In this document: positions 1 through 64,000 of the stretch, piece by piece
How the letters are laid out: every line of letters starts with the position of its first letter
Numbering within the stretch: position 1 is the first letter of the stretch
Source of the DNA: Roseomonas fluvialis
GTDB taxonomy: Bacteria; Pseudomonadota; Alphaproteobacteria; Acetobacterales; Acetobacteraceae
Length of the DNA stretch: 64,000 bases
Assembly (NCBI RefSeq): GCF_022846615.1
Contig: NZ_AP025637.1
Coordinates: forward strand, 5,357,001 to 5,421,000
Direction of reading: 5' to 3'
Made by a program: the position numbers and the translations under genes
The notes under the pieces: generated by a model
Seen by the model: the letters and a program-made list of their open reading frames with translations, nothing else
Databases searched by the model: none
What the model was told of the DNA's origin: nothing

Positions 1-354
1 GGCCCGGTGCGCATCGGCACGCTGGTCGATGAGGGCGAGGCCGCCTGGCTGCATGTCTGGAGCGCCCAGCGCCTGCCCCGCTGGCCCGATGCCCCGACGC
101 TGCGCGAACTGGGCTACCGCCTGACCGTCACCGCACCCTTCGGCATCATCGCCCCGCCGCGGCTGCCCGACCCGATCGCCGAGGCGCTGCGCGCGGCCTT
201 CCGTGCCGGCATGCAGAACGAGGACTACCGCGCCGCGCTGGCGCGCAACGACATGACCGACGACTACCGCGACGGTGCTGCCTATGGCGCCTTCCTCGCG
301 GAATCGGCCCGCATGGAGGAAATGCTGATCGGCCGCCTGGGCCTGCAGCCGTGA
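1..354 (+). CDS. TctC/Bug-family solute-binding protein, 3' part
   Basis: Only the last 117 residues are present; the gene enters from the left edge in frame 1. The sequence matches the C-terminal lobe of Bug (TctC-type) periplasmic receptors: a PDAPTLRELGY segment, then a FGIIAPPRLPDPIAEAL helix, which corresponds to the family's usual 'G..APAGTP..I...L' region, and a terminal amphipathic helix. The family binds carboxylates and related anions in the periplasm for tripartite tricarboxylate transporters, often as orphan receptors. The ligand cannot be told. Its stop overlaps the GTG start of the next gene (GTGA), so the two are probably co-translated. A complete receptor of the same family lies at 38083-39057. 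Confidence 0.85.
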   Translation, partial: GPVRIGTLVDEGEAAWLHVWSAQRLPRWPDAPTLRELGYRLTVTAPFGIIAPPRLPDPIAEALRAAFRAGMQNEDYRAALARNDMTDDYRDGAAYGAFLAESARMEEMLIGRLGLQP

Positions 355-1214
355 CACCGTCAGGCTTGCGCGCACCGGAGCGCGCATTGACCGACCTGCG
401 CGCGCCGGAGCGCGCATTGACCGGCCTGCGCGCGCCGGAGCGCGCGACGCCCGACATCCGCGCGCTGGAGCACGCGGCGCTGTCCACCGTGCCTGCCGCG
501 CGCGTCGCCTTCGACGGCCCCTTCGTGGTGCGGGCCTTCGCCGGCGGCACCGGGCGCGCCAATGCCGCATCGTCCATCGACCCCGCGCCGGACCCGGCGC
601 TCGAGGACCGCATCGCGCGGATCGAGGCGCTGTACGCTGCCCATGGCCTGCCGCCGCGCTTCCGGTCCACCCCGCTCGACCCGCCGGGGCTGGTCGGTAT
701 GCTCGCTGCGCGAGGCTATGTCGAAAAGGACGAGACGGTCATCCTGCTCGCGCCGATCGGCGCCATCGCGGCCCCCGACGCCGCCGCCACCGCCCTGCCC
801 GCGCCGGACGCCGACTGGATGGCGGTGACCGCGACAGCCGAGCACCAGACCCCCGCGCGCCGCCGCGAGAAGGAAGGCAACCCCGCGCTGCTGATGGTGC
901 CCGGCGCCTGGATCACGCTGCACCAGGACGGCGCCGCTGCGGCGGTGATCTCGGTGGTCGCGTCAGGCGAGACGGCGGGCTTCTTCGACCTCGCGGTGCG
1001 ACCGGACTTCCGCCGGCGGGGCCTCGCCGCGCGTGCCGTGCGCGCGGCCGCGCACTGGGCGCGCGAACAGGGCGCGGCCTGGCTGTTCTGCCAGGTGGCC
1101 GCGGCGAATGCGGCCTCACTCGCGCTCAACACGGGGCTCGGCATGGCAGAGGCGTATCGCTACCGCTACATGGTGCGCGCGCAGGATTCGCTGCCGGCGA
1201 TGCGCTTCGGCTGA
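351..1214 (+). CDS. GNAT-family N-acetyltransferase with a repetitive N-terminus
   Basis: A 287-residue protein starting with GTG inside the stop of the preceding gene. The C-terminal half has the GNAT acetyl-CoA fold: a strand ending in FFDLAVRPDFRRRGLAARAV, which carries the R/Q-x-x-G-x-G/A pyrophosphate-binding loop as RRRGLA, followed by a helix and an LALNTGLGM segment close to the usual 'N..A...Y...GF' motif. The N-terminal half resembles the first, degenerate GNAT domain of two-domain acetyltransferases. Residues 4-43 are a low-complexity run of LRAPERALT-like decamers that no GNAT needs, so the true start could lie further in, although no good internal ATG is seen. The substrate is unknown. 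Confidence 0.8.
   Translation: MTPSGLRAPERALTDLRAPERALTGLRAPERATPDIRALEHAALSTVPAARVAFDGPFVVRAFAGGTGRANAASSIDPAPDPALEDRIARIEALYAAHGLPPRFRSTPLDPPGLVGMLAARGYVEKDETVILLAPIGAIAAPDAAATALPAPDADWMAVTATAEHQTPARRREKEGNPALLMVPGAWITLHQDGAAAAVISVVASGETAGFFDLAVRPDFRRRGLAARAVRAAAHWAREQGAAWLFCQVAAANAASLALNTGLGMAEAYRYRYMVRAQDSLPAMRFG
361..480 (+). repeat. four tandem 30-bp units in the GNAT N-terminus
   Basis: Four direct units of exactly 30 bp start at 361, 391, 421 and 451. The middle two share nearly the whole sequence and the last is the most diverged. They encode the decapeptide LRAPERALT plus one variable residue. Because the unit is a multiple of three, copy number can change without a frameshift. The array sits at the very start of the acetyltransferase gene. 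Confidence 0.85.
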
Positions 1215-1286
1215 TCGCGCGCGAATTCGCGTGCGCGGCGGATCGTGCCGGCTACGATACGCGCCTCATTGCCGACGGAGCCGCCC

Positions 1287-2450
1287 ATGACCCGACGCCC
1301 CCGCGCCACCCGCGACGCTGCCGACGAACGGCCCGTCGCGCTGGTCCTGCAGGGCGGCGGCGCGCTGGGCAGCTATCAGGCCGGCGTCTTCGAGGAGATC
1401 GCCGACAGCGCCTGGCAGCCGGACTGGGTGGCGGGCATTTCGATCGGCGCCATCAATGCCGCGATCATCGCCGGCAATCCGCCCAAGGATCGCGTGGCGA
1501 AGCTGCGCCGCTTCTGGGAGACGGTGACCGCGCCGCCGCGCTGGGCCGGGTGGACGGACCTCGTGTTCGGCGTCGTGCCGGAACTACGCCGCCAGGCCGG
1601 CGCGGCGAATGCGGTGCTGTTCGGCCAATCGGGCTTCTTTGCACCGCAGGCGCCGGGCGCCTGGCTGCGGGACCCGCCGCCCACCAGCTACTACGACACC
1701 GGCGCGCTGAAGGGGACGCTCGAATCCCTGATCGACTTCGACCGGATCAACCACCGCGAGGGTGTGCGCCTCAGCGTCGGCGCGGTGAATGTCGAGACCG
1801 GCAACTTCGCCTATTTCGACAGCGCGGAAAAACCGCTGCGCGCCGAGCACGTCATGGCGAGCGGCGCGCTACCCACCGGCTTCCCCGCGGTCGAGATCGA
1901 CGGTGAGTACTTCTGGGATGGCGGCCTGGTGTCCAACACGCCGCTGCAATACGTGATCGCGAGCGTGCCGCGCCGGTCGCGCCTGATTTTCCAGGTCGAT
2001 GTCTTCCCGGCGCGCGGCCGCCTGCCGCGCACCCTGCTGGAAGCGGCGGAGCGCGAGAAGGACATCCGCTACAGCAGCCGCACCCGGGCGGCGTCGCGCA
2101 TCATCCGCATCGTCCACGACCTGCGCCACAACATCGAAGGGCTGCTGGCGAAGCTGCCACCCGAACTGCGCGACACGCCGGAGGCGCGCTTCCTGCATGC
2201 CTTCGGCTGCACCTCCACCATGGACGTCGCGCAGCTGATCTACCGACCCGAGGACGAACAGGGCCAGGCCAAGGACTACGAGTTCAGCCGCGGCACCATG
2301 GAGGAACGCTGGGCGCATGGCCGCGCCGATGCGCGCGAGACGCTGGACGCGGCGCCTTGGTGCGAACCCATGCCGCCCGACCTTGGCGCGCGCACCTTCG
2401 ACGTTGTCGGCGACCGGCTGCGCGCCCAAGGCCGACGCGACCTCGCCTGA
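1287..2450 (+). CDS. patatin-like phospholipase
   Basis: A 387-residue protein of the bacterial patatin family (serine acyl hydrolases acting on phospholipids or other acyl esters). The oxyanion-hole loop GGGALGSYQAG is near residues 25-35. The nucleophile elbow GISIG puts the serine at residue 52, and the catalytic aspartate is D211 in the DGG motif. The Ser-Asp dyad is therefore intact. About 150 residues after the DGG resemble the extra domain found in DUF3734-type patatins. The start at 1287 was preferred because GACGGAG lies about eight bases upstream and the patatin domain begins soon after; a GTG at 1245 would only add residues unlike the family. No signal peptide is visible, so it is probably cytoplasmic or peripheral at the inner membrane. 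Confidence 0.88.
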   Translation: MTRRPRATRDAADERPVALVLQGGGALGSYQAGVFEEIADSAWQPDWVAGISIGAINAAIIAGNPPKDRVAKLRRFWETVTAPPRWAGWTDLVFGVVPELRRQAGAANAVLFGQSGFFAPQAPGAWLRDPPPTSYYDTGALKGTLESLIDFDRINHREGVRLSVGAVNVETGNFAYFDSAEKPLRAEHVMASGALPTGFPAVEIDGEYFWDGGLVSNTPLQYVIASVPRRSRLIFQVDVFPARGRLPRTLLEAAEREKDIRYSSRTRAASRIIRIVHDLRHNIEGLLAKLPPELRDTPEARFLHAFGCTSTMDVAQLIYRPEDEQGQAKDYEFSRGTMEERWAHGRADARETLDAAPWCEPMPPDLGARTFDVVGDRLRAQGRRDLA

Positions 2451-2477
2451 CACCATACCGCACCGGAGATCCCGCCG

Positions 2478-3218
2478 ATGTCCCCCGACGACGTGCGTCG
2501 CCGCGCCTTCGCCATGCCCCTCACCAGCCCCGCCTATCCGGTCGGGCCGTACCGCTTCGTGAACCGCGAATTCATGATCATCACCTACCGCACCGACCCC
2601 GTCGCATTGCGACGCGTGGTGCCCGGGCCGCTCGAATTCGACGAACCGCTGGTGAAGTACGAGTTCATCCGCATGCCGGACAGCACCGGCTTCGGCGACT
2701 ACACGGAAAGCGGCCAGGTCATCCCGGTGCGCCTGGGCGACCAGCGCGGCGGCTACGTGCACGCGATGTTCCTGGATGACGAATCGCCGATCGCGGGCGG
2801 GCGCGAATTGTGGGGCTTTCCGAAGAAGCTGGCGAAGCCGGTGCTGCGGGTCGAGCAGGACACGCTGGTCGGCACGCTCGACTATGGCAGCCAGCGCATC
2901 GCCACCGCCACCATGGGCTACAAGCACCGGCCCGTGCCCGAGCACGCGCTCGCGGCATCGATGGCGGAACCTGGCTTCCTGCTCAAGATCATCCCGCATG
3001 TGGACGGCAGCCCGCGGGTGCTCGAGCTGGTGCGTTACTACATGCAGGACGTGGTGCTGAAGGGCGGCTGGACCGGGCCTGGGGCGCTGCAGCTTGCACC
3101 GCATGCCATGGCGCCGGTGGCGGAGCTTCCTGTGCTCGAGGTGGTGTCGGCCACGCATCTGGTCGCGGACCTCACGCTCGGCCTTGGCGAGGTGGTGCAC
3201 GACTACCTGGCGGGCTGA
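2478..3218 (+). CDS. acetoacetate decarboxylase family protein
   Basis: A 246-residue protein with the acetoacetate decarboxylase (ADC) fold. The family hallmark GFPKK is present, with lysines 116 and 117 at the place of the Schiff-base lysine and its pKa-lowering neighbour (K115/K116 in the clostridial enzyme). The preceding GGRELWGFP matches the family's E-x-x-G-F/Y-P context. Known members convert acetoacetate to acetone and CO2, but many ADC-like proteins act on other keto acids or as hydratases/aldolases, so the substrate is open. It follows the patatin gene by 27 bp and precedes the carboxymuconolactone decarboxylase-like gene on the same strand. Confidence 0.88.
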
Positions 3219-3280
3219 GCGGTTCCGCCCGACGCGGCGCGGCGATAGGCTCGCCCCCGCAGCCATGGGAAGGAATCGTG

Positions 3281-3691
3281 ATGTCCAAGTCGGACGACTG
3301 GCACAAGGGCGACGCGATGCGTCGCAGCCTGATGGGCTCGGCCACGGTCGAGGGCATGGCCAAGGGCGTCTACGACGACCCGATCATGGAAGCCTTCGGC
3401 GACTACGCGCGCGAGGCGGTCTTCGCGAAGCTCTGGGCGCGGCCGGGGCTCGACGTGAAGACGCGTACGCTTATCGTCGTGATCTCCGACACCGCGACGC
3501 ATGCCTGGCCGGAGCTCGCCATCCATCTGCGCATGGCGCGCCGTGCGGGCTGGTCGGAACAGGAGCTTTCCGAGGCGCTTCTGCATATGTCCGGCTATGT
3601 CGGCCTGCCATCCGTGCGCGAAGGGCTGATAGTCGCGCGCGCGGTCTTTGCCGAGATGCGCGGCGAACCGGAAGGCGGGCTCGGGGCATAG
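3281..3691 (+). CDS. carboxymuconolactone decarboxylase-like protein
   Basis: A 136-residue all-helical protein with the CMD/AhpD-like layout: a helix around the KTRTLIVV segment, then ELAIHLRMARRAGWSEQEL, then an alanine/glycine-rich helix. It lacks the CxxC of AhpD peroxidase-type members, so it belongs with 4-carboxymuconolactone decarboxylase-like or uncharacterised members. The catalytic role is not established. The start at 3281 is supported by GGGAAGG about eight bases upstream; reading further upstream runs antisense-like into the ADC gene region. The neighbouring ADC-family gene suggests work on keto or lactone acids, which is inference. Confidence 0.85.
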   Translation: MSKSDDWHKGDAMRRSLMGSATVEGMAKGVYDDPIMEAFGDYAREAVFAKLWARPGLDVKTRTLIVVISDTATHAWPELAIHLRMARRAGWSEQELSEALLHMSGYVGLPSVREGLIVARAVFAEMRGEPEGGLGA

Positions 3692-3742
3692 CGGCGGCGC
3701 GCGGCCCGCTCTACGCTTCGCGCACGGGAAGGGACGCGCGGC

Positions 3743-4519
3743 ATGAAGTGGCAGGGCGGCGGCTGGGACCTCGAGGTCCTGGTCACGGGGTATCCGGGCA
3801 AGGCGGTGCTGCATGGGGGCCTGGGCTGGAGCACGGTGGTGCTTCTGCGCGGGCACGGCCGCATAGTCGTGCTGGACGGCGGCGGCTACGGGCTTCGGCG
3901 CCCGCTGGCCGAACACCTGAAGCAGCGCGGCATCGCGCTGTCCGACGTGACCGACCTGCTGATCAGCCATTCGCACCACGACCATTCGGTGAACTGGCCT
4001 ATGTTCCGCCAGGCACGCATCTGGATCGGGCGGGTGGAATTGGCCTGGGCGCTCGGCGTGCCCTGGGGCGAGACATCCGTGCCGGAACACACGATTGAGG
4101 CGCTGTCGCGCTGGCCGACGCTGCAGCTGATGGATGATGGGGACGAAGTGCTGCCAGGCATCGTGGCGCGCCTGGCGCCAGGCCACACCCCGGGCCACCT
4201 GATCTTCGTCATGACCGGCGACAGGCAGGATTGCGTGCTGCTGCAGGACGCAGTGAAGAACCGAGTTGAACTGACCACGCGGCGCACGGACATGACCTAT
4301 GACCCGGCGGTCAGCCGCGCCACCATCGACATGGTCTGGGAGATCTGCCGCGAACGCCCCGGCTGCCTGCTGATCCCGGGCCATGACCTGCCGATGGTGG
4401 TCGAGAACGGCGTGCCGCGGCCGATCGGGACGCAGCAGGCCGGCATCCGCGCCTGGTTCGGCGGCAGCCTGGACGAAACGACGCGCTACGACCTGGGACC
4501 TCTGGAGGGCACGCCATGA
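3743..4519 (+). CDS. metallo-beta-lactamase-fold hydrolase
   Basis: A 258-residue MBL-fold protein. The dinuclear metal motif HxHxDH is complete (H76, H78, D80, H81 in HSHHDH), and the later GHTPGH element gives the third histidine. A C-terminal GHD motif (IPGHD) matches the last ligand. The length and order of motifs resemble lactonase-type or glyoxalase II-like members without an attached domain. The substrate is not assignable; the adjoining class II aldolase and MetX-like hydrolase suggest a small-molecule ester, lactone or thioester. It overlaps the next gene by four bases (ATGA). Confidence 0.87.
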   Translation: MKWQGGGWDLEVLVTGYPGKAVLHGGLGWSTVVLLRGHGRIVVLDGGGYGLRRPLAEHLKQRGIALSDVTDLLISHSHHDHSVNWPMFRQARIWIGRVELAWALGVPWGETSVPEHTIEALSRWPTLQLMDDGDEVLPGIVARLAPGHTPGHLIFVMTGDRQDCVLLQDAVKNRVELTTRRTDMTYDPAVSRATIDMVWEICRERPGCLLIPGHDLPMVVENGVPRPIGTQQAGIRAWFGGSLDETTRYDLGPLEGTP

Positions 4520-5298
4520 ACGAGACATCGGCACTGCGCATCGCGCCACTGCAGGGGTCGGTCAGCGCCGCCGAATGGCAGGCGCGTGTCGACCTCGCGG
4601 CCTGCTACCGGCTCTGCGAGCGCTACGGCATGTCGGACATGATCTACACCCACATCACGGCGCGCGTGCCGGATGCGCCGGGTCAGTTCCTGATCAATCC
4701 GAATGGGCTGCTGTTCAGCGAGATGACCGCGTCATCCCTGCTGAAGGTGAACGGGGAGGGCGAGGTTCTGTATCGTCCCGACCTGCCCTATGGCCTGCAT
4801 CCGGCGGGCTTCACCATCCATTCCGCGATCTATCGCGCGCGGCCCGATGCGGCGGCGGCGATGCACACGCACACCATCGCCGGCATGGCGGTCAGCGCGC
4901 TGAAATGCGGGCTGCTGCCACTGACGCAGACCGCAACCCGCTTCTACGGCCGCATCGCCTATCACGACTTCCGCGGGCCGGAACGCGACCCGTCCGAGCG
5001 CGACCTGCTCGCGCAGTCCATCGGCCCGCTGAACTACTGCATCCTGCGCAACCACGGGCTGCTGACGCTCGGCGCCAGCGTCAGCGAGACGTTCATCGCG
5101 ATGTGGGGCCTGGAGCGCGCCTGCCAGGCGCAACTGGCGGCCATGGCCTGCAACACGGACCTGGAAATGCCGAGCCCCGCGGTGGTCGAGAAGTCGTGCT
5201 CGATGTACGCCCCCGGCAATTCGCGGACCTATGGCCCGCTGGAATGGCAGGGCCTGCTGCGCATGCTCGACCGCACCGACCCCGGGTTCCGGGACTGA
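4516..5298 (+). CDS. class II aldolase/adducin family protein
   Basis: A 260-residue protein of the class II aldolase/adducin fold (L-fuculose-phosphate aldolase relatives). Zinc-ligand histidines are visible in MHTHT near residue 116 and in LRNHGLLTLG near residue 180, which is the typical spacing. An early segment ending in HITARVPD matches the substrate loop. Members are metal-dependent aldolases or decarboxylases acting on hydroxy-acid or sugar phosphates, and many in Proteobacteria have unknown substrates. Translational coupling on both sides puts it in the same pathway as the MBL hydrolase and the MetX-like protein. Confidence 0.88.
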   Translation: MNETSALRIAPLQGSVSAAEWQARVDLAACYRLCERYGMSDMIYTHITARVPDAPGQFLINPNGLLFSEMTASSLLKVNGEGEVLYRPDLPYGLHPAGFTIHSAIYRARPDAAAAMHTHTIAGMAVSALKCGLLPLTQTATRFYGRIAYHDFRGPERDPSERDLLAQSIGPLNYCILRNHGLLTLGASVSETFIAMWGLERACQAQLAAMACNTDLEMPSPAVVEKSCSMYAPGNSRTYGPLEWQGLLRMLDRTDPGFRD

Positions 5299-5303
5299 CG
5301 CGC

Positions 5304-6305
5304 ATGGACTGGCCTGTTCAGGACGGAACCTTCGCGCTGGGCGACCTGGCGCTGAAGCGCGGCGGCGTGCTGCCGGATGCGAAGATCGTCTGGCGCGCGC
5401 ATGGCACGCTCTCGGCCGCACGCGACAACGTGGTGCTGTATCCCACCAGCTACGGCGCGCAGCACCCCGACCTCGAATGGCTGATCCGGCCGGATGGCGT
5501 GCTGGACCCGACGCGCTGGTTCATCATCATTCCGAACATGTTCGGCAACGGGCTGTCCTCCTCGCCGAGCAACACCGCGCCGTGGCCGGCGCTGGTCACG
5601 GCGCATGACAACGTGGCGGCGCAGAAGCGCCTGCTGCGCGACGTCTTCGGCGTGGATCGGCTGCACGCAGTCTATGGCTGGTCGATGGGCGCGCAGCAGG
5701 CCTATCACTGGGCCGCGGCCTACCCGGATGCGGTGGAGCGGGCGGTGATCAACTGCGGCAGCGCGCGCACCAGCACCCACAACCGGGTGTTCCTGGCTGG
5801 CATGATGGCGGTGCTGGAAGCGGCGCCGGAATTCGACGGCAGGGCGCTGTTCTCGGCCCAGCCCCGCGCGGCGTTGCGCGCCTTCGGGCGGCTCTATGCC
5901 GGGTGGGCGCTGAGCCAGGATTTCTATCGCGCGGACCTGCACCTGACCGCGCTGAAGGCCCCCGACCTCGAGACCTTCTATCGCACCGACTGGGAAGACC
6001 GCTTCGCCCGCCGCGACGCCGCCGACCTGCTGGCGATGCTGCGCACCTGGGATGCCGGAGACATCGCCGATGGCGGCGACCTGGCCGCCGCGCTGGGGGG
6101 CATCACCGCGCGCGTGCTGCTGATGCCATCCGAGACCGACCTGTATTTCCGCGTGGCCGACAATGCCGCTGAACTGCCGTATCTGAAGCACGGCCGGCTC
6201 GCGCCGATCGCGTCCATCTGGGGCCATCGCGCCGGCAATCCCGTGGCGAACCCCGACGACGCCGCCTTCATCACGCGCGAAGTGCGCGGCCTGCTCGGCG
6301 CTTAA
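5304..6305 (+). CDS. MetX-like alpha/beta hydrolase (homoserine acetyltransferase family)
   Basis: A 333-residue alpha/beta hydrolase that resembles homoserine O-acetyltransferase. It has the N-terminal 'YPTSYGA' strand, a GWSMGAQQ nucleophile elbow (Ser), an aspartate in SETDLYF and a histidine in WGHRAGNP near the C-terminus. MetX proper transfers acetyl from acetyl-CoA to homoserine, but many relatives are plain hydrolases. It is shorter than typical MetX (about 370-380 residues), and its operon partners are catabolic, so a hydrolase or acyltransferase in that pathway is more likely than a methionine enzyme. The start at 5304 lies five bases after the aldolase stop. Confidence 0.82.
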   Translation: MDWPVQDGTFALGDLALKRGGVLPDAKIVWRAHGTLSAARDNVVLYPTSYGAQHPDLEWLIRPDGVLDPTRWFIIIPNMFGNGLSSSPSNTAPWPALVTAHDNVAAQKRLLRDVFGVDRLHAVYGWSMGAQQAYHWAAAYPDAVERAVINCGSARTSTHNRVFLAGMMAVLEAAPEFDGRALFSAQPRAALRAFGRLYAGWALSQDFYRADLHLTALKAPDLETFYRTDWEDRFARRDAADLLAMLRTWDAGDIADGGDLAAALGGITARVLLMPSETDLYFRVADNAAELPYLKHGRLAPIASIWGHRAGNPVANPDDAAFITREVRGLLGA

Positions 6306-6359
6306 CCGCCCCGCAAGACTGACCGGCCTAGGGTCATCGCGGACCCCAGGCCGGACAGG

Positions 6360-8498
6360 ATGTTGGCGCCAGACCTCACCGCCCTGCGCTGCCTGTTCCT
6401 CGTCGCCATGCACCATGGGCTGCACCTGGCGCCCGAGGAACTGCCGGAGGCGCAGGGGCCGGACATGCTGCCCGCGATGCTCGGCGCCATGCGGCGCGCG
6501 GGGCTGAAGGCGCGCGCCGTGACAGGCTGCGGCTGGGACAAGGCGGCGGCTCTCGGCACCGCCTACCCGGCCTTGGCGACGCGCCACGATGGGTCGTGGA
6601 TGATCCTGGTGCATGTCATGCCGGGGCCGGACGGCACGCCGATGGCCGCGGTGCTCGACCCGCAGCAGGAAGCGGCCGGCGTGCAGTTGGTCCCGCGCGA
6701 GAACTTCCTGGCCGACTGGTCCGGCACGCTGGTGCTGTGCCGCCGCGCCGAGCCCCTGCCGGCGGAAGACCGACCCTTCGGCCTGTCCTGGTTCCTGAAT
6801 GAGATCGCGAACCATCGCCCCTTCTTCGCTGGCGTGGCGGTGGCCGCTATCCTGTCGAACCTGATCGGCTTCGCGATCCCGCTGCTGTTCCAGGTGCTGA
6901 TCGACAAGGTGGTGCCGCACCAGGCCTGGCAGACGCTGACCGTGCTGGTGCTGGTCTTCGTGATGCTCGCCGCCTTCGACGGCTTCTTCCTGTACGCGCG
7001 GCAGCGGCTGATGCTGTTGGCGTCGAACAAGGTGGATGCGCGGCTGGGGTCGCGCAGCTTCGCGCACCTGCTGTCGCTGCCGCTGTCCTTCTTCGAAACC
7101 CATGCCGCCGGCGTGCTGGTGCGGCACATGCAGCAGACGGAAAAGCTGCGGCACTTCCTGACCGGGCGGCTGTTCCAGACGATGCTCGACGCGGCGCTGC
7201 TGCCGGTCCTGCTGGTGCTGCTTGCGATCTATTCCGGCGTGCTGACGCTGGTGGTGCTGGGCTTCTCGGCGGCGATCGCGCTGGTGATCGGGGCGATGGT
7301 GCCGGCTTTCCGGCGTCGGTTGAACGGGCTCTATGCGGCCGAGGGCGCGCGCCAGGCGCACCTGGTGGAAACCCTGCACAACATGCGCGCGGTGAAGTCG
7401 CTGGTGCTGGAACCGGCGCGGCAGCGCGCGTGGGATGGGCAACTCGCGACTGCCGTGCGCGCCCATGCCGATGTCGGGCGGATCTCGGCGCTCGGTGCCG
7501 TCAGCACGTCCGTGCTGGAACGGCTGATGCAGATCGCCGTGCTTGGGCTCGGTGCGACGCTGGTCTTCGATGGCAGCCTGACAATTGGTGCGCTGGTCGC
7601 CTTCACCATGCTGTCCGGCCGCGTGACCGGGCCGCTGGTGCAGATCGTCACCCTGATCAACGAGGCGCAGGAGGCAGCGCTGTCGGTGCGCATGCTCGGC
7701 ACCGTGATGAACACCAGGCCGGAACGCCGTGCGCGCGAACGCCTTTCGCGTCCACCAATTTCCGGCGCCCTGCGATTCGAGGACGTGACCTTCCGGTATC
7801 CGGGTGCGGCGATGCCCGCGCTCGATCGTGTCTCCTTCAGGGTCGAGGACGGCCAGGTCATCGGCGTGGTCGGTCGATCCGGCTCGGGCAAGACCACGCT
7901 GACGCGTTTGATCCAGGGCATCCATGCCCCGCAGGACGGGCTGATCCGCTTCAACGAGGCCGATCTGCGCACCATCGAGCTTGAGCACCTGCGCAGGAAT
8001 GTCGGCGTGGTCCTTCAGGAGAACCTGCTGTTCCGCGGCACGCTGCGCGACAACATCGCCGCCGCGCGCCCCGGCGCGCCCCTTCCGGAGGTGCTGGAAG
8101 CTGCCCGCCTGGCCGGCGCGCTCGAATTCATCGAGCGCCTGCCGCACGCGCTCGAGACGACGGTCGAGGAAGGTGCTGCCAACTTCTCTGGCGGTCAGCG
8201 CCAGCGCATCGCGATCGCGCGCGCGCTGCTGACCCGTCCACCGCTGCTCATCCTGGACGAAGCGACCAGCGCGCTCGACCCGGACAGCGAGGCGATCATC
8301 CAGGCCAACCTGGCGGAGATCGCGCGCGGGCGCAGCATGATCGTGGTGTCGCACCGGCTGTCCTCGCTGGTCGGCGCGGATTCGATCCTGGTGCTGGAAC
8401 AGGGGCGCGTGGCCGATTTCGCGCCGCACGACGTGCTGCTGCAGCGCTGCGATATCTACCGCCATCTGTGGCGGCAGCAGACGCAGCACCTGCGATGA
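6360..8498 (+). CDS. type I secretion ABC transporter with degenerate C39 domain (HlyB/LapB-like)
   Basis: A 712-residue inner-membrane exporter. Residues 1-130 form a C39 peptidase-like domain that is catalytically dead. Aligned on the conserved HHG, the catalytic cysteine position is occupied by Thr and the GH(Y/F) histidine position reads GSW. This resembles the C39-like domain of HlyB, which binds unfolded substrate instead of cleaving a leader. Residues about 150-430 hold the transmembrane bundle. The ATPase domain has Walker A GRSGSGKTT near 504-512, signature SGGQRQ near 610, Walker B LLILDEATSALD and switch SHRLSSL. It is the first gene of the repeat-protein cluster and overlaps the adaptor gene by four bases. 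The predicted substrate is the 1,449-residue protein encoded just downstream; the substrate pairing is inferred from position. Confidence 0.93.
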   Translation: MLAPDLTALRCLFLVAMHHGLHLAPEELPEAQGPDMLPAMLGAMRRAGLKARAVTGCGWDKAAALGTAYPALATRHDGSWMILVHVMPGPDGTPMAAVLDPQQEAAGVQLVPRENFLADWSGTLVLCRRAEPLPAEDRPFGLSWFLNEIANHRPFFAGVAVAAILSNLIGFAIPLLFQVLIDKVVPHQAWQTLTVLVLVFVMLAAFDGFFLYARQRLMLLASNKVDARLGSRSFAHLLSLPLSFFETHAAGVLVRHMQQTEKLRHFLTGRLFQTMLDAALLPVLLVLLAIYSGVLTLVVLGFSAAIALVIGAMVPAFRRRLNGLYAAEGARQAHLVETLHNMRAVKSLVLEPARQRAWDGQLATAVRAHADVGRISALGAVSTSVLERLMQIAVLGLGATLVFDGSLTIGALVAFTMLSGRVTGPLVQIVTLINEAQEAALSVRMLGTVMNTRPERRARERLSRPPISGALRFEDVTFRYPGAAMPALDRVSFRVEDGQVIGVVGRSGSGKTTLTRLIQGIHAPQDGLIRFNEADLRTIELEHLRRNVGVVLQENLLFRGTLRDNIAAARPGAPLPEVLEAARLAGALEFIERLPHALETTVEEGAANFSGGQRQRIAIARALLTRPPLLILDEATSALDPDSEAIIQANLAEIARGRSMIVVSHRLSSLVGADSILVLEQGRVADFAPHDVLLQRCDIYRHLWRQQTQHLR

Positions 8499-9841
8499 CC
8501 CGCCGCGTCAGCCTGCCCCGTCGTCGTCGCAAGCCGCCCGGCCCCACGCCGGAATCTGCGGCCTTCCAGGACCCGCTGGAAGCGGTCATGGCGGAACCCC
8601 CGCCGGCGCTGCTGCGCGGCGTGCATTGGCTGGTGGCGGCGCTGTTCGCGGGCCTCATCGGCCTCGCTGCCGTTGCGCAGGTGGATGTGGTGGTGACCGG
8701 CGCGGGGCGCCTCGCGCCCGATGCCCCGCCCATCGTGCTCCAGCCGATGGAACGCGCCGTGATCCGTGAGATCCGCGTGCGCCCCGGGGATGCGGTGCGC
8801 GCCGGCGACGTGCTGGCCTTGCTCGACCCCTCCTTCGCCGAGGCCGACCGGGCCGCGCTGGCCGCGCAGCGCCGCAGCCTGGTCGCGACGCTGGCGCGCA
8901 TCGAATCCGAACTCGCCGGCGCGCCCGCCCCGCCCGGCGAGGACCGTGACGCCCGCCTGCAATCCGGCTTGCACGCCCAGCGCGCCGCCTTCGTCACGAC
9001 GCGCCTGCAGGCCTTCGAGGAAGAAATGCGCGGCCACCGCAGCGCGATCCGCGCGCTCGAGGATGCCGACGCCACGGCCTCCGAACAGGTGGCGATCGCC
9101 CGCGACATCGAGGCGTTGCGAGCCCGTCTGCTGGAAGGACAGATCGGCTCGCGCCTCGCGCTGCTTGATGCTCGTGCACGGCGCATCGCCGCCGAGCAGC
9201 AGCGCGAACAGGACAGGGCGCGTCTGGACACGCTGCGCCACGCGCTGGCGCAGAAGCAGGCCGAGCGCCAGGGCTTCCTGGATGACTGGCGCCGTCAGTC
9301 ACTCGAGGAACTGGCGCGGCTGCGCGGTGACCTCGCACGGGTCGAGGAAGCCTTGGGCAAGGCCACGCGCCTGGCGGACCTGACCACCATCGTCGCGCCC
9401 GCCGACGGCACGGTGCTGGAGGTCGCGCGGCGATCGGCCGGGTCGATCCTGCGGGAGGCCGAGCCTCTGGTGACGCTGGTGCCAGCCGGAGCGCCACTGA
9501 TCGCCGAGGTCGCGCTGCGCTCCGCGGATATTGGCCAGGCGCATCCCGGCGATGCGGCGGTGGTGAAGGTCGATGCCTTTCCCTGGCAGCGCCATGGCGC
9601 GCTGGCCGGCAGGCTGCGCTCCATCGCGCAGGATTCGCGCGGCGAGGACGGTGCGCCCGCAGCACCCGGCGTCGCGCTGCATCGCGCGCAGGTCGTGCTG
9701 GACGCGCCACGCCTTGCAGGTGGCACGCCCATGCCGGGCATGACCGTGACGGCCGAGATCCATGTCGGCACCCGCAGCCTGCTTGCCACGCTGCTGCAGC
9801 CGCTGATACGCGGCGCGCGCGAGAGCCTCCGTGAGCCCTGA
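8495..9841 (+). CDS. HlyD-family type I secretion periplasmic adaptor
   Basis: A 448-residue membrane-fusion protein. A short basic cytoplasmic tail is followed by one membrane segment at about residues 43-62 and a first lipoyl half ending in IREIRVRPGDAVRAGDVL. A long Arg/Ala/Glu/Gln-rich helical hairpin spans about residues 110-300. The second lipoyl half contains the family motif APADGTVLEV, and a beta-barrel follows. In type I systems this protein links the ABC transporter to a TolC-type outer-membrane channel. No TolC gene is in this window, so the channel must be encoded elsewhere. The start at 8495 overlaps the transporter stop (ATGA). Confidence 0.93.
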   Translation: MTRRVSLPRRRRKPPGPTPESAAFQDPLEAVMAEPPPALLRGVHWLVAALFAGLIGLAAVAQVDVVVTGAGRLAPDAPPIVLQPMERAVIREIRVRPGDAVRAGDVLALLDPSFAEADRAALAAQRRSLVATLARIESELAGAPAPPGEDRDARLQSGLHAQRAAFVTTRLQAFEEEMRGHRSAIRALEDADATASEQVAIARDIEALRARLLEGQIGSRLALLDARARRIAAEQQREQDRARLDTLRHALAQKQAERQGFLDDWRRQSLEELARLRGDLARVEEALGKATRLADLTTIVAPADGTVLEVARRSAGSILREAEPLVTLVPAGAPLIAEVALRSADIGQAHPGDAAVVKVDAFPWQRHGALAGRLRSIAQDSRGEDGAPAAPGVALHRAQVVLDAPRLAGGTPMPGMTVTAEIHVGTRSLLATLLQPLIRGARESLREP

Positions 9842-9907
9842 GTCCACCTTAACGCTTGCGCAAGCGATCGTGATGCATCCTGCGCACCGCGTCGTGCCGA
9901 CAGAACG

Positions 9908-9984
9908 TCCAAGCCGGTGCCCGATGTCGTCAGCCGCCTGCGCGGTCGGCGGCTTTGTCCAGCACGGACAAGAACCGGCTTGGA
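9908..9984 (+). promoter_or_regulatory. leader RNA stem that covers the ribosome-binding site of the repeat-protein gene
   Basis: An 11-bp perfect inverted repeat pairs 9908-9918 (TCCAAGCCGGT) with 9974-9984. Inside it lies a second hairpin, 9932-9938 with 9948-9954 (7 bp). The right arm of the outer stem includes three of the four bases of the GGAG Shine-Dalgarno sequence at 9982-9985, seven bases before the ATG at 9992. In mRNA this fold would hide the ribosome-binding site. Possible roles are a thermosensor-like switch, a protein-binding site or simple down-tuning. The pairing is seen; the regulatory role is inferred. Confidence 0.5.
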
Positions 9985-9991
9985 GCACGCG

Positions 9992-12900
9992 ATGACCGTC
10001 ATTTCCGCCCTGAACACCACGCAGATCCAGGGCCTGACCACCACGACCATCGCGGGGCTGACGACCACGCAGATCCGATCGCTGGCCGCGACCCAGCTGG
10101 CCGCGCTGACCACCACCCAGGTGGGCGTGCTGAACACCACGCAGGTCGCCGCGCTGACCACCACGCAGGTAGGCGCGCTGGAATCCACCGACATCGCCGT
10201 GCTCAGTACCACGCAGCTGCGCGGACTCGGCGCGAGCCAGGTCGGTGCGCTGACCACCACGCAGGTGAGCGCGCTGACCACCACGCAGATCGGTGGGCTC
10301 AGCGGCGCGCAGGTCGCGGGCTTCGACACCAGCGACATTGTGGCGCTGACCACCACGCAGGTGGGTGCGCTCAGCAGCACCCAGGCCGCGGCGCTGACCA
10401 CGACGCAGGTCCGCGCCCTGGAGACGACCGACCTGGCCGTGATCGGCACCACGCAGATCCGCGCGCTCTCCTCGGCGCAGGTGGCGTCGCTGACCACCAC
10501 GCAAGTGGGCGCGTTGACCACCACGCAGGTGGGCGCCCTGACGACCACACAGGTGGTCGCGCTATCCTCGACGCAGGTGGGTGCGCTGACCACCACGCAG
10601 CTCGGCGCGCTCAGCTCGACCCAGGTCGGTGTGCTGACTCAGCCGCAGCTGCGCGCGCTCGACACCACCGATATCGGTGCGCTGACCACGACACAGGTGG
10701 GTGGGTTGCGGTCCAGCCAGGTCGCTGCGCTGACCACCACGCAGATCGGCGCGATCGAGACCACCGACCTCGCGGTGCTGACCACGACGCAGCTGCTGGG
10801 TCTCAACACGCTGCAGGTCGCCGCCCTCAGCACGACGCAGGTCGCTGCGCTGACGACGACGCAGATCGGTGGGCTGGTGGCGCGTCAGGTCTCCGCGCTC
10901 GAGACCACGGACATTGCCGCCCTGACCACCACCCAGGTGGGCGCGCTATCCTCGAATCAGCTGGCCGCGCTCGGCACCGCGCAGGTCCGCGCGCTCGAAA
11001 CCACCGACCTCGCCGCGCTGACCACGACGCAGCTGCGCGGCCTGGGCGCGACGCAGGTTGGCGGGCTCACCACGACGCAGGTCGGAGCGCTGACGACCAC
11101 GCAGGTCGGCGGGCTGACGACCACGCAAATCTCGGGGCTGACGTCCACGCAGGTGGGTGCGCTGACAACGACGCAGCTCGGCGCGCTCTCCTCGACCCAG
11201 GTGGCGGGCCTATCCACCGTGCAACTGCGTGGCCTCGACAGCACCGATATCGGCGCGCTGACGACCACGCAGGTGGGCGGTCTGACCGCGGCGCAGCTCG
11301 GATCCCTGACCACGACGCAGGTCGGTGGGCTCGAGACGACGGACATCGCCGTGCTGACCACCACGCAGGTGCGCGGTCTGGGCGCCAGTCTGGTTGGTGC
11401 GCTGACCACCACGCAGGTTGGCGCGCTGACCACGACGCAACTTGCCGCCTTCACCGCCAGCCAGGTTGCCGGCTTCGAGACCACTGACATCGCTGCGCTG
11501 ACCACCACGCAAGTTGGCGCGCTGTCCAGTACGCAGACGGCCGCGCTGACCACGACACAGATACGCGCTCTCGAGACCACCGACCTTGCCGTCCTGACCA
11601 CAACCCAGCTGCGCGGCCTGACGGCGCCGCAGCTGGCGGCGCTGACCACGACGCAGGTCGGTGCATTGACCACCACGCAGGTGGGTGCGCTGACCACGAC
11701 GCAGGTGGGGGGGCTCACCTCCACCCAGGTGGGTTCGCTGACCACCACCCAGCTCGGCGCGCTGACCACCACGCAGGTGGGCGCCCTGAGCACGGCGCAG
11801 CTGCCGGGGCTCGACACCACCGATATCGGTGCGCTGACCACCACGCAGATGGGCGGGCTGCGCAGCGCGCAGATCGCCGGCCTCTCCACCGCTCAGGTTG
11901 CGGCGATCGAGACCACGGACCTGGCGGTGCTGGCCACCACGCAGCTGGTCGGGCTGACCGCGGCGCAGGTCACTGCGCTCACCACCACGCAGGTGGCGGC
12001 GTTGACGACGACGCAGGTTGCGGGCCTGACCACCGTGCAGGTCGCGGCGCTCCAGAGCACCGATGTCGGCGCCCTCACCACCACGCAGGTCGGCGCGCTG
12101 ACCACGACCCAGATCGGCGCGCTCGGCACCGTGCAATTGCGCGGTCTGGAGACAACCGACCTCGCGGTGCTCACGACAACGCAGGTGGGCGGGCTGCGCG
12201 CGACGCAGCTCGGTGCGCTGACGACCACGCAGTTGGGCGCCATCACCACCACGCAGGTCGCGGCGCTGACCACGACGCAGGTCGGCGGGCTGACCTCGAC
12301 CCAGGTCGGTGCGCTGACAACCACGCAAATCGGCGCGCTGGCCTCGACGCAGGTGGCGGCACTCAGCACGGCACAGCTGCGCGGCCTCGACACCACCGAC
12401 ATCGCGTCGCTGACCACCACGCAGGTGGGCGGGCTCACCTCCACGCAGGTCGGGTCCCTGACCACGACGCAGCTGGGCGGACTCGAGACGACCGACCTGG
12501 CCGTGCTGACCACGACGCAGGTGCGCGGCCTCGGTTCGGCGCAGGTGGCGGGGCTCACGACCACGCAGGTGGGCGCGCTGACCACCACGCAGGTCGGCGC
12601 GCTGACGCCGACCCAGGCGGCCGGCCTGACCACGACGCAGGTGGGTGTGCTGACCACGACCCAGTTGGGCGCGGTCGGCACGACGACGCTGCGTGGCCTT
12701 CTCCCGGCACAGATCGCCGCCCTGACCACAACCCAGGTCGCTGCGCTGACCACCACCCAGGTGGGCGCGCTGACCGCCACGCAGGTCGGCGGGCTGGAAT
12801 CGACCGACGTGGCGGCGCTGACCACGACGCAGATGGGTGCGCTGACCACCACGCAGGTCGCGGCGCTCTCCACCACCCAGCTGCGCGGGGTCGAGACCAC

Positions 12901-14341
12901 CGACCTCGCGGTGCTCACCACCACGCAGCTGCGTGCGCTCGGTGCCACGCAGATCGGCGCCCTGACCACCACGCAGACCGAGGCACTCACCACCACGCAG
13001 GTCGGCTCGCTCACTACGACGCAGCTGGGCGGGCTGTCATCGACCCAGGTCACGGCGCTGACCACCACGCAGCTTGGTGCGCTCGCATCCAGCCAGGTGG
13101 GCGCGCTGACCACCGCGCAGCTGCGCGGACTCGACACCACGGACATCGTGGCGCTGACCACGACCCAGGTGGCGGGCCTGGCCAGTTCGCAGATCGCGGG
13201 GTTGACCACGACGCAGGTCGTGGCGCTCGAGACGACCGACCTCGCTGCCTTGACCACCACGCAGCTGCGCGGGCTGAACACCACCCAGGTGGCCGGGCTC
13301 AGCACCACGCAGGTGGGCGCGCTCACCACGACGCAGCTCGGTGGCCTGACCTCCGCCCAGGTGGCGGCGCTGACCACCACGCAGGTGGGTGCGCTGACCA
13401 CGACGCAGGTCGCCGGGCTCGGCACCACGCAGGTGCGCGGGTTCACCACCGCGCAGCTCGCTGCGCTGAGCACCACGCAGGTGGGCGCGCTGACCACGAC
13501 GCAGATCGGCGCAGTGTCGGTGGCGCAGCTGCCTGGGATCGAGACCACCGACCTCGCCGCCTTCACCACCACGCAGATCGGCGCGCTGACCCGCACGCAG
13601 GTCGGTGCGCTGGCCACCGCGCAGGTCCGCGCGCTGGAGACCACCGACCTGGCGGTTCTGACCACCACGCAGGTTGGGGGCCTGGTGGCCTTGCAGGTTG
13701 AGGCGCTGACCACCACGCAGGTGAACGCGCTGACCACGACGCAGCTGGCAGCGCTGACCACCACGCAGGTGGCGGCCCTCAGCACGACGCAGGTCGGCGT
13801 GTTGACCACGACGCAGGTCGGCGCCCTGGGCACCACGCAGGTTCGCGGCTTCTCCTCAGCCCAGGTGGCGGCGCTGACCACCACGCAGGTGGCGGCCCTG
13901 ACCACCACGCAGATCGGTGGGCTGGGGGTCACGCAGGTCCGTGGCCTGGAGACCACCGATGTCGCGGTGCTGAACACGACGCAGGTGGGTGCGCTGACCT
14001 CGACCCAGGTCAATGCGCTGACGGCGCCGCAGATCGCAGCCCTGACCTCGACCGCGATCGGGGTGCTGACCACGACGCAGCAGGTGGGCCTCACCTCGAG
14101 CCAGATCGGCGCGCTGACCACGACGCAGGTGGCCGCGCTCAGCACCACCGGCGTGGTGGCGCTGACCACGACGCAGGTGGCGGGCCTGACCACGACGCAA
14201 GTCGCGGCCTTCACCACGACGCAGGTCGGCGCGCTCGAGACCTCCGACATCGCCGCCCTGTCCGACACGCAGGTGGCAGGCTTCACCACCACGCAGATCG
14301 GCGCGATGACCACCGCCCAGGTGAACGCCCTGTTCGCCTGA
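9992..14341 (+). CDS. giant Thr-rich octapeptide-repeat protein, predicted type I secretion substrate
   Basis: A 1,449-residue protein: MTVIS, then exactly 180 consecutive octapeptides, then ALFA. The consensus is A/G-L-T-T-T-Q-V/I/L-G/A (for example ALTTTQVG). By hand count it holds about 384 Thr (about 26%). It has no Lys, His, Cys, Trp or Tyr. Twenty-five octads are acidic variants such as LETTDLA. There is no Sec signal, no membrane span and no RTX nonapeptide GGxGxDxUx. I do not recognise the family. The preceding T1SS transporter and adaptor suggest C-terminally signalled export, and the two following OGT-like glycosyltransferases suggest O-glycosylation of the Thr runs. A fibrous, adhesin-like or surface-coat role is plausible. 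GGAG lies seven bases before the ATG. Two hydrophobic positions per octad (2 and 7) fit either a beta-solenoid or short capped helices. Confidence 0.9.
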   Translation: MTVISALNTTQIQGLTTTTIAGLTTTQIRSLAATQLAALTTTQVGVLNTTQVAALTTTQVGALESTDIAVLSTTQLRGLGASQVGALTTTQVSALTTTQIGGLSGAQVAGFDTSDIVALTTTQVGALSSTQAAALTTTQVRALETTDLAVIGTTQIRALSSAQVASLTTTQVGALTTTQVGALTTTQVVALSSTQVGALTTTQLGALSSTQVGVLTQPQLRALDTTDIGALTTTQVGGLRSSQVAALTTTQIGAIETTDLAVLTTTQLLGLNTLQVAALSTTQVAALTTTQIGGLVARQVSALETTDIAALTTTQVGALSSNQLAALGTAQVRALETTDLAALTTTQLRGLGATQVGGLTTTQVGALTTTQVGGLTTTQISGLTSTQVGALTTTQLGALSSTQVAGLSTVQLRGLDSTDIGALTTTQVGGLTAAQLGSLTTTQVGGLETTDIAVLTTTQVRGLGASLVGALTTTQVGALTTTQLAAFTASQVAGFETTDIAALTTTQVGALSSTQTAALTTTQIRALETTDLAVLTTTQLRGLTAPQLAALTTTQVGALTTTQVGALTTTQVGGLTSTQVGSLTTTQLGALTTTQVGALSTAQLPGLDTTDIGALTTTQMGGLRSAQIAGLSTAQVAAIETTDLAVLATTQLVGLTAAQVTALTTTQVAALTTTQVAGLTTVQVAALQSTDVGALTTTQVGALTTTQIGALGTVQLRGLETTDLAVLTTTQVGGLRATQLGALTTTQLGAITTTQVAALTTTQVGGLTSTQVGALTTTQIGALASTQVAALSTAQLRGLDTTDIASLTTTQVGGLTSTQVGSLTTTQLGGLETTDLAVLTTTQVRGLGSAQVAGLTTTQVGALTTTQVGALTPTQAAGLTTTQVGVLTTTQLGAVGTTTLRGLLPAQIAALTTTQVAALTTTQVGALTATQVGGLESTDVAALTTTQMGALTTTQVAALSTTQLRGVETTDLAVLTTTQLRALGATQIGALTTTQTEALTTTQVGSLTTTQLGGLSSTQVTALTTTQLGALASSQVGALTTAQLRGLDTTDIVALTTTQVAGLASSQIAGLTTTQVVALETTDLAALTTTQLRGLNTTQVAGLSTTQVGALTTTQLGGLTSAQVAALTTTQVGALTTTQVAGLGTTQVRGFTTAQLAALSTTQVGALTTTQIGAVSVAQLPGIETTDLAAFTTTQIGALTRTQVGALATAQVRALETTDLAVLTTTQVGGLVALQVEALTTTQVNALTTTQLAALTTTQVAALSTTQVGVLTTTQVGALGTTQVRGFSSAQVAALTTTQVAALTTTQIGGLGVTQVRGLETTDVAVLNTTQVGALTSTQVNALTAPQIAALTSTAIGVLTTTQQVGLTSSQIGALTTTQVAALSTTGVVALTTTQVAGLTTTQVAAFTTTQVGALETSDIAALSDTQVAGFTTTQIGAMTTAQVNALFA
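10007..14326 (+). repeat. 180 tandem 24-bp units with a 576-bp higher-order period
   Basis: Octad n starts at 10007+24(n-1), and all 180 units keep register. Acidic octads (TD type) are numbers 8, 14, 18, 28, 32, 38, 42, 52, 56, 62, 66, 76, 80, 86, 90, 100, 104, 117, 121, 131, 135, 148, 152, 165 and 177. Their spacing repeats as 6, 4, 10, 4 (sum 24 octads, 192 residues, 576 bp) for four full turns (10175-12478). From octad 104 the first interval becomes 13, giving a 31-octad turn (13, 4, 10, 4), and the pattern then decays. Thr codons alternate freely between ACC and ACG, so the copies are not recent identical expansions. Confidence 0.93.
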
Positions 14342-14365
14342 CGCATACCAGAGGGAGACGACGGC

Positions 14366-16345
14366 ATGGCCAGAATGGGCATTGCCGAGCTGGTGGGCAG
14401 CGCGCAGGCGCTGGCCACCCGGGGGCAGGTGGCCATGGCCGCGGAATTGTACCGCGACTGGGTGGCGCTGAACCCCGACGACCCGCTGCTGCACGCTGCG
14501 GAGTTCAACCGCGGCGTATTGTTGGCCGGCCTGGGGGATACGCATGGCGCGGTTGAGGCCTTCTCCGCCGCCATCCGTCGCAAGCCGGATTTCTTGCCGC
14601 CCTACATCAACCTGGGTGCGGCCTATGAACGACTGGGCGCCGGCGCGCAGGCCTTCGGGCATTGGTCGCATGTCACGGGCAGCCTGGCGGCGCTGAATGG
14701 CGACAGCATCACGTGGAAAGCCACGGCGCTGAAGCAGATGGCGCAGATGCTGGAAGGCGCGCGCCGCCTGTCGGAAGCCGAGGACACGCTGCGCCAGGTG
14801 GCGGAGCTCATGCCCTGGCAGCGCGACGTGGTGCAGCACTGGATCAGCCTGCGTCAGCGGCAATGCCAGTGGCCGCTGCTGCAGCCGCTGGCGGGGCATG
14901 ATCGCGCCGCGCTGCTGCGCCAGATCGCGCCGCTGTCCATCGCGTGTCATGCCGACGACCCGATGATGCAACTGGCCGTCGCGCACGCGCATGTGGCGAA
15001 GGACCACGGCACACCGGATCGCTTCCGCGTCACGGCGGATTTCGCCGACCGCATCGGCCAGGTGCCGGGCCGCCGGCTGCGCGTGGGCTACCTGTCGTCC
15101 GACCTGCGCGAACACGCCATCGGTTCGCTTATGGCCGGGATGTTCGCCCTTCACGACCGCTCGCAGGTCGAGGTTTTAGCCTACTACTGCGGCGTCCCGC
15201 AGGAGGACGCGACCAAGGCGCGCATTCGCGATTCGGTCGAACACTGGCGTGACATCACGCCGATGGACGACGACGCGGCCGAGGCGCTGATGCTGGCCGA
15301 TGGCGTGGATATCCTGGTGGACGTGAACGGTCATACGCGCAGCGCACGCACACGGCTTCTGGCGCGCCGGCCCGCGCCGATCATCGTCAACTGGCTGGGC
15401 TTTCCGGGCAGCATGGGCAGCCCCTACCACCACTACATCATCGCGGACCCCACCATCATTCCGCTGGGTCACGAACAGTTCTATTCCGAGCGCGTCGCGC
15501 GCCTGGCCTGCTACCAGCCAAACGACCGCGCGCGCCCGATGGGCGACACCCGCGCGCCGACCCGTGCCGAACACGGCTTGCCCGAGGACGCGACGGTCTT
15601 CTGTTCCTTAAACGGCACGCAGAAGATCACGCCCTTCGTCTTCGGCCGCTGGATGGCGATCCTGCGCGGCGCACCCGGCAGCGTCCTGTGGTTGCTGAAA
15701 TCCTGCGACGAGGTCGAGGCCCGGCTGCGCGCCCAGGCCGCGGCCGCGGGTGTGACGCCCGAGCGCATCGTCTTCGCGCCCATCATGGGCAACCGCGCGC
15801 ACCTGGCGCGCTACGCTCTGGTCGACCTGTTCCTCGATACGCTGCCCTATGGCGCGCACACCACGGCGTCGGATGCGCTCTGGATGGGCGTTCCGGTGCT
15901 GACCGTCCCGGGGCGGTCCTTCGCGGCGCGGGTCTGTGCCTCGCTCGTGCAGGCCGCCGGGCTGCCGGATTTCGTCTGCGACCGCGCGGAGGACTACGTC
16001 GCTCGCGCCATCGCCTTCGGTCGCGACCGTGCTGCGCTGGCGCCGTTCCGCGCGAGGCTGGTCGAAGGCCGCGGTAAGGCGCTGCTGTTCGACACGCCGC
16101 GTCTGGTGCGCGACCTGGAAGCGCTGTTCCGCGGCATGTGGGACGACTTCGCGCAGGGTCGCCTGCCGCAGCCGGATCTCACCAACCTCGATGCCTACCT
16201 GGAATGCGGGGCGGCCATGGACCATGACGGCGTGGAAGCCAGCTTCGACTCCACGCTGGACGACCGCTGGCGCGAAGCGGTTGCGCGACGGCATGCGTAC
16301 GCACCGCTGCCGCGCGATGCGCGCTACCACCCGGCCGCGGGCTGA
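14366..16345 (+). CDS. TPR-containing O-GlcNAc transferase-like glycosyltransferase (GT41/SPINDLY family), first copy
   Basis: A 659-residue protein. Residues 1-140 contain tetratricopeptide-like helical repeats (a segment with FNRGVLLAGLGDTHGAVEAF, then PPYINLGAAYERLG). From about residue 236 the OGT catalytic region begins with RLRVGYLSSDLREHAIGSLM. H250 sits at the place of the conserved N-lobe histidine of OGT, and K420 in the NGTQKITP segment matches the UDP-binding lysine. The C-lobe motif DLFLDTLPYGAHTTASDALW is intact. Family enzymes transfer GlcNAc or another sugar from a nucleotide donor to Ser/Thr hydroxyls. AGGGAGA precedes the ATG, 24 bp after the repeat-protein stop, so the two are probably one transcript. 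The likely acceptor is that Thr-rich protein (inference). Confidence 0.9.
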   Translation: MARMGIAELVGSAQALATRGQVAMAAELYRDWVALNPDDPLLHAAEFNRGVLLAGLGDTHGAVEAFSAAIRRKPDFLPPYINLGAAYERLGAGAQAFGHWSHVTGSLAALNGDSITWKATALKQMAQMLEGARRLSEAEDTLRQVAELMPWQRDVVQHWISLRQRQCQWPLLQPLAGHDRAALLRQIAPLSIACHADDPMMQLAVAHAHVAKDHGTPDRFRVTADFADRIGQVPGRRLRVGYLSSDLREHAIGSLMAGMFALHDRSQVEVLAYYCGVPQEDATKARIRDSVEHWRDITPMDDDAAEALMLADGVDILVDVNGHTRSARTRLLARRPAPIIVNWLGFPGSMGSPYHHYIIADPTIIPLGHEQFYSERVARLACYQPNDRARPMGDTRAPTRAEHGLPEDATVFCSLNGTQKITPFVFGRWMAILRGAPGSVLWLLKSCDEVEARLRAQAAAAGVTPERIVFAPIMGNRAHLARYALVDLFLDTLPYGAHTTASDALWMGVPVLTVPGRSFAARVCASLVQAAGLPDFVCDRAEDYVARAIAFGRDRAALAPFRARLVEGRGKALLFDTPRLVRDLEALFRGMWDDFAQGRLPQPDLTNLDAYLECGAAMDHDGVEASFDSTLDDRWREAVARRHAYAPLPRDARYHPAAG

Positions 16346-16350
16346 ACGCC

Positions 16351-18093
16351 ATGGCGCCGCTCGACACCACCGGCGAACCACTGGAGATCCTGCTGCCGCG
16401 CATCGAGGGCGCCGCACCGGCCGCCGCCATCGCCGCCTACAATGCCTGGCTGGCGGAGAACCCGTCCTCCCCGCAGCGCTTCGCGGCCTGGTTCAATCTT
16501 GGCGTCGTCCTCGCGCAGTCCGGCGATCGCGCCGCGGCCATGATCGCCTATCGCCAGGCGCTTTCGCTCAAGCCCGACCTGCACCAGGCGCAGGTGAACC
16601 TGGGCCTGGCATTGGAAGCGGAAGGCCGCGCCGACGAAGCGCTCGCGTTGTGGTCTGGCGCGTTGCAGCCCAACGAGGCACGCCTGCCCCTGCTCAACCA
16701 CCAGGGCCGCCTGCTGGAGACACGCAAGGACTACGCCGGCGCCGAGCGCGCGCTGCGGGCCAGCCTGCTGATCGACCCGCGGCAGCCCGATGTGGTGCAG
16801 CACTGGTCGCACCTGCGTCAGAAGGGCTGCATGTGGCCGCTCGATGGTGGCGGTATACCGGGCCTCACGCCCGATGCGCTGGCGCTGCTGGGCGGGCCGC
16901 TCGGCGCGCTCGCGCTGACCGATGACCCGGCCCTGCAGCGGCGCATCGCCACCGCCTGGATCGACCGCAAGGTGCCTGCCGCGCCGGAGCGCCTGGCCCC
17001 TGTGCAGGGCTACCGCCACGCGCGCATCCGCGTGGGCTACCTGTCGTCGGATTTCTGCCGCCACGCCATGGGCTTCCTGATCGCCGGCCTGCTCGAACGC
17101 CACGACCGCAGCCGCTTCGACATCTACGGCTACTGCTCGACCGACGAAGACCGTTCCGACCTGCGCCGCCGCATCGTCTCCGCCTTCGACCACCACGTTC
17201 CGATCGGCCACCTGTCCGACGAAGCCGCCGCGCGCCGAATCCGCGCCGACGAGATCGACGTCCTGGTGGACCTCAATGGACTTACGCGTGGCGCGCGCCT
17301 GGCTGCGCTGCGCTGGAAGCCCGCGCCGGTGCAGGCGACCTACCTCGGCTATGTCGGCCCGGTGCCGATCCCCGAACTCGACTGGATGATCTGCGACAGC
17401 GTGGTGGTGCCGGCCGACCAGGCGGATCACTACGCGCCGCGCCCGCTGCCGCTCGATGGCCTGTACCAGGCGAATGACGATAGTGCGCCACCGCCCGCGC
17501 CGGCCAGCCGCACCGATGAAGGCCTGCCCGACGACGCCTTCGTGCTCGCCTGCTTCAACAACTTCTACAAGATCACGCCGGATGTGTTCGCCGCCTGGAT
17601 GCGCATCCTGCACGGGTTGCCGAAGGCGCTGCTGTGGATGACCGATGACAACGCGACGGGCATCGCCAACCTGCGCGCCGCAGCGCAGGCCGCCGGCATC
17701 GCGCCCGATCGCATCCTGTTCGCCTCCCGCTGCGACCCGCAGCGCTATCTTGCACGGCTCGGCTGCGCCGACGTGTTCCTGGATACCTTTCCCTACAATG
17801 CCGGCACGGTGGCGTCCGATGCGCTGCGCATGGGGCTGCCGATCGTCACCCTGGCCGGGCGGTCCTTCGCGTCGCGCATGGCGGCCAGCCTGCTGACCGC
17901 GGCAGGGCTGACCGAGGGTGTCGCCACCACGCTCGACGACTACGTGGCGGCCGCGCTGCGCTACGGGCGCGATCCTGCCGCGCTGTCTGCCGCGCGCGCC
18001 GCGCTGTCCGGTGGCGCCTGGCTGCGCAGTGGCGGCAATGCGGAAGCCTTCACGCGGCGGATGGAGGCGGCGCTCAGCGCGATCCGGCTTTGA
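16351..18093 (+). CDS. TPR-containing O-GlcNAc transferase-like glycosyltransferase (GT41/SPINDLY family), second copy
   Basis: A 580-residue paralogue starting five bases after the first copy stops. TPR-like repeats occupy residues about 30-150 (FAAWFNLGVVLAQSGDRAA, HQAQVNLGLALEAEGRADEA). The catalytic part starts near 225 with RIRVGYLSSDFCRHAMGFL, where H238 is the conserved histidine. K407 in FNNFYKITPDVF matches the nucleotide-binding lysine of OGT more closely than the first copy does. The C-lobe has DVFLDTFPYNAGTVASDALR. The two copies are clearly diverged, not a recent duplication, so they may add different sugars, build a two-sugar glycan or use different acceptor contexts. The last 20 bases overlap the convergent DUF488 gene. 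Confidence 0.9.
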   Translation: MAPLDTTGEPLEILLPRIEGAAPAAAIAAYNAWLAENPSSPQRFAAWFNLGVVLAQSGDRAAAMIAYRQALSLKPDLHQAQVNLGLALEAEGRADEALALWSGALQPNEARLPLLNHQGRLLETRKDYAGAERALRASLLIDPRQPDVVQHWSHLRQKGCMWPLDGGGIPGLTPDALALLGGPLGALALTDDPALQRRIATAWIDRKVPAAPERLAPVQGYRHARIRVGYLSSDFCRHAMGFLIAGLLERHDRSRFDIYGYCSTDEDRSDLRRRIVSAFDHHVPIGHLSDEAAARRIRADEIDVLVDLNGLTRGARLAALRWKPAPVQATYLGYVGPVPIPELDWMICDSVVVPADQADHYAPRPLPLDGLYQANDDSAPPPAPASRTDEGLPDDAFVLACFNNFYKITPDVFAAWMRILHGLPKALLWMTDDNATGIANLRAAAQAAGIAPDRILFASRCDPQRYLARLGCADVFLDTFPYNAGTVASDALRMGLPIVTLAGRSFASRMAASLLTAAGLTEGVATTLDDYVAAALRYGRDPAALSAARAALSGGAWLRSGGNAEAFTRRMEAALSAIRL

Positions 18094-18526
18094 CGCCGGG
18101 CCGCAGGTGCACCACCGGCAGCCCCACCGCCTCGGCTACCAGCGTGCGGTGGCAGGTCGCGGGATCCGCTTCCAGGCACAGCACGCACACACGCTGCCGC
18201 CGCGCCAGGTCCGACAGGTTCGCCAGCGCCGCCTGCGGCTCGTCGCCGGCCAGGTGCGCGGCGAATACGCGGCGCATCACCGCGGGCTTGCCGGCGCGCA
18301 CCGCCGCGCGGCCTTCCGCGGGCGTGCCCAGCGCACGCAAGTGCAGGTAGCCGATGCCGGCCTGCTCCAGCGCGGCCGAGAGAGCGCGCTTGGCGAAGCC
18401 CGGCCGGCGGCTGTTCGCCAGCGCGCGGACATCCACCAGCGTCTCGATGCCTGCGTCGCGCAAGGCCGCGACCAGCGCGTCGGGTGTCGCACCCTCGTAG
18501 CCGATCGTGCTGATCGGCGCCGCCAT
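18074..18526 (-). CDS. DUF488 family protein
   Basis: A 150-residue member of DUF488, recognised by the opening STIGYEGATPDALVAAL, the VDVRALANSRRPGF segment and the terminal CLEADPATCHRTLVAE with the conserved C-H-R. Biochemical function is unknown. The CHR motif and the fold are sometimes taken to suggest a nucleic-acid or radical-related role, which I cannot confirm. The ATG at 18526 lies two bases after the maeB stop, so the two form an operon. Its 3' end overlaps the convergent glycosyltransferase gene by 20 bases. Confidence 0.85.
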   Translation of the reverse strand: MAAPISTIGYEGATPDALVAALRDAGIETLVDVRALANSRRPGFAKRALSAALEQAGIGYLHLRALGTPAEGRAAVRAGKPAVMRRVFAAHLAGDEPQAALANLSDLARRQRVCVLCLEADPATCHRTLVAEAVGLPVVHLRPGVKAGSR

Positions 18527-18528
18527 GC

Positions 18529-20826
18529 CTAGCGCTTCACCGCCGCATGCGCGGCGAGGCACGCGACATCCAGCATCTGGTTCACCCCCGCCTGCATCGG
18601 CACGATCTGCGCGGAATGCGTCATGCCGGTCAGCAGCGGGCCGATCACCGTCGCGCCGGTCAGTTTCGGCACCGCCTTGGTCAGGATGTGCGCCGCGTGC
18701 ATCCCAGGCATCACCAGCACATTCGCCGGCCCGGTCAGCCTGCAGAAGGGATACAGCGTGGCGCGCAGGCCGGGGTCGAGCGCCACATCGGCCGACATCT
18801 CGCCGTCGAATTCGAAATCCGCGCCTTTCTCGGACAGCAGGCGCACGGCATCGCGGATGGAACCCGGGATCGTCCCCCGCGGATCGCCGAAGGTCGAAAA
18901 GGACAGGAAGGCCACGCGCGGCTCCAGCCCCAGCCGGCGTGCCGCCGCGGCCGACCCGCGCGCGATGCCGGCCAGCGTCTCGGCATCCGGGCGTTCATGG
19001 ATGGCGGTATCCGCCACCAGCACCGTGCCCGCGCGGCGCGACACCACGATCGATACGCCGAACACCACGCGGCCGGGCACCGGGTCGATCGCCATGGAGA
19101 TGCCCTCCAGCGCCACCGAATACGATCGCGTAGACCCCGTCACGATCGCGTCCGCATCGCCCATCGCCACCATGCAGGCGCCGAAGACGTTGCGGTCCTG
19201 GTTCACCAGGCGCTGGCAGTCGCGCAGCAGGAAGCCGTCGCGCTGGCGCTTGGCATACAGGAATTCCGCGTAGCGCCGGTTGGAATCCGACAGCCGCGCG
19301 TTGTGGATCTCGATCCCCTCCGGCAGCGGGATCCCGATGGCGCTCGTGATCGCGGCGATGCGGTCCTCGCGCCCGACCAGGACCGGCGTGCCGAAGCCGG
19401 CATTGCGGTAGGCGATCGCGGCGCGGATGACCTTTTCCTCCTCGCCCTCGGCGAACACCACGCGGCGTGGATTCTGCCGCACGCTCTCGCTGATGGCTTC
19501 CATCGCGCCGGCAGTGGCATCCAGCCGCGTCGCCAGGTCCCGCGCATAGCGCTGCAGGTCCACCAGCGGGCGGCGGGCCACGCCGCTGTCGATGGCGGCC
19601 TTCGCCACGGCGGGCGACACGCGCGAGATCAGCCGCGGGTCGAAGGCGTTGGGGATGATGTATTCGGGCCCGAAGCGCAGCGCCAGGCCGGCACCCGCCC
19701 CGGCCACTTCCTCGGGCACGTCCTCGCGCGCCAGCATGGCGAGCGCTTCGGCCGCTGCGATCTTCATCGCGTCATTGATGGTGGATGCGCGCACATCGAG
19801 CGCCCCGCGGAAGATGAAGGGGAAGCCCAGCACGTTGTTGACCTGGTTGGGATAGTCCGACCGGCCGGTCGCGATGATGCAGTCCGGCCGCGCGGCACGG
19901 GCTTCATCGGGCGTGATCTCGGGATCGGGATTCGCCATGGCGAACAGGATCGGCTTCGGCGCCATGGCGCGCAGCATCTCGGGCGTCAGCGCGCCCTTCA
20001 CCGACAGCCCGAAGAACACGTCGGCCCCATCCAGCGCCTGCATCAGGGTGCGCGCGGGCGTGGATGTCGCATGCGCGGACTTCCACTGGTTCATGCCCTC
20101 TGTGCGGCCGCGGTAGATCACGCCCTTGGTGTCGCACAGGATCACGTTCTCGGGCCGCATGCCCATGGCCTTGACCAGCTCGGCGCAGGCGATGGAGGCC
20201 GCGCCGGCGCCATTGATGACCAGCCGCGTGGTCTTGATGTCGCGGCCCGTCAGATGGATGGCGTTGATCAGCCCCGCTGCTGCCACGATCGCGGTGCCAT
20301 GCTGGTCGTCATGAAAGACCGGGATGTCCATCAGTTCGCGCAGGCGCTGCTCGATCACGAAGCATTCCGGCGCCTTGATGTCCTCGAGGTTGATGCCGCC
20401 GAAGGACGGGCCGAGGTAGCGGATGGAATTGACGAAGGCGTCCACGTCCTCGGTGTCGACGCACAGGTCGATCGAATCGACATCCGCGAAGCGCTTGAAC
20501 AGCGCCGCCTTGCCTTCCATCACCGGCTTGGACGCCAGCGCACCCAGATTTCCCAGCCCCAGCACCGCCGTGCCGTTGCTGATGACGGCCACGAAATTCC
20601 CCTTCGCCGTGTAGTCATACGCGAGCTTCGGGTCGCGATGGATGTGCAGGCAGGGTTCCGCCACGCCCGGCGAATAGGCCAGCGACAGGTCGCGCGCAGT
20701 GACCAGCGGCTTGGTGAGGCGGATCTCGAGCTTGCCCGGCCGCCCTTCCGCATGCATCGCGAGCGCCTCCTCCCCGGTGACGCGGGCGGTGCGCGTGTCT
20801 TCCGCTGGTGGCTTCACGTCATCCAT
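18529..20826 (-). CDS. maeB: NADP-dependent malic enzyme, MaeB type with phosphotransacetylase-like domain
   Basis: A 765-residue protein with the two-domain MaeB layout. Residues 1-420 are malic enzyme: [12 protein letters not shown], then the [20 protein letters not shown] region, the active-site lysine in [14 protein letters not shown], and a nucleotide-binding loop [14 protein letters not shown]. Residues about 430-765 form a phosphate acetyl/butyryltransferase-like domain ([17 protein letters not shown], later MPGMHAAHI). It converts malate to pyruvate and CO2 with reduction of NADP. The C-terminal domain in this family is generally regulatory (acetyl-CoA sensing) and not a working Pta. 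It is transcribed away from the lipase-like gene at 21002, leaving a 175-bp shared promoter region. Confidence 0.95.
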
Positions 20827-21001
20827 GGTCGCAGATCTTCCCCGGGGCGCAGCTGGTGCGAACGCACATCATGGCCCCGCAGCGCGCCCCTTGCGACCCC
20901 CCGGCTTCGCAGGCGCGGTAGCCGGCCGGGCGGAGGCCATGCCACGGTTCCGCTTGCCGCGCATTGAAGCGCCGGGGGATCGCGCCGGGAGGGCCTTGCG
21001 G

Positions 21002-22534
21002 ATGAAGCGTTCGGCCGGGCTCTTGGTGGCGGCCCTGGCGCTGCTGGCCGGCCCGGCCGTGGCCCAGCCCGAGCCCGCCGACCCGGCCCAGATCGCGCGC
21101 TGCAACGCCGTCTCGGCACGCGAAGCGGTGCGCGACCTGCGGCTTTCGGTCGTGCGCGCATTGCCCTATGCGCGCGACATCCTGGCGTATCATGGCGTGC
21201 GCGCCACGGTCTCGGGCGCGTCGCGCCAGGTCCGGGTCGAACTGCACCTGCGCGACGTCCGCGACCTGGCGCTGCCCAACGGCGCGCCGCCGGTCACCTA
21301 CCTGCCCGAGATCGACGGCGCCGCCATCCTGCAGGACCGCCGCTCGCGTATCCCGGCGCTGTGGCGTGTCGATGCCGCGACCGTGGTCGCCGCAGACCGC
21401 GCCTACGACATCCGCGACGACGGGCCCGACGGCGCGCCGCGCCTCGAACCGGCTGACCCCGACCCCGTATTGGCGGATTACGACGTGGTCGGCCTGCATG
21501 CCGACGCGCATAGCGGCTTCGCCGCACTGGTGCTGGAGGCGCGCGGGCGCGCGGCACGGCAACCGCACCGCATCTACGCCATCGCCGGCACGCATGTGTT
21601 CGAACGCACCGACCTGCGCGGCTGGGCCTCGGGCCTCACCATGGGGCGCGCGCAGGTGCTTTCGAACGGCGCGCTGCGCATGGTGCGCGAGGCGGTGGAC
21701 TACGCGACGCGCGGCGAGGTCTTCGTCACCGGCCAGAGCCAGGGTGGGCTCTCCGCGCAGGGCGTGGGGCACTTGGTGCAGTCGCTGCTTGATGCGCGAG
21801 GCGCGCCGCATAGCCTGGTGCACGTGGTCTCCTGGGGGGCCTCCGGCGCGCAGGAGACGCTGGTGCGGGCCATCAGTCGTGCGCGGGAAGGCGGCGGCCG
21901 CGGCTTCTCCCCGGCGATGGAACGCCACTGGGCCGCGACCGACCCGGGCCACGCCGCCGCCGCGCAGGTCTGGTCGACCATCGCCGCGCACTGGGCGCGC
22001 ATCCCGCCGGGGCAGGAGGCCGCGCACCTGGCGGCCGTCGCGACGCGCATGCGATCGGTCGGCTACTTTTTCGAGATCGACCTGTTCGCGCGCGGCGGCA
22101 CCTTCCTCGGCCAGCCCTTCGCCTTCCCCACCGCGCTGGTGTTGCCTGACGAATGCGACATGACGGTTGCCGAGCTCATCATCGGTGCCCAGGCCGGTCC
22201 TTTCGGGGTGCGGCTGGAATCGCACTTCCTGAAGGGCTATCGCCGCGCGGTCGGGCGTGGCGCCATCGCACTGGCGCGCCCCGCGCGGCCGCTGCGCTGG
22301 GAATGGTTCAGCGACCTGATGCCGACGCTCGAGGAGGCCGGCGCGGCCTGGCTCGACATCGTGCACCTGTCGAACCAAGCGACCACGCCGCGGCACTGGC
22401 AGTCCTGCACTGCCAGTGCCGAGTGGTTCACGCCCGCAAACCGCATCTGCCGCGCCGCCTGGTGGCCCGGCTGCGGTCCTCGCCCGCCGGAGGAGGAGCA
22501 CTGGTGCCTGGTGCGCCACCCGGCACCACGCTGA
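21002..22534 (+). CDS. exported lipase-like alpha/beta hydrolase
   Basis: A 510-residue protein with a clear Sec signal peptide (MKRSAG, hydrophobic run, AVA-QP cleavage site near residue 22). The nucleophile elbow is GQSQGG near residue 250, preceded by a beta strand (EVFVTG), as in class 3 lipases and related DUF2974-type hydrolases. The C-terminal 70 residues contain several Cys and Trp, which would suit disulphides in the periplasm. The start at 21002 was chosen because GGGAGG sits nine bases upstream and the signal peptide begins there; an ATG at 20939 would add a non-signal leader. The substrate is unknown (lipid or polyester). It ends immediately beside the convergent receptor gene. 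Confidence 0.75.
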   Translation: MKRSAGLLVAALALLAGPAVAQPEPADPAQIARCNAVSAREAVRDLRLSVVRALPYARDILAYHGVRATVSGASRQVRVELHLRDVRDLALPNGAPPVTYLPEIDGAAILQDRRSRIPALWRVDAATVVAADRAYDIRDDGPDGAPRLEPADPDPVLADYDVVGLHADAHSGFAALVLEARGRAARQPHRIYAIAGTHVFERTDLRGWASGLTMGRAQVLSNGALRMVREAVDYATRGEVFVTGQSQGGLSAQGVGHLVQSLLDARGAPHSLVHVVSWGASGAQETLVRAISRAREGGGRGFSPAMERHWAATDPGHAAAAQVWSTIAAHWARIPPGQEAAHLAAVATRMRSVGYFFEIDLFARGGTFLGQPFAFPTALVLPDECDMTVAELIIGAQAGPFGVRLESHFLKGYRRAVGRGAIALARPARPLRWEWFSDLMPTLEEAGAAWLDIVHLSNQATTPRHWQSCTASAEWFTPANRICRAAWWPGCGPRPPEEEHWCLVRHPAPR

Positions 22535-24109
22535 TCACCCCCGCCGCAGGTTCCACGGATAGGGCGAGGATCCTTCCAGCATGCCCGTGAGGTCGCGCCG
22601 GAACGCCGTGCGGATGCGGAACTGGCCGAGCGGCAGGAAGGCCGCGTCCTCCAGCGCATGGCGGCCCAATTCGCCGGCGAGCGCCTTCTGGCGTTCGGGA
22701 TCGGTGGAGAACAGCCAGGCTTCCGCCAATTCCTCCGCGCGCGGGCTGGACCACCAGCCGAACCAGCCCTGCAGCCCCTGGCCGCGTACCAGGAAGGACA
22801 GCGCGGGATTGGCCCAGGCGGTGGCGCCGCCGGTCGTATGCAGCATCGACCAGCCGCCACGGTCCACCGGTTCGCGGTTGTTGCGCCGTTGCACCACGGT
22901 GCCCCAGTCGCTCTCGGCCAGGTCGATGTTCATCCCGATGCGCTTCAGCCTGTCGGCCGAGACCTGGCCGAGTGGCCCGATATCCGGGAAGTCGGTTGGG
23001 TTGATGATGACGGCGCGCTGGTTGGCATAGCCGGCTTCGCGCAGGGCCGCCCGCGCGCGATCGAGGTCGCCCGGCATCATCGCCGCGCCCTCGTCGGCGT
23101 TGTAGGGCGTGCCGCGGGGCCAGAGGCTGCGGTTGATGTCCCAGTCGGTGCGCTCATCCCCGCGGGAGGCGCGCATGTAGTCCTCCTGCAGCACCGACAG
23201 GCGCACGGCGCGGCGGATCGCGACGTTGTCGAAGGGCGGGTGCAGGCAGTTCATGCGCATCACCGCGAGGCGCCCGAGCGGGTCGGTCACTTCGCGCCGC
23301 ACGTCGCGCGCGCGCGCCAGCAGCGGACCCAGGTCCGGGTGCGGGCGTTCCCACCAATCGACCTCGCCATTCTGCAGCGCGGCGGCGGCGGTCGCGGGGT
23401 CGGGCAGGATGTGCCATTCGATGCGGCGGAAATGCGCGACCTTGCCGCCCGACGTCCAGGACGGCGCCTCGCTGCGCGGCACATAGGCGTCGAACTTCTC
23501 GTACACCACGCGCGAGCCGGAATTGTATTCGGCGGCGACGAAGCGGAAGGGGCCGGAGCCGACAACCTCGGTCACCGCGCGGCCCGGATCGGTGGCCGCG
23601 ATCCGCTCGGGCATGATGAACAGCGTCGAGGAATCGGGCTTGGCCAGCGCATCGAGCAGCAGCGGGAAGGCACGCTTCAGCCGCACCTGGAAGTTGCGGT
23701 CGTCGGTGGCCGACCATTCATCCACCACCCGTGCCAGCAACTGCCCGAAGGGCTCGCGCGCGCACCAGCGCTTGATCGAGGCGATGCAGTCCGCCGAGCG
23801 CACCGGCGCGCCGTCGTGGAAGCGCAGGCCTTCGCGCAGGCGGAACCTCCAGGTCAGGCCATCGGACGACGTCTCGTGGCCTTCCACCATCTGCGGCTTG
23901 GGCGCGAGGCGCGCATCCACGCCATACAGCGTGTCGTACACGTAGTAGCCGTGGTTGCCGGTGACGGTGGCGGTGGTGAAGATCGGGTCGAGCACGCTGA
24001 GGTTGGCCTGCGGCACGAAGCGCAGCGTGGTGGCGCGGGTGTTCTGCGCGACGGCGGGGGCCGCGGTCAGCGCGGCGCCGGCGGCAAGCAGTGAGCGGCG
24101 TTGGATCAT
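22535..24109 (-). CDS. ABC transporter substrate-binding protein, family 5 (peptide/nickel type)
   Basis: A 524-residue periplasmic receptor. The N-terminus MIQRRSLLAAGAALTAAPAVAQ is a secretion signal with a twin-arginine-like RR. The family 5 signature region follows: the GNHGYYVYDTLYGVDARL segment, then LTWRFRLREGLRFHDGAPV. Members bind oligopeptides, glutathione, opines or other bulky solutes for ABC importers; no permease or ATPase gene is adjacent, so the partner is elsewhere. AAGGAGG eight bases before the ATG at 24109 is one of the best ribosome-binding sites in the window. A paralogue is encoded at 33902-35485. Confidence 0.9.
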   Translation of the reverse strand: MIQRRSLLAAGAALTAAPAVAQNTRATTLRFVPQANLSVLDPIFTTATVTGNHGYYVYDTLYGVDARLAPKPQMVEGHETSSDGLTWRFRLREGLRFHDGAPVRSADCIASIKRWCAREPFGQLLARVVDEWSATDDRNFQVRLKRAFPLLLDALAKPDSSTLFIMPERIAATDPGRAVTEVVGSGPFRFVAAEYNSGSRVVYEKFDAYVPRSEAPSWTSGGKVAHFRRIEWHILPDPATAAAALQNGEVDWWERPHPDLGPLLARARDVRREVTDPLGRLAVMRMNCLHPPFDNVAIRRAVRLSVLQEDYMRASRGDERTDWDINRSLWPRGTPYNADEGAAMMPGDLDRARAALREAGYANQRAVIINPTDFPDIGPLGQVSADRLKRIGMNIDLAESDWGTVVQRRNNREPVDRGGWSMLHTTGGATAWANPALSFLVRGQGLQGWFGWWSSPRAEELAEAWLFSTDPERQKALAGELGRHALEDAAFLPLGQFRIRTAFRRDLTGMLEGSSPYPWNLRRG

Positions 24110-24297
24110 GGGGCTTCCTCCTTGCGGCGTCTGTGGCGCCATGCCTGCAGGCTAGGATGTTTCCACGCGGCGCGTCAGGACCGTTCGTGAATGTCGGCAC
24201 CGGCCCGCTCGCCCCCCTCGTGGGGTGGCTCGGGGGCGGGAGGCGGGCCGGCGCCGCGCCGCAGGATGAGCGGTTTCGCGCCCTCCCGAACGGGCGT

Positions 24298-24693
24298 TCA
24301 GCCCTCGGCCGCCATGTCGAACGTCAGCTCCACCCGCAATCCGAAAGGGTCGGTCAGGAAGAGCTGATGCAGCGGGAAGCCGGGCAGCGGTGCCTCCGCA
24401 AAGGGAATGCTGCGCTCGGCCAGCATGGCGCGCGTGGCGGCCAGGCCGCGGGCGCGGAACGCGATGTGTTCGAAGGACACGCCGGCGGCGGGGCCTTCCG
24501 GCGGCCCCACCGTCTCGCGCGCCGCCAGGTGCAGCACCGGCCGCCCGCCGGCATAGAGCCAATGCCCCGGGAAATCGAAGGCCGGGCGCGGGCCTTCCGT
24601 CAGCCCCAGCAGGTCGCGGTAGAACGTCAGCGCCGCCGGCAGATCCTGCGGGCGGCAGCGCAGGTTTGCATGATCCAGGCCGTCCAGTTGCAT
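24298..24693 (-). CDS. VOC-family (glyoxalase-like) protein
   Basis: A 131-residue vicinal-oxygen-chelate protein with one complete pair of beta-alpha-beta-beta-beta modules. DHANLRC near the start places the first metal histidine, FEHIAFRA the second in the middle, and the ending TDPFGLRVELTF carries the family glutamate. Members include glyoxalase I, extradiol dioxygenases and resistance proteins; this one could be a fosfomycin-resistance-like or lactoylglutathione lyase-like enzyme, but the substrate cannot be told. The gene is alone on this strand between the receptor gene and mutS, transcribed away from mutS. Confidence 0.85.
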   Translation of the reverse strand: MQLDGLDHANLRCRPQDLPAALTFYRDLLGLTEGPRPAFDFPGHWLYAGGRPVLHLAARETVGPPEGPAAGVSFEHIAFRARGLAATRAMLAERSIPFAEAPLPGFPLHQLFLTDPFGLRVELTFDMAAEG

Positions 24694-24735
24694 GACACCC
24701 TCCCTTCCTGCCGTTTTCCGGTCTAGAGCCAGGAC

Positions 24736-27465
24736 ATGACAGGCGCCCCGGCCCCGGAGAGCAAGCGGAATCCAGACGCGTCCGGCACGCCCGACGCCCC
24801 GCGCGGGGCAGGCGCGTTCCGAACACCGCTTGCCGATGGCGCGACTCCGGCGCTGGCCCAGTGGTTCGTCGCCAAGGCCGCGCATCCGGATGCGCTGGTC
24901 TTCTTCCGCATGGGCGACTTCTACGAATTGTTCTTCGGCGATGCCGAGGCGGCGTCGGCCGCCATCGACATCGCGCTGTCCTACCGGGGCGAACATCGCG
25001 GCGAGAAAGTTCCGATGTGCGGCGTGCCGGCGCATGCGCACGAGGTCTATCTGGCGCGCCTGATCCGCCAGGGCTTCCGGGTGGCGATCTGCGACCAGAT
25101 GGAGACGCCGGAAGAAGCGAAGCGCCGCAAGGCCCCGACTATCCGGCGCGAAGTGGTGCGCGTGGTCACCCCGGGCACGGTCACCGAGGACTCGCTGCTG
25201 GATGCCTCGCGCCCCGCCTGGTTGTTGGCGCTCGCGCCGGTTGGCGACCGTCTGGGCGCCGCCTGGGTGGACGTGACGACCGGCGCCTTCGGCACGCAGT
25301 CCCTGCCCGAGGCCGACCTTCCCGCCCTGGTCGCACGGCTGGAACCGGCGGAAATCCTGGCGCCCGAGGCGCTTGCCCGCACGCCCGCGCTGGCGCCGCT
25401 GGCCGAACGCATCGCCCATGTCGAACCCCCACGCGATGCGCTGCGCCGCGTGAGCGAGGCCTTCGCCGTCGCCACCCTCGATGGCTTCGGCACCTTCGCG
25501 CCGGAGGAAATCGCCGCCGCCGCCATGGCGGTGGACTATGTACGCCTCACCCAGGCCGGTGCGTTGCCGCGCCTGTCCCCGCCGGTGCCCTCCGGCGGGC
25601 AGGGCCTGCTGCAGATGGACGGCGCGACGCGTCGCAGCCTCGAGATCCTGCGCAGCGAACGCGGCGAGGCACGCCATTCCCTGCTGGCCGCGGTGGATCG
25701 CACCGTGACCGCGGCGGGCGCGCGCGAACTCGCCGCGCGGCTCGCGGCACCGCTGGCGGACCTCGCACCCATCACCGCGCGCCACGATGCGGTCGGCTTC
25801 CTGCATGGCGCCGCTGCGCTGCGTGGCGCCCTGCGCGCCGCGCTGAAGGGCGCGCCGGACATGGCCCGCGCGCTGGCGCGCCTGTCGCTCGACCGCTTCG
25901 CCCCGCGCGACCTCGGCGCTATCCGCGATGGTCTGGCGCGCGCCGAGGTGATGGCCGCGGCGCTCGACGACGCGCAGGCCATCCCGCCGATCCCGCCGCT
26001 GCTGGCGGCCGCGCGCGCCGCGCTGGTCCCGCCCGGCAGCCCGCGCGCCGAACTGCTGCGCGCCCTGGCCGACCCGCTGCCGGCGCGGCTGGACGATGGG
26101 GGCCTTGTCGCCCCAGGCTATGATGGCGAACTGGATGCGCTGAAGCGGCTGTCCGCCGGCGCGCGGGAGGCGATCGCCGCGCTCCAGATGGACCTGGCAC
26201 AGGCCTGGGGCGTCGCCAGCCTCAAGATCCGCCACCACCAGCAATTCGGCTTCCTGGCCGAGGTCCCCGCCGCTGCCGGCGAACGCCTGCTGCGCGAAGC
26301 GCCGAAGGACGGCCCGCAGGCCCCGGTGCATCGCCAGACCATGGCGAATGCCATGCGCTTCACCTGCACGGCGTTGGCCGAACTGGACCGCCGCGTGGCC
26401 GAAGCGGGCGAGCAGGCCGGCAAGCGCGAACGCTTCATCGCCCAGCATCTGCGCCGGCTGTGTCTGGCCGCCGGCCCGGACATCGCCGCCGCCGCCGCGG
26501 CCATGGCCGAGATCGACGTGCATGCCGCCGCGGCCGAGCTCGCCGCCGATGGCCGCTGGTGCCGCCCCGACATCACCGACCGCGCCGACTTCGCCGTGGT
26601 CGCGGCGCGCCATCCTGTGGTGGAGGCCGCGCTCGCCCGCGCCCGTGGCCCTGCCTTCGTGCCGAATGATGCCGACCTGTCGGCCGGGCGGCGGCTGTGC
26701 CTGCTCACCGGACCCAACATGGCCGGCAAATCCACCTTCCTGCGGCAGAACGCGCTGCTGGTCATTCTGGCCCAGGCGGGGCTGTTCGTGCCGGCCGAGA
26801 GCGCACGGCTGGGGTTGGTCGATCGGCTGTTCTCGCGCGTCGGCGCGGCGGACGACATCGCCGGGGGCCGCTCCACCTTCATGGTCGAGATGGCCGAGAC
26901 CGCCGCCATCCTGAACCAGGCCACCGCGCGCTCCCTGGTGGTGCTGGACGAGGTCGGGCGTGGCACCTCGACCTGGGATGGCCTGGCGATCGCGTGGGCG
27001 GTGCTCGAGGCGCTGCACGACCGGATCCGCTGCCGCACCATCTTCGCCACCCATTTCCATGAATTGACCGCGCTCGCCGGCAAGCTGCCCGAACTGGTGC
27101 CAGCGGCCATGCAGGTGCGGGAATGGAAGGGCGAGGTGGTGTTCGAGCACCGCGTCGGCCCCGGCGCCGCGGAACGATCCTGGGGCGTGCATGTCGCTCG
27201 CCTCGCCGGCGTGCCCCGCCCTGTCCTGGCCCGCGCACAGGAGGTGCTGCGCGCGCTGGAGGCCCGCGCGCGCGGCCTCGATCCGCTCAGCGAGGAACTG
27301 CCGCTGTTCGCCCGCGCCGCGGCGCCGCCGGCCGCGCCCGGACACCCTGCCTTGGCGGCACTGGCAGAACTGGACGCCGATACGCTCAGCCCGCGAGACG
27401 CGCTCGACGCGCTCTACCGCCTGAAATCCCTCCTGGAGGAGTCTGTTGCGCCTGCCCCGGAATAG
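24736..27465 (+). CDS. mutS: DNA mismatch repair protein MutS
   Basis: A 909-residue MutS. The mismatch-wedging Phe-x-Glu motif is in MGDFYELFF (near residue 60), after a Pro/Ala-rich N-terminal extension of about 30 residues. The ATPase has Walker A TGPNMAGKST near 657-667, Walker B LVVLDEVGRGTSTWDG and a conserved ATHFHELT. The tail retains the helix-turn-helix dimerisation part and a short LYRLKSLLEE end. It recognises mispaired bases and recruits MutL. It lies 15 bp upstream of glnD on the same strand, so the two are probably co-transcribed. Confidence 0.97.
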   Translation: MTGAPAPESKRNPDASGTPDAPRGAGAFRTPLADGATPALAQWFVAKAAHPDALVFFRMGDFYELFFGDAEAASAAIDIALSYRGEHRGEKVPMCGVPAHAHEVYLARLIRQGFRVAICDQMETPEEAKRRKAPTIRREVVRVVTPGTVTEDSLLDASRPAWLLALAPVGDRLGAAWVDVTTGAFGTQSLPEADLPALVARLEPAEILAPEALARTPALAPLAERIAHVEPPRDALRRVSEAFAVATLDGFGTFAPEEIAAAAMAVDYVRLTQAGALPRLSPPVPSGGQGLLQMDGATRRSLEILRSERGEARHSLLAAVDRTVTAAGARELAARLAAPLADLAPITARHDAVGFLHGAAALRGALRAALKGAPDMARALARLSLDRFAPRDLGAIRDGLARAEVMAAALDDAQAIPPIPPLLAAARAALVPPGSPRAELLRALADPLPARLDDGGLVAPGYDGELDALKRLSAGAREAIAALQMDLAQAWGVASLKIRHHQQFGFLAEVPAAAGERLLREAPKDGPQAPVHRQTMANAMRFTCTALAELDRRVAEAGEQAGKRERFIAQHLRRLCLAAGPDIAAAAAAMAEIDVHAAAAELAADGRWCRPDITDRADFAVVAARHPVVEAALARARGPAFVPNDADLSAGRRLCLLTGPNMAGKSTFLRQNALLVILAQAGLFVPAESARLGLVDRLFSRVGAADDIAGGRSTFMVEMAETAAILNQATARSLVVLDEVGRGTSTWDGLAIAWAVLEALHDRIRCRTIFATHFHELTALAGKLPELVPAAMQVREWKGEVVFEHRVGPGAAERSWGVHVARLAGVPRPVLARAQEVLRALEARARGLDPLSEELPLFARAAAPPAAPGHPALAALAELDADTLSPRDALDALYRLKSLLEESVAPAPE

Positions 27466-27480
27466 GTAGTCTGCCGGACG

Positions 27481-30282
27481 ATGAGCTCATTCGACGACGC
27501 CGGAGCCGAAGCCGGACCCCTGGAGCGCGCCCCGCGTCAGGCCGCTGCCGCGGGCGAACCCCCGGTCGTGCTCGCCGGCCTGGTCGCGGACCTGATGCCC
27601 GGCGGCCGCCCGGTGCCGCGCGACGAGGCGGTGACCCTGTTGCGCCGCCACCTCGGCCGTGTGCAGAACCGCGTGCAGCAGGCCTTCGAGGCGCATGAGC
27701 TCTCGGGCTTGGCCGCCGCCCGCTGGCTGGCCGCGCTGACCGACACGGTCATGGTCGGCATTCACGCCTACACGGAAGCCACGCTGCCGCCCGCGCCGGG
27801 GGAGAAACCCTGGGCGCTGGTCGCGACCGGCGGCTACGGGCGCGGCGTGCTGGCCCCGTTCTCCGACATCGACCTGCTGTTCCTCACGGATGCCGGCATG
27901 GGCTCGCGCGGGAAGCAGTCGGTCGAATTCATGCTGTACCTGCTGTGGGACCTCGGCCTGAAGGTCGGCCACGCCACGCGGTCGCGCGGGGACTGCATGG
28001 TGGACGCCAAGGGCGACGCCACGGTGCTGACCGCGCTGCTCGATGCCCGCCACGTCGCCGGCGAGGACGCGGTGTTCCGCCGTTTCGAGGACGCCTTCCG
28101 CAAGACCCGCGCCGAATGGGGCCTGCGCCCCTTCCTGACCGCCAAGCGCGCCGAGCGCCAGCAGCGCCACGCCCGCTACGGCGAGAGCCCCTTCATGGTC
28201 GAACCCCATGTGAAGGAAGGCCGCGGCGGGCTGCGCGACCTGCAGACGCTGTACTGGCTGGCGCGCTACGCCTTCAACGTGCAGCGCATGCCCGAGCTGG
28301 TCGGCGCACATACCCCGGGTGGTGGCCTGCTGCTGCCCGAGGAAGCCCGCGCCATCCGCCGCGCCTGGGACTTCTTCTGGACCGTGCGCTTCCACCTGCA
28401 CATCGTCACCGGCCGCGCCGAGGAACGCCTGACCTTCGACCTGCAACCGGTGGTGGGTGCCCGGATGGGCTATACCCGCCACGGCCTGCAGGACGGGGTC
28501 GAGCGGTTCATGAAGCACTTCTTCCTGACCGTGCGCGACGTGGCGCGCTTCACGCGCATCCTGGAACCGGCGATCGAGCGCGCGGCGCTGGGTCCGCCGG
28601 CGGTGGTGCCGGCCTCGGACAAGGCGCTAACGGAAGCGGGCTTCGCATTGGCGGACGGCAAGATCATCGCCGCGCCCGGGCACGATTTCACGATCGACCC
28701 TGTGCTGATGCTGCGCATCTTCCGCATGGCGCGTGACCGCGGGCTGGACATCCATCCGCTGGCCTTCCGCGCCATCGTGCGCCATGCGCGCCACGTGGCC
28801 CGCCTGCGGGGCCAGCCGGACGCCAGTGCGGAGTTCCTCGACATCCTGTCGGGCCGCGATCCCGGCACCTGGCTGCGCATGCTGAACGAGGCCGGCCTCA
28901 TCTCCCGCCTCTTGCCTGACTGGCAGCGCATCGTGGGGCTGATGCAGTTCGACACCTATCACGTCTTCACGGTGGACGAGCACACCATCGAGACGGTGGG
29001 CGTGCTGGCGGCCTTGGAACGCGGCGAATTGAACGAGGTGGCACCGGTCGCCTCGGAACTGATCGGCCAGCTGCAATCCCGCCGCGCGCTTTACGTGGCC
29101 ATGCTGCTGCACGACATCGCCAAGGGGCGTGGCGGCGACCACAGCGAGTTGGGCGCGCAGCTTGCGCAGACCATCTGCCCGCTCCTGGGCCTCACGCCGG
29201 AGGAAACCGAGACGGTCTCCTGGCTGGTGCTGCACCATTTGCTGATCAGCCAGACGGCGTTCAAGCGCGACATCGAGGACCCGAAGACGATCCTCGACAT
29301 CGCGGAGGTCGTGCAGTCGCCCGAGCGCCTGCGCCTGCTGCTGGTCCTTACGGTTGCCGACATGCGCGCGGTCGGCCCCAAGGTGTGGAACGGCTGGAAG
29401 GCGACGCTGCTGCGCGAATTGTACTGGCGCGTTGCGGAGGTCCTGGCCGGCGGCTTGTCGGTGCCCGAACGCGACGTGCGCGTGGCGCGGGCCAAGGAAG
29501 CCGCCGCACTTCTGCTGGCCGACCGGCCGAAGCCGGAGGTCGATGTCTTCCTCGAGCTCGGCTACCCCGGCTACTGGCTGTCCTTCGACCCCGAGACGCA
29601 TGCGCGGCACGCCGCCATGATCCAGGAGGCGAAGGAGGAGAAGGCGCCCCTGACGGTGCGCACCCGTGTGCTGGAATCCCGCGCGGTGACGGAGGTGACC
29701 GTCTACTGCACGGACCATCCGGGCCTGTTCAGCAAGATCGCCGGTGCGCTGGCGGTGGCGGGTGCCACCATCGTCGACGCGCGCATCCACACCATGACGG
29801 ATGGCATGGCGCTGGACACCTTCTGGGTGCAAGACGCGCAGGGCGGCGCCTTCGAGGCGCCGCACCGCCTGGCGCGGCTTTCGGTACTGGTGGAACAGGC
29901 GCTGTCAGGCCGGCTGAAGCTGCGCGAGGAAATCCGCAAGCTGAAGCGCGAACCGGCCCGGCTGCGCGCGGTGACCGTGCCGCCGCGCGTGGTGATCGAC
30001 AACCATGCGTCCAACAGCTTCACCGTCATCGAGGTAAATGGCCGCGACCGCCCCGGCCTGCTGCACGACGTGACGGCGGCGATCAGCGACCAGGGGCTGC
30101 AGATCGCCTCCGCGCACATCACCACCTATGGCGTGCGGGCGGTCGACGTCTTCTACGTGAAGGATGTTTTCGGGCTGAAGGTGGAGAACGAACGCAAGCT
30201 GGTCGGGCTGCGCCGCGCGCTGGAGAAGGCGCTGGAGTTGGTGGATGCGCCGGGCGATGCCGCGCGGCGGGTCACTGCCTAG
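27481..30282 (+). CDS. glnD: [protein-PII] uridylyltransferase/uridylyl-removing enzyme GlnD
   Basis: A 933-residue bifunctional nitrogen sensor. The nucleotidyltransferase domain has GGYGRGVLAPFSDIDLLF near residues 117-134, with the catalytic G-x-G and D-x-D. The HD phosphohydrolase domain has LLHDIAKGRGGDHSELG near 542-558. Two C-terminal ACT domains (about 735-810 and 846-925) bind glutamine, each with the DHPGL or DRPGL loop. GlnD uridylylates PII proteins when nitrogen is scarce and removes UMP when glutamine is high. All active motifs are intact and the length is usual for alphaproteobacteria. Confidence 0.97.
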   Translation: MSSFDDAGAEAGPLERAPRQAAAAGEPPVVLAGLVADLMPGGRPVPRDEAVTLLRRHLGRVQNRVQQAFEAHELSGLAAARWLAALTDTVMVGIHAYTEATLPPAPGEKPWALVATGGYGRGVLAPFSDIDLLFLTDAGMGSRGKQSVEFMLYLLWDLGLKVGHATRSRGDCMVDAKGDATVLTALLDARHVAGEDAVFRRFEDAFRKTRAEWGLRPFLTAKRAERQQRHARYGESPFMVEPHVKEGRGGLRDLQTLYWLARYAFNVQRMPELVGAHTPGGGLLLPEEARAIRRAWDFFWTVRFHLHIVTGRAEERLTFDLQPVVGARMGYTRHGLQDGVERFMKHFFLTVRDVARFTRILEPAIERAALGPPAVVPASDKALTEAGFALADGKIIAAPGHDFTIDPVLMLRIFRMARDRGLDIHPLAFRAIVRHARHVARLRGQPDASAEFLDILSGRDPGTWLRMLNEAGLISRLLPDWQRIVGLMQFDTYHVFTVDEHTIETVGVLAALERGELNEVAPVASELIGQLQSRRALYVAMLLHDIAKGRGGDHSELGAQLAQTICPLLGLTPEETETVSWLVLHHLLISQTAFKRDIEDPKTILDIAEVVQSPERLRLLLVLTVADMRAVGPKVWNGWKATLLRELYWRVAEVLAGGLSVPERDVRVARAKEAAALLLADRPKPEVDVFLELGYPGYWLSFDPETHARHAAMIQEAKEEKAPLTVRTRVLESRAVTEVTVYCTDHPGLFSKIAGALAVAGATIVDARIHTMTDGMALDTFWVQDAQGGAFEAPHRLARLSVLVEQALSGRLKLREEIRKLKREPARLRAVTVPPRVVIDNHASNSFTVIEVNGRDRPGLLHDVTAAISDQGLQIASAHITTYGVRAVDVFYVKDVFGLKVENERKLVGLRRALEKALELVDAPGDAARRVTA

Positions 30283-30372
30283 CGCCGCCCAAGTGGCCCG
30301 CAACGCCTCCAGGTCGCTGCCTTCACGCGCATCTTCACCCAATCAAAGCAGTCCGTCTGATCGGGATCCGCC

Positions 30373-31446
30373 CTACCCCAACAACCGCCCGATCACCCGC
30401 GCCGTGTAATCCACCACCGGGATCACCCGCCCGTAGTTGATCCGCGTCGGGCCGATCACCCCGATCGCGCCCACGATGCGTTCGGCTCCGTTGCGGAAGG
30501 GTGCGACCACCATCGACAGCCCCGCGCTGTCGAACAGCCCGCTCTCGGCGCCAATGAAGATCTGCACGCCCTCGCCGCGCTGCGCGAGTTCGAGCAGCCG
30601 CAGCATCGTCTCCTGCTGTTCCAGGCGTTCGAACAGCTTCTGGATCTCGCCAACGCGCGCCGCCTGGTCGATGGTCTCGAGCAGCCGCGCCTGGCCGCGC
30701 ACGATCAGCGACCCGGTCTGCCCGCCGGTCCAGGTGCCCAGGCCTGCCTCGATCACCTGTTGCGTCAGGGCATCGAGCGCGGTGCGGTTCGTCGCGATCT
30801 CGCCGGCGATGACGCCGCGCGCTTCCTCGATGGTGCGCCCCGTCAGCCGCGCATTCAGGTAGTTCGACGCCTGCTGCAGGGCGGAGGGTGGCAGGCCGGG
30901 CGGTACCTCGATGACGCGGTTCTCGACCTGGCCATCGGCATGCACCAGCACCACCAGCGCGCGGCCCGGGCCGAGCGCCACGAACTCGATGTGCCGCAGA
31001 GTGCCTTCGGATGTGGGCGCCACGACCAGCCCCGCCGCGCCGGCCAGGCCCGACAGCATCTGCCCCGCCTCGCCCAGCGTGTCCTGCAAGGACCGGCCGG
31101 AGGCCGCGCAGCGGGCGGAGATCGCGTCGCGTTCTTCCTCACCCAGGGCGCCGAATTCCAGCAAGCCATCGACGAACAGGCGCAGCCCGCGTTCGGTGGG
31201 CAGCCGTCCGGCCGAGGTATGCGGCGCATAGAGCAGCCCGGCATCCTCGAGGTCCGCCATGGCATTGCGGATGGTGGCGGGCGACAGGCCCAGCGGCAGG
31301 CGCCGCGACAGCGTGCGGGAGCCGACGGGCTCGCCCGTCGCGACATAGGTCTCCACCAGCTCGCGGAGGATGAGCGCGCTGCGGTTGTCGAGGCCCGCCA
31401 GGGTTGCCCCGGCCGGGCCGGGAGGGAGCTTGGGCGTGGGTCCCAT
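30373..31446 (-). CDS. hrcA: heat-inducible transcription repressor HrcA
   Basis: A 357-residue HrcA. The N-terminal winged helix contains [20 protein letters not shown] and [19 protein letters not shown]. The GAF-like central part and the C-terminal [19 protein letters not shown] are family signatures. HrcA represses groESL and other heat-shock genes by binding CIRCE elements. No CIRCE sequence is seen near this gene, and grpE, often next to hrcA, is not here. The ATG at 31446 keeps the usual short N-terminus; a TTG at 31506 in the same frame is less likely. It is divergent from rph, a common arrangement in alphaproteobacteria. Confidence 0.95.
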
Positions 31447-31492
31447 CTCTCGGCCAATCTGTGGGGTGTATATGGGGACGCTAGGGAGGGGT

Positions 31493-31506
31493 TTGACCCC
31501 CGTCAA
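31493..31506. promoter_or_regulatory. short inverted repeat in the hrcA-rph intergenic region
   Basis: TTGAC and GTCAA are separated by CCCC, giving a perfect 5-bp dyad in the 129-bp divergent promoter region. Read on the minus strand, TATACA at 31472-31467 would be a possible -10 for hrcA, but no well-spaced -35 is convincing. It could be a regulator half-site pair or chance. Confidence 0.25.
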
Positions 31507-31575
31507 CGCGGGACTGGACGCAGCCCGGCCACACCGCCATTTTCCGCGGCCTCACGCCCCAAGGAAAACCCCCCG

Positions 31576-32292
31576 ATGCGCCCCTCCGGCCGCGACCCCG
31601 CCGCGCTGCGTCCCGTCAGCCTGCAACCCGGCTTCGCCCGCCATGCCGAGGGGTCCTGCCTGATCCGCATGGGCGTGACGGAAGTGCTGTGCACCGCCAG
31701 CGTGGAAGGCCGCGTGCCGCCCTTCCTGCGCGGCCAGGGCCAGGGCTGGGTCACCGCCGAATACGGCATGCTGCCCCGTGCGACGCATACGCGCGGCGAC
31801 CGCGAAGCCGCGCGCGGCAAGCAATCCGGCCGCACGCAGGAAATCCAGCGGCTGATCGGCCGCAGCCTGCGCGCCGTGACCGACATGAAGGCGATGGGCG
31901 AGATGACCGTCACCATCGACTGCGACGTGCTGACCGCCGATGGCGGCACGCGCTGCGCGTCCATCACCGGCGCCTGGGTGGCGCTGCACCTCGCTTTCGA
32001 GCACTGCCGGCGCATGAACATCATGACGCGCAATCCGCTGAAGGATCAGGTCGCCGCCGTGTCCTGCGGGGTGTTCCAGCAGGTGCCGGTGCTGGACCTC
32101 GACTATGCCGAGGACAGCAAGGCGGATGCGGATGCGAACTTCGTGCTGACCGGCGCGGGCGGCATCGTGGAGGTGCAGGGCACCGCGGAAGGCGCGCCGT
32201 TCTCCGACGCCGAACTGATGGCGCTGCTCGGCCTGGCGCGCGCCGGCACCGCGGAACTCTTCGCCAAGCAGCGCGAGGCCGCGGGGCTGTGA
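31576..32292 (+). CDS. rph: ribonuclease PH
   Basis: A 238-residue RNase PH, the usual length. Signatures include [15 protein letters not shown] at the start, the [17 protein letters not shown] phosphate/RNA-binding region, [14 protein letters not shown] and the C-terminal [16 protein letters not shown]. It trims tRNA 3' ends phosphorolytically and forms a hexamer. AAGGAAAA lies a few bases before the ATG at 31576. Its TGA overlaps the GTG of rdgB (GTGA), so the two are translationally coupled. Confidence 0.97.
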
Positions 32293-32906
32293 GCCACCGG
32301 CGCCTGGCCCGCGGCGAACGCATCGTCATCGCCACGCACAATGCCGGCAAGTTGCTGGAAGTCGCCGCACTTCTGGCTCCCCATGGCATCGAGACGGTGT
32401 CGGCCGGTGCGCTGAACCTGCCTGAGCCGGAGGAGACGGAGGAGAGCTTCCTGGGTAACGCCGCCATCAAGGCCCTGGCGGCCGCGCGCGCCGCCGGGCT
32501 GCCCGCGCTGTCGGATGATTCCGGCTTTTCGGTCGCTGCGCTGGCCGGCGCGCCCGGCGTGCGCACGGCGGATTGGGCGATGCAGCCCGATGGTTCGCGT
32601 GATTATGCCGACGCCATGCGCAAGGTGATGGAGGCCGCGCAGGAGTTCGAGGACCGCACGGCCTGGTTCTCCTGCGCGCTGGTGCTGGCCTGGCCGGACG
32701 GACACATCGAGGGCTTCGAGGGCCGCGCGATGGGCCACTGGACCTGGCCGCCGCGCGGCGTTAACGGCTTCGGCTACGACCCGATGTTCGTCCCCGACAG
32801 CCGCGACGAGACCTTCGGCGAAATGGACCCGGCGGAGAAGCACCGCATCAGCCACCGGGCGCGGGCGTTTGCGCTGCTGTCGGCGGCGTGCCTGCCGGAG
32901 GCCTAG
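32289..32906 (+). CDS. rdgB: XTP/dITP diphosphatase (RdgB/HAM1 family)
   Basis: A 205-residue nucleotide-pool sanitising enzyme that hydrolyses dITP, XTP and ITP to monophosphates. The P-loop-like [10 protein letters not shown] near residues 15-24, the SDDSGFSV metal/acid motif and the [10 protein letters not shown] loop are all intact. It starts with GTG inside the rph stop, an arrangement common in alphaproteobacteria. The last four bases overlap the convergent LOG-family gene. Confidence 0.96.
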
Positions 32907-33793
32907 CCCGGCGCCTTCATCTGCTCCGCCCCCGCCTTGCGCCGCCGTCGCACCGGTGCGGGCACCGGTGTCGGTGCGGGCGGCGGCGGGGTCGCCTCGA
33001 GCCCTCGTCGGACCAGGCTCGCCCAGGCTTCCTCGGGCGTGTCCACGATCTCGAACAAGGACAGGTCGCGCGCGTCGATCATCCCGTGCTCGACCAGCAT
33101 CGGCAGGTTCACCGCCTGCTCCCAGAAGCTGCGCCCGACCAGTACGATCGGCCGTGGACTGGCCTTGTGCGTCTGCACCAGCGTCAGCAGCTCGAACAAT
33201 TCGTCGAAGGTGCCGAAGCCGCCGGGGAAGACCGCCAGCGCATTGGCGCGCATCGCCAGGTGCATCTTGCGCATCGCAAAGTAGTGGAACCGGAAGGTCA
33301 GCGCCGGGGTGGACCAGGCATTGGGGTCCTGTTCGTGCGGCAGGGTGATGTTGAAACCGATGGACGGCGCGCCCGCTTCGTGCGCGCCACGGTTCGCCGC
33401 CTCCATGATGCCCGGCCCGCCGCCGGTCGCGATCACGTTGTCCCGCGGCGCGCCGCCTGCCGCCAGCGCGCCACCGCGCAACGAGACGATGCGCGCGAAG
33501 GCACGGGCGTCCTCGTACATCCGGGCGCGCTCGGCGGCTGTCTTCGCCGCGCGCTTCTCGGCCGCGGTGCGTGCGCTGGCGGCCAGTGCGGCGGCCTGCT
33601 CGGGGGATGGGATGCGCGCCGACCCGAACACCACAACGGTAGACCGCACGCCCCAGTCGCGCAGCGCGTATTCCGCCTTCGCGTATTCCATACCGAAGCG
33701 AAAGGGCCGCATCTCGTCGCGCAACAGGAACTCCTGGTCCTCGATGGCCAGCAGGAAGGATCGGGAGCGCTTCTGCGCGCCGTTGTCGGGCAT
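32903..33793 (-). CDS. LOG-family (TIGR00730-like) Rossmann-fold protein
   Basis: A 296-residue protein with the LOG phosphoribohydrolase signature [12 protein letters not shown] and the upstream [16 protein letters not shown] nucleotide-binding segment with the conserved arginine. Members historically called lysine decarboxylases cleave nucleoside 5'-monophosphates (AMP or cytokinin riboside monophosphates) to the free base. It is longer than typical 190-residue LOG proteins, with about 70 extra N-terminal residues and a Pro/Arg-rich tail, which matches the long bacterial subgroup. The ATG at 33793 was chosen as the only one before the conserved domain. Confidence 0.88.
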
Positions 33794-33901
33794 GGCGTTT
33801 CCAGTCCTGGCCGGTTCAGCGTTGCGGTTGCGACGCGACCGGTCCGATCCTAGCCTGACCGCGGCCAACGGCGGAAACCGGGCCGGGGAAGGAAACACGA
33901 G

Positions 33902-35485
33902 ATGAAGCGGATCGCGGCGGCGCTCGGCGTCGCACTTGTCCTTGGCGCCACGGCGCCTGGCGCGCTGGCGCAGGGGCGCGGCGACCCCAACGCGCTGCGG
34001 GTGAAGCTGTTCGGCGATTTGCGGTCGATCGACCCCTTCATCAGCCCCGAATACATGGCCCGCAACCACGGTTACATGGTCTACGATACGCTGTTCGCGC
34101 TGAACGCGCGGCTCGAAATCCGCCCTCAGATGGTCGAGAGCTGGACCACCAGCGAGGATGGCCGCACCTGGACCTTCACCCTGCGCGAGGGCCTGAACTT
34201 CCACGATGGCGCGCCGGTCACCACGACGGACGTGATCGCATCGCTACAGCGGTGGGCGGTCCGCGACGGGCTCGGCCAGCAGATCGTGGCACTCGCCACC
34301 GCAATGGAACCTGTCGATGCGCGGACCTTCCGCATCGTGCTGCGCGAACCCTTCGGGTTGATGCTCCAGGCGCTGTCCAAGCCGTCGGGCCAGCCGCCCT
34401 TCATCATGCCCGCGCGCGTTGCCGCCACGCCGGCGACGCAACCGATCAGCGACCCGACCGGGTCGGGCCCGTTCTCCCTGCGACGGGAAGACTGGCGCAT
34501 CGGGGACCGCGTCACCTACCGCCGCAATGACGCCTATGTCCCGCGCGCCGAACCGCCGGACGGTTTGGCCGGCGGCAAGCGCGCCGGCATCGCGCGCGTC
34601 GAATGGGTGTATTTGCCTGACGCGCAAACCGCGCTGAACGCGCTGGTGACGCACGAGATCGACATCTTCGAGGAACTCCCGCCCGACCTGTTTCCCGTCG
34701 TGCAGCGCAACCGCGCGCTGCGGATGGGACCGCAGGACAGTGTCGGCGTGCAGGCCATCTTCCGCATGAACCAGGCGGTGCCACCCTTCGACAACCCCCG
34801 CCTGCGGCAGGCGATGCGGTTGCTGATCGACCCCGCCCACGCCATGCCGGCCTACATGACCGACCCGGCGCTGTGGCAGGATTGCCGGTCGTTCTACACC
34901 TGCACCTCGCCGTATCGGAGCTCGGCCGGTTGGGTGGTGCCAAACTTCGAGGCGGCACGCCGCGCGGTGGCCGAGAGCGGCTATGACGGCACGCCGGTGG
35001 TGGTGCTGGACGCGCAGGATTCCACCATCAGCCACACCTTCGCGCTGGTCTCGGCCGACATGCTGCGTCGTGCCGGGCTGACCGTGGATGTGCAGGCGAT
35101 GGACTGGGCAACGCTGATCCAGCGCCGCCTGTCGCGCAACCCGGCGAACCAGAATGGTTGGGGGCTGTTCGTCTCGGCGCCGACCGGGCTCGATGGCATG
35201 GACCCCTCCGGCCACAACGCCTTGCGGTCCGCCTGCGAACGCACCGCACTGCCCGGCTGGCCCTGTGATGCCGAGATGGAGCGCATCCGCGACGCATTCA
35301 TGGCCGCCACCACCGACGCCCAGCGACGTGAGGCCGCCGAGGCCTATCACCAGCGCGCCACCGAGACGGTGCCCTATGTCCCGCTCGGCCAGTTCGCGCT
35401 GGTGCGCGGCTACAACGCGCGGCTGCAGGGGATTCTCGAGGCGCCCGTGCCGGTCTATTGGAACATCTCGAAGTCGGCGCAGTGA
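33902..35485 (+). CDS. ABC transporter substrate-binding protein, family 5 (peptide/nickel type)
   Basis: A 527-residue periplasmic receptor. A Sec signal peptide (MKRIAAALG, hydrophobic core, ALA-QG site at about residue 24) is followed by RNHGYMVYDTLFALNARLE and TWTFTLREGLNFHDGAPVT, which mark family 5. It is a clear paralogue of the 22535-24109 receptor. No permease or ATPase gene is adjacent. GGAAGG lies upstream of the ATG. It heads a same-strand set with an RraA-like protein and a small secreted protein, suggesting uptake followed by breakdown of a carboxylated compound (inference). Confidence 0.9.
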   Translation: MKRIAAALGVALVLGATAPGALAQGRGDPNALRVKLFGDLRSIDPFISPEYMARNHGYMVYDTLFALNARLEIRPQMVESWTTSEDGRTWTFTLREGLNFHDGAPVTTTDVIASLQRWAVRDGLGQQIVALATAMEPVDARTFRIVLREPFGLMLQALSKPSGQPPFIMPARVAATPATQPISDPTGSGPFSLRREDWRIGDRVTYRRNDAYVPRAEPPDGLAGGKRAGIARVEWVYLPDAQTALNALVTHEIDIFEELPPDLFPVVQRNRALRMGPQDSVGVQAIFRMNQAVPPFDNPRLRQAMRLLIDPAHAMPAYMTDPALWQDCRSFYTCTSPYRSSAGWVVPNFEAARRAVAESGYDGTPVVVLDAQDSTISHTFALVSADMLRRAGLTVDVQAMDWATLIQRRLSRNPANQNGWGLFVSAPTGLDGMDPSGHNALRSACERTALPGWPCDAEMERIRDAFMAATTDAQRREAAEAYHQRATETVPYVPLGQFALVRGYNARLQGILEAPVPVYWNISKSAQ

Positions 35486-35492
35486 GGGTGGC

Positions 35493-36200
35493 ATGAAGGA
35501 CGAAACACGGGCCCGGCTGGCGGAGGTCTCCACCGCGACGCTCACCACGGTCCTGTTCAAGCGCGGCTTCCGCAACGTGTTCCTGGCGCTGCATCCGGTT
35601 GGGCACGGCGCCCCGAACATGGTCGGCCCGGCCTATACGCTGCGGACCATCCCGGCGCGCGAGGACCTCGATCACCTCGAGGTCTTCAAGGACCCCGAGC
35701 ACCCGCAGCGCAAGGGCGTCGAGGAATGCCCGCCCGGCGCGGTCTTCGTCATCGACAGCCGCGGCGACGCGCGCGCGGCCTCGGCCGGCGGGATCCTCAT
35801 CACCCGACTTCGCGCGCGCGGCGTGGCGGGTGCAGTCACCGATGGTGGCTTCCGCGACAGCCCGGAGATCGGCGCGATGGGCTGGCCGGCCTATCACGCC
35901 ACGCCCTCGGCGCCGACCAACCTCATTCACCACCATTGCGTGGATTTGAACGTGCCGATCGCCTGCGCCGGCGTCGGCGTGCATCCCGGCGACATCATGG
36001 TGGGTGATGGCGAGGGTATCGTCTGCATCCCCGCGCACATCGCCGACGATGTCGCCGCCGAGGCCTTCGAGCAGACGGTCTTTGAGGATTTCGTGCAGGA
36101 ACGCGTCGCCGCCGGCCACACGATCCGCGGGCTGTACCCGATGACGGACGCAGCGAACCGGCCGATCTACGAGGCCTGGCGCAAGGAGCACGGGCGTTGA
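35493..36200 (+). CDS. RraA-like protein (HMG aldolase/oxaloacetate decarboxylase-type fold)
   Basis: A 235-residue protein of the RraA family. The core GVAGAVTDGGFRDSPEI holds the conserved D-G-x-x-R-D, and the later GVGVHPGDIMVGDGEGIVC is the second signature. The fold covers RNase E inhibitor RraA, 4-hydroxy-4-methyl-2-oxoglutarate aldolase and related decarboxylases. With the R-D pair intact and receptor neighbours, an aldolase or decarboxylase is more likely than an RNase regulator. It starts seven bases after the receptor gene. A second RraA-like gene is at 48681-49355. Confidence 0.85.
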   Translation: MKDETRARLAEVSTATLTTVLFKRGFRNVFLALHPVGHGAPNMVGPAYTLRTIPAREDLDHLEVFKDPEHPQRKGVEECPPGAVFVIDSRGDARAASAGGILITRLRARGVAGAVTDGGFRDSPEIGAMGWPAYHATPSAPTNLIHHHCVDLNVPIACAGVGVHPGDIMVGDGEGIVCIPAHIADDVAAEAFEQTVFEDFVQERVAAGHTIRGLYPMTDAANRPIYEAWRKEHGR

Positions 36201-36613
36201 TGCTGCGCCTCGCGGTGATCGGCCTGGCCTTGACCATCGTGGCGCCGGCCAACGGGCAGGAGGAATTGCCCGCCTGCCCCGAGACCATCGCCGTGACCGA
36301 TGCAACCCAGGGCGCCGCCCCCGCCGGCTGGCAGCATTTCCAGCGCGACATGCCGCACCGGCTGATCGACATCCGCTTCTATGCCGGCCCGCCGGCGGAA
36401 GGGCGCTTCGTGGAACCCGTCGCCGGCAGCGGGCGCGGCACGGTGGTCAGCATGCGCTACGGCCTCCCCGCCGTGGAAGGTCCGGTCTGGATGTCCTGCG
36501 TCTATGCGGCCACCGCGCATGTGCTGGTCCGCCAGCTCACCGGCCCCTTCCCGCCGCATGTGCGGGTCAACCACGACCGCGCCGATGGGCGCACCTTCAT
36601 CACCTACAACTGA
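36200..36613 (+). CDS. small secreted protein of unknown function
   Basis: A 137-residue protein with a signal peptide (MLRLAVIGLALTIVAPANGQ) and a mature part of about 117 residues. The two cysteines (ACPETI and MSCVYA) could form a periplasmic disulphide. The arrangement, a CP near the mature N-terminus and a late strand of aromatic and basic residues, faintly resembles STY0301-type small exported proteins, but I do not claim membership. The ATG overlaps the stop of the RraA-like gene (TGATG), so the two are co-translated. Its end overlaps a convergent GNAT gene by 10 bases. Confidence 0.65.
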   Translation: MLRLAVIGLALTIVAPANGQEELPACPETIAVTDATQGAAPAGWQHFQRDMPHRLIDIRFYAGPPAEGRFVEPVAGSGRGTVVSMRYGLPAVEGPVWMSCVYAATAHVLVRQLTGPFPPHVRVNHDRADGRTFITYN

Positions 36614-37059
36614 AGCGTCAGGAAGCGGTTCTCGCTGCTGGCGGCGTAGTCACCGAAGGGGCCGCAGGGCACGAAGCCCTGCGCCAGATACAGCGCCACC
36701 GCCGCCTGGAAATAGGCGCTGGTCCCGGTCTCCAGGCTGACCCGCGTCATGCCGGCCAAGCGCGCCTGGTCGACGATATGGCGCAGCAGCGCGGCCCCCA
36801 CGCCGCGCCGACGTGCGGCCTGGGCGGTGTGCATCGACTTCACCTCGCCATGGTCTGGTGCCATGCGCTTCAACGCGCCGACGCCCAGCAGGTCCTCGCC
36901 CTCCCAGGCACTGAAGAACCGGATCTCCGGCACGCGCAGCCCGGACAGATCCAGCGCGAAGGCGAAGCCTTCCGCCGTCGCCTCCCGCGCCAGGCGCTGG
37001 TGCAGCGCGATCAGCGCCTGCACCCGCGCATCCTCCAGCCCGCCCTCGACGATCCTCAC
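36604..37059 (-). CDS. GNAT-family N-acetyltransferase
   Basis: A 151-residue single-domain GNAT. The acetyl-CoA loop is QAARRRGVGAALLRHIVDQA (R-R-x-G-V/I-G). The beta-bulge strand before it reads GEVKSMHT, and the C-terminal ALYLAQGFVPCGPFGDY carries the Tyr and the 'Y...GF' motif. The architecture is like the PhnO/YiaC-type acetyltransferases of small amines or amino acids; the substrate is unknown. It starts with GTG, overlapping the stop of the small upstream gene by four bases (GTGA). Confidence 0.87.
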   Translation of the reverse strand: MRIVEGGLEDARVQALIALHQRLAREATAEGFAFALDLSGLRVPEIRFFSAWEGEDLLGVGALKRMAPDHGEVKSMHTAQAARRRGVGAALLRHIVDQARLAGMTRVSLETGTSAYFQAAVALYLAQGFVPCGPFGDYAASSENRFLTLQL

Positions 37060-37277
37060 AGATGCCGCCCACGTTCGAGGATCTCGAGCGTGTAGTCGCG
37101 ATAGGTCATGCCCAGTTCCTCGGCGCGCGCGAGGCGCCGCAGCGCGATTTCGCGCGGCGGCGTCTTCCAGGCGCGGCGATGCGCGCGGCGCCAGCAGAAG
37201 GACCGCCAGCCGGCGCCGGCATCCTCGTCATCGAGCGGCGGGCCACCATTGTGGCGGCGTGGGGGTGGCATGGTCAT
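37056..37277 (-). CDS. small conserved-type hypothetical protein
   Basis: A 73-residue basic protein whose sequence, with an RRHNGGPPLDDE start, a W-rich helix (SFCWRRAHRRAWKTPPREIA) and a LGMTYRDYTLEILERGRHL end, looks like a well-formed alphaproteobacterial small protein and not a chance reading frame. Function unknown. It precedes and overlaps the GNAT gene. Its two possible ATGs (37277, 37271) lie close to the palindrome at 37285-37304, which separates it from the divergent XRE regulator; that regulator could control both directions. Confidence 0.7.
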   Translation of the reverse strand: MTMPPPRRHNGGPPLDDEDAGAGWRSFCWRRAHRRAWKTPPREIALRRLARAEELGMTYRDYTLEILERGRHL

Positions 37278-37284
37278 GACCGGA

Positions 37285-37304
37285 GTATCCACTATATTGG
37301 ATAC
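37285..37304. promoter_or_regulatory. perfect palindromic operator/promoter of the XRE-cupin regulator
   Basis: GTATCC and GGATAC flank an AT-rich 8-bp centre (ACTATATT), an island of AT in GC-rich DNA. The repeat ends one base before the regulator's ATG at 37305 and eight bases from the divergent small gene. TATATT could be a -10 element, in which case the regulator mRNA would be leaderless or nearly so. An XRE dimer bound here would block both divergent starts, so autoregulation is the simplest reading. Confidence 0.65.
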
Positions 37305-37889
37305 ATGTCCACCAATGCAGCAGCCCCGCTCGACATGCTCCTCGCCCAGCGCATCCGTCACGAACGCGAGGCCCGCGGCTGGTCGATCGCCGACCTTGCC
37401 GCCGCCTCGGGCGTCTCCCGCGCCATGATCAGCAAGGTCGAGCGCGCGGAAGCGAGCCCTACCGCTGCCCTGTTAGGCCGGCTGTCCGGCGCGCTGCACC
37501 TCACTGTCTCCACCCTGCTGGCCCGTGCCGAGGCCGATGCCGGCCCCTCGCGCATCGCCCGCGCCGATGCCCAGCCGCTCTGGACCGACCCCGACACGGG
37601 TTACCGCCGACGCGCCCTGTCGCCCCCCGGCGCCGAGCCCGAATTGGTCGAGGTCGAACTCCCGCCCGGCACCCGCGTGGCCTATCCAGCGGCCTCCTTC
37701 GCATTCCTGCGCGGCCAAGTGGTCTGGGTGATAGCCGGGCGCCTGGCGGTCGAGGAAGGCGCCGATGAAGCGCTACTGCAGGCGGGCGACAGCCTCGCCT
37801 TCGACCTTGAGGCCCCGAAGGGCCACGCATTCCGCAACCCGTCGCGCGGCAAGCCGTGCCGCTACGTGGTGGCGCTGTCGCGGCGGTAG
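37305..37889 (+). CDS. XRE-family transcriptional regulator with C-terminal cupin
   Basis: A 194-residue regulator. Residues about 14-68 are a Cro/CI-type helix-turn-helix (IRHEREARGWSIADLAAASG, then SRAMISKVERAEASP). The remainder, about residues 85-190, is a cupin barrel (a VELPPGTRVAYP strand, a GDSLAFDLEAPKGHAFRNP metal/ligand loop). This HTH-cupin layout (PuuR/SutR type) usually senses small metabolites and controls an adjacent gene. The perfect palindrome directly before the ATG is a plausible binding site. The neighbouring GNAT/small-protein pair is the obvious divergent target. Confidence 0.9.
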   Translation: MSTNAAAPLDMLLAQRIRHEREARGWSIADLAAASGVSRAMISKVERAEASPTAALLGRLSGALHLTVSTLLARAEADAGPSRIARADAQPLWTDPDTGYRRRALSPPGAEPELVEVELPPGTRVAYPAASFAFLRGQVVWVIAGRLAVEEGADEALLQAGDSLAFDLEAPKGHAFRNPSRGKPCRYVVALSRR

Positions 37890-38082
37890 CGCCGCGACAG
37901 CGCGCCGACACACTCGGTCGGTGGGGTTCGGTCCACCGAAACGCCGGTCCCGCTGCCGCGCGAGCGTGGCACGGTCGGGCAACCTCGGGCCGCCTCTCGC
38001 ACCGCTCGCCCGCGCCGGCAGATCGCGCTTCCACGCCGCAGCCCCGGATGCCACGCTGATGCCAATACTGGGAGGAACAACC

Positions 38083-39057
38083 ATGACCCGCATCCGCCGC
38101 CGCGCCCTCGTGGCCGCGCCGTTCGCCGCACTCGCTGCGCCGCGGACCCTCGAGGCCCAGGGCGCATGGAGCCCCGCGCGCCCGGTCACCATCATCGTCC
38201 CCTTCCCGCCGGGCGGGTCCACCGACGTGACCGCGCGCCTGGTGGCCGAGCGCATGGCCCCGCTGCTCGGCCAGAACGTGGTGATCGACAACAAGCCCGG
38301 CGCACAGACCGTGATCGGCGCCGAGGCCGCCGCGCGCGCCGCGCCCGATGGCCACACGCTGCTGATGTCGTCCGGCACCACGCTGACCATCAACCCGCTG
38401 ATCGGCCGCAACCTACCCTACAAGCCGGAGGATTTCGCGCCCGTCGTGCACGTGGCCACGCTGCCCTTCTGCATCGCGGTGAAGCCTGGCATCCCGGACA
38501 CCATCGCCGGCTTCGTCGCGCATGTGCGCGCCAATCCGGGCAAGGTGACCTGGGGGCATAACGGGCGCGGGTCCTTCAACCACATCGCCGGCGCGCTGAT
38601 CGCCGACCGCATCGGGCTCGACTGGCAGGATGTCGGCTATCGCGGCGATGCGCCGCAGTTGAACGACCTGCTGGCCGGCACGCTCGATTCCATCCTGGTT
38701 GGGGGTGCCACGGGCCTCGCGGCCGCGCGGTCCGGCCGCGCGCGCATCATCGGCTGGACCGGCGAGACGCGCCTGCCCAACCTGCCGGAGCAGCCGACCT
38801 TTGCGGAGTCCTATCCCGGCCTGGTGGCGGTGACCTGGTTCGGGCTGCTGGCGCCCGCGCGCACGCCGCCCGCCGCGATCGCGCGGCTGAACGCCGCCGG
38901 TGCCGCCGCCACCGCCGACGCCACGGTGCAGGAACGCCTGCTGAATGAGGGAATCCTGGCCGCCGGCGGCACGCCCGCCGACTTCCAGGCCTTCCTGTCG
39001 CGCGAGGCGGAGCGATGGGGCCCGCTGCTGCGGCGGCTCGACATTCAGCTGAACTGA
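38083..39057 (+). CDS. TctC/Bug-family solute-binding protein
   Basis: A 324-residue periplasmic receptor. The signal region MTRIRRRALVAAPFAALAAP has a twin-arginine run and an LEA-QG cleavage site. Bug signatures are present: PVTIIVPFPPGGSTDVTARL near residue 35, the family's NKPGA motif (VVIDNKPGAQTVIGAEA) and LPEQPTFAESYPGL in the C-terminal lobe. It binds a carboxylate or related ligand for a tripartite tricarboxylate-type transporter. No TctA/TctB genes are adjacent, so it is an orphan receptor. GGGAGG precedes the ATG. The 193 bp upstream contain no visible gene. Confidence 0.93.
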   Translation: MTRIRRRALVAAPFAALAAPRTLEAQGAWSPARPVTIIVPFPPGGSTDVTARLVAERMAPLLGQNVVIDNKPGAQTVIGAEAAARAAPDGHTLLMSSGTTLTINPLIGRNLPYKPEDFAPVVHVATLPFCIAVKPGIPDTIAGFVAHVRANPGKVTWGHNGRGSFNHIAGALIADRIGLDWQDVGYRGDAPQLNDLLAGTLDSILVGGATGLAAARSGRARIIGWTGETRLPNLPEQPTFAESYPGLVAVTWFGLLAPARTPPAAIARLNAAGAAATADATVQERLLNEGILAAGGTPADFQAFLSREAERWGPLLRRLDIQLN

Positions 39058-39217
39058 CGCGCCGCGGCGCGCACAAAACGGATCCCAGCGCGACCCGCGC
39101 CCAGACTGTCAGCCGCGCCCAGCGGACGAGTGCGGGGCGCGAAGGCAAACGGCCAGGATGGGCCGCGCCCGCCGATTGAGAGCGCTCAAAGACGCCGGCG
39201 CCCGGCGCCTGACTGCG

Positions 39218-39862
39218 TCAAATAGACTCCCGCAGATACCCCAGCACCACCTCCACCACATGCGCTTCCCGCGCCGCCAGCGCTGCCTCGGTGCCCAGGT
39301 CCGCGTCAAAGATGGTGGACAGCGTGTGCCGGTTCGCCACCCAGAAATGTCCGAGCCCAAGCATCGTCACATAGAGCTGCAGCGCATCCACGCCGCGCCG
39401 GAACCGGCCGGCTTGCTCGCCGCGCGTCAGCACCACGCGCAGGCTGTCCAACAGCGGCGAGTACATCGCCGGCACTTCCGCACTTCGCTTCAGATACGCC
39501 GCGCGATGGATGTTCTCCTGGTTCAGCAGTGCCACGAATTCCGGATGCGCCGCGGTGTAGCGCAGGTTGAAGCGCACCAGCCGCGCCATGGCCTCCTCGG
39601 GCGGCAGATGCTCGACCTCGAGCGCGCGCTCCTCCGCGCGCTTGGCGGCATAGGCGTGCTCCAGCACGACCAGCCAAAGCTCCTCCTTCGACCCGAAATG
39701 GGCATAGAGCATGCGCTTGTTGGCACCCGACCGCACGGCGATCTCGTCCACCCGCGCGCCTGCCAGGCCGTGCGCGGCGAATTCCACCAGCGCGGCATCG
39801 AGGATGCGCTGACGCGTCGCCGCGGCGCGGGCCGAGAGCGGCCGCCGCGCCGATCCTTCCAT
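39218..39862 (-). CDS. TetR-family transcriptional regulator
   Basis: A 214-residue regulator. The N-terminal HTH is typical: RQRILDAALVEFAAHGLAG, then RVDEIAVRSGANKRMLYAHF, ending in GSKEELW. The C-terminal ligand domain (about residues 75-210) resembles TetR_C members with a HFWVANRHTL helix. It is translationally coupled (TGATG) to the upstream NAD-epimerase gene on the same strand, suggesting it controls that operon. The ligand is unknown. Confidence 0.92.
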   Translation of the reverse strand: MEGSARRPLSARAAATRQRILDAALVEFAAHGLAGARVDEIAVRSGANKRMLYAHFGSKEELWLVVLEHAYAAKRAEERALEVEHLPPEEAMARLVRFNLRYTAAHPEFVALLNQENIHRAAYLKRSAEVPAMYSPLLDSLRVVLTRGEQAGRFRRGVDALQLYVTMLGLGHFWVANRHTLSTIFDADLGTEAALAAREAHVVEVVLGYLRESI

Positions 39863-40887
39863 CAGAAGCGCCCGTCCCGCACTTCGAATTTGGTCGCCTT
39901 GCCAAGCGACCGGCCGCCCTGCGCGACCCAGCCCGCCACCCAGTCGAGCATCCGTGCCAGCGGCACGCGCGGATAGCCGAACAGCGCGAAGGCGCGCGCG
40001 GCGTTGGACAGCAGTGCGTCCGGCGCCTCGCTACCGTTGAACATCGCGTCGCGCCCCAGCCGCTGCGCGAATGCGCCTGCCACCTGCCGCACGCTCACCG
40101 TCTCCGGTCCCGTCACATTCAGGATCGGGCAGTCCGTCGACGCATGACGCAGCGCGCGCAGCGTCCAGGCATTCGCATCGCCCTGCCAGATCACGTTGGC
40201 ATGGCCCATCGTCACCGGCACCGGCACGCCGTCGCGGACCTTGCAGGCGATGTCGTGCAGCACGCCATAGCGCAGGTCGATCGCGTAGTTCAGCCGGATG
40301 CCGAAGCACGGCGTGCCGCGCGAGGCCGCAGCGTGCTGGAATACCCTTTCGCGCCCCAGGCAGGATGCCGCGTAGTCGCCGATCGGCGAGGGCGGCGTGT
40401 CCTCGGTGGCGCCGCCCGAGCCCACGGGCACCAGCGGCAGCACGTTGCCCGTGGAAAAGAACACGATTCGCGAGGCAGCCCAGCGTTCCGCCACCATCGC
40501 CGGCAGCAGCACGTTCATCGCCCAGGTCAGTGCCTCGTTGCCCGTGCTGCCGAATTTGCGCGCCGCCATGAACACGACATTGGGCGCATCGGGCAGCGCC
40601 GCCAGCGCCGCGCGGTCGGTGAGGTCGGCGGCCAGGCATTCGATGCCCCAGGATTTCATGCGCGCGCGCAGCCCTTCCTCGGACCAGCGCGCCACCGCGA
40701 TGACGCGCCGCGACGGGTCGGCGCGCTTCGCCAGGCGGCACAGCGTCGGCCCCATCTTGCCCGCCGCTCCCAGCACCAGGATGTCCCCGGGCACGGCAGC
40801 GAGGTCCGTCACCAGCGCGGGATCGGGGCGCGACAGCACCTCCTCCAGCGAATCCTCGTCGGCGATGGTGGTGGGCCAATCCTGCAC
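39862..40887 (-). CDS. NAD(P)-dependent epimerase/dehydratase-type oxidoreductase
   Basis: A 341-residue short-chain (extended SDR) protein. The Rossmann loop is ILVLGAAGKMGPTLCRLA near residues 36-53, with G-x-x-G-x-x-G. The catalytic region reads STGNVLP at the serine strand and then GDYAASCLGRERVF, where the usual YxxxK is replaced by Y-A-A-S-C and no lysine is at +4. The catalytic tyrosine is thus present but the lysine is missing, so the enzyme may be atypical or a binding protein. It heads the operon with the TetR gene. Confidence 0.82.
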   Translation of the reverse strand: MQDWPTTIADEDSLEEVLSRPDPALVTDLAAVPGDILVLGAAGKMGPTLCRLAKRADPSRRVIAVARWSEEGLRARMKSWGIECLAADLTDRAALAALPDAPNVVFMAARKFGSTGNEALTWAMNVLLPAMVAERWAASRIVFFSTGNVLPLVPVGSGGATEDTPPSPIGDYAASCLGRERVFQHAAASRGTPCFGIRLNYAIDLRYGVLHDIACKVRDGVPVPVTMGHANVIWQGDANAWTLRALRHASTDCPILNVTGPETVSVRQVAGAFAQRLGRDAMFNGSEAPDALLSNAARAFALFGYPRVPLARMLDWVAGWVAQGGRSLGKATKFEVRDGRF

Positions 40888-40968
40888 GGCGTTTCCTCCC
40901 CGCGCGCATCCTCGCGCTGGGGCGGGGGGCTGTCCATCAGTGGCGCGCCTGCCGGCGCGACGCGGGCG

Positions 40969-42288
40969 CTACTGCGCCTGTGCCGTTGCTTCCTGCGCGG
41001 CGCGCGGCAGCAGAACGAAGACCTCCGCCTCGTCGCGCATGCGCCCGGCGCGTTCGCCGGCCTCCGGCCCCCAGCCCTGGAAGAAGTCGGTGCGCGCAGG
41101 GCCGCGGATCGCCCCGCCGGTATCCTGCGCCACCACCAGGCGCCCCACCGGCGGCGTGTCGCGCCGCGCCAGCGGGTCCTTCACCATCACCCACATCGGT
41201 GCGCCGAGTGGGATGAAGGCGCGGTCTACTGCAACGCTGCGCTGCGGCGTCAGCGGCACGCCCATGGCGCCGATCGGCCCCTGCTCCAGCGTCAGCCCCT
41301 CGACGCGCCGGAAGAACACGTAGGACGGGTTGCCGCGCAGCAGCTCGGTCGCGCGCTCATGCCCGGCGTTCGCGAGCCAGGCGCGGATCGCCTGCATCGA
41401 CATCTGCTCGCGCGGGATCTCTCCCCGTTCGATCAGCAGCCGGCCGATCGCGACATAGCCGCGCCCGTTGTGGCCGGCGTAGCCGACGCGCACCACCTCG
41501 CCGTCCGGCAGCACCACGCGCCCGGACCCCTGGATGTGCAGGAAGAAGGCGTCCGCCGGGTCGTCCACCCAGACCAGTTCGAGCCCTCGGCCTGCCAGTG
41601 CGCCGGTGTCGATTGCGGCGCGGTCGTGGAAGGGCTCCATTCGGCCCTCGACCATCATGCCGAAGCGGCGGCGCAGCGGGTTGCCGGGCACGGGTTGTTC
41701 GACCAGCTCGGGCGGGCGGCTGTGCAGCGGAGTGCGGAACACCTCGCTGGGTTCGACGGCGCCGCGCAGGATGGGTTCGTAGTAGCCGGTCATGATGCCC
41801 GTACCGGCGGCGAAGGGTTCGAAATGCGCTTCCAGGAACTGCCGCACCGCCTGGTGGCGTTCCGCCAGCCAGGCGGCCACGCGGCGATCATGGGCGCGGC
41901 CGGACCCCGCGCGCGGCGGGCGCGGCAAGGCCCGTTCGAGCGCCCGCAACTCGAGGCACAGTCCCTGCCACGACGCCGCCGTGCCGGCCCGCAGCGCCGC
42001 ATCGGCCTGTCCGCCCAGCACGAAGTCCGGGCGCATCGGCCGCAGTGCCGCACAGCTTGCCTGCAGCGCGGGCAGCGCATCGTGGTGCGTGTCGGCCGCC
42101 CAGCCGGGCAGGTCCTCGAAGGTGATGCGCCGCAGAAGGGGCGGGGGCTGCGGCTCCTCGGCCGGGCGCGCCTCGGGTTCGGCCGTGGCGCCGCCGTGCT
42201 GGGCCGGCGCGCCCGTGGCGGCCAGCATGCCAAGCAACAGGATGGCCGCGGCGTTGATGCCGTGGCCGGGCGATCCCACCCTGATCAT
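40969..42288 (-). CDS. mltA: membrane-bound lytic murein transglycosylase A (MltA) with 3D domain
   Basis: A 439-residue periplasmic cell-wall enzyme. After an N-terminal secretion segment (INAAAILLLGMLAATGAPAQ) comes the MltA barrel with MTGYYEPILRGA near residue 170 and the FFLHIQGSGRV catalytic region. The C-terminal 3D domain ends in VVAQDTGGAIRGPARTDFF, which carries the catalytic aspartate. It cleaves peptidoglycan glycan strands with formation of 1,6-anhydromuramic acid. It lies next to the Tim44-like gene, an order commonly seen in alphaproteobacteria. No lipobox is clear, so it may be soluble in the periplasm. Confidence 0.94.
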   Translation of the reverse strand: MIRVGSPGHGINAAAILLLGMLAATGAPAQHGGATAEPEARPAEEPQPPPLLRRITFEDLPGWAADTHHDALPALQASCAALRPMRPDFVLGGQADAALRAGTAASWQGLCLELRALERALPRPPRAGSGRAHDRRVAAWLAERHQAVRQFLEAHFEPFAAGTGIMTGYYEPILRGAVEPSEVFRTPLHSRPPELVEQPVPGNPLRRRFGMMVEGRMEPFHDRAAIDTGALAGRGLELVWVDDPADAFFLHIQGSGRVVLPDGEVVRVGYAGHNGRGYVAIGRLLIERGEIPREQMSMQAIRAWLANAGHERATELLRGNPSYVFFRRVEGLTLEQGPIGAMGVPLTPQRSVAVDRAFIPLGAPMWVMVKDPLARRDTPPVGRLVVAQDTGGAIRGPARTDFFQGWGPEAGERAGRMRDEAEVFVLLPRAAQEATAQAQ

Positions 42289-42368
42289 GCGCCGATGCTA
42301 CTCCAGCCCGGCCGGCGCCGCGACTCTCCGGGGGCTGGTGGATTGTCGCGGACGCCCCGGTCCGGGGC

Positions 42369-43022
42369 TTAGGCGGACCGGGTTCCCACCAGCTTCCAGG
42401 TGGGATCGGAGCCCGCAACGTCGCGCTGGAAGGTCCAGAGGTCGATGATCTCGGTCACAGCCTCGGCCCCCGCGGTGATCGACCCGTCGCGCGCGATGGT
42501 CAGGTTCACCTGGTCGGAGACGATGCGCACCGTGATGTCCGCGATGCTGCCGCGCAGTTCCGCTTCTTCGATCGCCATGTCCTGGATCGACCGCAGTTCC
42601 GTGCGCTGCGTCTCGCCGGCCGCCTCGCGCTGCGTGATGGCGCCTTCGAAGCCGCCATAGGCCTCGTCGGAGAGGAGGTTGCGCAGCGTCTCGCGGTCGC
42701 CGGCGGCGAAGGCCGTCACGATCATGCGGAAGGCGCCCTCGGCGCCCCCCAGGAAGGCGGCGGGGTCGAAGGCCGGGTCGACGCCACGGATACGCATCAG
42801 CGCCTGGCCCACCGGGCTGCGCTGGTCCGGCAGGCCACGGCGTGCGGCGCCCGCCGGGGTGGGAAGGGGCACGACGTCGGCCTCGCGCGGCTGGGGCGCA
42901 GGCACGGCCTCGGGCGGGCGCTCGAATCCGGTCCGGCGGCCGAGCACGCTGCGCAGGCGCAGCACCAGGAAGGCTGCAACCATCGCAAACAGGATCAGGT
43001 CGATCGGCAAGCCGCCAGTCAT
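42369..43022 (-). CDS. Tim44/TimA-family adaptor-like membrane protein
   Basis: A 217-residue protein. A single N-terminal membrane segment (IDLILFAMVAAFLVLRLRSV) is followed by a Pro-rich linker and a Tim44-like domain (about residues 75-215) with DPAAFLGGAEGAFRMIVTAF and a terminal IIDLWTFQRDV segment. The domain is related to the mitochondrial Tim44 C-terminal domain. In alphaproteobacteria it is thought to sit on the inner membrane as a scaffold or transport adaptor. It is upstream of mltA on the same strand. Confidence 0.88.
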   Translation of the reverse strand: MTGGLPIDLILFAMVAAFLVLRLRSVLGRRTGFERPPEAVPAPQPREADVVPLPTPAGAARRGLPDQRSPVGQALMRIRGVDPAFDPAAFLGGAEGAFRMIVTAFAAGDRETLRNLLSDEAYGGFEGAITQREAAGETQRTELRSIQDMAIEEAELRGSIADITVRIVSDQVNLTIARDGSITAGAEAVTEIIDLWTFQRDVAGSDPTWKLVGTRSA

Positions 43023-43196
43023 GGGACACTCCTCGCAGCCATGTCACTTAGGGCGCAGTTGCCCCGGCCGCAACATGGCAGCCCGCACGATTGCCCGGGA
43101 AAAGCACGAAGCGTGCCGCGCCGGTGCCGCCGCCGAGGTTGCGGCGCGCCGCCGCGCCCGCTACCCGGATGGCGGCCTTTCCGGGACGCCCGCCGC

Positions 43197-43754
43197 ATGA
43201 TCCTGCTCCGCCACGGACAGAGCGAGTTCAACCTGCTGTTCACCCAGACCCGGAAGGACCCGGGCATCGTCGACCCGGTGCTGACACCGCTTGGCCACGA
43301 GCAGGCGGCCGAGGCGGCGAAGATGCTCGCGACCGAGGATATCCGCCGCATCCTGGTCTCCCCCTATCGACGCGCGATCCAGACCGCGCTGCCCGCGGCG
43401 CGGCGTCTGGGCCTGAAGCTTACCGTGACCCCGCTGGTGCGCGAGCGCTATGCCTTCACCTGCGACATTGGCAGCCCGGCCACCGAACTGCGCATGACCT
43501 TCCCCGATGTCGACCTCGCGCACATCGACGAGGTCTGGTGGCCCCCGCAGGAGGAACCGGCCGACCAGGTCGAGGCCCGCGCCGCGCTGTTCCGCGCCGA
43601 GATGGCGGCGCTGGACGACTGGGCGCATACGCTGGTCGTCACGCATTGGGGCTTCGTGATGGCGCTGACGGGACTGAGCGTGGCGAACGGCCAGATCCTG
43701 CGGGTGGACCCGACCGAGCCCGCGCCGGCCCTGGTGCCCTGGAAACATCACTGA
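43197..43754 (+). CDS. histidine phosphatase family protein
   Basis: A 185-residue member of the phosphoglycerate mutase-like phosphatases. The RHG motif is at the start (ILLRHGQSEFN, catalytic His near residue 6). The second histidine lies in VVTHWGFVMAL, and arginines for phosphate binding are in VSPYRRAIQTA. The substrate could be a phosphohistidine, sugar phosphate or nucleotide. The start at 43197 gives the usual short lead to RHG; a longer reading from 43041 is not supported. Downstream is a 279-bp gap before the convergent gene. Confidence 0.88.
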   Translation: MILLRHGQSEFNLLFTQTRKDPGIVDPVLTPLGHEQAAEAAKMLATEDIRRILVSPYRRAIQTALPAARRLGLKLTVTPLVRERYAFTCDIGSPATELRMTFPDVDLAHIDEVWWPPQEEPADQVEARAALFRAEMAALDDWAHTLVVTHWGFVMALTGLSVANGQILRVDPTEPAPALVPWKHH

Positions 43755-43770
43755 TTTTCGGGGCCCTCAG

Positions 43771-43798
43771 GCGCCGGGCGCCGGGCGCCGGGCGCCGG
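43771..43798. repeat. four tandem 7-bp units (GCGCCGG) in the 43755-44033 gap
   Basis: GCGCCGG occurs four times in direct succession just downstream of the histidine phosphatase stop. The remaining gap to 44033 holds no convincing gene. It contains a GCCGGAGGC/GCCTTCGGC near-palindrome around 43930-43947, which could fold as a hairpin between the convergent genes. No U-run follows, so terminator function is uncertain. Confidence 0.6.
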
Positions 43799-44033
43799 CA
43801 TGCGCCGGCTTGGCTTTCGCGCCGTGCACCGGTGCCCTGGGCGCCGATGATGGGTGGGGCGCGGTCGCGCTGTGCGCTCCCGGATCGCTGCGCGATCCCC
43901 TCTGCCTGGACCCTCAGGCGCGTCGTGCCGGAGGCACGCCTTCGGCGTAACGCGCCGGCCTGCCTTGCGCGCCCGGATCTCGATGCGATCCATCTTGATG
44001 GCCCTCGGGCGCCGTGCGGCGCGACTGCGCGCG

Positions 44034-45215
44034 TCACGCGCCTGGTCGGCGGCTTTCGATCAGGCGGCCCTGGAACAGCGTGATCCCCATCTCCCAGCCC
44101 CAGGCGATGGCGGCCGGGCGATCCACGCCGGCCAGCACCACCGATTCGGGCGCGGCAGGCAGGGCGGCGCGCAGGGCCTCTGCACCCGGTGAGCCGAGCG
44201 CCGGCAGCGCATCCGACCAGCGCAGCCGCAGCAGGGCGGTGCCGGCGCGGGCCGGCGGCAGGGCCAGCACCGCACCGGGCACTGCCACGTCCAGCATGGG
44301 GCGGTGGCCGCGCAGCAGCAGCACCTCCCGCGCGAAGGCGAAGCCGGCGGGATCGGCGGCGATCTCCTCGGCGGCGATCGCGACGGTCAGCGCGCCGCGC
44401 AGCGCCGCCGGCCACATCGCATCCAGCCGCAGGAATTCCGGCGAGGTCACCGCATCCACGCCCAGCGTGAGCGACAGCGGGCCAAGGCCGCGCAATTCCT
44501 CGGCATGGGTCAGCCCGGCCAGCAGCCGTGCATCGATGCTGCGGCGGAATCGCCGCGCCAGCCAGGGCGCGCGCGCTGTGTCGCAGCCGGGCAGCAGCGC
44601 CGCGCAGACATCCTCGAGTGCGACGCGCCGGTCCTCCCAGACCGGATCGGGCGCGCCGCCGCCGGGCACCAGGCGGCAGACCTTGCGCCGCCGGACAAAC
44701 GAGGTGAGGTCGGCCGAGAGCAGCGCGCGCTCCGCCTGCCCGATCGTGGCGCCATCGGGGGCGCGGCCGCTGGCCGGGGCCGGCGCCGCGCGCATGGCGG
44801 CATCGAGGCCGAGCGCCTCCTCGACCGCCGCCAGCACCGCCGCCGCCTGGTCGGGCAAGCGAAGCAGCTCGATTGCGGCGGCTGCCTCCTGCGGGTCCAG
44901 CATGCCGGCGAGGACCTCGTGCGCCGAGGCCAGGTGATGGCCGGGCGCGCCCTCCACCGCGGCCAGGCCGGCCCGCGGCAGGTCGAAGACGCGGGTGCGC
45001 GAGGTGCGGCGCAGCCCGTCCCAGGCCTCGCGCAGCATCGCCAGGCGCGCCGGGCGCCGGTGCTGCGGCGATAGCCGCGCGGGGCGGAACACGAGCACGC
45101 GGCGCTCGACGCCGGCGGCGACGGTCTCGCGCACCAGGGCGGCCAGGCTGACCGCGCCCGCCGCGCCGGGCGGGGCGCCGAGCGCGCCGATCACCGGCAG
45201 GTCCGCGAGCATCAT
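44034..45215 (-). CDS. uncharacterised protein with faint EAL-like C-terminus
   Basis: A 393-residue soluble protein that I do not recognise with confidence. It is Ala/Leu/Arg-rich with no membrane segment or signal. The last 25 residues (AAIAWGWEMGITLFQGRLI) resemble the end of an EAL domain, where G-I-x-x-x-Q-G appears, but the E-A-L, catalytic acids and metal ligands are not visible. An ADLTSFVRRRKVCRLVPGG stretch near residue 165 may be the start of the same domain. If it is an EAL relative it is catalytically dead and might be a c-di-GMP sensor or scaffold. It overlaps the upstream gene by four bases (ATGA). Confidence 0.6.
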   Translation of the reverse strand: MMLADLPVIGALGAPPGAAGAVSLAALVRETVAAGVERRVLVFRPARLSPQHRRPARLAMLREAWDGLRRTSRTRVFDLPRAGLAAVEGAPGHHLASAHEVLAGMLDPQEAAAAIELLRLPDQAAAVLAAVEEALGLDAAMRAAPAPASGRAPDGATIGQAERALLSADLTSFVRRRKVCRLVPGGGAPDPVWEDRRVALEDVCAALLPGCDTARAPWLARRFRRSIDARLLAGLTHAEELRGLGPLSLTLGVDAVTSPEFLRLDAMWPAALRGALTVAIAAEEIAADPAGFAFAREVLLLRGHRPMLDVAVPGAVLALPPARAGTALLRLRWSDALPALGSPGAEALRAALPAAPESVVLAGVDRPAAIAWGWEMGITLFQGRLIESRRPGA

Positions 45216-46438
45216 GCCGGCACCATCGCACCGAGCAGCGCGGGGTTGGCGCAGCCGGCGCGACCCTCGGGCGTGGCGGCGGTGCCGCGCGTGGCGCAGG
45301 CGGCGCGCGTGCACCCCCCGCCCTGGGCGCAGCCGGCCATGCGGGTGGCCGCCATCACGGCATCGATCCAGGGACCGGCGAAACGCGCGACGCCGATCGA
45401 CAGGCCCCATTCCAGCGCGTCCTGGCCCTCCACGCCCTCCAGCACCAGGCGGGCGGGGTCGATGCGGCGTAGCGCGGCGCTGGCGGCCCGCCCGGCCAGG
45501 GCTGGCGACCAGGACAGTAGCAGCAGGTCGGTGGCCAGGGCCTCGGGCGAAAGCAGGGCCAGCGCGGCGGCATCGATCCCGCGTGTGGCGAGGCCCCAGC
45601 CGGCGTGGTGCAGCGCCGCGCGCCGCGCCGCGAGGCCCGGGGTGAGGGCCTCGGGCAGCGACAGGGTTGCGATCAATGCTGGGGCGCCGGGCGGGTCGCC
45701 CTCGATGGGCGCCGGGTCGGGCAGCAGCGCGGCGGGCAGGTCGAGCAGCAGCGGCACCGGCGCGGCCAAGCCGAGCAGCGCCTCGCGCCCCGAAGGCTCG
45801 GCCAATAGGCCGGGCAGGCGTGCCCGCAGGCGGTCCAGGGCATGGTGCAGCAGGTCGCGATCCTCGGCGGCGGGGCCGAGATGGCGGGCCAGCGCCGCCG
45901 CGGGCAGGCGCAGGCGCAGCAAGGCGAGGCGGCGCGGATGGCCGGTGGCGATATGCAGGATGCCCTCGCGCCGGAGCAGGGCGGGCAGCGGGGCGGCATT
46001 GGCGCGCGCCTCGATCCCGGCGGGCGGTGGGGCGGCGGGCGGGCGCGGCGCGGCGGGCACCGGCGCGGGCAGGTCGAGCAGCACCGGCACGGCGCCGGGC
46101 AGGTCGAGCCGTTCGGGCGCGGTGCCGAACAGGCGTAGCAGCGCGGCCTCGGCGCGGGCGGCGTCGGGGCCGTCGGCCTCGGTCAGCAGCAGGTCGCCGG
46201 TGGCGGTTTCGAGCAAAGTCCCGCCGCGCGGGCGGCCGGCATCCTCGAGCACGGCGAGCGCCACGCGGCGCGCGGCGTCGTTGCGCGGTGCTGGCAGGCG
46301 CAGCGCGACCCGGCCGGGCGGGCCGCGCAGGGCACGGCGGATGGCCTCGATGCCCGGGCCCGGCGGGGCACCGTGCAGCGCGGCAGGCGCCTGCGGCCCG
46401 GCCGCGGCATCGGCGGTGGAGAAGACCAGCGATCGCAT
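45212..46438 (-). CDS. uncharacterised protein, paralogue-like partner with faint EAL-like C-terminus
   Basis: A 408-residue protein, translationally coupled to the 44034-45215 gene. Its region before the C-terminus (LEWGLSIGVARFAGPWI) parallels the end of the downstream protein, so the two may be paralogues. The C-terminal 50 residues are Cys/Gly-rich (CAQGGGCTRAACATRG), with four cysteines that could bind a metal. Residues 40-115 may be a degenerate GGDEF-like domain, but no GG(D/E)EF is seen. Function unknown. It is divergent from the Tim44-like gene at 46595, across 156 bp. Confidence 0.6.
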   Translation of the reverse strand: MRSLVFSTADAAAGPQAPAALHGAPPGPGIEAIRRALRGPPGRVALRLPAPRNDAARRVALAVLEDAGRPRGGTLLETATGDLLLTEADGPDAARAEAALLRLFGTAPERLDLPGAVPVLLDLPAPVPAAPRPPAAPPPAGIEARANAAPLPALLRREGILHIATGHPRRLALLRLRLPAAALARHLGPAAEDRDLLHHALDRLRARLPGLLAEPSGREALLGLAAPVPLLLDLPAALLPDPAPIEGDPPGAPALIATLSLPEALTPGLAARRAALHHAGWGLATRGIDAAALALLSPEALATDLLLLSWSPALAGRAASAALRRIDPARLVLEGVEGQDALEWGLSIGVARFAGPWIDAVMAATRMAGCAQGGGCTRAACATRGTAATPEGRAGCANPALLGAMVPA

Positions 46439-46594
46439 CCCTGCATCCTGCGAGGGCGCGGCGGGCAGCCCGCGCGCAGGCCGCAGGATGGCGGCGGCGG
46501 ATGAAGGAAGGGTTTGTGCGATTCACCCCATCGAAATGACGCCCAGTTCATCTTATATTGCCTGGAACAAAACCCGCTGGAGACGTGACCCGAG

Positions 46595-47554
46595 ATGCGC
46601 CGACCCGCTTTCCTGCTGACCGCGATGGCCGCCCTGGCCCTGGTCCTGACGCCCGTGCTGGCCGAGGCGCGGCCAGGCGGCGGCGGTTCCTCGGGCAGCC
46701 GCGGCAGCCGCACCTATTCCGCGCCGCCGCCCACCCAGACCGCGCCGGGCGCCGCCCAGCGCATGGACCGCACGGCAACGCAGCCGGGCACGCCGGCCAC
46801 CACCGCGGCCGCGACGCGCCCCGGCATGGCCGGCGCCGCCGCGCCCAACCGCGGCTTCTTCGGGTCCTTCGGCGGCGCGCTGCTGATGGGCGGTCTGATC
46901 GGCGGCCTGCTCGGCTTCGGACTGTTCGGCGGCGGTGCCGGCTTCGGCGCCATCCTGGGCATGCTGCTGCAGGTCGCGCTGATCGGCGGGCTGATCTTCC
47001 TGGTGGTGCGTCTCGTGCGTGGCCGCCGGCAGCAGCCGGCGATGGCCGGCGGGCCGCAGGGCTATGCCTTCCAGGGCCAGCCGGAGCCGAAGCAGTTCGG
47101 CGGCGCGGGCGGCATGAAGGCCGCGCCGGCCGCCGCGCCGGTCGCGATCGGCCCCGAGGACTACCAGGGCTTCGAGCGCACGCTGGTCGAGGTGAACGCC
47201 GCCTGGTCGAAGCGCGATCTTACGGCCCTGCGCGCCGTGGCGACGCCCGAGATGGTGTCCTACTTCGCGCAGGACATGCGCGACCTCGAGGCGCGCAACT
47301 GGCGCAACGAGACGCGCGACGTGCGCCTCGAGCAGGGCGACCTGGCCGAGGCCTGGCACGAGGATGGCGAGGACTACGCCACCGTGGCGATGCGGTTCTC
47401 GCTGTTGGACGCGACCTTCGACAACGCCACCAACAAGGTGGTCGAGGGCAGCACGACGCAGCGCACCGAAGCGACCGAGGTCTGGACCTTCGTGCGCAAA
47501 GGTCCGGGCGGGCGCTGGATGCTCTCGGCGATCCAGCAGACCGCCGCAGCCTGA
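46595..47554 (+). CDS. Tim44-like domain membrane protein
   Basis: A 319-residue protein with a signal-anchor N-terminus (ALALVLTPVLAEARPGGGG), a Gly/Pro/Thr-rich segment, and two adjacent hydrophobic stretches around residues 95-140 (ALLMGGLIGGLLGFGLFGGG and LLQVALIGGLIFLVVRLVRG). The C-terminal Tim44-like domain covers about residues 185-315 (GFERTLVEVNAAWSKRDL, then RWMLSAIQQ). It is the second Tim44-like protein in the window and is unlike the first in its glycine-rich membrane region. It is followed by a good intrinsic terminator. Confidence 0.87.
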   Translation: MRRPAFLLTAMAALALVLTPVLAEARPGGGGSSGSRGSRTYSAPPPTQTAPGAAQRMDRTATQPGTPATTAAATRPGMAGAAAPNRGFFGSFGGALLMGGLIGGLLGFGLFGGGAGFGAILGMLLQVALIGGLIFLVVRLVRGRRQQPAMAGGPQGYAFQGQPEPKQFGGAGGMKAAPAAAPVAIGPEDYQGFERTLVEVNAAWSKRDLTALRAVATPEMVSYFAQDMRDLEARNWRNETRDVRLEQGDLAEAWHEDGEDYATVAMRFSLLDATFDNATNKVVEGSTTQRTEATEVWTFVRKGPGGRWMLSAIQQTAAA

Positions 47555-47582
47555 CGCTTCGGCGCAGGGCGTGACGAGACAG

Positions 47583-47612
47583 GGGCCTCCCGCTGCAGCG
47601 GGGGGCCCTTTT
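47583..47612 (+). terminator. intrinsic terminator after the Tim44-like gene
   Basis: An 11-bp stem (GGGCC-TCCCGC with GCGGGG-GGCCC, one G-U pair), a TGCA tetraloop and a run of four T directly after it. It begins 28 bases after the stop at 47554 and is the clearest intrinsic terminator in the window. Confidence 0.85.
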
Positions 47613-47745
47613 CGGTTGCGGCGCCGACGATGCGCGTGGTCCCGGGCGCGGCCACGCAGCCGGGACCGGGCGGTCATGCGCGCAGGCTCGGTCGGGCCGC
47701 CACCCACGCGAAGCGGCGTCGGCCGGTTTCGCGACGATGCGCCGC

Positions 47746-48681
47746 TCAGCGTTCCAGGAACGCCCGCACCGGCCTGAGCGAGACCTCGGGCGCTTCCTCC
47801 TGCGGCACGTGGCCGAGGCCGGGCAGCACCACAAGCTCCGCGCGCGACAGCACCGCCAGCCAGTCCTGGCCGTGGCTTGCCGGGATCAGCCGGTCCTGTT
47901 CGCCCCACAGCAGCAGCACTGGCTGCGTCAGGCGGGGCAGCAGGGGGCGCGGGTCCTCGAGCACATGCTGGGACATGCGCGCGAGGATGGCCGGGCGCAC
48001 GCCGGGCGCGCGCAGCAGGGCATGGGCGCGGTCCACATCGGCGTCCGTCATGCGGGTCGCATCGGCATAGGCAGGGGCGAGTGTCGCGCGCACCATGCTG
48101 CGCGGCATCATCCAGGGCAGCAGATGCACCACCGCCGGCACCGGCTCCGGCGCACCATAGGGGCGGCCAGGGCTGGCGAAGCCGTCCGGGGCCACCAGCA
48201 CCAGGCGCCGCACACGCGCGGGTTCGGCCAGCGCGAATTTCCACGCGATCCGCCCGCCCATGGAATTGCCCACCACATCGGCCTGCGCGATGCCGAGCCG
48301 GTCCAGCAGCGCCGCCAGCACCACGGATGCGCGCGCATCGGAATAGTCGCCGGTCGGGTCCGGGCCGGTCAGCGCGAAGCCGGGCAGGTCGATGCGCAGC
48401 ACGCGGAAGCGGTCGGACAGCAGCGCTGCCCAGCCGTCCCAGGTGTGCAGGCTGGACCCGAAGCCGTGCAGCATCAGCACCGCGGGGCCGTCGCGCGGTC
48501 CGGTGTCGCGGATGTGCAGCCGCAGCCCGGCGACATCGACGAAGTCCGAGGGCGGGCCGGCATGCGCCGCCCGCAGCACGGCGGGGTCCTCGTCGGGTGT
48601 GTAGAGCCACATGGCCGCACCGATCACCAGCAGAAGAAGCCCGGCACCAATCCAGGCGAGCACGCGCCGGGCGCGCCGCAT
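47746..48681 (-). CDS. membrane-anchored alpha/beta hydrolase
   Basis: A 311-residue hydrolase. An N-terminal anchor (VLAWIGAGLLLLVIGAAMWLY) is followed by the canonical fold: oxyanion HGFGSS near residue 73, nucleophile GNSMGG near residue 139, acid in LLWGEQDRLIP and final histidine in LPGLGHVPQEEAP. The arrangement resembles carboxylesterases or meta-cleavage-product hydrolases attached to the inner membrane. The substrate is unknown. It overlaps the RraA-like gene by one base (TGATG), forming an operon. Confidence 0.85.
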   Translation of the reverse strand: MRRARRVLAWIGAGLLLLVIGAAMWLYTPDEDPAVLRAAHAGPPSDFVDVAGLRLHIRDTGPRDGPAVLMLHGFGSSLHTWDGWAALLSDRFRVLRIDLPGFALTGPDPTGDYSDARASVVLAALLDRLGIAQADVVGNSMGGRIAWKFALAEPARVRRLVLVAPDGFASPGRPYGAPEPVPAVVHLLPWMMPRSMVRATLAPAYADATRMTDADVDRAHALLRAPGVRPAILARMSQHVLEDPRPLLPRLTQPVLLLWGEQDRLIPASHGQDWLAVLSRAELVVLPGLGHVPQEEAPEVSLRPVRAFLER

Positions 48682-49355
48682 CAGGCGCCCTCGCAGCCCT
48701 TGGCGCGGAGCGCTTCCAGCACCCAGGCGCGGTCGTATGTGCCGGCATCGATCGCGGCCTGGGCGCGCTGTTCCTTGGCGTTGTGCGCCTCGGCGGCGGC
48801 GATGACCTCGGCGGCATGCGCGCGCGGGACCACCACCACGCCGTCGGCATCGGCAACGATCAGGTCGCCCGGCATCACCACCTGGCCGCCGCAGGCGATC
48901 GGGTGGCCGATCTCGCCGGGGCCGTCCTTGTAGGGGCCAGACGGTGTTGCGCCACAGGCCCAGACGCCGATATCCATGGCGGCCAGCGCATCGACATCGC
49001 GCACCGCGCCATCCAGCACGATGCCCTGCACGCCGCGTTTCTGCGCGTGGCCGATCATGAGTTCGCCCATCAGCGCGATGGACAGATCACCCGCGCCGTC
49101 GCCCACGATGATGTCGCCCGGTTCGGCCATGTCGCAGGCGCGGTGCAGCAGCAGGTTGTCGCCCGAACGCGCCTTCACGGTGAAGGCCGGCCCCGCGATG
49201 ACCTTGCGGCCGCCGAACGGGCGCATCCCACCGCGCATCGTCTGGATGCGGTTCATCACGTCGCCGATATTGGCCGCTGGCAGCTTCAGCGCGCGGGCGC
49301 ACAGGTCGGGGGCGACGCGCTGCGTCACGGGGGCGATGCGGAATCCGATGGTCAT
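48681..49355 (-). CDS. RraA-like protein (aldolase/decarboxylase-type)
   Basis: A 224-residue RraA-family protein. The signature GVQGIVLDGAVRDVDALAAM carries the conserved D-G-x-x-R-D, and GDLIVADADGVVVVPRAHA is the second motif. As with the 35493 gene, this subfamily tends to be 4-carboxy-4-hydroxy-2-oxoadipate aldolase/oxaloacetate decarboxylase-like, but the substrate is not shown. The ATG at 49355 was chosen because the conserved part begins there; a TTG at 49391 would only add a few residues. It is coupled to the alpha/beta hydrolase, suggesting a breakdown route. Confidence 0.85.
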   Translation of the reverse strand: MTIGFRIAPVTQRVAPDLCARALKLPAANIGDVMNRIQTMRGGMRPFGGRKVIAGPAFTVKARSGDNLLLHRACDMAEPGDIIVGDGAGDLSIALMGELMIGHAQKRGVQGIVLDGAVRDVDALAAMDIGVWACGATPSGPYKDGPGEIGHPIACGGQVVMPGDLIVADADGVVVVPRAHAAEVIAAAEAHNAKEQRAQAAIDAGTYDRAWVLEALRAKGCEGA

Positions 49356-49426
49356 GCGATGGACATCCCGGAGGCTGGAAGGGTGCCGCAATCGAGCATG
49401 GCGGCGCCGCGCGGCATAGGGGCGGC

Positions 49427-50308
49427 TCAGGGCACGACGATACGCATCGGCTTCGGCGCGGGCCCGATCGTGACCGGCAGGCAGCCCGCCGCATCGCCAT
49501 CCGCCTGCGCGGGGATGCCCGTGCCGTCGAACCGTATCTGCGTCGCGCGGCGAATTTCGACGCTGCGCAGCCGCGACAGCAGGCCGAGCGGCAGGGCCGC
49601 GCCGTAGCGCAGCGCGGCCAGCGCGCCGGAATCGCGGAACAGCACGACGTGGAAGCCCTCCGCGCGTGGGTCGGCGCCGGGCGCGAGCAGGAAGCGACCG
49701 GCATAGAGCCGGCCCTTGGTGACGATGACGCTGGCGGCGTGCGCGTCCCGCCCGTCGATCACGCAGCGGATCGGCGCGAAGGGGTAGCGCGGCATCTCGC
49801 GCAGGGTCTGCCAGACATAGGCGCCCTTGCCGATGGCACGCTTCAGCCCCGGCGCGAGACGGTGCACCACGGCGGCGTCGAAGCCCGCGCCCAGCATCTG
49901 CACGAACAGCAGTTCCCGCCCGTCGGCATGGTGCGCCAGGCCCGGATGCAGCAGCGCGGTGCGGCCCATGGCCAGCACCGCCGCCGCGCCGGCCGGGCTG
50001 CGCGGCAGGCCGAGCTCAAGCGCCAGAACATTGGCCGTGCCAAGCGGCAGCACGCCGAGCGCGCTGTCCGATCCCGACAGCCCGGCTGCGACCTCGGCGA
50101 TGGTTCCATCCCCGCCGGCGGCGACCACGACGCCGACACCGTCCTGCGCCGCTGCGCGCGCGAGGCCGACGGCATGGCCGCGATGCGTGGTCTCCGCGAC
50201 CTCGGGCCGCAACGCCAGGCCGCGCAGCAGGTCGAGCGCGGCCAGCAGCCGGCGGCGGCGGCGCGCCCCGGCGGCGGGATTGAAGACGATGAGCATGCGC
50301 GGTGGCAT
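49427..50308 (-). CDS. diacylglycerol kinase-family lipid kinase
   Basis: A 293-residue protein of the DagK/YegS/sphingosine kinase family. The N-terminus contains IVFNPAAGARRRRRLL (nucleotide-binding FNP) and the catalytic-core GGDGTIAEVAAGL near residue 64, then the GVLPLGTANVLA substrate strand. It phosphorylates diacylglycerol or related lipids at the membrane. The start is uncertain: ATG 50308 opens right before the fold, whereas ATG 50401 would add 31 Arg-rich residues. Neither has a strong ribosome-binding site. Confidence 0.85.
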   Translation of the reverse strand: MPPRMLIVFNPAAGARRRRRLLAALDLLRGLALRPEVAETTHRGHAVGLARAAAQDGVGVVVAAGGDGTIAEVAAGLSGSDSALGVLPLGTANVLALELGLPRSPAGAAAVLAMGRTALLHPGLAHHADGRELLFVQMLGAGFDAAVVHRLAPGLKRAIGKGAYVWQTLREMPRYPFAPIRCVIDGRDAHAASVIVTKGRLYAGRFLLAPGADPRAEGFHVVLFRDSGALAALRYGAALPLGLLSRLRSVEIRRATQIRFDGTGIPAQADGDAAGCLPVTIGPAPKPMRIVVP

Positions 50309-50523
50309 CGGCAGGGCTTCTGGCAGCGCGACGGTGGCGATTCGGCGACGGCGGCGTTGCGCGATGATGACATACCGGCGCGGCAGGCGCTTGCGCCGCA
50401 TGCTTCATGCAGGATTCACACGCGGGCGGGCGGCCGCGCGGTATCGCCCCGCGCATCTGCAGCACGCCGCCGGAGTCGCGCGGAGCCCCGCGCGCAACGG
50501 CGCCGTCCGGGAGCGATGTTCGG

Positions 50524-51333
50524 ATGCACGAGACCACTGCGCGCCGCCGCTATCGCAGCATCTTCCTGTCGGACGTGCATCTCGGCACCAAGGGATCGCG
50601 CTGCGACTTCCTGGTGGATTTTCTGAAGCGGGTGGAGTGCGACCGGCTGTACCTGGTGGGCGACATCGTCGATGGCTGGCGGCTGCGCCGATCCTGGTAC
50701 TGGGATGCCGACCATGACGAGGCGATCCGCCTGATCCTGCGCATGGCGCGCCACGGCACCGAGGTGGTCTACATCCCCGGCAACCATGACGAGATGCTGC
50801 GCGACTGGCTCGGCTTCGAATTCGCCGGCGTGAAGCTGCTGCGCGAGGCGGAGCACGTCGCCGCCGACGGGCGCCACTTCCTGGTGATCCATGGCGACGA
50901 GTTCGACGGCGTCATCCGCTACGCCAAGGTGATCGCGCATCTGGGCGACTGGGCCTACGACTGGGCGCTGTTCCTGAACCGCTGGTTCAACGCGGCGCGG
51001 CGGCGCCTGGGATATCCCTACTGGTCGCTGTCGCAATGGCTGAAGCGCCAGGTGAAGGAGGCGGTCAAGGCGATCGACCGCTTCGAGACCGCGCTGGCCA
51101 ACGAAGCGAAGCGGCGCGGCATGGACGGCGTGATCTGCGGCCATATCCACCATGCCGAGATGCGCACCGTGCAGGGCGTGCTCTACATGAACGATGGCGA
51201 CTGGGTGGAATCCTGCACCGCGCTGGTCGAACACGCGGACGGGCGGTTCGAACTGGTGGACTGGGTGCAGGAGAATCGCCTGTCCTACGCGCGCGCACCC
51301 AAGCGCGCGGCCGCGCCCGTGCCGGTGTCCTGA
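50524..51333 (+). CDS. metallophosphoesterase, UDP-2,3-diacylglucosamine diphosphatase-like
   Basis: A 269-residue calcineurin-like phosphoesterase. All five motifs are present: DVHLG (residue about 17), GDIVDGW, GNHDE, the HGDEFD loop and GHIHHAE. Its length and the VWRL-free middle region resemble the LpxH-like branch (UDP-2,3-diacylglucosamine hydrolases of lipid A synthesis) more than the LpxI type. A role in lipid A is plausible given waaA and lpxK in the window, but the paired GT4 gene suggests it may serve another glycolipid. The ATG at 50524 follows GGGAGCG by a few bases. Confidence 0.82.
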   Translation: MHETTARRRYRSIFLSDVHLGTKGSRCDFLVDFLKRVECDRLYLVGDIVDGWRLRRSWYWDADHDEAIRLILRMARHGTEVVYIPGNHDEMLRDWLGFEFAGVKLLREAEHVAADGRHFLVIHGDEFDGVIRYAKVIAHLGDWAYDWALFLNRWFNAARRRLGYPYWSLSQWLKRQVKEAVKAIDRFETALANEAKRRGMDGVICGHIHHAEMRTVQGVLYMNDGDWVESCTALVEHADGRFELVDWVQENRLSYARAPKRAAAPVPVS

Positions 51334-51339
51334 CCCGCC

Positions 51340-52407
51340 ATGGATGATGCGCCTGTCGCGATGGACAGCATCGGCACGCGCGTGTCGCCGCTGCGCATCC
51401 TGATCGTCTCGGATGCCTGGTTCCCGCAGGTGAATGGCGTGGTGCGCACCATGTCGATCGTGGTGGACCACCTGCGCGCCGGTGGCGACACGGTGGAGGT
51501 GATCGGTCCCGACCGCTTCCTGAACATCCCGATGCCTGGCTATGCCGAGATCAGGCTGGCGATCGCGCCGGGGCGCCGGCTCCGCAAGCTGGTCGATGCC
51601 TTCGCGCCCGACGTGGTGCACATCGCGACGGAAGGGCCGCTGGGCTGGGCGATGCGCGCGTTGTGCGTGAAGCGCGGCTGGCCCTTCACCACCGCCTTCC
51701 ATACGCGCTTCCCGGACTACCTGCATGCGCGCACGCGCGTGCCGGTTGCGTGGTCCTGGGCGGTGATGCGGCGCTTCCATAATGCGGGCGCGGGGACCTT
51801 CGCGGCAACGCGGTCACTGCGGGAGGAGCTCGTTGCGCGGGACTTCACCAAGGTGCGGGCCTGGACGCGCGGGGTGGACTTGGCGCGGTTCCGACCCGAG
51901 CCGCGCGATGCGTGGGAGGGGCTGGCCCGGCCCGTGTTCCTCTATGCCGGGCGGATGGCGGTGGAGAAAGGGATCGAGGCCTTCCTGTCGCTCGACCTGC
52001 CGGGCACGAAAGTCGTGGTGGGGGATGGGCCGGCGCGCGCGGGGCTGATGGCGCGGTTCCCGGACGTGCACTTCACCGGCTATCGCGACAACGGCGCGTT
52101 GGCGCGGTCCTATGCCGGGGCCGATGTGTTCGTGTTCCCGTCGCGCACCGACACATTCGGGCTGGTGCTGCTGGAGGCCTTGGCGTCGGGCACGCCGGTC
52201 GCGGCATTTCCGGTGACGGGGCCGATGGACGTGGTGGCCGACCCGCGCGTCGGTGCGCTGGACAAGGACCTGCGCGCGGCCTGCCTGCGCGCGCTGACGG
52301 CAGACCGCGCCGCCTGCCGCGCGCATGCCGAAGCCTGGTCGTGGGATGCCTGCGCCGCCCAGTTCCGTTCGGCGCTGGTGCCGCTTGTGCCGTCAGTCGC
52401 CAGCTGA
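51340..52407 (+). CDS. glycosyltransferase family 4 protein
   Basis: A 355-residue GT-B glycosyltransferase. The N-lobe starts RILIVSDAWFPQVNGVVRTM, with the acceptor-binding glycine loop. The C-lobe has FLYAGRMAVEKGIEAFL and the donor-binding E-x7-E segment FGLVLLEALASGTPVAAFP. It resembles alpha-mannosyl or glucosyl transferases of MgtA/SqdX type that glycosylate lipids. It starts six bases after the phosphoesterase stop, so they form an operon; together they suggest membrane glycolipid synthesis. It is followed by a hairpin element shared with another site in the window. Confidence 0.87.
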   Translation: MDDAPVAMDSIGTRVSPLRILIVSDAWFPQVNGVVRTMSIVVDHLRAGGDTVEVIGPDRFLNIPMPGYAEIRLAIAPGRRLRKLVDAFAPDVVHIATEGPLGWAMRALCVKRGWPFTTAFHTRFPDYLHARTRVPVAWSWAVMRRFHNAGAGTFAATRSLREELVARDFTKVRAWTRGVDLARFRPEPRDAWEGLARPVFLYAGRMAVEKGIEAFLSLDLPGTKVVVGDGPARAGLMARFPDVHFTGYRDNGALARSYAGADVFVFPSRTDTFGLVLLEALASGTPVAAFPVTGPMDVVADPRVGALDKDLRAACLRALTADRAACRAHAEAWSWDACAAQFRSALVPLVPSVAS

Positions 52408-52412
52408 CAGAA

Positions 52413-52450
52413 AAAGGAGGGGGTTCGGGGGAGTTCCCTCCCCCGACCTT
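52413..52450. repeat. 38-bp hairpin repeat, copy A
   Basis: A 38-bp element with a perfect 8-bp stem (CGGGGGAG/CTCCCCCG, loop TTCC at 52434-52437). It lies between the convergent GT4 and trxA genes. An exact inverted copy occurs at 58039-58076. On the minus strand it is followed by AACCCCCTCCTTTTT, so it may end trxA transcription. It probably belongs to a dispersed intergenic family. Confidence 0.85.
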
Positions 52451-52454
52451 CCCG

Positions 52455-52787
52455 TTACTCCCCGATCGCCCCCGAGATCCAAGCCTTCAGCGCGCCCTTC
52501 GGCATGGCGCCGACCTTGGTCTCGACCGGCTTGCCGTCCTTGAACAGGATCAGGGTCGGTATCCCGCGCACCGCGTATTCGTTCGGCGTCATCGGGTTGT
52601 CGTCGATGTTGACCTTCGCGATGGTCAACTTGCCGGCATATTCGGCCGCGATCTCGTCGAGCATGGGGGCCACCATGCGGCAGGGCCCGCACCATTCGGC
52701 CCAGAAATCCACCAGCACCGGGCCCGAGGCCTCCAGGACGTCCTGCTTGAAGGTGTCGTCGGAGACGGGCTTGGTCATGTCACCCAT
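52455..52787 (-). CDS. trxA: thioredoxin
   Basis: A 110-residue thioredoxin with the active site WCGPC near residue 32 and the conserved cis-proline loop [11 protein letters not shown]. It reduces protein disulphides in the cytoplasm. GGAGACC about eight bases upstream supports the ATG at 52787; an internal ATG at 52778 is also possible. The hairpin repeat 52413-52450 directly follows its stop. Confidence 0.97.
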
Positions 52788-52861
52788 GGGGGGTCTCCAT
52801 CAGGGGCGGGGACGGAAGGTCCCCGCGGTTGGGACAGAAATCGGGTGCCGCGGGGTCCGGG

Positions 52862-55800
52862 TCAAGCGTGGGGGGGCTCGGTGGCGGGTTTGGGCCGGAA
52901 CAACATGCCCTTGATGCGCTCGCGCAGGGTCTGGAACACCACATACAGCATCGGGATCATGAAGATGCCGATCGAGGACGCCGCCAACATGCCCCAGAAG
53001 ACCGGCGTGCCCACGGCGCGGCGGCTGATCTCCGACGCACCCTCGGCCACCACCAGCGGATAGAGGCCAAGGATGAAGGCGAAGGACGTCATCATCACCG
53101 CGCGGAAGCGCAGCTTGGCGCCGAGGGTGGCGGCCTCGGTGATCGGCACGCCCTTGTTTTCGCGCTGGTCCTTGGCGAATTCGATGATGAGGATGCCGTT
53201 CTTCGCCGCGAGCGCGATCAGCACGACGATGCCGACCTGGGCATAGAGGTCGAGCGAGAGCCCTGCCGGTCCGATCGCCGCCATGGCGCCGAGCACGCCC
53301 ACCGAGACCGACAGCAGCACAGGCACCGGGATGGTCCAGGATTCGTACAGCCCGACCAGAAACAGGAAGGCGAACAGCACGGCGAGCGCCAGGATGGTGC
53401 CGGTCTGGCCCGAAGCCGCCTTCTCCTGGAATGCGGTGCCGGTCCATTCGTAGGAATAGCCGGCCGGCAGCGTCGCCTGCGCGACGCGCTCCATGGCCGC
53501 GAGGCCGTCGCCCGAGGACCGCCCCGGGGCCGATTCGCCGTTGATGGTCAGGCTGCGGACGTTGTTGTAGCGGATGATGGAGGACGGGCCGAATTCGATG
53601 CGCGCCTCGGCCAGGGCGCGCAGCGGAATCATGTCCCCGTCGCGGTTGCGCAGGTTCACGCGGTAGATGTCCGGGACGCCCATGCGGTCGGCCTGCTCGG
53701 CCTGCAGGCTGACCTTCCAGGTGCGGCCGAACAGGTTGAAGTCGTTCACATAGGCGCCGCCCATGGCGGCCGAGACCGCCGAGAAGACGTCGTTCAGCGA
53801 CAGGCCCAGCACCTGCGCCCGGTCACGGTCGATCTCGAGGAACACCGAGGGGTTGTTCGCCGAATAGGTCGAGAAGACCCGCGTCAGCGCCGGGTCCTGG
53901 TTGGCCGCCAGCACCAGCGCGCGCATCACCGCCGCCATTTCACCAACCGGGCGGCCTTCCAGGTTCTGCAATTGGAATTCGAAGCCGCCGGCGGTGCCCA
54001 GGCCGATGATGGGCGGCAGGTTGAACGGGATGATCTGCGCCGCGATCTCGTTGGTGCCCTGCGCGATCGCGCCGATGATGCCGTTGACGCCCAGCGCCGG
54101 CGTGGTGCGTTCGTCGAAGGGCTTCAGCGTGATGATGAGGAAGGCGCTGTTGGATTGTGCCAGGCCGTTCAGCATGGAATAGCCGGCGATGGTGATGACG
54201 TCCTGCACGCCGTGCAGGCCGCGCGCCACCGCTTCCACCTGGCGCGAGATGTCCTGCGTGCGGTTCAGGCTGGCCCCTTCGGGCATGCGGATCTCGACGA
54301 AGAAGGCGCCCTGGTCTTCCTGCGGCAGGAAGCCGGTGGGGGTGCGGCTGCCCACGCCGATGATGCCCGCCATGAACACCGCGAGCAGGATGATCGAGAT
54401 GAAGGCGCGGCGGACCAGCTTGCCGACGATGGCGGCGTAGCCGTCGCGCACCCAGTCGATGCCGCGCGAGACGCGGCCCATGATGCCCTTCTTCGGCCCG
54501 TGGTGGGACGACAGCAGCACCGCGCAGAGCGCCGGCGACAGGGTCAGCGCGTTGATCGCCGAGAAGAACATCCCGACCGACACGGTCACCGCGAATTGCC
54601 GGAACAGCTCGCCCGAGATGCCCGGGATGAAGGCGAGCGGGACGAAGACCGACAGCAGCACCAGCGTGATGGCGATGATCGGCGCGGTGATGCCCTCCAT
54701 CGCCGCCTTGGTGGCGTCGGCCACCGACAGCGCGTGGTTCTCCTCCATCTTGGCCTCGACGGCCTCGACCACCACGATGGCGTCGTCCACCACGATGCCG
54801 ATCGCCAGCACCATGGCCAGAAGCGAGACGGTGTTCGCGGAATAGCCCATGGCGTTCAGCACGACGAAGGTCGCGATCAGGCTGACCGGCACCGCGACCA
54901 GCGGGATCAGTGTTGCGCGGATCGACCCCAGGAACAGGAAGACCACGATGACCACCAGCACGAAGGCCTCGACCAGGGTCTTGATCACCTCGTGGATGGT
55001 CAGCTTCACGAAGCCAGTGGTGTCGTAGTTCACCGCATAGGCCACGCCATCCGGGAATCGGGTGGCGAGCTGGTTCATCGCCCGCGCCACCGCATCCGCC
55101 GTGCCCACGGCATTCGCACCGGGGGCGAGGTAGATCTGGATGCCGATCGCGTCCTGGCCGTTGACGCGGGTGCTCTGGTCCTGACTCCAGGCGCCCAGTT
55201 CGATACGCGCCACGTCGCGCACGCGCAGCACCGAGCCGTCGGGGTTGGCGCGGATCACGATGTTGCCGAACTGGTCGGTGCTCTCGAGCCGCCCGGTGGT
55301 GCGGATGTTGAGCTGGTAGGACGTGTCGTTACTGGCCGGCTGCGCGCCGATGCGCCCGAGCGGTGCGACCTGGTTCTGCGCCTGGATGGCGTTGACGATG
55401 TCGTTCGGCGTCAGGTTCAGCGCGGTCAGCCGATCGGTCTCGAACCAGATGCGCATGGAATAGTCGCGCGCGCCGAACATGATGACGTCGCCCACGCCGT
55501 TCACGCGCTTGAGCACATCGAGGATGTTGATGGTGGCGTAGTTCGACAGGAACAGCGTGTCCTGCGTGCCGGTGGTGGACCGCAGCGTGATGACCTGCAG
55601 CAGCGCCGAGGATTTCTTGCGGACCGACAGCCCCTGCCGCTGCACCTGGTCCGGCAGCTGCGCCAGCGCCAGCTGCACCCGGTTGTTCACGTTGGTGGTG
55701 TTCTGGTCGGGGTCGGTGCCCACCGCGAAGGACACCGTCAGCGTATAGGACCCATCATTGCCGCTGGTGGACCGCATGTAGATCATGTTGTCCACGCCAT

Positions 55801-56011
55801 TGACCTGGCTTTCGATCGGCTGCGCGACCGTCGCCTCCACCACCTCGGCCGCGGCGCCGGGGTAGTTCGCCGTCACCGTCACCTGCGGGGGGACGATGTC
55901 GGGGAACTGCGCGACCGGGATCTGCATCAGCGAGACGATGCCCGCGATGGTCATGACGATGGCGATCACGACCGCGAGCCGCGGGCGGTCGACGAAGACC
56001 TTGCTGATCAT
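52862..56011 (-). CDS. RND efflux transporter permease, HAE1 (AcrB/MexB-like)
   Basis: A 1,049-residue inner-membrane pump of standard length. It opens with a typical [20 protein letters not shown] helix. The proton-relay aspartates lie in [16 protein letters not shown] of TM4, and FTISLVLL-type repeats and the porter domains ([20 protein letters not shown]) follow. The trimer exports lipophilic drugs or host compounds with a membrane-fusion protein and a TolC-like channel. The adaptor gene is five bases upstream; no outer-membrane gene is adjacent. Confidence 0.95.
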
Positions 56012-56015
56012 CGGT

Positions 56016-57203
56016 TCAGCCGCCCGGCGCGTTCGCGGGCACCGCGCCGGCGGGTGGCGCCTCCTGCTGGCGGGGTGTCACGGGCTGGCCGGGGCGGGCG
56101 CGCTGCGAACCCTCGATGATGATGAGCTGGCCGGGCTCGAGCCCCTCGGTCACCACGGTCTGGCCGTCCGGGCCGGTGGTGGTGCGCACGCGCTTCACCT
56201 CGACCCTGTTCTGGTTCCCCACCACCAGAACGAAGGGGCCTTGCTGGTCGATCTGCAGGGCCGATTGCGGGATCACGATGGCCTGCTGCGGCTGCGTCGC
56301 GCGCACCACCACCGCCACCGCCTGGCCGTCGGTCAGCAGGTGCTGGGCGTTGGGCACCTGGGCCACCACCTGCACGCTGTCGGTCGAACGGTTGGCCGAG
56401 ACGTCGATGAAGTCGATCCGCCCCGCGGTCGGCAGCAGCGTGGCATCAGGCAGGCGCACGAGCACCTGCACGCCATCCGTGCCGGACTGGCCCTCGGCGC
56501 GGCGGAAGCGCAGCAATTCGCGCTGCGTCACCGGAAAGGTCACGCGGATCGGGTCGTCGCGCACGACCTGCACCAGGATGCCGCTGTCCGGCCCGACCAC
56601 GTTGCCGGGGCTGAGCGGCGACCGCCCCGCGCGGCCATCGAAGGCGGCACGGATCGTGGTGTAGCCGTACTGGATCTGCGCCTGTTCCAGCTGGGCCTTG
56701 GCCGAATTCAGCGCCGCCTGGGATGCCGCCTGCACCGTGATGCGGTCATCCACTGTGGATTGCGGGATGGCGTTGGTGCGCAGCAGTTCCTGGCCACGCT
56801 CGACCTGCAGGGTGGCGTTGCGCAGTTCGGCCTCGGCGCGTTCCACGGCGGCCTGGCGCAGCGCCACCTCGGCGGCGAAGGGCGCCTGCTCGATGGTAAA
56901 CAGCAGGTCGTTCGCCTTGACCTGGGCGCCTTCCTCGAAATGCCGGGCATAGAGGAAGCCGGTGACGCGGGCGCGCACCTCCTGCTTGTCGATCGCCTCG
57001 ACCCGGCCGATGAATTCCGCGCCCGGACTGATCGAGACACGTTCGACGCGCGCCACCACCACCGCCGGCGGGGCGCCCGCGGGCTGCTGCGTCGGGGCCG
57101 AATCCTTGCACGCCACGGCCACAAGCACGGGCAGCACGCCCACCAGCAGCGCCGTCCGAATCCGCCGCGCGGCCGAACCCTCGGCACCCCGGACCCACGC
57201 CAT
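56016..57203 (-). CDS. RND efflux periplasmic adaptor (AcrA/MexA-like lipoprotein)
   Basis: A 395-residue membrane-fusion protein. The N-terminus ends in a lipobox (LVAVAC, lipid-modified Cys near residue 32). The biotinyl/lipoyl half ATGFLYAR-like segment ([20 protein letters not shown]), a helical hairpin with paired AELRNATLQ repeats, and the [16 protein letters not shown] barrel segment give the usual order. The start at 57203 is supported by GGAG nine bases upstream; an ATG at 57221 has no such site. It is cotranscribed with the RND permease. Confidence 0.93.
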
Positions 57204-57346
57204 CACGCACCATCTCCGCATCGATACTGACGCATCCTGCCACGACGATGGTGCATCGCGAAACCACTGCTACGGGGGGTGGCGCTTCGCCGGTGCCGCT
57301 CGGCGTGCTACGGCCCGACCGTGACCGTTCCGTGCCACAGGCCCCG

Positions 57347-58024
57347 ATGGCGAAGCGCCTGATCCGCCACCCCGCCACGCAGGGCGCCCTGGCGTGGCTC
57401 GTCGCGCTGTACCTGCGGCTGGTCTGGGCCACCACGCGCTGGACGCTGGTCGGCGAGGAGCACGCCCGCGCCTGCGCGGATCGGCCGATGATCCTGGCCT
57501 TCTGGCACGAACGCCTGCCGCTGGCGGCGCTGGGGTGGAGGCTGCTGGCGCGGCGTGTTCCGCAGCAGGGCGGGCGGAGGGCGCAGGTGCTGATCTCGCG
57601 CCACCGCGACGGGCGGCTCATTGCGGCGGCGGTGCGTCCCTTCGGTATCGACGTGGTGCATGCCTCATCCTCCAAGGGCGGCGCGACGGGGCTGCGGGCG
57701 CTGGCGCGGATCCTGGCCGGCGGCGGGGTCGCGGTGATCACGCCCGATGGGCCGCGCGGACCGGCACGCAGTGCGGCGCCCGGCGTTGCGCAACTGGCGG
57801 CACTCGCCGGCGTACCGGTGCTGCCCTGCGCGGTCGCTTCCTCGCGCATGCGGCTCGCGCGGTCGTGGGACCGGATGCGCTTCCCCCTGCCCTTCGGGCG
57901 CGGCGTGGCGGTGATGGGGGCGCCGGTGGCGGTGGCGCGCGACGATGCCGCCGCCGCCATCCCGGCCATTGCCGCGGCGCTCGACGCGGCCTGCGCGCGG
58001 GCGGATGCGATGGTGGGCGCGTGA
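57347..58024 (+). CDS. DUF374 lysophospholipid acyltransferase-like protein
   Basis: A 225-residue protein of the DUF374 branch of lysophospholipid/lipid A acyltransferases. A first hydrophobic segment (LAWLVALYLRLVW) is followed by ILAFWHERLPL, where the H-x-x-x-x-L replaces the classical HX4D, and by ISRHRDGRLIA and ITPDGPRGPA. DUF374 genes sit next to waaA in many alphaproteobacteria, as here. The start at 57347 follows the family's basic opening (MAKRLIRH). A GTG at 58021 inside its last codons could begin a longer WaaA. Confidence 0.85.
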   Translation: MAKRLIRHPATQGALAWLVALYLRLVWATTRWTLVGEEHARACADRPMILAFWHERLPLAALGWRLLARRVPQQGGRRAQVLISRHRDGRLIAAAVRPFGIDVVHASSSKGGATGLRALARILAGGGVAVITPDGPRGPARSAAPGVAQLAALAGVPVLPCAVASSRMRLARSWDRMRFPLPFGRGVAVMGAPVAVARDDAAAAIPAIAAALDAACARADAMVGA

Positions 58025-58038
58025 GGCAGCCAGGCAGC

Positions 58039-58076
58039 AAGGTCGGGGGAGGGAACTCCCCCGAACCCCCTCCTTT
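58039..58076. repeat. 38-bp hairpin repeat, copy B (inverted relative to copy A)
   Basis: An exact reverse complement of 52413-52450 over 38 bp. It lies between the DUF374 stop (58024) and the preferred waaA start (58075). If waaA starts at the GTG 58021 instead, this element would be translated as GGGNSPEPPP-like sequence, which would be an odd WaaA N-terminus. Confidence 0.85.
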
Positions 58077-59469
58077 GTCTGGAACCTGGCGTGGGGCCTG
58101 GGCGGCCGCGCTGTGGTGGGGCGCGGCGGCGGCGGTGGCGCCGGCGTTGCGGGTGCACCTATGGAGGCGCGCACGTCGCGGCAAGGAAGTCACGGCACGT
58201 CTGCCGGAACGCTACGGGCACGGCGCGGCGCGCCCGCCGGGACGCCTGGTGTGGCTGCACGCGGCGAGCGTGGGCGAGACCATGTCGGTCCTGCCGTTGA
58301 TCGGGGCGCTGGCGGCGCGCGACCCGGCGCTGCATGTCCTGGTCACCACAGGCACCGTCACCTCGGCCACGCTGTTCGCGGAGCGCCTGCCGCCGGCACT
58401 GGCCGCGCGCGTGGCGCATCGCTTCGTGCCGCTGGACGTGCCGCGCTGGGTGGCCCGCTTCCTTGACGCTTGGCGGCCGGATACGGCGGTCTTCGTGGAA
58501 TCGGAGCTCTGGCCGAACCTGATCGCCGCTACCCATGCCCGCCGCATACCGATGGCGCTGGTCAATGCGCGCATGTCGGTTCGCGCGGCCCGGCGCTGGG
58601 CCCGCGCGCCGGGGCTGGCGCGGCAGGTGCTCTCGGCCTTCACGCTGGTGCTGGCGCAATCCGAGGGCGACGCGGCCCGCCTCCGCGCCCTGGGCGCCAC
58701 CGGCGCGACCAGCCCCGGCAACCTGAAATTCGCCGCTGCCCCCCTGCCGGCCGAACCGGCCGACCTCGCGCGCCTGGCGGCGCTGGTCGGCGACCGGCCG
58801 GCCTGGGTCGCCGCCAGCACGCATCCGGGCGAGGAAGCGTTGGTCATCGCCGCGCATCGCCGCCTGGTGGCCGACCATCCCGACCTGCTGACCATCATCG
58901 TGCCACGACATCCCGACCGGGGGGCCGAAGTCGCGGCCCTGGGCGGCGGGATCGATCTGGCGCGGCGCAGCCTGGGGCAGGACCCGGATGCGGGCACGCA
59001 GGTGCTGGTGGCCGATACGCTGGGTGAGCTCGGCCTGTGGTACCGCCTGGCGCGGCTCGCCTTCGTCGGCGGGTCGCTGGTGGCGCATGGCGGGCAGAAT
59101 CCGCTGGAACCGGCGCGCCTCGGCTGCCCGGTGCTGGTCGGGCCCCACACCTGGAACTTCACCGACATCCTGGACGGCATGGCGGCAGCCGGCGGGCTGT
59201 TTCGTATCGACGCCGGACCGGACCCGGCGGCCGCGCTGGCCGAGGCCGTGGCTGGCATGCTAACCAACCCTGAAGGGCGGGGCGCACAGGCACGCGCAGC
59301 CGCCGCGTTTGCGGCCAACCAGGCCGAGCTGCCGGTCCGGATCGCGGAGGCGCTGTCGCCGCTGCTGCCCGGCCCGGGCGACGTCACGGCCGCACCGGGC
59401 GGCCAGCGCGCGGCGTCACCGGAAACATCCGGGGCGTCGGGGGAAAGGACAAGGGTGAACGGTACCTGA
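58075..59469 (+). CDS. waaA: 3-deoxy-D-manno-octulosonic acid (Kdo) transferase WaaA
   Basis: A 464-residue GT-B enzyme (from the TTG at 58075) that adds Kdo to lipid IVA on the inner-membrane surface. A membrane-associated N-terminus is followed by RGKEVTARLPERYG, the acceptor loop LHAASVGETMSVLPL, the VESELWPNLI segment and the C-lobe GGSLVAHGGQNPLEPARLG. The TTG start places ERYG at about residue 45, near the usual distance (about 37 in E. coli); the GTG at 58021 would overlap the DUF374 stop (GTGA) and read through the 38-bp repeat. The last 40 residues are an unusual Pro/Ala/Gly-rich tail. Confidence 0.9.
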   Translation: MSGTWRGAWAAALWWGAAAAVAPALRVHLWRRARRGKEVTARLPERYGHGAARPPGRLVWLHAASVGETMSVLPLIGALAARDPALHVLVTTGTVTSATLFAERLPPALAARVAHRFVPLDVPRWVARFLDAWRPDTAVFVESELWPNLIAATHARRIPMALVNARMSVRAARRWARAPGLARQVLSAFTLVLAQSEGDAARLRALGATGATSPGNLKFAAAPLPAEPADLARLAALVGDRPAWVAASTHPGEEALVIAAHRRLVADHPDLLTIIVPRHPDRGAEVAALGGGIDLARRSLGQDPDAGTQVLVADTLGELGLWYRLARLAFVGGSLVAHGGQNPLEPARLGCPVLVGPHTWNFTDILDGMAAAGGLFRIDAGPDPAAALAEAVAGMLTNPEGRGAQARAAAAFAANQAELPVRIAEALSPLLPGPGDVTAAPGGQRAASPETSGASGERTRVNGT

Positions 59470-60461
59470 TGCGCGCTCCGGAGTTCTGGAGCGGCGGCAG
59501 CGGCGGGGGGCTTGCGCCCATGCTGCTTTCGCCGGTCTCCGCCCTGTATGCGGCCGCGACGGCACGACGCATGGCGCGCGCCGGCTGGCAGGCCCCGGTG
59601 CCGGTCATCTGCTGCGGCAACGCAACCGCCGGCGGGGCGGGCAAGACGACCCTGGCGCTGGACCTGGGGCGACGCCTGAGCAACCGCGGCATCGGCACGC
59701 ATTTCCTGCTGCGCGGCTATGGCGGGCGCATCAAGCACGCGACGCGTGTGGACCCGGCCATCCATGACAGTACCGCGGTGGGCGACGAAGCCCTGCTGCT
59801 GGCGGCCGAACGCCCGACCTGGGTCGCGGCCGACCGCGCCGCCGGCGCCCAGGCGGCGATCGCAGCCGGCGCGCAGACCATCGTGATGGATGACGGGCTG
59901 CAGAACCCGACGCTGGCCAAGGACCTGTCACTATTGGTGGTCGACGGGTCCTACGGCTTCGGCAACGGGCGCATTATCCCGGCGGGGCCGCTGCGCGAAC
60001 CGGTCCACGCCGCCGCCGCACGCTGCCGAGCGGCGGTGCTGATCGGGCCGGACGAGACCAATGCGCTGGCGCAGTTGCCGCCCGGCCTGCCGGTCCTGCG
60101 CGCGCGGCTGCGGCCGGGGCCGGAGGCGGAACTGCTGGCCGGGCAGCCGGTCTTCGCCTTCTGCGGCATCGCCAACCCACGCAAGTTCTTCAGCACGCTG
60201 CAGGAAGCGGGCGTGTTCCTCGCGGGCAAGCAATCCTACGCCGACCACTACCCCTTCGACGAAGGGGACCTGCGCGACCTGCTGGCGGAAGCCGACAGCC
60301 TGCGCGCCACGCCGGTGACCACGCGCAAGGACTTCGTGCGCATTCCGCCAGCCTTCCGCAACCGTGTGACGGTGGTGACGGTGCGCCTCGAATGGGAAGA
60401 ACCGGCGGAGATCGAGGGGCTGCTGGATCCGCTGGCGGGCAGCATTCCGATGCCGGCCTAG
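59469..60461 (+). CDS. lpxK: tetraacyldisaccharide 4'-kinase LpxK
   Basis: A 330-residue lipid A kinase. The start APEFWSGG and the P-loop NATAGGAGKTTLALDLGRRL near residue 57 are typical, as are the RGYGGRIK and GDEALLLAA segments and the MDDGLQNPTL catalytic stretch. It phosphorylates the 4' position of the lipid A disaccharide at the inner membrane. It overlaps waaA by one base (TGATG), completing a DUF374-waaA-lpxK operon. Confidence 0.96.
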   Translation: MRAPEFWSGGSGGGLAPMLLSPVSALYAAATARRMARAGWQAPVPVICCGNATAGGAGKTTLALDLGRRLSNRGIGTHFLLRGYGGRIKHATRVDPAIHDSTAVGDEALLLAAERPTWVAADRAAGAQAAIAAGAQTIVMDDGLQNPTLAKDLSLLVVDGSYGFGNGRIIPAGPLREPVHAAAARCRAAVLIGPDETNALAQLPPGLPVLRARLRPGPEAELLAGQPVFAFCGIANPRKFFSTLQEAGVFLAGKQSYADHYPFDEGDLRDLLAEADSLRATPVTTRKDFVRIPPAFRNRVTVVTVRLEWEEPAEIEGLLDPLAGSIPMPA

Positions 60462-60470
60462 GGCAGGCCC

Positions 60471-60494
60471 CGATCAGATGGAATCATCTGATCG
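60471..60494. terminator. perfect 10-bp hairpin after lpxK
   Basis: CGATCAGATG and CATCTGATCG flank the loop GAAT, ten bases after the lpxK stop. It is a strong, relatively AT-rich hairpin between convergent genes and would suit a bidirectional terminator, but no U-run follows on either strand. A weaker GGGGC/GCCCC hairpin lies near 60607-60620, before the stop of the convergent gene. Confidence 0.5.
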
Positions 60495-60630
60495 GTCTGA
60501 GGTGCGCACAAACGGGAGTGGTTGGAGGGGCTATCGCGGGCCTTGGCAAGGGGAATCGCTCCTCGGCGCGGGACCGAAGGGCCTTGCCCCTCGGGCTCCC
60601 CACCAGGGGGCTGCGGCCCCTGACCGCGAG

Positions 60631-62058
60631 CTAGGGCCACATTGCCTTCGGCATGGCCTGCATGGGTGCGACATTCACATCCAGCGCAGACCCGAGGCCG
60701 ATGGCGTCCACTACCGAACCCAACTCCAGCACGCCCTCGCGGATCGACAGGCGCGGGCCGCGCGGCGTGTCGGCATAGAGGTCCGCATGCGCCTCCATGA
60801 AGCGCACCGCATCGGCCCTGGACTGGCCCGAGAAACCATCCACGAAGTGATGGCCGTTGCGCTCCACATGCACCATGCCCATCGCGGCGACCAACGCCAG
60901 GTCCTGCTGCACGCATACACCGGCCAGCGTGGTCAGGTCCTCGGCACTCATGAAGAAGCGCGGTTCAGGTTCGGCGGCGTTCCAGGCGCGGCAGCGCGCA
61001 AGATTCACCAACGACCGCCAAACGCCCTTGCACGCCTTCGATGAAATGCCCGTGTAGCCCAGCGCCTTCGCCTGCACGAAGGCATCGAGAGGCCCGTCGC
61101 TTTCGTCCACGATCACCGGGCGCGCCGCCGCCAGCGCTGCCATTGGGCCCTCGAGCGCCTTGGCACGCTTCACCGGCTGCTCGATGAAGGCGATCGACGC
61201 GTTCAGCCGCGCCAGGCGCGGTTCCGCCTGCATGGCGCGCCACAGCGCGAGCACGCCCGCGGCATCCTCGTACTGTTCATTGCCATCGAGGCTGACCTGG
61301 TAGCCGTGCAGGCGATCCAGCACGGAGGCGATGCGGCACAGCCGGTCCACATCGGCCGCGACATTGCCGCCGACCTTCAGCTTCCACCAGGTATGGCGAT
61401 AAGTGGCGGCAACCTCCTCGACCGTCTCGGGCAGGCCGTCATCGACGCGGCTGTCCTGGTCGGCGGCCGTAATCGGGTCCACCAGGCCGACCGTGTGGCG
61501 CGCATGCATCCGCCGCGCGGGCGTGAGCGAGCCGAGCATCGCGCCGAAATCGAAGCCTGGCAGGTCGGGCAGCACGCCGTGCGGCGTCATGCCGCCGATA
61601 TTGGCGCGCAGGCCCTGCGCGAAGGATACGCCCTTGGCCTTCAGCAGCGCATCGAGCATCGCGCGGTCGAGCAGCGCGCGGCCATAGGACGCGACCAGCG
61701 GGTTCAGCGATTCCACCGCGCAGGCCGCGACATGCGCGGCATAGGCATCGGCGTAGTGGCCGAAGGCGGTGTTCGCGCCGGCCGCCAGCGTGGCCTGTTC
61801 CGCCAGTTCCAGCGCGCGGCGGAGCTGGTGCTCGTTCTGCGCATCGGACCAGCGCGGATCCTTGTCGAACCACTTGGCCGCGAGCGTCTCGGCCGCCACG
61901 CCCCAGTGTTCGCTGCCGTCCTCCAGCGCAATCCGCGCGCGGATCACTGCCTGGCGGCCGTGGGTGACGGTGATGACGCCGAAGCGGAAGGGCATGCGCA
62001 GCTTGAACGGCCATTCGAAGCGCTGCGTCTCCAGCAGGCGGAAGCGGGGGGCGGTCAT
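60631..62058 (-). CDS. enolase-superfamily (mandelate racemase/muconate lactonizing-like) protein
   Basis: A 475-residue protein with an enolase-type capping domain (about 1-190) and barrel. Metal ligands lie in SLDGNEQYED (D near 298), FIEQPVKRA (E) and VIVDESDGP (D/E), and the general-base candidates around GISSKACKGVW include a KxxK-like lysine. It is longer than the usual 350-400 residue members. The substrate could be an acid sugar. It is the last gene of a three-gene minus-strand operon with an isomerase and a Gfo/Idh/MocA oxidoreductase, which points to sugar-acid breakdown. Confidence 0.8.
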   Translation of the reverse strand: MTAPRFRLLETQRFEWPFKLRMPFRFGVITVTHGRQAVIRARIALEDGSEHWGVAAETLAAKWFDKDPRWSDAQNEHQLRRALELAEQATLAAGANTAFGHYADAYAAHVAACAVESLNPLVASYGRALLDRAMLDALLKAKGVSFAQGLRANIGGMTPHGVLPDLPGFDFGAMLGSLTPARRMHARHTVGLVDPITAADQDSRVDDGLPETVEEVAATYRHTWWKLKVGGNVAADVDRLCRIASVLDRLHGYQVSLDGNEQYEDAAGVLALWRAMQAEPRLARLNASIAFIEQPVKRAKALEGPMAALAAARPVIVDESDGPLDAFVQAKALGYTGISSKACKGVWRSLVNLARCRAWNAAEPEPRFFMSAEDLTTLAGVCVQQDLALVAAMGMVHVERNGHHFVDGFSGQSRADAVRFMEAHADLYADTPRGPRLSIREGVLELGSVVDAIGLGSALDVNVAPMQAMPKAMWP

Positions 62059-62876
62059 GCGGGTTGTTCCTGCAGCGCGCGGAGGTAGCCGATCGCGCGC
62101 GCGGCGCTGGTCGGCCCGTCGGGAATGTAGTCGAAGGGTTCGACCGCCGCGAAGCCGGCGTAGCCCGTGGCGCGCAGCGCTTGCAGGACGGGGCCGAAGC
62201 GGTCGGCGCCCTGGCCCGGGCCGCGCTTGTTGCGGTCGTTCAGGTGGATATGCGCGATCAGGCCGGTGGGCATCCAGTGGTCGAGCAGCGCAGGGACCGA
62301 CTCGGCCTCCCCGTTCCCGGCGGAGCAGGTGTCGAGCATGGTGCGCAGCGCGGGATTGCCGATGCGGTTCACGATGGCGGCGGCTTCCGCGACCGTGGTG
62401 CACCAGTTGGTTTGCCCGGCATCGAGCGGTTCCAGGCAATAGGTCACGCGATGCTGCGCGGCCCAGTCTCCGGCGCGGGCGATGGCGTCGTCCGCGCGCG
62501 CCGCATCGCCCTCGCCAGCGACGCGGCGCGCGCCGGGAGAGCCATGTACCAGCAGCGTTGCGCCGAGATCCGCTGCCAGCGCGACCAGGCGTTCCATCAC
62601 ATCCAGCGTGCGCGCGCGGGTGGCGGAATCGGCCGTCGTGATGGACAGGCCGGCAGGGGCGACCAGCAGCCAATGCAGGGAGGTGATGGTCGTGCCAGCG
62701 TCACTGGCCGCGCGCCGCAACTCGGCGCGGCGCGACGCGGGCAGCAGGTGCGGCGCCTCCGCATCCAGCGTGAAGGGGGCCACTTCCAGCCCGTCATAGC
62801 CGAGCGCGGCCGCCAGGTCGCATTGCGCGGCGAAGGGCATGTCGCGCACGACCTCGTTGCACAGGCTGATGCGCAT
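62055..62876 (-). CDS. sugar phosphate isomerase/epimerase-family TIM-barrel protein
   Basis: A 273-residue AP-endonuclease-2-like TIM barrel. The start MRISLCNEVVRDMPFAAQC, the ALGYDGLEVAPFTLD strand-helix, the VTYCLEPLDAG segment (Glu ligand), TMLDTCSAGN (Asp ligand) and IAHIHLNDRNKRGPGQG (His-x-His/Asp) are the expected metal-binding elements, and the last EPFD carries the final glutamate. Activity may be hydroxypyruvate isomerase-like or ketose epimerase-like. It overlaps the downstream gene by four bases and the upstream oxidoreductase by one. Confidence 0.87.
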   Translation of the reverse strand: MRISLCNEVVRDMPFAAQCDLAAALGYDGLEVAPFTLDAEAPHLLPASRRAELRRAASDAGTTITSLHWLLVAPAGLSITTADSATRARTLDVMERLVALAADLGATLLVHGSPGARRVAGEGDAARADDAIARAGDWAAQHRVTYCLEPLDAGQTNWCTTVAEAAAIVNRIGNPALRTMLDTCSAGNGEAESVPALLDHWMPTGLIAHIHLNDRNKRGPGQGADRFGPVLQALRATGYAGFAAVEPFDYIPDGPTSAARAIGYLRALQEQPA

Positions 62877-63898
62877 CAGGCGATCTCCGTGAGCGACACG
62901 ACGCGCGCTTCTGCCGCGGAACGCCGCGCCGCGTCCAGGATGCGCGCAGGGGCCAGCGCGCCATCGCGCAGGTTGGCCTCGGGTCCGCGGCGGCTGCGCA
63001 CCGCCTCGAGAAAGGCGGCGAGTTCGGCGGCGACCACCTGCACCGGGTCGGCAGCGGGGATCGCGCATTCCTCGCGCGTGGCGTGGCGCGGCAGCCAAGC
63101 CCCGTTCGGCGCGGCTTCGTGGGACCCGCGGCGCAGCGCGAAGGTCTCGGCGGCGAAGTCGACTTCCGCCAGTGCGGCGCGGCCGGCGACGATAACCTCC
63201 TTGCGGGTCTCCGCCCCGGGCACCACGGCGTCGGGCCAGCGGCCGGGCAGCACGCAACCCGCTTCGATCAGCGCCGTGAGGCCGGAGGGGAAGATCAGCT
63301 GGATCACCGCCAGGTCCTCGCGCCCACGGCCGAGCGGGTCGGACAGTGTCGCGAAGACCCGCGCGGGGGTTTCGCCGGCGATCCAGGGCAGCAGATCGGC
63401 GAAATGCACTGCGTCGTTGAGCAGCGCGCCGGAATCGCCGCGCGCGCGTTTCACGCCGGAGAAGCGCGCTGCGAGGTGATGCAGCGCGCCGAACTCGCCC
63501 GCCGCGACCATGCGTCGCAGCGCCTGCGCCTTCGGATGGAAGCGGAAATACAGGCCGACCTGCGCGATGCGGCCTTCGCGTTCGGCCAGCGCGGCCAGTG
63601 CGGCGGACTCGGCGGCGGTCTCGGTCGCGGGCTTTTCCAGGAACAGGTCGCGACCCGCGCGCAGCACGGCGGTCGCGAGCGGCACGTGCGTCGGCACCGG
63701 CGTGGCGATGATGACGGCGTCGCTGACGGCGATGCCGGCCTCGATGCTATCGGCCACCGTGCAGCCGGTGGCGCGGGCCGCGGCAACGTCGGGGTCGAAC
63801 ACCGTCGGTGCCACGCCCAGGCTGCGCAGCGCCGCGACGTGCACGCGCCCGAAGGCACCGCAGCCGAGCAGCAGGAGGCGGGGCATCGCACGGTCCAT
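62876..63898 (-). CDS. Gfo/Idh/MocA-family oxidoreductase
   Basis: A 340-residue NAD(P)-dependent oxidoreductase. The Rossmann loop LLLLGCGAFGRVHVAAL is at the start, with the IIATPVPTHVP and the family hallmark EKPATETA (catalytic Lys). The C-terminal half contains GVKRARGDSGALLNDAVHF, with the His/Asp of the active site. It oxidises or reduces a sugar or cyclitol derivative. The start 63898 and the later ATG 63886 are both possible; the longer one was kept. It is the first gene of the operon; the window ends 102 bases upstream. Confidence 0.88.
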   Translation of the reverse strand: MDRAMPRLLLLGCGAFGRVHVAALRSLGVAPTVFDPDVAAARATGCTVADSIEAGIAVSDAVIIATPVPTHVPLATAVLRAGRDLFLEKPATETAAESAALAALAEREGRIAQVGLYFRFHPKAQALRRMVAAGEFGALHHLAARFSGVKRARGDSGALLNDAVHFADLLPWIAGETPARVFATLSDPLGRGREDLAVIQLIFPSGLTALIEAGCVLPGRWPDAVVPGAETRKEVIVAGRAALAEVDFAAETFALRRGSHEAAPNGAWLPRHATREECAIPAADPVQVVAAELAAFLEAVRSRRGPEANLRDGALAPARILDAARRSAAEARVVSLTEIA

Positions 63899-64000
63899 GC
63901 CGCCGAGTGGGCGGGTTGCGCGCCGGCGCGTCAAGCGGGCTTGGGGGACGCGACGGCGCACGCCGGGCGCTTGACGGCGCGCAACCCCCGGCGTGGCATT

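Follow-up and report, generated by a model that had tools for sequence, protein, structure and literature searches.

Two diverged GT41 glycosyltransferases in tandem beside a threonine-rich octad-repeat gene: a candidate position-specific O-glycosylation system in Roseomonas fluvialis

Among the closest described systems, the HMW1A/HMW1C pair of Haemophilus influenzae consists of a secreted adhesin and a GT41 enzyme, encoded together with the adhesin's transporter (PMC3983070). The locus described here resembles it in combining a large, presumably exported protein and a transporter with a GT41 enzyme that would be cytoplasmic and dedicated, and in its probable use of small sugars. HMW1C, however, is an N-glycosyltransferase working with two-partner secretion, whereas our locus carries two TPR-containing enzymes, with predicted threonine acceptors and predicted type I secretion. 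FlmG of Caulobacter crescentus is, like ours, an alphaproteobacterial enzyme combining TPRs with a GT-B domain; its TPR domain binds the substrate and glycosylation precedes export, but it transfers pseudaminic acid onto flagellins (PMC7591256). HMW1C (PMC3983070) and FlmG (PMC7591256) both provide precedents for glycosylation ahead of export. The nearest bacterial structures, XcOGT (2JLB) and TtOGT (5DJS), share the TPR and GT41 fold and a Tyr at the sugar-pocket position; neither bacterial lysates nor peptides are reported to be modified by XcOGT, and TtOGT is reported to be inactive in vitro (PMC9715652). Bacterial OGT homologues such as these have no established natural acceptor, whereas the loci described below offer a linked candidate. 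Finally, the plant protein O-fucosyltransferase SPINDLY is a GT41 enzyme with TPRs and a gating Tyr (Y744); it differs in using GDP-fucose, while both enzymes studied here keep the Asp at the D925 position.

The window, a stretch of 64,000 nucleotides from Roseomonas fluvialis (NZ_AP025637.1:5357001-5421000), belongs to a 5.48 Mb genome in one contig, that of a Neoroseomonas-type member of the Acetobacteraceae with Neoroseomonas and Roseomonas as its relatives. It contains a block of five genes, with both GT41 genes at its end:

6360 to 8498, + strand: HlyB-like type I secretion ABC permease/ATPase, 712 aa (Pfam ABC_membrane and ABC_tran)
8468 to 9841, + strand: HlyD-family type I secretion adaptor, 457 aa (TIGR01843, 275 bits against a cut-off of 208.65)
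9992 to 14341, + strand: ALTTAQ octad-repeat protein (PF20080), the proposed acceptor and export substrate
14366 to 16345, + strand: OGT1, TPR and GT41 glycosyltransferase, 659 aa, proposed to modify octad position 4 (p4)
16351 to 18093, + strand: OGT2, TPR and GT41 glycosyltransferase, 580 aa, proposed to modify octad position 3 (p3)

The best NCBIfam model for the HlyB-like protein is type_I_sec_HlyB, at 587 bits, below the model's cut-off of 725, and a Pfam search found no C39 peptidase domain in it. A gene for a TolC-like outer membrane protein adjoins the octad locus of Pseudomonas asturiensis. The genes downstream of OGT2 are ordinary ones (DUF488, malic enzyme, solute-binding protein, MutS, GlnD). 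On the other side, a 640-aa ORF at 4383-6305 ends in a MetX-like alpha/beta hydrolase half, has no Pfam match over its N-terminal 315 residues, and occupies a place beside hlyB that is not conserved.

The original prediction of two diverged OGT-like enzymes in tandem, with N-terminal TPRs, is borne out. Both ORFs are intact, 5 bp apart, and their products are about 40% identical; both match the Pfam GT41 model (PF13844; 257.7 bits for OGT1 and 225.3 bits for OGT2, cut-off 25) and carry a short N-terminal array of TPRs recognised by Pfam models. The closest solved structures to both are human OGT and XcOGT. The catalytic residues named from the start are H250/K420 for OGT1 and H238/K407 for OGT2; they correspond in alignment to H558/K842 of human OGT and are invariant among ten OGT1 orthologues and nine diverse OGT2 orthologues. 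The motif around the Lys does differ as claimed, NGTQKITP against NNFYKITP (the shorter NFYKITP first reported for OGT2 begins at N404). Directly before the Lys, 48 of the 57 OGT1-type rows that can be read (those of Rhizobiaceae among them) have Gln, and the 20 readable OGT2-type rows all have Tyr; as read from these alignments, the differences are clade signatures. A second difference had been overlooked: at the position of human H920-T921-T922, OGT1 has the phosphate-binding His-Thr-Thr motif while OGT2 has Gly-Thr-Val or Gly-Thr-Ile. Asparagines on the inner face of the TPRs are invariant in both enzymes (N48 and N82 in OGT1; N49, N83 and N116 in OGT2). As first put forward, the short TPR arrays may match the octad pitch. 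The HMW1C-like N-glycosyltransferase model NF049992 gave 19.5 bits with OGT1, against a cut-off of 1000, and no match with OGT2. AlphaFold2 run on OGT1 with a ten-row alignment reached a pLDDT of 52 and yielded no usable model.

The gene adjoining OGT1 encodes a protein that is almost wholly repeat. Its ORF opens at 9917 (GTG) and ends at 14341, but the ATG at 9992, directly ahead of the repeats, is the likelier start. About 180 octads extend over about 1,449 aa, 26% of which are Thr, and 52 stretches match PF20080, the ALTTAQ repeat (1076 bits). The octad has the form L-T-T-T-Q-V-x-x, with Leu at p1, a Thr-rich triplet at p2-p4 and Gln at p5; RTX calcium repeats (GGxGxD) were looked for in the protein and none was found. 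AlphaFold2 folded a 320-aa fragment as a helical solenoid (pLDDT 95, pTM 0.84) with one short helix per octad spanning p3-p7, p2 as the preceding cap, and p3 and p4 within the first turn; the helix register of this model suggests that p3 and p4 would be exposed. Foldseek searches with the model returned weak matches only (mesothelin, TM-score about 0.3). In the literature searched, in which subscription journals are poorly covered, no paper names ALTTAQ or ties these enzymes to octad proteins. Among related genes, the octad protein of plasmid pA of Cereibacter sphaeroides 2.4.1 (NZ_CP030273.1, locus L217, 8931-13616; WP_011836189.1) bears the label 'ICE nucleation protein', probably an annotation error prompted by the Thr-rich repeats, and the octad genes of Pseudoroseomonas cervicalis (locus L212, 1606-6726) and Pseudomonas asturiensis (locus L213, 4386-11827) are split into several consecutive ORFs, which suggests frameshifts or repeat-caused sequencing errors.

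The order hlyB-hlyD-octad-OGT1-OGT2 is found in all ten congeners that have OGT1, one of them on a contig that does not extend to hlyBD, whereas the genes around the block vary. By contrast, none of nine other GT41 loci of the genus, belonging to neither enzyme type, has an octad neighbour. A search with the OGT1 sequence alone found relatives, among named genomes, in Roseomonas, Neoroseomonas, Paracraurococcus, Pseudoroseomonas, Methylorubrum and Rhizobiaceae, with an octad gene alongside wherever the contig reaches. Conversely, searches starting from octads showed that OGT1- and OGT2-type genes adjoin Thr-rich octads and not Thr-poor ones. Of 318 genomes in the class, just three besides the own genome carry OGT1-type genes, and these are the three that have strong Thr-rich octads; four genomes with only Thr-poor octads have no enzyme of either type. 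Both clades are octad-linked across Alphaproteobacteria, several lineages have only OGT1 or only OGT2 next to an octad gene, and the tandem order is kept in several genera. Because this linkage is conserved in many genera, the octad protein is the likely acceptor of both enzymes. Five Thr-poor octad proteins have no GT41 gene nearby and apparently form a branch of this repeat family that lacks glycosylation.

A tree of 83 GT41 domains places the 42 OGT1-type and the 28 OGT2-type rows in separate clades, each with an SH-aLRT of 100, and GT41s without octad link fall outside both; the tree indicates that the two clades are anciently separate. A recent tandem duplication as the origin of the pair was rejected, since non-octad GT41s separate the clades. 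Single ORFs of about 2,500-3,800 aa holding several tandem TPR-GT41 units were also seen in four genomes of another class (for instance locus L187, 312-7868), where octad genes are numerous too; such fused multi-enzyme glycosyltransferases look unusual.

The composition of the octads follows the enzymes present. Octads were parsed with one emission shared by p2-p4, so that Thr did not set the register, and loci were de-duplicated. The median Thr content at p4 is 78% in loci with OGT1 only (58-94, n=11) and 79% in loci with both enzymes (56-95, n=13), against 9% in loci with OGT2 only (2-33, n=19), with no overlap between the last range and the other two; several of the octad genes are cut by contig ends. 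In loci bearing OGT2, at least 74% of octads have Thr or Ser at p3, although Thr at p3 is not exclusive to these loci and occurs in several OGT1-only ones. Genome-wide searches found no OGT1-type enzyme elsewhere in the OGT2-only genomes. The p4 pattern was first seen in loci gathered for other reasons and held in newly fetched genomes and on named plasmids: in Cereibacter sphaeroides 2.4.1, with OGT2 on plasmid pA (p4 Thr 12%, p3 Thr plus Ser 96%), in Pseudomonas asturiensis (p4 Thr 15-26%), and in Pseudoroseomonas cervicalis, which has both enzymes (p4 Thr 65-72%). Even within three genera the octad tracks enzyme content, with p4 Thr of 7% and 4% against 87% in one, 10% against 94% in another, and 5% against 56% and 88% in the third. 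All 45 rows of the OGT2 tree agree with the pattern; a per-locus p value overstates the evidence, as there are only four state changes on this tree, giving 3-4 independent pairs, on which the sign test is weak (3 pairs, p 0.25). Exceptions exist. At Rhizobiaceae loci, an OGT1 relative (45-48% identity) stands beside octads that are Ser/Thr-rich at p3 and have only 4-18% Thr at p4, and a Shinella locus has Thr-poor octads; specificity may have shifted in these lineages, or the rule may fail there. Locus L159, from another class and with a fused multi-GT41 ORF, has 60% Thr at p4 without a separate OGT1 and was kept out of the groups above.

The reading we favour, with a probability of roughly 0.65, is that OGT1 and OGT2 are a dedicated pair of cytoplasmic GT41 protein O-glycosyltransferases for the octad protein encoded directly upstream. 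OGT1 would glycosylate the p4 Thr and OGT2 the p3 Thr (or Ser), both on the unfolded chain in the cytoplasm and ahead of export; the adjacent HlyB/HlyD type I system would then export the modified, still unfolded chain. Outside the cell the chain is predicted to fold into a long helical solenoid with a Thr starting each short helix. The sugar would be small, probably xylose or a hexose, and probably UDP-carried. The octad system would apparently work like HMW1A/HMW1C, with O-linked instead of N-linked sugars, type I secretion, and two enzymes that appear to be position-specific.

The same association could arise if lineage-wide repeat turnover set the balance of Thr and Ala at p4 and both enzymes acted on any octad Thr. 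The small number of independent changes, the concerted evolution of the repeats and the Rhizobiaceae exception agree with such an account; yet the switches are concordant in three genera as well as in other orders and classes, and p4 Thr in OGT2-only loci (median 9%) is depleted even relative to octads without any GT41 (about 11-37%), so that we consider turnover improbable as the explanation.

The original prediction offered sequential sugars or two sets of Thr positions as the reason for having two enzymes, and of these the second is supported, by comparative evidence, in the tracking of p4 Thr with OGT1. Were the sugars sequential, one enzyme would place the first sugar on Thr and the other would extend it to a disaccharide, which would suit two different GT41 enzymes in one operon and their differing nucleotide and sugar sites (His-Thr-Thr and Gln before the Lys against GTV/GTI and Tyr). 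In several lineages, however, an octad gene has only OGT1 or only OGT2 beside it, and the enzyme present must start on protein there, so sequential action is not required; nor would the arrival of an extension enzyme predict a shift in the Thr position of the octad. This scheme also seems to us a poor candidate.

In the GtfA/GtfB pair of streptococcal serine-rich repeat proteins, an enzyme works with a helper. A similar division of labour, one GT41 being catalytic and the other positioning the substrate, fits the tandem order kept in several genera, but both clades retain the catalytic His and Lys, and either enzyme can stand alone, making it very unlikely. That the enzymes have an unrelated substrate, for example flagellin, which the TPR-containing cytoplasmic FlmG modifies (PMC7591256), with the octad link due to chance, is scarcely credible given a linkage conserved over many genera and the Thr-poor octads that lack these enzymes.

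With position-specific modification by the pair as the working model, some evidence bears on the donor. At the position of human C917, Tyr is present in 56 of the 57 OGT1-type rows and all 48 of the OGT2-type rows that could be read; it has been argued, in work on SPINDLY, that the residue at this position sets the size of the pocket and that Tyr disfavours GlcNAc (PMC9715652). In several genera the cluster contains or adjoins a gene for UDP-glucuronate decarboxylase (UDP-xylose synthase; 436 bits to human UXS1). UDP-GlcNAc, among the donors first put forward, is weakened by the Tyr in both enzymes, and together with the UDP-xylose synthase gene beside OGT1 loci this makes it an unlikely donor. 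By hand count, the decarboxylase gene is present in 7 of the 20 genera with OGT1 and in none of the 11 that have OGT2 only (p 0.03). Because the gene goes with OGT1 loci, UDP-xylose is a reasonable guess for the OGT1 donor and no more. The decarboxylase gene was seen at ten loci, all with OGT1, and its place in Pseudoroseomonas is between hlyD and OGT1; the genome studied here has a 75% identical copy outside the locus. Rather speculatively, the repeats could amount to a written glycosylation code in which each clade reads one Thr position, at least OGT1 uses UDP-xylose, and the product is a secreted rod with up to about 250 sugars per chain; we hold this fuller version to be doubtful.

Octad loci predict which Thr each enzyme modifies, and single-enzyme loci are available in cultivated species, including Cereibacter sphaeroides 2.4.1, an organism used in the laboratory. 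If the favoured reading is true, the repeat sequence would reveal acceptor specificity, and the enzymes would be tools to place sugars at a chosen position.

Clustering of neighbouring genes at 30 representative loci covered the surroundings of the octad genes. A methyltransferase (PF13578) recurs beside octad clusters, at locus L131 (2542-3528) and as relatives at six further loci, and in Cereibacter sphaeroides a methyltransferase gene follows hlyD; methylation of the sugar or of the protein is a possible role.

Follow-up and report, generated by a model that had tools for sequence, protein, structure and literature searches.

A tandem pair of degenerate GGDEF-EAL proteins in Roseomonas fluvialis and its unnamed alphaproteobacterial family

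Introduction

Degenerate EAL domains serve as receptors or adaptors, according to the available excerpts of two papers (PMC7288161, PMC5635695). The excerpt of the first describes LapD as a transmembrane receptor that binds c-di-GMP and FimX as a protein that retains c-di-GMP binding (PMC7288161), and in the available part of a third paper YdiV (STM1344) and STM1697, two EAL-like proteins of one genome, act on a common target via protein contact (PMC10100727). Dimers are common among EAL domains, and their formation shapes the site (available excerpt of PMC5301497).

The two proteins described here, P1 and P2, are encoded by adjacent genes in a stretch of 64,000 nucleotides from R. fluvialis (NZ_AP025637.1, positions 5,357,001 to 5,421,000; the whole stretch that was analyzed is called the window), which belongs to a genome of 5.48 Mb with Roseomonas and Neoroseomonas as its named relatives. 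Like LapD (PDB 6pwj, 6pwk, and 3pjt), P1 and P2 combine a GGDEF-like with an EAL-like domain and have no intact catalytic set; unlike LapD, they show no transmembrane segment when their sequences are inspected by eye, and they have lost the ligand residues. FimX, a degenerate GGDEF-EAL protein adaptor and a near fold match to the pair, is a longer, multidomain single protein and not a tandem pair. YdiV and STM1697 are single EAL-like domains that are not tandem neighbors and whose target, FlhDC, is enterobacterial, and, unlike the pair, they have neither a GGDEF-like half nor a Cys tail. CsrD, a degenerate GGDEF-EAL protein working by interaction, is membrane bound, acts on Csr RNAs, and is not a pair; the relatives of P1 and P2 score far below the cut-off of the CsrD model. 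The canonical EAL phosphodiesterases RocR, PA3825, and PdeA have the barrel fold and the QPI and QG landmarks in common with the pair, but in comparison with these enzymes R179, D296, and E352 are absent family-wide, and the window pair lacks most other site residues.

Results

Gene pair

A first-pass annotation had reported a tandem pair of unrecognized proteins at this place, and the arrangement holds: both frames lie on the minus strand, overlap at an ATGA, and have coding-type G+C.

45212-46438, minus strand: P1, 408 aa, a subfamily A pseudo-GGDEF-EAL protein with a four-Cys tail at its end, assigned from codon-position pattern, fold, tail, and place in the Cys-tailed clade
44034-45215, minus strand: P2, 393 aa, a tailless pseudo-GGDEF-EAL protein, probably of subfamily B, assigned from codon-position pattern and fold
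45212-45215, minus strand: ATGA overlap of the P1 stop and the P2 start, suggesting translational coupling

The start codon of P2 sits within the stop codon of P1, and a stop-start overlap (ATGA or GTGA) was found in all 11 Roseomonas and Neoroseomonas loci checked. G+C contents by codon position (third position, 0.905 in P1 and 0.911 in P2; second position, 0.628 and 0.586, respectively) indicate that both frames are coding, and the coding-type pattern was absent from the long antisense frames and from the 5' extension of the P2 frame. A search of positions 43500 to 47000 against Rfam gave no match.

Predicted fold and sequence kinship

Structure prediction, which the first-pass annotation had proposed as a check, was run on both proteins and gave GGDEF-EAL folds, with no confident match to an unrelated fold. 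The model of P2, built from 20 sequences, had a mean pLDDT of 86.4 and a pTM of 0.79, and its best Foldseek matches were GGDEF-EAL didomains (MorA 4rnf, 3.7e-10; LapD 6pwj, 1.0e-9; PA0575 5m3c, 3.2e-9). The model of P1 (pLDDT 79.3; pTM 0.62), in which a low-confidence linker lies near residues 131 to 136, gave the same list at weaker values (4rnf, 1.0e-7). Upon structure alignment the EAL-like half of P2 reached its best Z with the EAL domain of LapD (Z 16.3; rmsd 3.3; 214 residues aligned), and P1 aligned with the EAL domain of PA3825 (Z 13.2; rmsd 3.7; 207 residues); by Foldseek and structure alignment of the models, the EAL barrel fold is present in both proteins. Across both domains, the P1 model reached a Z of 13.3 at an rmsd of 17, and two-domain alignments of the models with GGDEF-EAL chains gave rmsd values near 20, so that the domain arrangement either differs or is poorly predicted. 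A GGDEF-like (PF00990) N-terminal fold is present in the whole-chain models of P1 and P2, the high rmsd coming from domain placement. The domains were delimited as follows.

45959-46357, minus strand: N-terminal GGDEF-like domain of P1, residues ~28-160, from the secondary structure of the model and two-domain alignments to GGDEF-EAL chains
45347-46018, minus strand: EAL-like barrel of P1, residues ~141-364, from the structure match (Z about 13)
44811-45164, minus strand: N-terminal GGDEF-like domain of P2, residues ~18-135, from the model and the match of the family N terminus to a GGDEF profile
44049-44753, minus strand: EAL-like barrel of P2, residues ~155-389, containing the conserved AWGWEMGITLFQG stretch

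The C-terminal stretches on which the first-pass annotation had based its proposal of vestigial EAL-like ends exist in both proteins (...LEWGLSIGVARFAG... in P1 and ...IAWGWEMGITLFQG... in P2). The EAL kinship that it saw there stands, but the restriction to the ends does not, as each protein has a whole barrel plus an N-terminal GGDEF-like domain. P1 and P2 are degenerate didomain proteins of the GGDEF-EAL type without the full catalytic set, and the likeness extends over almost all of each protein. The GGDEF-EAL fold and kinship of the pair, taken alone, are in our judgment almost certain.

At the level of sequence, P1 and P2 had no match in Pfam or NCBIfam and no useful match among PDB sequences; for the Pfam EAL family (PF00563) they fell below the gathering cut-off, with no match at all, and neither is among the six ordinary EAL places that exceed this cut-off in the window's genome. 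A match of the pair to seipin in a direct sequence search (E 0.67) was dismissed as chance. The relatives are closer to Pfam EAL: eight of eight distant alphaproteobacterial relatives match at a lenient E of <=10, and the one scored in detail, L038, matches at 1.3e-10 and passes the curated PF00563 gathering cut-off (41.5 bits versus 31.3). With these distant relatives, hhalign connected the orthologues of P2 (E 4e-35) and those of P1 (E 1.2e-15), and the two sets of orthologues matched each other in a profile-profile comparison (E 2.9e-14 over 297 columns), a likeness beyond chance. Pfam misses the pair because the sequences have drifted below its reach. When the C-terminal half of 59 relatives was compared with true EAL domains from the window's genome, it matched at 4.5e-7, compared to 0.7 for the reversed profile, and the N-terminal half of the family scored 21.3 against a GGDEF profile, compared to a maximum of 15.1 over 60 shuffled profiles. 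Taken alone, the N-terminal match is weak by its hhalign probability (5%); in the profile alignment, the conserved N-x-D-L of the relatives falls over the GGDEF loop, and a GG(D/E)EF motif is absent from the sequences of P1 and P2. The NCBIfam model of CsrD gave weak matches in five of the eight relatives (best, 1.9e-4); against its equivalog cut-off of 663 bits, L038 scored 15.5 bits, and P1 and P2 had no match.

Distribution, subfamilies, and Cys tail

Matches at an E of <=1e-5 were obtained in 94 of 289 genomes sampled across the class; since four of the 94 best matches (6.8e-7 to 1.4e-6) resemble ordinary EAL proteins, the family is present in about 90 of the 289, roughly a third of the sampled alphaproteobacterial genomes. 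A phylum-level search over 299 genomes was positive in 7, each of them a member of the same class, the share of the 299 that came from other classes not being given. Relatives of P2 and P1 were found in 41 and 38, respectively, of 59 genomes searched (the window's genome counted). Genomes of the same genus have both genes, with few exceptions that are mainly fragmented assemblies, and P2 was found in all 35 of them (the window's included), some draft assemblies yielding partial matches. In one same-genus genome (G008:C82:27536-28692), the P1 relative is matched as two segments, an in-frame TGA interrupting one of them, and P2 is whole.

Outside Acetobacteraceae, two adjacent copies occur in 13 genomes. 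Subfamily A, the P1 type, is characterized by a four-Cys tail, C-x(4,5)-C-x4-C-x14-C; subfamily B, the P2 type, is single or lies directly downstream of A, and many lineages have B alone. The tail was found in 12 of 13 upstream copies, 0 of 13 downstream copies, and 0 of 33 single copies, and among the A sequences (12 plus 8 from Roseomonas) it was spaced C-x5-C-x4-C-x14-C in 17 and C-x4-C-x4-C-x14-C in 3. The Cys-rich end that had been noted for one of the two proteins is this conserved tail of fixed spacing.

45251-45331, minus strand: Cys tail of P1, C-x5-C-x4-C-x14-C, residues 370-396, spacing counted from the sequence

In the family tree, the upstream copies form one clade (support, 97) and the downstream copies are interspersed with single copies, which makes A and B old paralogues. 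P1 joined the Cys-tailed clade at 97 in a tree from which P2 and several long rows were left out, and in which an 80% column filling rule should have kept the tail columns outside the tree. When P2 was placed without P1, it found no firm position, and grouping with clade A was not rejected (p 0.93); its best matches to B members together with the gene order suggest that it is B-type. The joining of Roseomonas P1 and P2 by long branches in the tree of all members was rejected as an artefact. The family, which the first-pass annotation had suspected to be new, is unnamed in Pfam and NCBIfam, and it is old. A literature search that covered few subscription journals found no paper on the pseudo-GGDEF-EAL family.

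Active site

Site residues are numbered as in RocR, and K316, E268, and Q372 are taken as residues with roles in the EAL site. The roles of the other metal and catalytic residues follow the available excerpt of PMC7911125. Conservation outside Acetobacteraceae was counted over 12 A and 45 B members, with the fast pair L106 excluded. Q161, N233, E265, D295, and K316 were each present in 57 of 57 members, E175 in 56, and Q372 in 56 (one gap), and R179 was present in none of the 57. The E352 position was E in 0 of 59 members and the D296 position was G in 49 of 59, as read from a MAFFT alignment with true EAL domains; E175 and R179 were read from a separate alignment. A near-invariant half-site with the other half replaced points to a fixed half and not to random decay.

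The set of an active EAL phosphodiesterase (E175, N233, E265, D295, D296, K316, and E352) is incomplete in the pair and in the family, and the site alignment of both thus agrees with the earlier remark that catalytic residues are not visible. In P2, the positions of Q161, E175, N233, E265, D295, K316, and Q372 are occupied by R, D, T, A, D, R, and Q, respectively, so that only D295 and Q372 are retained, plus an E-to-D change at E175. In P1, the residues at D295, K316, and Q372 are R, L, and A, the remaining positions not being reliably alignable; none of the alignable ligand or metal site residues is retained. A tandem pair from another bacterial family (L106, 3662-5979 in G065) has no Cys tail, and neither of its partners retains the half-site, which it seems to have lost independently by the same kind of decay.

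A relative of P2 was found in 58 of 120 Acetobacteraceae genomes. Twenty of the 58 loci, chosen mostly for a listed upstream match, were read, and each of the 20 was a tandem pair in which the P1-like gene came first. When the half-site was scored as intact on N233, E265, D295, K316, and Q372, it was intact in both partners of one pair (L157), in P1 only in 10, in P2 only in 0, and in neither partner in 9; the 20 pairs are related, so that the split of 10 versus 0 does not represent independent events. One of the pairs, L161, comes from the same genome as L059, and in L147 P2 is interrupted by a stop, for which reason only its end was scored and the pair was omitted from the tree. The first branch within Acetobacteraceae in a tree of 34 joined pairs was L157, and the window's pair fell in a clade of 15 with neither partner intact (support, 100). 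The pair counts and the tree together indicate that the site was lost first in P2 and later in P1, and the loss in P1 probably happened more than once. The Cys tail was present in 18 of the 20 pairs; both tailless P1 proteins have also lost the site.

Genomic neighborhood

No constant operon partner was found among the neighbor genes examined. At 46 loci outside Roseomonas, relatives of RegB/RegA were near 13, hldE near 11, and BTLCP near 4, and at four of the 13 tandem pairs (L040, L041, L096, and L097) the neighbors differed from locus to locus. hldE is divergent and just upstream in three Acetobacteraceae loci (L059, L060, and L062) and is also next to relatives in other families (e.g., L038, L040, L098, and L126), which supports common descent of the locus.

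The RegB/RegA-like genes (near L038, L039, L107, L109, L111, L114, L118, L120-L123, L126, and L131) are found no more than a few kb away, as a rule on the strand opposite to the family gene; domains were checked in one histidine kinase and one response regulator cluster member. At L111, L116, L128, and L129, the family gene adjoins BTLCP (Peptidase_C93) cluster genes and also genes of a second cluster, whose domains are Cache, PAS, and HD_5, the Pfam names having been read from one member per cluster (Peptidase_C93 in L116 and HD_5 in L128). The LapG protease, which is controlled by LapD, belongs to Peptidase_C93, and an adjoining gene of this protease family at 4 of the 46 loci is a point in common with LapD. 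These neighbors hint weakly that the family may be linked to adhesin release under c-di-GMP control. In the window, genes with Tim44-like domains flank the region (46595-47551 and 42369-43022), one of them divergent from P1.

Flagellin was found in 56 of 58 Acetobacteraceae genomes with P2 and in 43 of 62 without it, and among genomes of at least 3.5 Mb in 50 of 51 and 26 of 31, respectively (Fisher p 0.027). We do not rely on this link because genome size and kinship are confounders.

Discussion

Computation established the fold, the old A/B paralogy, the gene order, the loss of catalytic residues, and purifying selection. For the role of the pair, we favor, at roughly even confidence, the reading that P1 and P2 are a co-translated, probably heterodimeric pair of pseudoenzymes that acts by protein contact and derives from a non-hydrolysing nucleotide receptor. 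In this reading P1 and P2 are soluble paralogues made from one overlapping two-gene unit and, by analogy with EAL domains that commonly dimerise, may form a heterodimer, which fits co-translation, fixed order, and one-sided loss. An obligate heterodimer is not universal, however, since P1 drifts faster than P2 and is shortened or missing in some relatives. The ancestral pair would have bound c-di-GMP or a similar nucleotide via the kept half-site, without cleaving it. In Acetobacteraceae, loss of the site would have begun with the B partner and, in some lineages, the window's included, have reached the A partner later; the window pair would now be a ligand-free protein-contact module that binds another protein and regulates it, in the manner of YdiV/STM1697 or CsrD. 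That the site is lost while selection continues fits protein contact as the remaining role. The Cys4 tail of P1 may be held together by a metal (Zn or Fe-S) and serve in contact or sensing.

Among the alternatives, the one that survives best has the pair still acting as a c-di-GMP receptor, its barrel binding via nonclassical residues as some degenerate EAL receptors do; we regard it as unlikely, though as a serious contender. The fold is nearest to the EAL domains of LapD and FimX, the relatives outside Acetobacteraceae retain seven residues of the site (Q161, E175, N233, E265, D295, K316, and Q372), and GGDEF proteins are present in all 58 Acetobacteraceae genomes with the pair compared to 54 of 62 without it. 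However, this co-occurrence has genome size and kinship as confounders, R179 is missing family-wide, and P2 lacks Q161, N233, E265, and K316, while P1 lacks every alignable site residue. The proposal of degenerate c-di-GMP receptors in the first-pass annotation is thus not supported for the window pair, with no alignable site residue in P1 and few in P2, but is plausible for the relatives outside Acetobacteraceae with their constant half-site.

It is quite unlikely that the half-site is an active site with an altered reaction or ligand (one metal or another nucleotide) and that the window pair is a relic of it. Near-invariance of the half-site in 57 members across many families is unlike free decay, but E352, the general base, and D296, the second metal ligand, are nowhere retained, and this explanation would not describe the window, where the pair has lost the half-site.

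Still less probable, and in our view very improbable, is that the two genes are functionless, pseudogene-like leftovers in decay. dN/dS values (NG86, seven relatives) were 0.17 to 0.38 for P2 and 0.28 to 0.57 for P1, so that selection acts against amino acid change in both proteins, more loosely in P1. Besides this faster change, P1 is shortened in L059 and L062, and no P1 was seen in the interval from hldE to P2 in L060 (these three being some Plastoroseomonas and one other relative); the same-genus genome with the in-frame TGA points the same way. Against decay, nearly every genome has intact frames despite large divergence, P2 persists in all 35 same-genus genomes with a dN/dS well below 1, and the overlap is kept. 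That P1 and P2 are unrelated proteins with a chance EAL likeness at their C termini, as the lack of a direct family match for either might suggest, is contradicted by the independent structure models, Foldseek, and the profile comparisons, for which reversed and shuffled profiles served as controls, and can practically be dismissed.

Beyond the preferred reading of a ligand-free contact pair, a broader proposal can be made, which we put forward as a conjecture with rather little probability as a whole: in an Alphaproteobacteria-wide family, the half-site would bind a nucleotide within an obligate A/B heterodimer, the Cys4 of A would supply an input from a metal or from redox state, and Acetobacteraceae would hold a graded series of losses. 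If the proposal is true, the Acetobacteraceae series would lead a signaling heterodimer from a receptor with both sites through a receptor with one site to a ligand-free scaffold.

Degenerate GGDEF-EAL proteins are known; the one described here is an unnamed family with a constant, partly kept site and a putative two-subunit form, in which every stage of the loss is represented by extant members and the same partner always comes first among the pairs read. Inventories of c-di-GMP proteins based on Pfam would overlook this family in Roseomonas-like bacteria. The family offers a testable question, namely, how an enzyme or receptor becomes a pure interaction protein and whether one subunit is released first.
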